Below are positions 1-16,870 of a stretch of DNA of 16,870 nt, one piece after another. Numbering within the stretch: the first letter of the stretch is position 1; each line of letters opens with the position of its first letter. The notes under the pieces were generated by a model, which was not told the DNA's origin, did not search any database, and saw only the letters and a program-made list of their open reading frames with translations. Location of the stretch: contig FWCC01000205.1 in NCBI GenBank assembly GCA_900169235.1, positions 1-16,870 of the forward strand. The letters run 5' to 3'. This DNA is from Zarea fungicola (lineage: Eukaryota; Ascomycota; Sordariomycetes; Hypocreales; Cordycipitaceae). The translations under genes and the position numbers were made by a program.

Positions 1-400
1 TTTTAATATAATTTTAAATAATTTTATTATATTTCTTTCTAGCTCTTTTGTGGTTTAGAGAAGTGTCCCAAATGTGGGGGTGTCCCATAAGGGGGTGGTT
101 GACGTTAGTTGCTGACACCGCTGTTCCATGTTGGAGATGGCGTGGCGTTATAGGATTGCTCACGGCGAGTCATGTAACCGCGTCCAGGATGGCCACAGTA
201 CCAGTAACAACGGTCGCTCTTATTAGCATGACATGTGGCCCACAGGTTGGCGTATTGTGCCATGGGAGAGTTGTGAAGTAGGTGAATGTACCGGGAAGCC
301 TCCGTTTTCTCCACTGCATTTGCCCGCTGGTTAAGAAAGCGGTGTATCGCGACGGTAACACCGTTTTCTACTAACCCCGAAAACCTTACCTTCCCTCCTC

Positions 401-784
401 GAATTGCTATTATGTTGTGAGCTAGATGTCGTGAGATCCCGGGACTGCTATTGCGCGATATGTGGATTCGCATTTCCTTTTAGCTCACAAAACATAACCC
501 TTCGGCCAGGAAGAACAACCACGGCACAACCAGGCGCACGAGACCAACAGGATGACCCTGCAGAATCCAATGAGATAAATTAAAAGGGTGATTATTTTGA
601 TGCAGATCTACTATCCGAGGGGGATGTAGCTTGGGACCCTTTCCTCTCCAGTGATCAATTGGGTCATTATTCTAAACAAGTTACTATATCCCAGCCATCT
701 TCTTGCTACTTCCTATCCCTTTCCTCTCTTCGTGCTAGCCACAACGTCCATGACGGTTTGATCGCTCCCGTCACGGACCAGTAA
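401..784 (+). pseudogene. Decayed N-terminal fragment of a fungal CAICG-type (F-box-associated) protein
   Basis: One forward frame stays readable here except for an in-frame TAA at 581-583. It encodes the cysteine motif CYCAICG at 446-466 and, after a proline/acidic stretch, FDADLLSEGDVAW at 596-634. From memory, many ascomycete F-box-like proteins of unknown function begin with a CAICG motif followed by an acidic linker and a segment resembling YDP-L-S-D-W, and this order matches. There is no in-frame ATG ahead of the motif: the nearby ATGs at 414 and 426 lie in another frame and stop at once. Nothing like the rest of the family follows, and the frame ends at 782-784. I read it as a relic of a once longer gene. 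An alternative is an exon of a gene whose introns I cannot place. The family assignment rests on motif recall only. Confidence 0.33.
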
Positions 785-1002
785 GAAGTTTTGTATTGCG
801 TGTTAGGGATGTCCCGCCTTGGCTGGACATTGCTTGATCTTTTTAGTTCTCTGTGGCCCTGATGTACCCAGCAATACTGGTACTAACAGAAATTGGATGG
901 ACAAGATTGCGCAGATATACCAAGGACAACTTGAGCAGAATTCTCGATATCTAATAGCAATTAGGTTTGGTTATGACATAAATGTGGTATCGATTACCGG
1001 AT

Positions 1003-2166
1003 TCAGTTTCCCAACGATACACCAAGGGCTTTGTATATCATCTTGACATACGCCGCCGTATTGGGGTTACCGAAAGGGAGGTGGCCGGTTTGCATTTTGT
1101 TCATTACGTATGAGAATGACATGCGCCGTTCCGTATCGGCAACGACGATGGAACCACCCCATCCGCTCCAAAAACAAATCTTGCCTTTAGGAAGCACCTC
1201 ATTGAAGGTTGTGTCACCTGCTGTACAGAGCCCATAGCCTATGCCAAACTGTACCGATCTGCCTATAATCACGTCGATACCATGTGCCTGCTCCAGGAAG
1301 ACAAGTTCAATCGTCTCGGGTTTGAGTAGACGCACGCCATCAACCTCACCACCGAGCGCAATGGCCGACATGATTTTCGACAAGGCTCGCGCATTGCTAT
1401 GGCCATTGACAGCGCTCACATCAGCTGCGCGCCAGCCAGGCGTCATCGCGTCGGCGGCATTCCAACCAGGATTCATAATCGTCTTCAAGATCAGCTGCGG
1501 GGTGCCCTCTCGCAAAACCGTCGGCGTGCCCGTTGCCATTGCCAGCACCGCCACTCGGGACCAGTCCTCCTCCTTGACGCCTATTTGAATGTCGACATTT
1601 AATGGTTGTGCAATCTCTTTGGCAATGAATTGATTCATAGTCTTGCCCGTGACGCGAAAAACCAGCTCCCCCAGCAGGTAACCCATAGTCAGAGCGTGGT
1701 AGCCCGACGCAGTACCAGGCTCCCACCAAGGCGCTTGTTCAGCTAGTAGGCTTGCCGCCTTCTCGAAGTCATAGATATCTTGTAGCGCGACAGGCGTTTC
1801 CCAACCGCTCAGGCCAGAGGTATGTGAGAGCAAGTGCCTAACTTTCACATTCTCTTTGCCATTGGCGGCAAACTCGGGCCAGTACTTGGCGACATTTTCA
1901 TTAACGCCAAGGAGGCCACGGTCGACTAGTATGAGGATGGCAAAGGAAATAATAGTCTTTGTGGAAGACCAAATGTTGACGATCGTGTCCTTCTCCCAGG
2001 GCTGACTGCAGTCGGCGGAGGTGTAACCGCCCCAGATATCCACTACATGCCTGCCGTCAATGTTGACTGCAATGGCTGCACCTAGATCGTCCCCAGAGTT
2101 GATACGTTGTTGGAAAAAGCTTCGAAGCTCTGTGAAGCGGTCGGCACTGAAGCCCTTGACTGCCAT
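1003..2166 (-). CDS. Serine beta-lactamase-fold hydrolase/transesterase (class C / EstB / LovD-like)
   Basis: This intact, intronless frame of 387 residues has the length usual for the family. It carries the serine nucleophile motif SSTK at residues 67-70 (S-x-x-K), a tyrosine at 156 in SGYHA where the family's second catalytic motif lies, and FWSGWGGS at 332-339 in the place of the KTG-like motif of the third strand. HLLSHTSGLSGW (111-122) is the classic segment of this fold. No signal peptide is visible, so a cytosolic enzyme is likely. Fungal members include esterases, beta-lactam hydrolases and acyl-transferring enzymes such as LovD, often beside secondary-metabolite genes; the exact substrate cannot be read from sequence. 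The start lies in a good context (CAAA before ATG, G after it). It stands alone, and its nearest intact neighbour is the secreted-protein gene at 3882. Fold and catalytic residues are secure; biological role is open. Confidence 0.93.
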   Translation of the reverse strand: MAVKGFSADRFTELRSFFQQRINSGDDLGAAIAVNIDGRHVVDIWGGYTSADCSQPWEKDTIVNIWSSTKTIISFAILILVDRGLLGVNENVAKYWPEFAANGKENVKVRHLLSHTSGLSGWETPVALQDIYDFEKAASLLAEQAPWWEPGTASGYHALTMGYLLGELVFRVTGKTMNQFIAKEIAQPLNVDIQIGVKEEDWSRVAVLAMATGTPTVLREGTPQLILKTIMNPGWNAADAMTPGWRAADVSAVNGHSNARALSKIMSAIALGGEVDGVRLLKPETIELVFLEQAHGIDVIIGRSVQFGIGYGLCTAGDTTFNEVLPKGKICFWSGWGGSIVVADTERRMSFSYVMNKMQTGHLPFGNPNTAAYVKMIYKALGVSLGN

Positions 2167-2460
2167 TTTGCGTGAGCTTCACTTGTTATGCGAAGGCGAT
2201 GAAACGAAAAAGAACTGAAGGCTTGCCAAAAGCTTACAGAAATGAATACTCTTCTTAACCAAGTACATTTTGATGATAGCTTCATGATATACCACTAGGC
2301 TGAATAGGGAAGTAGCGGCGAGGTGACGGCCGAGTCAGCTAGTCCAACAAGAGCTATGCAGCGGAGCAAACGTGGGTGGGCTTCCATGGAATAGATATTT
2401 TACTGCGTGATAGCTCTTTTATCGCATTCGTCCTAAGTTGGAGATGGAATGAACTGTACG
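2167..2460 (-). other. Upstream region of the hydrolase gene
   Basis: This stretch precedes the ATG of the beta-lactamase-like gene on the minus strand and presumably holds its promoter. I see no clear TATA box and no coding frame that is more than a shadow. Confidence 0.4.
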
Positions 2461-2682
2461 TTATGTAGTTGTGAGGCTAGAAGATGCCTCTGCGGTAGCA
2501 ACTCTGTTGGTCACTATTTTTAGAGCAATGAAGATTGGGACAGCAAGCCACGCCCCGTTCTCACGAAACTTGCGTTTAAACCGCTGCCTGACCTCCACCG
2601 TGCTGGTTAGATACCAGGCAGCAAGCGTGCTTCCTTTGAACAGGGGACTCATCTTTTTTACTGCAGGAGACTCTGTGCTCAT
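2461..2682 (-). CDS. Doubtful small ORF, 73 residues, unknown
   Basis: This frame begins MSTESPAVKK in an acceptable start context and contains a basic, aromatic stretch (RQRFKRKF) followed by a moderately hydrophobic segment (WLAVPIFIALKIV) and a Ser/Thr-rich tail. The open frame extends upstream to 2793 but without better features. It lies upstream of, and in the same orientation as, the beta-lactamase-like gene. I do not recognise any family. An overlapping plus-strand frame of similar length exists at 2471-2719, so the chance-ORF explanation is serious. It may also be the end of a decayed gene. Confidence 0.18.
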   Translation of the reverse strand: MSTESPAVKKMSPLFKGSTLAAWYLTSTVEVRQRFKRKFRENGAWLAVPIFIALKIVTNRVATAEASSSLTTT

Positions 2683-3881
2683 CTCCGGGTTCGGCTGGAC
2701 TCCGATCCAGAGGCGGTGATCAGGAGATTTGTTGGTAGATCCTACAAGGTGCACGATAGCCCCCCTGAAATAATGCGAGCGCGCAACTTGCATAAGAAAA
2801 AGTATTGTATAATGAAGACTAAGAAAAACCCATAGTTAAGCAGACTATCCGAAGATTACGAAGCGCCTCCAGCACCACGCAGGGGTGACAGGCTTGGCGC
2901 ACTTTGTACAATTTCCAGCCCAAGTAGCTCCAACTACTCGCTAAGCATATTTTATTCTCCCTGCTTAAATATTTTAGTCTTCATTCAGAGACGCAGCGTA
3001 GCTAAAACGATCTCTCGTGGGTCACGTTGGACACCGTAGTTGTTGTTATGAGCACAAGCAGTTACGAGGCATGGTACTGAGACAGGCGTCTCCCAATACG
3101 TATGCTATTTGTAACTTGTTGTGATTCAAAAACTAGATACAGGTAGAGGAGGAATTCTTCTTCTATATACAGGAATTCAAAAGAAGGAAAAGCAAACAAC
3201 AAACAGGACAGATTCCTCTTTCCTCCCTAGCTGCCGTGATGGCTTCGTATCGGCGGCAGGAGTCAGGCCTCACAGGAAGAGCTGCTTGACCTAACTCAGT
3301 GGTCACAACAGTAGTTTCTACATCGATCGGTAAGGTAGCATGCTCTCTGGCGCACAATAGCTAGCTGCTCGCCAATTTGGGTGTGACGTGCAATTGCTTC
3401 AAGACTAAGCCAGACTGCCTTGCATAGCCGCCCTTGCCAACCTAGCCAGTCTAACAGAGGTACCTAAAGCAGTAGAGTGAAGTCTTATAGACTGGGTTTG
3501 TACGGAGTATGTGATGCTAATGTGACCAGGACAAGTAAAGTATTTGCTAAAATGCTATACCATCATAAGCAGTCATTAACAAAGACAGAGCCACAGGACC
3601 CTTTCCATTTCCTGTCTGTGCTGCGACCTCCCTCATACATGACTGCCTGCCGCATTACCTGGTAACACTTACACTGGTCACACTTACTATAGTGGCTATA
3701 TGAATATTGTGAAATTGCGTGTTGTATTAACATCTAGACCATGGAGCTGTAGACCATAAAAGCGTCCACAGCAGAGAGTTATCTGACCTAGCTGCTAAGG
3801 TCCGTTGCGGCTGTGAGCAATCTACATCGCGAGAATGACATTTATGGAAAATAGTCCGCTATACCTCCAACCAAATGCCCC
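2683..3881. other. Gene-free stretch
   Basis: Only short, overlapping chance frames (under about 65 residues) are present on either strand. None shows a signal peptide, domain motif or plausible splice-linked continuation. No repeat worth naming was seen. Confidence 0.5.
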
Positions 3882-4325
3882 TTAAAATTTGGTCTTGGTA
3901 AGGTCGCAGTTGAAATCGGGTAGGTGGCCACCAAAGGCGGGATCGTTGTTGAAAGCATCAAAAAGGGCAGACTTGAAAGCCGACAACTGATCCGACGGAG
4001 AATGCTTATCAAGGATAATGCTGAGAAACGCAGTTTTGAAAGGGTCAGGCTGCTTCGTGGTACTGCAGTCCAGGACATCATTGCGATTGATTGGCGGATT
4101 AAAGTGGTTGATGCTGGTTTCGAGGATCAAGTCGGCGCTGATTTTGCCGCAGAGGTTATTGTGTGGGTCGGAAACGCCGTTGATAGTCATACGAAACTCA
4201 TTCCCAATAGTTACTCCAACACCGTCGATCTGGTTCGAAGCGCTGCAGGAAGTGACAATGGCAGCTGCTCGTGCAACTGGGGCAGAAAGCCCGGCCAAGA
4301 GAACTGCGATGCCAGCTTTGTACAT
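3882..4325 (-). CDS. Small secreted four-cysteine protein (effector-like), unknown
   Basis: The 147-residue product starts with a typical signal peptide: M-Y-K, a hydrophobic run through about residue 15, then small residues (VARAAA) suiting cleavage near residue 20-22. The mature part has four cysteines (27, 59, 87, 140), which could form two disulfides, and no membrane segment, so export is expected. I do not recognise the family; size, secretion and even cysteine number fit the broad class of fungal secreted effector candidates but do not prove it. The minus frame is preferred over the overlapping plus frame (3924-4355) because of the signal peptide, a TATA-like run about 145 bases upstream (4469-4477), and a C/A- and C/T-rich leader just before the ATG, as is usual for highly expressed fungal genes. 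No intron is needed. Confidence 0.72.
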   Translation of the reverse strand: MYKAGIAVLLAGLSAPVARAAAIVTSCSASNQIDGVGVTIGNEFRMTINGVSDPHNNLCGKISADLILETSINHFNPPINRNDVLDCSTTKQPDPFKTAFLSIILDKHSPSDQLSAFKSALFDAFNNDPAFGGHLPDFNCDLTKTKF

Positions 4326-4468
4326 ATTGAAGGTAGGCTGTTAAGAGCAGGCTGAGAGAAATGATATTGAGGTAGAGGGAGATTGTGTGTAGTGGTGTGT
4401 ATCTGATGGAGTAGTTTGTTTGTGAAGGTGTGTTGGTGAAGAGCCAAAATTGTAAGAGATTTGAAGTG

Positions 4469-4477
4469 ATATATATA
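4469..4477 (-). promoter_or_regulatory. TATA-like element of the secreted-protein gene
   Basis: A 9-base alternating A/T run lies about 144 bases upstream of the ATG at 4325. Between the two is a purine-poor leader on the coding strand, rich in CA and CT. The spacing fits a core promoter with a leader of roughly 100 bases. Confidence 0.5.
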
Positions 4478-4478
4478 C

Positions 4479-7400
4479 TTTTGGTGCAGTCATGAACGCC
4501 TCTCAGCATATATTCACAGTTTACTCTCTCGCCACTCAAAAACGTGTCGCTTATGCCCTGAGGCTGGTAAATTCCACCAACTGCATCCTTGATTCAACTT
4601 CTGCAGCTTACACCGGCACGCGTGTGAGTTATTTTCTTTTTTCTTTTTATGTAAGAGTCTATAATTAACATCGGCTCAGTATGCTTCGCCTCACAGCAAG
4701 GACGCAAGACCATTCATACATGAACTAATAAAAACAATGCTCGGTGAATTACAAGTGTCGCGTGCATGCGGTCGACGGAAGCACAACGGAACCTTCAAAT
4801 TCGATGGGGTGGGGTGATATAAAATTACCGGTGTCAGCTAATCCCCTGCTCAATCAATATGATATAGGCTTAGCCCCCCGATAATGATCTTTGTCATTGT
4901 CTTTTTTTGGTATTTAGAGTGGGTTATTATGCCAAAATGCGCATTTTTTGCCGTTTACTAGGCTCCTAAGTAGTTTACAATCAGTAACCTTACAAAGTAC
5001 CTTTTTTCTACTAACCTAAAAGCGACTAGCAGAAGCAAAAACACCTCTTGTTCTGTTAAACTTTTTGCCGCGGGCCAAGACAAAAACAGTTAATAGCCTC
5101 ACAGCTCCTTGCTTATGTTGACGTACAATGCCCAGTATAGCCGTAGTCCATATGACTCTAAGCAGGTTTATGCAGATCGAAACATTGCCACAGCCACAGT
5201 CTGAATGTCCATTTTAGTGGCCAAAAGGGTTAGGGTTAGGTATTCTGTGAAGTTACTGTCCGGGAAAGGGACCGGCAGTTGCGAATCCAATCCAAGTATC
5301 GCTATCAGGGCATAGAAGGTACCCTGCAAATTGAATGCTAGGGATGCATGGCTATGGCCTGGTATTACTTGATCGTTTGGTTTACTGTGGTCGAGTGGTT
5401 GCCCAACACTCTTGTCCATAGAATCGTGCAGAGAGGGTTGCCAGGAGTAGCGAGAGTTGCCAAGACGATAGTTACCACAAGACTTGATACAGCTGTTGCG
5501 CATCTCGATACCTGCCGAGAGAGCGAAATGTGTCAATGACGGCGATGTTGTGATAACTGACCTGTTTTGTCAAGCAATGTATCCAGGGAAGCCTGACGCC
5601 CGATGAAGGCTTCCCTCAGTCAACACCGAGATACAAGAAGTTAGGCCATAACACCGCTCTAGAAGGTTTTCCTATCCGTCGTTTGCTTTTATTTGCTTCC
5701 AAATTCCTATTTAAAGGGAAGGGATTCCTCCCCCAGCCGCGCTAGACTTTTAATATCATCAAGTTACATTTACATCCCTGCTAAGAGATGCCTTTCGCAG
5801 CACCGTACATCGTAACTACGTGTGATAGTACGAACAGTCGATGAGCGCCAAGGCCTGTAAAGAAACCACTGCTGCGATAATATTTCCCCAAGCAAGTTCA
5901 TATCTCTCAGCTTAGAACGGGGCATGTTAAGCTGCAAGATCAGTATTTCGGATCATGTGACGCTTTTACTGAGCCAAGATGGACAAAAGAAAGTCATCGA
6001 GTCTCGAGCCAAGAAGCGCATAAGGCTTCCGGAAATAAGAAGCAGAATGCTGACGCAGTCGTCAACTCACGTCACTAGCCTCATCTGCATGCATTGACGG
6101 AGTATTGGTCGTTGCTCTTGGTGGGCCTTCCGTCACCACTTGTCTACTAGTTATTTGTTGCGCGGGGTGTGATTATCGACACAACATGGGAGACGGCTTG
6201 GCGGAGCCTACACTATTGTAGGTATAGTGAATTAAGCACCATTTCCAAGGCCACCCCATAAGGTGGCGCGGTCACACACCTCTTCGCAGCCTCTCTTCTC
6301 TAGCTAATCAACACATCCGTATCTATGAGAATTTCCTGCTCTGCGTGAGATTATTAGTACCAGTTCTTAATTTGCTAGACGCAGCAGCCGGCGCGTCACT
6401 AGCATGTGCTGCCGGTATATTGTATGACGAAAAGCTATCTTAGCCTTTCACATGTTAATAGCCCACACGCGTCCCGTTTCCAGGATGAGGCGGGATTGAC
6501 AATGCAGCTTCTACCAGCGCCCATATGGGACTCGATATCTCCATGTCACCGACCGCCTCGGCCTGTCTCTACTACCAAGGATATGTGCTTGATTGAGCGG
6601 ACCCCGGTAGACTCGCGTTCCTAGGCTCTACATGGGGTGGTAGCGATTGCTCCCTGTGATACGGCCACAATATACTCATAAATCTGATGAAAAAAACTTA
6701 CATCATCTCGTTTGCGAGTTGGTCTATCAATCTTCTGGCCAAATGCAAGTGCTTTTCATTAAGCCACTGAGTGACGTAAGGCTCTTCAGAGCTAGCACCA
6801 GTTGTATATGCAGGTTGTCTACAATATGTGCGCCAGGTTTACCCCAGTGCCAACCCCATTTATGGAATCATTGTATCTTATTGTCTTGCATAATTCTATG
6901 GCTTTTAGCGCTCACCTTCTACGTTGCTCCGTAGGCGATCGCTCAACGAGCAATTATGAGGAACGACTGAAGTAGACATAATTATCACATCGAGAAGAGT
7001 ATCATTTGCATACCATACTATTGGCAAAAGTATGATACTGCCAATCTAGAAAAAATTTTTTACGGAATTGTACTGCAATGGAAAATGTCAGATGCTACCA
7101 AGCTATGGAGCGGTCGAAGTGTGTTCCGCCAGCGATATAGGACCAGAACTATGTCTAGAGTAGGAGGTACGTACCTATGCCTCCGCATGCCTACTGAATG
7201 TCCGTCCCCAGCTACATTTATTGAAGTACAATTGTAGAATGCCGCACGCCGAGATAGGATCCTTTGCCGTCGTTCTGAGCCCTGCTTGGAGTGCTCTGGA
7301 AAGAGTGCTCTAGGCCACTATTTGGTAATAACTCGAATATATAAGCGGATAATACAAAATTGCGTAACTTTCCATCCCAAATGAACACGGCTATATCCAG

Positions 7401-8160
7401 CGCCGGCGGTCGGCGACAAACCCCAGCATGTCCGGCAGCCGTCAGCTGAAACAAAAGGGTCTGGACGGGTAGGGCGGTTATGTGGCAGTCTTAACGGCTA
7501 CAACTCTGCCTTGAAGCGGAAGTCGCCGTGAGAAAATAATTACGGGATAGATGCCGTCAGGCGTTGGAATAAAGGGTCCTGTAGGCGTGGCGGCGATTCC
7601 TAAAGAAGATAAAAGGGGTGGCTGGAGCTGACGCTGAAGAAGACCTAGCATTTACTCCAACTAAATGGAAACATGGAAGTATCGGCGACGGGGCACTCCA
7701 CTTCGCTTTAGAACGACTGTGAACCTTGGTACATAGTCCATTGAACAACGGCTTCTAGACGCGCTTCTTTTCAGTTTTGGGACCGAGGCTGTGTTCTTGT
7801 ATATCTGTCCAAGTAAATAAAGAACTGATTTAAAGCTTTGCGCTTTTATATTGCTTGATGATAATACTTGCAGCTAAGCACGTAATAAAGACGCAGCTGC
7901 TTCATTCGGGAGTTGTTCCAGATTTCAGTAGACGCCTGTACTAGTTGGTCAGTTGGAATGGCAGCCAATTTTAGAGATGGAGAGAGGAGACAACCGATAT
8001 CGCCGACGAGTATCCCACGGGGTTTAAATAGGAAACTGTGCTTTATCTCTAATTCGATGGAATGGTGGCGTAAAGTTTTGTAGGAATTGCTCTGCAAGTG
8101 GTAGATATTATGGAATAAGCGAAGATGAGGGCAGCACCGAAAGTGACGCGATTAATGAAA
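4479..8160. other. Long gene-poor stretch
   Basis: I find no gene I can support on either strand. The largest open frames (5168-5536 minus, 122 codons; 6647-6934 plus, 95 codons) have no recognisable motif, signal peptide or splice-linked extension. A promoter-like arrangement occurs at 5708-5790 (TATTTAAA, then a pyrimidine-rich leader, then an ATG at 5788), but the frame stops after 17 codons and no convincing intron rescues it; it may mark the start of a decayed gene. There is a short telomere-type repeat at 5226-5240 and a 12-base perfect palindrome (AGGTACGTACCT) at 7165-7176. Base composition is not strongly AT-rich, so heavy RIP is not obvious. Confidence 0.5.
5226..5240 (+). repeat. 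Short interstitial telomere-like repeat (TTAGGG, about 2.5 copies)
   Basis: The sequence AGGGTTAGGGTTAGG matches the common filamentous-fungal telomere unit TTAGGG. At about two and a half units it is far too short to be a telomere and may be chance or a scar of end joining. Confidence 0.55.
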
Positions 8161-8171
8161 TATCGGTTTAC

Positions 8172-8181
8172 GGTGAGAAAT
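8172..8181 (+). promoter_or_regulatory. Possible copy of the cluster promoter element
   Basis: GGTGAGAAAT occurs here, about 600 bases upstream of the acetyltransferase start. The identical 10 bases occur at 14865-14874 in the divergent promoter of the RiPP precursor and UstYa genes. A single distant match is weak evidence of shared control. Confidence 0.2.
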
Positions 8182-8778
8182 GCACATGTGTACAGCCATT
8201 TAGAAAAATTTCAAAAACAGTTAAATTTAGCAAAACCAGGCAACATTAGCAGTCCTTGGTTTGTTTTGCACCTAGTCAACATCCTAACTTGAAGGTCAAA
8301 CACAGTTGTGCGTATTTAACTTCCTAGGCTAAGGAGTAGCAAGCCTGGCCACCAACTAAGAAGTAATGCACCGAATCGGTTGACCAACATACAAACTACG
8401 GACCCGGAGCACTCCAACTGTTTCCGAAAATCCACAGCATGGTTTCGCAAAACTGACTCACTTTGACCGCCGTTTCTACTAATGTGAATTGCTCGATAAT
8501 GATTTTGTTTATGCGATGTTCCGTTCCGCTGATGGTGCGGTGCAGACGTGCTCCGCCAAGGCTGGGCGAGACCAACGCAATCGGGAAGTCATCGCGAACA
8601 GCTCTCACCGGACCAACATGTAGAAGAAGCCGGTCCACATCCGGCCCCATTATATTCATTGCTAGTACTGGATTCGGAGAGGAGACTCTTGTTCGACTTT
8701 ATTAAGCATCGTTGCCTCCTCGTCGTTGATTTTCCTTTCAATTTCTTCAGCCTCCCTCTTCCTTTTCTCGGCGCCGTC

Positions 8779-9796
8779 ATGTCGCTTTCAAAGGAAGAGG
8801 TATCTCGCGTATTGGCGCTTGTCGGTATGCCAGAGGACATGCGCAGCGGATGCGATGACCTCACCTATCTGCGCCGTCTAATGCGTCTGTTTGGGCAAGC
8901 TGTGCCATTTGGCAGCCTCGCATTGCACTATTCGCCTGGCCGCTTCATTTCGCTTAATATGGATGACCTGTTCGAAAAAATAGTCGAGAATGGTCATGGA
9001 GGCTACTGCATGGAGTTGAATAGCTTATTTGCCGCTTTGCTGCAGGCACTAGGGTTCATGACTGTAACCGTTGGAGGACGCGTGGCTAAGGGCCAAGGAC
9101 ACTTTTCCGGACCGTGAGTAGGAACTGAATTTTGATCCAGCTCGAATGGGAAGCGGTTGGACTTATGAGGCGTTCTCATTTCTTAGGACACATATGGCAA
9201 TGATCGTAAAAATTAAGGATGACCGTTATCTTGTTGACGTTGGGTTTGGTCCTTCTGCAGCCTTCCAGCCGATACCCTTGGTCAAGACGTCGCCTGTGAA
9301 TTCCTTCCCAATCATTGGCACCCGCCGGGGGAAGCTGGAATTTACCAGCCTGGACCTGCATACTGACGCCTCCCAGCGGGCGTGGGTGTACTCGACGCAG
9401 CATAACGCAGAGTCAGAATGGACGCAGCAGTATGCCGTGACGGAGCAAGAACTGGCCAAACCAGATTACGAGGTCATGAATCACTTTACGAGCACGCATC
9501 CCACAGCATTCTTTGTGCAAAACGTGTTAATAGTCAAAGTCATCTGCGACAACGTTGAAGTAGACGACTTTGAACCGAAGCAGATCATCACGCTGTTCCG
9601 GGATCGGCTGAGATTTAATACGCCTGGTGTTAGCGAACCCAAGATCGTAGTACTAGCGAGTGAAGAGGAACGTGTGGCCGTTATCAAGGAGCAGTTTGGT
9701 ATCACATTGACTAGGCGGGAGAGAGAGAGCATTGAGGGCCATGAGAGTGCTATTGCGCCACAAAGGTCGACTGATGCTATTATCAGTAGGCCATAA
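8779..9796 (+). CDS. Arylamine N-acetyltransferase (NAT family), two exons
   Basis: Exons are 8779-9113 and 9187-9796, joined across a 73-base intron with GTGAGT donor and TTAG acceptor, giving 314 residues, a usual NAT length. The family transfers an acyl group (acetyl, or malonyl in some Fusarium enzymes) from CoA to arylamines through a Cys-His-Asp triad. All three residues are present: C77 in HGGYCMELN, H114 in PTHMA, which spans the splice junction and supports it, and D129 in LVDVGFGP. VPFGSLALHYS (42-52) is the family's N-terminal signature in altered form. Two departures from the usual pattern are visible: His73 where RGGYC normally has Arg, and Gly-Ser where VPFEN is normal. A pyrimidine-rich leader precedes the chosen ATG; the upstream extension of the frame lacks NAT-like sequence. 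The enzyme is probably cytosolic. Fungal NATs include FDB2-type enzymes that detoxify plant benzoxazolinone products; the substrate here is unknown. Confidence 0.93.
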
Positions 9797-10491
9797 CCCT
9801 GATTGACAACTAGAAAAATCAAATAAGTCACGTATTTGAAACCTCTTCCTCCAGTGTTCACTGTCGCATTTTCGGCAACTAAAGCAGCGATTGCTACATT
9901 ACCTAGTCATGATGCGTTACAGGGTATTAGTGGGTAAGAGAGGTTTGTCGATATTGCAATCCGTGTCAGGTCCTTGAGTTTAAGATAGCCAGCGTCAAAT
10001 AGTTTTAAGAAAGTGATTGTAATGATAAGATAGTGCACTGCTCGGTGAAATGCCCATCTCGGCAATGAAACAATAAAATACATTACTATCTTAAGAGCGA
10101 ACATAAGTCAAATGAGAAGGACTCATTGGGATACATTTCGCCTGTTAGGTTCCGAACTAAGCAAGCAAGTCCCAAACTTTTACCAACCAGTTACTGACAA
10201 CCTGGGGCTCTTTCATGGCTGCGAGCTCATCCATCTCATTCTTACCAGAGGCACAACTGATATCAGAATAATCACAAAGTGGCTCGCATGTGGTTGTAGT
10301 GACCGCCCCTATGGCTAGGCGTCCAGCGTGTTGTTATGAATCATGGCGGAGCAGCCCCAAGTGTAGGCTTTTTGGCAGAGTTTAGAAATACCGGAGCTAC
10401 GCTATTCTTTAACACCAGCATATGTACGGTTGAGCATCTTGAGAATGGTCAATCCAACCGATCAATTCATTCGATGCCAAGTCGTGCGAGT

Positions 10492-10524
10492 ATCGAATCG
10501 AATAGGTAGTCTGTTCGATTCGAT
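10492..10524. repeat. Inverted repeat (11-base arms, 11-base loop)
   Basis: ATCGAATCGAA (10492-10502) is followed by its exact reverse complement at 10514-10524. Further GATTCG units occur just downstream (to about 10557), so this may be a small simple-sequence patch rather than a functional hairpin. Confidence 0.6.
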
Positions 10525-12436
10525 TCAATGTGGGTTCGGTTCGCATGATTCGCATGATGTCCAACCCTGAGCTGCTGCTGCATACGCTTCTTTACATGCT
10601 TGCTGTGCTTGTTGTTAGCGCCGTGGTAGAGAGCGATAGATGCTCGCGTAGTGCGAGATATCAGCCCGCCCCACGGCTTCGTACTCCTCTTGTGTCTGAG
10701 TCTGCATCTGTTCCAGGCCACTCTCGCTCCTCTCGTCTGAGCCCAGACTGAGTTCCACGGGAGTCCGCCGTGAGAACGAACCGCGACGAGATGTTTTTAT
10801 GTGAGACAGTACAAACTTACCTCAGCCTAATATGGGCAGCGTATCTGCCACGATATAAGGGGCCATGCGCGGCAGGTCGAGTATCCCGGTACAGCTAAAT
10901 ATGTTTGCACGAGGAGGCTCAGTTCACTTTACTAGAAGCCCTTGTCATCATCTTCTCTATAGAGAAGAAAGTACCAGCCGCAATCTTTGGCTGTATCTAC
11001 CTTACCAATGCTGACTGTGGGACTCTAGTAGTGACGCCTAAACAACAACGCCTAGTTGCGCGAGCCTGCACATGGATAAGTAAAATCTCCATATAACCCT
11101 CCAGAATGCACGGTTTTAGCTGGCTGCAGGCAATATTGTAGATGGCAAACTGTCTAAATAGCCATAGGTCTGCTTTACAAGCAGATACAACTTTTATTTT
11201 TCCAACTTAGTCTCTACCTATACGTCGTCAACATACAGCCCAGGGAGTACTAAGTGGTGTGACGAGAAATGGGTACTCGGACGAGTGTATTGGGTCAATC
11301 AGCGCAACGAAAGCATGATTCGTATGCTAGGAAGTGGTTGAATTAAGCTAGAGCCACTTTTCGGATAAAAAGGATCTTCCATCATCCGCATTCTCTTCGA
11401 CAATCTCGCATTAGACTGGGTATCTTTGCAACACCCTCAAGTCTTGCAAACAGATAGAACAACTTGCATAGATCCTGGGAAGGCCTATTGAATTGTTGAC
11501 TATTAACAGCTCCTTTCCACGATTCAGTGTTTCAACCACTCTCACCGGTAAATATCACGCTTCGTGTCAGACCGCCTTGTGATTATTAATTATACGTGTG
11601 GGCGATACAACCGATTCTTTTTGATAGTTAGACACATGTAACCGTACGTCAGCATAAGCGCTAATGTCGTCATTTAGACCATTGGTGGCTTAGGAGCGAT
11701 TTGGAATCGCTACAACTACGGAGTGCTCAGGTTTAATAAGGCTGCCCTCGAACAGCCAAAGCTCACTGTCGTGTCATACCGTTAGCGCTGAGATTGAGGC
11801 TGGGTGCGAATACGATGCGACTAACCCACATCAGATAGATAATGTCTTGGCGAATGGGAACTCCAGTAAATTGCCCATGCATTTAATATCGGAAACGTAA
11901 ATTCTCGCTCTAATTTTAACAGATGTCGGAGCAACTCTGACTCGCGGTGTCTTGTATGGTGCTCGGCCGAAGCTAATAAAAAAGCTTCTGATGGAGAGCT
12001 ACGCCAAAATTAGCTCAAAATAAATAAAAAAAAATTTCTTCTTCTTTGAACAATCCTTCAAGAGCAAGCCAGAATTAATAGGCAAGTGTCACGTAGTGCA
12101 GATATATTTCATAAGTTTCTGATGCAGTTGATTGGTTGAGAAACAGCGCTACGAAGGCGTGCGCCGAGGGCCACGTCAGGGGCAGGCCCTGCGCAATCCG
12201 TTTAATAAAGTCCTATTTACGTGGTTAACCTGCGAAATGTATGCTCTGCCCGAGCCGCCCCCATGGTGTCAATAACCAAGCCCCGGCCAATATGAAACAG
12301 TCCAGACCGTGGCGAGTAATGTAACTACGCCCTACAATGAGTAATAATAAGTAACCACCAAAAATGGTTAATGCACCACTACAATCGCCTAATCTTGAGC
12401 TGATGTGGAGTATAAGCGATTTACTGGGTATAACAT

Positions 12437-12503
12437 TTGTTTCTCATGATAGAGAACTTTTTGTAAAATGGGGCTTGTTTCTCATGATAGCGAACTTTTT
12501 GTA
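12437..12503 (+). repeat. Pair of 29-base direct repeats
   Basis: A 29-base sequence beginning TTGTTTCTCATGATAG occurs at 12437-12465 and again at 12475-12503 with a single A/C difference, the starts 38 bases apart. No coding frame runs through it. It could be a local duplication or paired binding sites. Confidence 0.7.
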
Positions 12504-13229
12504 TTACTGATCAGGCAACTAAGCTGGTAGGCCTGTCACCACTAATTAGCAAGGATTTAGCCCCTGTCTCCTTTGCAGGTTATATCTAAAGGAGGACCAA
12601 CAGGTCTGACACAAGCTAAAACTTACTAAACAATTTATAGCATAAACTCCACTTGAGTGAGAATGTTCAGCCAGCATATAGCCGATTTTATATTCCGCCC
12701 TGATGCCGACGGCGCCGACTGAAATCTGTGGGCCGGCTAACCAGGGAGGACGATCCCATGGACCGGCTCGTGGAGAATCATTTATCTGGAAGAAGCTAGT
12801 AATTGCGAGTCTGCGCCTTACTGCAGACTAAGGAAAAGGAAGCGTTCCTTTCGGACCCAGTCAGGTCGCGCCGTTAATCCTGCCCGACCGCCGACAGTTC
12901 CCACTGTTAATTCAGCTCATCAGCTGCTGAAGGGGCTCACGGCAATTTGTAAGACATACTGCGTAACTACACAGCGCCGCCACTCGTTCACTCACAAGCG
13001 CATGCAGACTGGTACCTCTGATACAGGGATATAGCAAGAGTAAGCCATCAACCCTTGCTACTTTGTGCAAGTAATGTATTTTATTTTGGAGCCACTTTCT
13101 CTGCCGCGTACCATGTTTGGCTTCAAGCTCTAATCAGGGTCTTTCCTGTATCTACTTCAAGCGCGCAAAGTTTCGTTCGGGAGCTACGAGCTACGGAAAA
13201 CGAACATATTATCATTTGACACTATTGAC

Positions 13230-14351
13230 ATGACGAATGCCCAACTCTCCAGCCCCAAGGCCACGCTCGAGGCATATGACTCCAGCGTTACAACTCTGGA
13301 ACGAACTACTGCAGCTATTGACAGCAAATCAAAGAGACGAGAGCAGAATAAAATTGCTCAGCGAAAATATCGTTAGTATCAGATTTAAAGAGCAGTCGTG
13401 ACTTGGGTCTAACTCTTATTTGAAGGACAAAGGACAGCCTTACAAGCGCGGCAGGTGCAGCGTCTCGCACATTTCGCTGAGAGAGTGCTGAGTTCTGGCT
13501 TGAATCTAGAAAATATCGGTGATTGGGAAAGTTGCCAACCGTCGCGAGTTACTGATCAAGAGGATATACGGCATAGGGAGACCAGAAATGTGCCACCCTC
13601 GACAACCGATTCCCTTCGTTCAACGATGCCAGTCCTTCTCGCTGGGGAGAACTACTTGTTCTCCGACTATGATCCTGCATTGTTAAGCTCAACGACCGTG
13701 GACACTGTCGCGCGTACCATGGGAATGGGCACGATCTTAACAGAGACAGCATCAACTCCAGCGACGCTGTCACCATCGGCATTATCAATACCCTCGCTTT
13801 CTAATGACAGCTCCAAGCCGGATGCAGAGGCAGGTCTGTCTACAGATGATGCCACACCTCTTTTAAACAACAGGGCACATGAGCTTCGCAGCGGTCATAA
13901 TTTGCCTAACAGCTCATCAACTCTCTCCCAACATGCCTGTTCCACGGAGATGACAGGGATTTCGGCCAACTGCTATGATATGTTCGATGATCCTGTCCAC
14001 AATGATATCGCTGCACCTGTAGCTCTGGACGTAGTTGCACGAGAGGATTCATGTGCTCGCTCAGCCCAGCTAGTCGCAGCGCTTCATCGCGCTACGGCAA
14101 AGGGCCAAAGTAGTATCATCACCATTCTTCTGGAGAACGGTGTTCATGTTGATGCGCGCGATGACTCTGGGAAGACACCATTAATCATATCTGCTGAAAA
14201 TGGCAACGTTGCGTCAATGGAGGCGCTACTGGCGTATGGCGCCGACCCGTGCGCAACAGATTCAGCAGGTGTGAGCGCTATTCTGGCGGCTATAGAAGCA
14301 AAACAAGAAGCAGCGGTCCGCCTTTTAGTCAAGAAGCTGTGTGAGACTTAG
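13230..14351 (+). CDS. bANK transcription factor (bZIP-type basic region plus ankyrin repeats, TOXE-like)
   Basis: Two exons, 13230-13371 and 13426-14351, flank a 54-base intron (GTTAGT donor, CTAAC branch-like site, AAG acceptor); the product is 355 residues. Residues 35-50 form a fungal bZIP basic region: N40, A43, Q44, R45 and R48 match the N-x2-AQR-x2-R pattern. No clear leucine heptad follows, as in the bANK class. Residues about 262-351 hold roughly three ankyrin repeats, with signature segments GKTPLIISAENGN and LLAYGADP. The middle is low-complexity and Ser/Thr-rich. TOXE, regulator of HC-toxin genes, has this same architecture, with four ankyrin repeats. This protein therefore probably acts in the nucleus as local activator of the neighbouring precursor and UstYa genes. 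It converges on the precursor gene (169 bases apart). The splice is required: without it the basic region ends at a stop. Confidence 0.9.
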
Positions 14352-14520
14352 TTTACACGTTCTGTTTTAACATCAAAATTAAGTGATGTATATGTATCGA
14401 AACTAGCGCCTGACTGATCTAGAAAGATTATTCTGCGTACCGCAGCCATGGTGATTCCATACATCAGGAACCTAAGTTGCCGAATAGTACTCTAACGAGG
14501 CTTGTCTTGAAAAGCTTGTT

Positions 14521-14802
14521 TTACCAAGGAATTCCTCCCCGGTTGTTCTCCTCCTTGCGCTTGTAAATGTCGTCGTCCTCGCGCTTCCAGGGGATTCCTC
14601 CTCGGTTGTTCTCCTCCTTACGCTTGTAAATGTCGTCGTCCTCACGCTTCCAGGGGATTCCTCCTCGGTTGTTCTCCTCCTTGCGCTCGTAGAGCTGAGA
14701 GTTGCCGGCATCAACTCCCACGGTCACGCCATTGCTGGCTTGGAGAGGTGCAGCGATTGTCGCTGCCACGGTGACAGCTAAAAGTCCAACAGAAAGACGC
14801 AT
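14521..14802 (-). CDS. KEX2-processed repeat precursor of a UstYa-type RiPP
   Basis: The 93-residue product begins with a signal peptide (hydrophobic residues about 5-18; cleavage plausible after 18 or 22), then an 18-residue spacer, then repeats bounded by Lys-Arg. An 11-residue segment, KEENNRGGIPW, occurs three times (41-51, 62-72, 83-93), separated twice by KR-EDDDIY-KR. The last copy ends exactly at Trp93 and the stop, so after KEX2 cutting and removal of Lys-Arg all copies would share a free C-terminal Trp. Secreted precursors with KR-separated repeats beside a UstYa gene define dikaritin-like fungal RiPPs. Which part becomes the product (the GGIPW end, the DDDIY segment with its Tyr, or both) cannot be settled from sequence. 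It is transcribed divergently from the UstYa gene. Without that neighbour it would be called only a KEX2-processed repeat protein. I do not recognise the core from any named product. Confidence 0.85.
   Translation of the reverse strand: MRLSVGLLAVTVAATIAAPLQASNGVTVGVDAGNSQLYERKEENNRGGIPWKREDDDIYKRKEENNRGGIPWKREDDDIYKRKEENNRGGIPW
14524..14682 (-). repeat. 63-base in-frame tandem repeat encoding the precursor segments
   Basis: Two full units (14524-14586 and 14587-14649) and a partial third (14650-14682) are present. The full units differ at five of 63 positions, and every difference is a silent third-base change (Pro, Ile, Arg and two further Arg codons). The partial unit's 33 bases equal those of the middle unit. 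Confidence 0.95.
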
Positions 14803-15245
14803 GTTTAATGTTTGAGCGTTTAATTTATGAAATGTTTAAAAATGCAAAGCAAGATTTTGTATTGGGTGAGAAATTTGTTATCTTGGTGTCATCTTCTCAG
14901 CCGTAAGGGCATCCCGCTAGCTTAAGTACTGAAGCTAAATTAAGAGCATTTCCGAGGCCGGCCATTGGTTAGCATCTTGTTCACCAAATGAACTAATGAT
15001 CCTGGTGGTGAGCAATTTGTTCACCTAATGGCCACATAATCAGCTGCAGGCCAACATCATCCGTATATTGTGTTGGATGGCTCTGATGACGTGAGCATTC
15101 TCCATCGCTTCAGCACTCTCAGCAACCCACATACCGTAGCGTAACGACCAGACATAATAGATGAATTCCAGCATCATAGAAGCCAACACACAAACGAAGA
15201 ACTGCCGCAGTTTGATATTAGAACAGTTGCTTGGAATTGGTGACT
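14803..15245. promoter_or_regulatory. Divergent promoter between precursor and UstYa genes
   Basis: This 443-base gap separates two genes transcribed away from each other and should serve both. It contains a CCAAT box read toward the precursor (14964-14968), a TGACGTGA bZIP-type site (15087-15094) and four related TCACC/GGTGA elements listed separately. No clean TATA box stands out; T/A-rich runs near 14822-14845 are the best candidates for the precursor side. The published TOXE target (tox-box, ATCTCNCGNA) was not found. Confidence 0.6.
14865..15025. promoter_or_regulatory. Four related TTG-Y-TCACC-type elements
   Basis: TTGTTCACC occurs at 14977-14985 and 15017-15025, exactly 40 bases apart inside a 20-base block matching at 17 positions. 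A reverse copy, GGTGAGCAA, lies between them at 15007-15015. A fourth copy, GGTGAGAAA at 14865-14873, shares a 15-base block with the 15007 copy (14 of 15 matching). The clustering in one divergent promoter suggests a binding site for a local regulator. Confidence 0.45.
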
Positions 15246-16401
15246 ATGATGGACTCTCGCAGTAGCATCGAATCAGAAGAAGGTATTGGCTCTCAGCTGT
15301 TGGCGTCCACAAAAGTGGAAGGTTCAGCTTTGAGCAGGCGTAGGTCAAGACCTGCATCGTTTTGGTTGGGCATATTACCATGGGCACTCTCTGCACTGCT
15401 TTTTTGTCTCAACATTTTCACCATCACGCGGCCGGCGAAATGCTACTGGCATGCGAATGAGCTAGGTTCGTAGCCTTTGGCCGCCCCAGTACAATGACTC
15501 AACTGACAACGACAGAAATTGCCCGAAAAGAGCTCTTACCAAATCATGTTAGAACGCGATTTACTGGGGGTTTGAGATACAATTCCAGTAAGGCCCTGAT
15601 ACGGCAGATAGAGCCGGGCCAGCCAGACTATGTTGGCTTTCCAACTCCAGAAATCGATGCAGCGTGGCATAAATTGATCTCCAGTATGTGATCTAGTTGC
15701 GTTGAGCTTTCGATCATTCCTAACGCTTTGCGTGACTTTATAGCGACTGATATATATCTTACTGAGGACGAGATGCGAGAAAATGTGCGAAACGACGGTA
15801 CTTTTGCGGACTTGCCGGAAGGTGATAGACTGTATACAGACCCCTTTAGCGGTTTGTACCAAGGAGTGTGCGTGCATAATTTCATTCCCCTTCCTCGCTA
15901 TACTGAGATTCTCTTGAGCTGCTTCAACTAACGCTTTATGTCCAGCCCATCTGTATTTCATGACCTTCACTGTTTGGTGGGTAAATGTCTGGTGCTGCAG
16001 GAGTCGTCCTCCACTGACTATGCATAGAACAAAATCCGTCGCGCAATTTACATCGACCACTACCCACAAGATTTAAACGACATATATTGGCCGCATATAC
16101 GTAAGATAAACCTTAATAACGGTCCGAATGTGAAATTTGGCGTCTAACATGTCCAGAACACTGTCTTGATACAATTCGCCAAAGCCTTATGTGTACAGGA
16201 GACCTTACACCTATACCGGAAGCTTTCACCCCTTACAAGCCAGATGGATCTCTGGAGCCCATTTTCCAAGTCTTTCACAGCTGTCGGGATTATGAGGCTA
16301 TTCAAAGATGGGCCAAGACGCGCGATGCTCTTGACGAGGACGTTTGGCGATCGAACGCTGAGAGGCTCAAGCCTGGTTCAACGAAGTCAGGGCATGCATA
16401 G
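15246..16401 (+). CDS. UstYa-family (DUF3328) oxidase, six exons
   Basis: Exons are 15246-15465, 15516-15683, 15744-15867, 15946-15976, 16028-16100 and 16157-16401. The introns (50, 60, 78, 51 and 56 bases) have GTTCGT, GTATGT, GTGCGT, GTGGGT and GTAAGA donors, AG acceptors and CTAAC or CTGAC branch sites. The 861-base coding sequence gives 286 residues. A single membrane segment lies at about 40-60, with the rest presumably lumenal. Family landmarks follow in order: FTGGLRY (89-95), YVGFPTPEIDAAW (112-124), LTEDE (135-139), HDLHC (176-180) and HIQHC (204-208), the paired HxxHC motifs thought to bind copper; then LDTIRQSLMCTGD. The second HxxHC is created only by splicing intron 5, strong support for the model. 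UstYa proteins cyclise or oxidise ribosomal peptides in the secretory pathway. The neighbouring precursor is the obvious substrate. ATG at 15249 is an alternative start. Confidence 0.9.
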
Positions 16402-16870
16402 GCCGTCTGTTTCAGTGCGAAAAATTTAGCACTTGAATTGTTCATTATTCAAAATGGGCCAATGTCAGGATAATTTAATAATGGTAGCTGTATGATGCTA
16501 CTGGTTCTTGCGCTCTCTAGAATGTCTGCCCAGCCATTTTGCAATTGTTACCAGTACTAGTGACGAGTCCCACGTCGAGATGTGAATATTATTCCAACCT
16601 CTTACATAGCCGCACAGTCTGTAACACCAGTATTAAGATCAGTGTTCAGGCGCGCTATTTCCTCTGAAACATCTAGCAGGTAACAAAAACTTGTGAAAAT
16701 CACCCCAGGTTCTTTTCATAGCCTTTTGTGGCTCCCGGGGGACAGGAGTTCACTGGCAAACATCCATTAAGCTCGAGGATGCGTGATTCGTCCGAACACT
16801 CTCCCACTAACTAACTAAACAGGTAAACGCCGGGTTTGGACTACCCCCGCATGTGGGTGACAAAAAAACC
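16402..16870. other. Downstream region, no gene seen
   Basis: I see no coding frame I can support. A minus-strand frame of about 35 codons ending near 16611 reads plausibly protein-like but has no start, splice partner or recognisable motif. A further cluster gene could begin beyond the window edge. Confidence 0.4.

Follow-up and report, generated by a model that had tools for sequence, protein, structure and literature searches.

A putative UstYa-type RiPP locus with an orphan Trp-terminated core and a bANK-type neighbour

In a 2020 survey of 7878 KEX2-processed repeat proteins (KEPs), 1758 had a UstYa gene within the 15 genes closest to them, and UstYa counts were highest at the position adjoining the KEP gene (PMC7329392). 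In the same survey a nearby UstYa gene is very rare for annotated alpha-mating factors and Ascomycota pheromones, and Trp occurs in 20.5% of the repeats of UstYa-linked KEPs against 24.5% of the others (PMC7329392).

Proteins of the bANK (basic-region/ankyrin) class carry a bZIP-type basic region that lacks a leucine zipper, and ankyrin repeats at the C-terminus. The regulators ToxE (HC-toxin), Aps2/Apf2 (apicidins) and FGM4 (fusaoctaxin A) belong to the bANK class and control NRPS clusters (PMC4109984, PMC6389888). PMC4109984 also cites a bANK gene of Cladosporium fulvum, Bap1. For apicidin F, the 'Api-box' TGACGTGA is enriched in the cluster promoters, occurs once in bidirectional promoters and is missing from the promoter of the regulator itself; its mutation lowered the product 100-fold (PMC4109984). 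The likeness of the Api-box to a CREB site is noted in that paper itself. In searches of the open-licence PMC literature, no bANK-class regulator of a RiPP cluster came up among the papers listed. The joint mentions of ankyrin with ustiloxin or UstYa that were examined are unrelated, and one listed paper, on Monilinia transcriptomes (PMC5987419), mentions both DUF3328 and ankyrin.

Here we describe a locus in which the two systems appear to meet. The window is a whole contig of 16870 bases (C312) from a genome of 43.1 Mb in 456 contigs. The gene models and Pfam agree with the coordinates and the three intact, adjacent genes of the initial annotation, which confirms its observation; its interpretation is partly supported. 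We put the probability at about 0.68 that this is a UstYa-type RiPP locus making a cross-linked -RGGIPW peptide under bANK control. The kind of locus is common in fungi; its core peptide and the pairing of that core with a bANK regulator look new. The features are as follows.

13230-16401: gene order bANK (+), precursor (-), UstYa (+)
13230..14351, + strand: bANK-type protein, 355 aa, probable cluster regulator; exons 13230-13371 and 13426-14351
14521..14802, - strand: precursor, 93 aa, one exon, probably a secreted KEX2-processed repeat protein
14650..14682, - strand: core copy 1, KEENNRGGIPW, ER before, KR after
14626..14643, - strand: presumed spacer 1, EDDDIY, KR-flanked
14587..14619, - strand: core copy 2, KEENNRGGIPW, KR on both sides
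14563..14580, - strand: presumed spacer 2, EDDDIY, KR-flanked
14524..14556, - strand: core copy 3, KEENNRGGIPW, KR before, stop codon directly after
14803..15245: divergent promoter region common to precursor and oxidase, 443 bp, from the gene models
15087..15094, + strand: TGACGTGA, exact match to the Api-box published for Apf2, with no other exact copy in the cluster
15246..16401, + strand: UstYa-family oxidase, 286 aa, six exons, open throughout

The pairing of a KEP with a UstYa gene is ordinary in this genome. PF11807 gave 55 exon matches, which were grouped by eye into 35 places including that of the window. A repeat scan, covering 25 of the 34 other places mostly with 1.5 to 2 kb or so of flanking sequence, detected at least five further KEPs beside UstYa genes (C230, C167, C157, C360 and C163), each with a divergent UstYa partner. 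The C167 KEP appeared with looser scan settings only, and duplicate entries that arose from reading a repeat in a wrong frame were left uncounted. Among 29 loci with ankyrin matches, some of them overlapping, the repeat scan gave one weak two-repeat match (L038). The C230 precursor contains seven near-identical long repeats, some of them separated by a short acidic spacer (SEDEE, SEDDTEY or SEESEE) and others adjoining without one. This locus resembles that of the window in having a KEP with Trp near the repeat end (NNGAGWG), acidic KR-bounded spacers and UstYa genes, which at C230 stand on both sides. It differs in its unrelated repeat sequence, its seven copies and the lack of a bANK-like basic region in the sequence examined.

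The contig ends only 469 bp past the oxidase gene, so that completeness of a 'three-gene layout' cannot be claimed. It is possible, at somewhat less than even odds, that the window holds the edge of a larger cluster, with more enzymes beyond the contig end and a product carrying more than a cross-link; this is compatible with the reading preferred here. The ustiloxin and phomopsin clusters contain 2 and 5 UstYa genes, respectively, together with a tyrosinase (PMC7329392), and they encode peptidases (PMC9233826). Asperipin, however, needs one UstYa only (PMC7329392), and the neighbours on the opposite flank, an arylamine acetyltransferase and a beta-lactamase-fold protein identified by Pfam, look unrelated and are separated from the locus by 3.4 kb (9797-13229) in which the ORF scan found no ORF that starts with ATG and reaches 90 aa. 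An Rfam search of the window gave no match reaching the gathering score.

The bANK-type protein carries C-terminal ankyrin repeats at residues 267-351 (PF12796, E 1.8e-12; four other ankyrin models also exceed their cut-offs). Its putative N-terminal basic region, SKRREQNKIAQRKYRQR, was recognized by eye. The bZIP_1 model scores 17 of 27.6 bits, below cut-off, and aligns to residues 33-52 only. A DUF6284 match at the N-terminus (16.3 of 27.4) was dropped as sub-cut-off. Searching the genome with the protein gave 103 matches, 102 of which fall at residues 229-354, the remaining one being the gene itself. In the protein search, 76 of 7994 scored candidates passed: P0006, which is a piece of the window itself, P0007, a 79% relative in a public contig, and 74 others whose alignments span 12 to 32% of the query and which are taken for ankyrin similarity alone. 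The initial annotation had called the layout unusual. The bANK regulator is indeed an oddity, whereas the KEP/UstYa pairing is not, with five more in the genome and 1758 in the survey. The pairing of a RiPP locus with a bANK regulator looks new.

The single TGACGTGA lies within the shared promoter, and the 530 bp that precede the bANK gene (12700-13229) contain no exact copy. The chance expectation for 443 bp is 0.012 copies when derived from shuffling the window (0.46 copies over 16870 bases) or 0.021 when derived from the 9 copies counted over 192243 bases of other loci, for a motif that is one of two published bANK motifs tried after the locus was seen. The other, the Tox-box, is not enriched, with 15 matches at one mismatch or fewer against 12.2 expected (46 of 200 shuffles reach 15). 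Nor is the Api-box enriched across the entire window (2 matches, a count reached in 17 of 200 shuffles). The motif is absent from the corresponding intergenic stretches of all five other KEP/UstYa loci. Two copies, at C182:58827 and C182:58899, precede a different UstYa gene, which is the paralogue scoring best against the window oxidase (40%); no bANK gene was seen near it.

The bANK gene could be an unrelated neighbour that exerts no control over the precursor and oxidase. The regulatory link rests on one short motif, and the bANK targets named in the available text of PMC4109984 and PMC6389888 are NRPS clusters. We nevertheless find a chance neighbour rather unlikely: the bANK and precursor genes stand tail to tail with only 169 bp between their ends, the Api-box is located in the promoter common to precursor and oxidase, and a motif scan detected no other bANK-like basic region in the examined loci.

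The oxidase gene was modelled with five GT..AG introns placed by eye. The protein matches PF11807 with 124 bits (cut-off 25) and contains one hydrophobic stretch (residues 39-58). Both HxxHC motifs of DUF3328 reported in the initial annotation are present, as HDLHC at 176-180 and HIQHC at 204-208. Among 2637 candidates, five relatives were found: the closest from Zarea fungicola (Cordycipitaceae, 91%), others from Trichoderma evansii (68%), Talaromyces atroroseus (47%) and Sphaceloma murrayae (37%), and a 178-aa fragment with 73% identity across half the length. The Zarea match makes a hypocrealean source of the contig likely. The alignment shows both motifs in four of the five; the stretch is absent from the Talaromyces entry (P0004), which we take for a putative gene-model error. 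No relative was found among solved structures at E <= 1, and NCBIfam gave no match at 0.1. Modelling the Zarea protein (P0001) from the five-sequence alignment gave an unusable structure (mean pLDDT 40.4).

The precursor consists of a hydrophobic start (12-residue mean hydropathy up to 2.36), a leader and three copies of KEENNRGGIPW with KR-EDDDIY-KR in between. The underlying 63-nt repeat was detected by TRF (2.7 copies, 93% matches, score 294), and a second count gave 3 copies. The 33-nt core DNA of copies 1 and 2 is identical. 'Three identical KR-bounded segments', as first described, are identical at the amino-acid level, but KR stands on both sides of the middle copy only. Measured by the KEP criteria of PMC7329392, the protein has a hydrophobic N-terminus where an ER signal peptide is called for, and three identical 11-aa segments separated by KR, with ER instead in front of copy 1; the missing KR at this position counts against the preferred reading. 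With intact genes, a PF11807 oxidase and a repeat precursor, the proposed class of precursor plus UstYa oxidase is upheld, and the locus is best read as a RiPP locus of the KEP/UstYa type in the wide sense. The label 'dikaritin-like' likewise fits in the wide sense and fails in the narrow one (ustiloxin, phomopsin), for which PMC7329392 gives the motif YXIX. The 93-aa precursor contains no Y-x-I and hence no YXIX; the sole Tyr of the repeat sits in EDDDIY. A core with neither Tyr nor YXIX also counts against the preferred reading, as does the lack of Trp enrichment in UstYa-linked KEPs (PMC7329392).

Comparison of the final two 63-nt units shows 5 nucleotide differences, all transitions and all synonymous. 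A synonymous-only outcome arose by random substitution in 0.04, 0.07 and 0.12% of trials at transition biases of 2, 4 and 8 (200000 trials each), and in 0.2% when transitions alone were drawn. Since such an outcome is improbable under random substitution, it argues for selection on the precursor peptide, on the basis of one pair of units. Against 5.8 billion proteins, the precursor gave 1188 candidates and none at E <= 1, which is weak evidence of absence as small precursors are often unannotated. The own genome returned the self-match only, and GGIPW as text has no match in the open-licence PMC literature. The earlier statement that no product with these cores is known holds within these searches, in which the core looks to be an orphan. 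An RDM3_C Pfam match of the precursor (19.6 of 35 bits) was dropped as sub-cut-off.

Two segments of the precursor had been weighed equally as core, GGIPW and DDDIY. Equal weight is not needed: the anatomy favours the segment ending GGIPW as the probable product and EDDDIY as a spacer. The GGIPW segment is present in three copies and the stop codon follows exactly after Trp, so that all three copies would share their C-terminus after KR trimming. ER is a poor Kex2 site. The N-terminus of copy 1 may therefore differ, which would again indicate the C-terminal part as product. The computed [M+H]+ values are 685.378 (linear) and 683.362 (one cross-link) for RGGIPW, and 1171.549 and 1169.533 for EENNRGGIPW. 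With one cross-link, the computed values are 911.448 for NNRGGIPW, 1297.628 for KEENNRGGIPW and 767.273 for EDDDIY, in every case 2.016 less than for the linear peptide.

It could also be proposed that EDDDIY, or both segments, constitute the modified core and that the oxidase cross-links Tyr to Ile, both of which EDDDIY contains. Cross-links in ustiloxin, phomopsin, asperipin and epichloecyclin are Tyr-based (review PMC9233826), Tyr is present in 65.6% of the repeats of UstYa-linked KEPs (PMC7329392), and the shortness of EDDDIY is no objection given a YXIX core of four residues (PMC7329392). We regard this as improbable. EDDDIY occurs in only two copies against three, and the last repeat unit ends without it. 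It is acidic, like the spacers of the C230 precursor, and its Tyr immediately follows Ile, unlike in YXIX.

The segment ends in Trp, as do many filamentous-fungal alpha-pheromones. The ascomycete alpha-pheromone is a Cys-containing repeat ending GQPCW, whereas the precursor contains no Cys anywhere and hence no such ending. A linear pheromone-like KEP signal, with the UstYa neighbour acting on another substrate or none, has accordingly little chance of being correct, the oxidase being intact and kept in relatives, even though the survey lists a UstYa gene close to 17 of the 76 KEPs that resemble putative Basidiomycota pheromones (PMC7329392) and no GQPCW-Lys-Arg pheromone gene was matched elsewhere in the genome (14 GQPCW-coding 15-mers against 7 for the reversed control, 0 with Lys-Arg behind).

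Directly observed are the structures of the genes, the families they belong to, the identity of the repeats, the exclusively synonymous change and the position of the motif, while secretion, cleavage, cross-linking, regulation and any biological activity are inferred. For the preferred reading of a cross-linked -RGGIPW peptide, the precursor would enter the secretory pathway, where presumably the Kex2 protease would cleave it at the KR sites and a carboxypeptidase would trim the ends. This would release three copies of one peptide ending -RGGIPW, with the EDDDIY spacers between them. A membrane-anchored UstYa oxidase would then join side chains in the released peptide, the likeliest partners being the C-terminal Trp and the nearby Ile. 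The bANK protein would bring about joint activation of both genes by way of the one TGACGTGA in the promoter region between them.

Taken simply as a KEP/UstYa pair, the locus is one among well over a thousand reported (PMC7329392). It is an intact orphan RiPP locus with a product of predictable mass. If the regulatory link holds, it joins the bANK/NRPS and RiPP fields, the named bANK targets found in the available sources being nonribosomal clusters, and offers the Api-box as a motif for finding silent RiPP clusters. More speculatively, bANK proteins might be general switches for short secreted fungal peptides, nonribosomal or ribosomal, acting via the same Api-box, and in the present case one might have come to control a RiPP whose new core ends in Trp and is cross-linked through this residue by UstYa; we hold this wider idea to be doubtful.

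Ustiloxin, phomopsin, asperipin-2a, victorin and epichloecyclin share with the present locus a repeat precursor cut at KR, here presumably, and a neighbouring UstYa protein with two HxxHC motifs. The present locus differs in that its core ends in Pro-Trp and contains no Tyr and no YXIX, and that the neighbour is a bANK gene; the available sequence shows neither a tyrosinase nor a peptidase nor a second UstYa. Victorin is closest in presumed chemistry: in it, an aromatic residue at the C-terminus is linked to an aliphatic residue inside the peptide (PMC9233826). Its core is different, and Phe stands where the present core has Trp.

The regulator resembles ToxE, Aps2/Apf2 and FGM4 in combining a basic region, putative here, with ankyrin repeats and in adjoining a small-peptide cluster (PMC4109984, PMC6389888). 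The clusters of these regulators produce nonribosomal peptides, whereas the target here would be ribosomal. Four ankyrin repeats are described for ToxE, Aps2 and Apf2 and three are predicted in FGM4, compared with about three here. Apf2 is also matched by the presence of the Api-box TGACGTGA in shared promoters (PMC4109984). As in apicidin F, the present locus has a single Api-box in its bidirectional promoter and none in the promoter of the regulator (PMC4109984).

Beyond the main locus, the window contains further features:

1003-2166, minus strand: beta-lactamase-fold protein (Pfam)
3882-4325, minus strand: 147-aa ORF, a signal-peptide-like start followed by four Cys; no Pfam match at 0.01
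8779-9796, plus strand: arylamine N-acetyltransferase (Pfam) in two ORF pieces, which look to be joined by an intron

The repeat at positions 42-111 has copies at seven further places, several of which are located ~0.5 kb from a contig end (e.g. C309, C266 and C382). It may be the end of a transposon, or else a subtelomeric element.

KEX2-processed repeat proteins (KEPs) are paired with UstYa genes on at least five other contigs of this genome (G000; individual loci in brackets):

C230:153435-154139 (L072), minus strand: KEP with seven repeats, TVKQNGDILYNNGAGWG and variants
C163:54867-55199 (L079), plus strand: KEP with repeated NPDYIAYGA-KR-AENAAA units
C157 (L063): KEP with HKYSVSAKEADA
C360 (L068): KEP with SSVYKSYMADRSVPEE
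C167 (L073): KEP with EFLNILDKKDEDDKWSTTGNAERNV

The C230 gene is flanked by UstYa genes on either side, and its product contains short acidic spacers at some repeat junctions. The C163 KEP, which reaches beyond the examined stretch, is divergent from a UstYa gene. The remaining three lie next to UstYa genes.

The top-scoring paralogue of the window's UstYa is located on C182. Two neighbouring ORFs there carry HxxHC-like pairs (HIVHC/HTDHC and HVTHC/HFKHC); neither matched a Pfam family at 0.01. Upstream of the paralogue lies:

C182:58827 and 58899 (L006/L075): two copies of TGACGTGA in opposite orientation

This motif is identical to the published Api-box of the bANK regulator Apf2.
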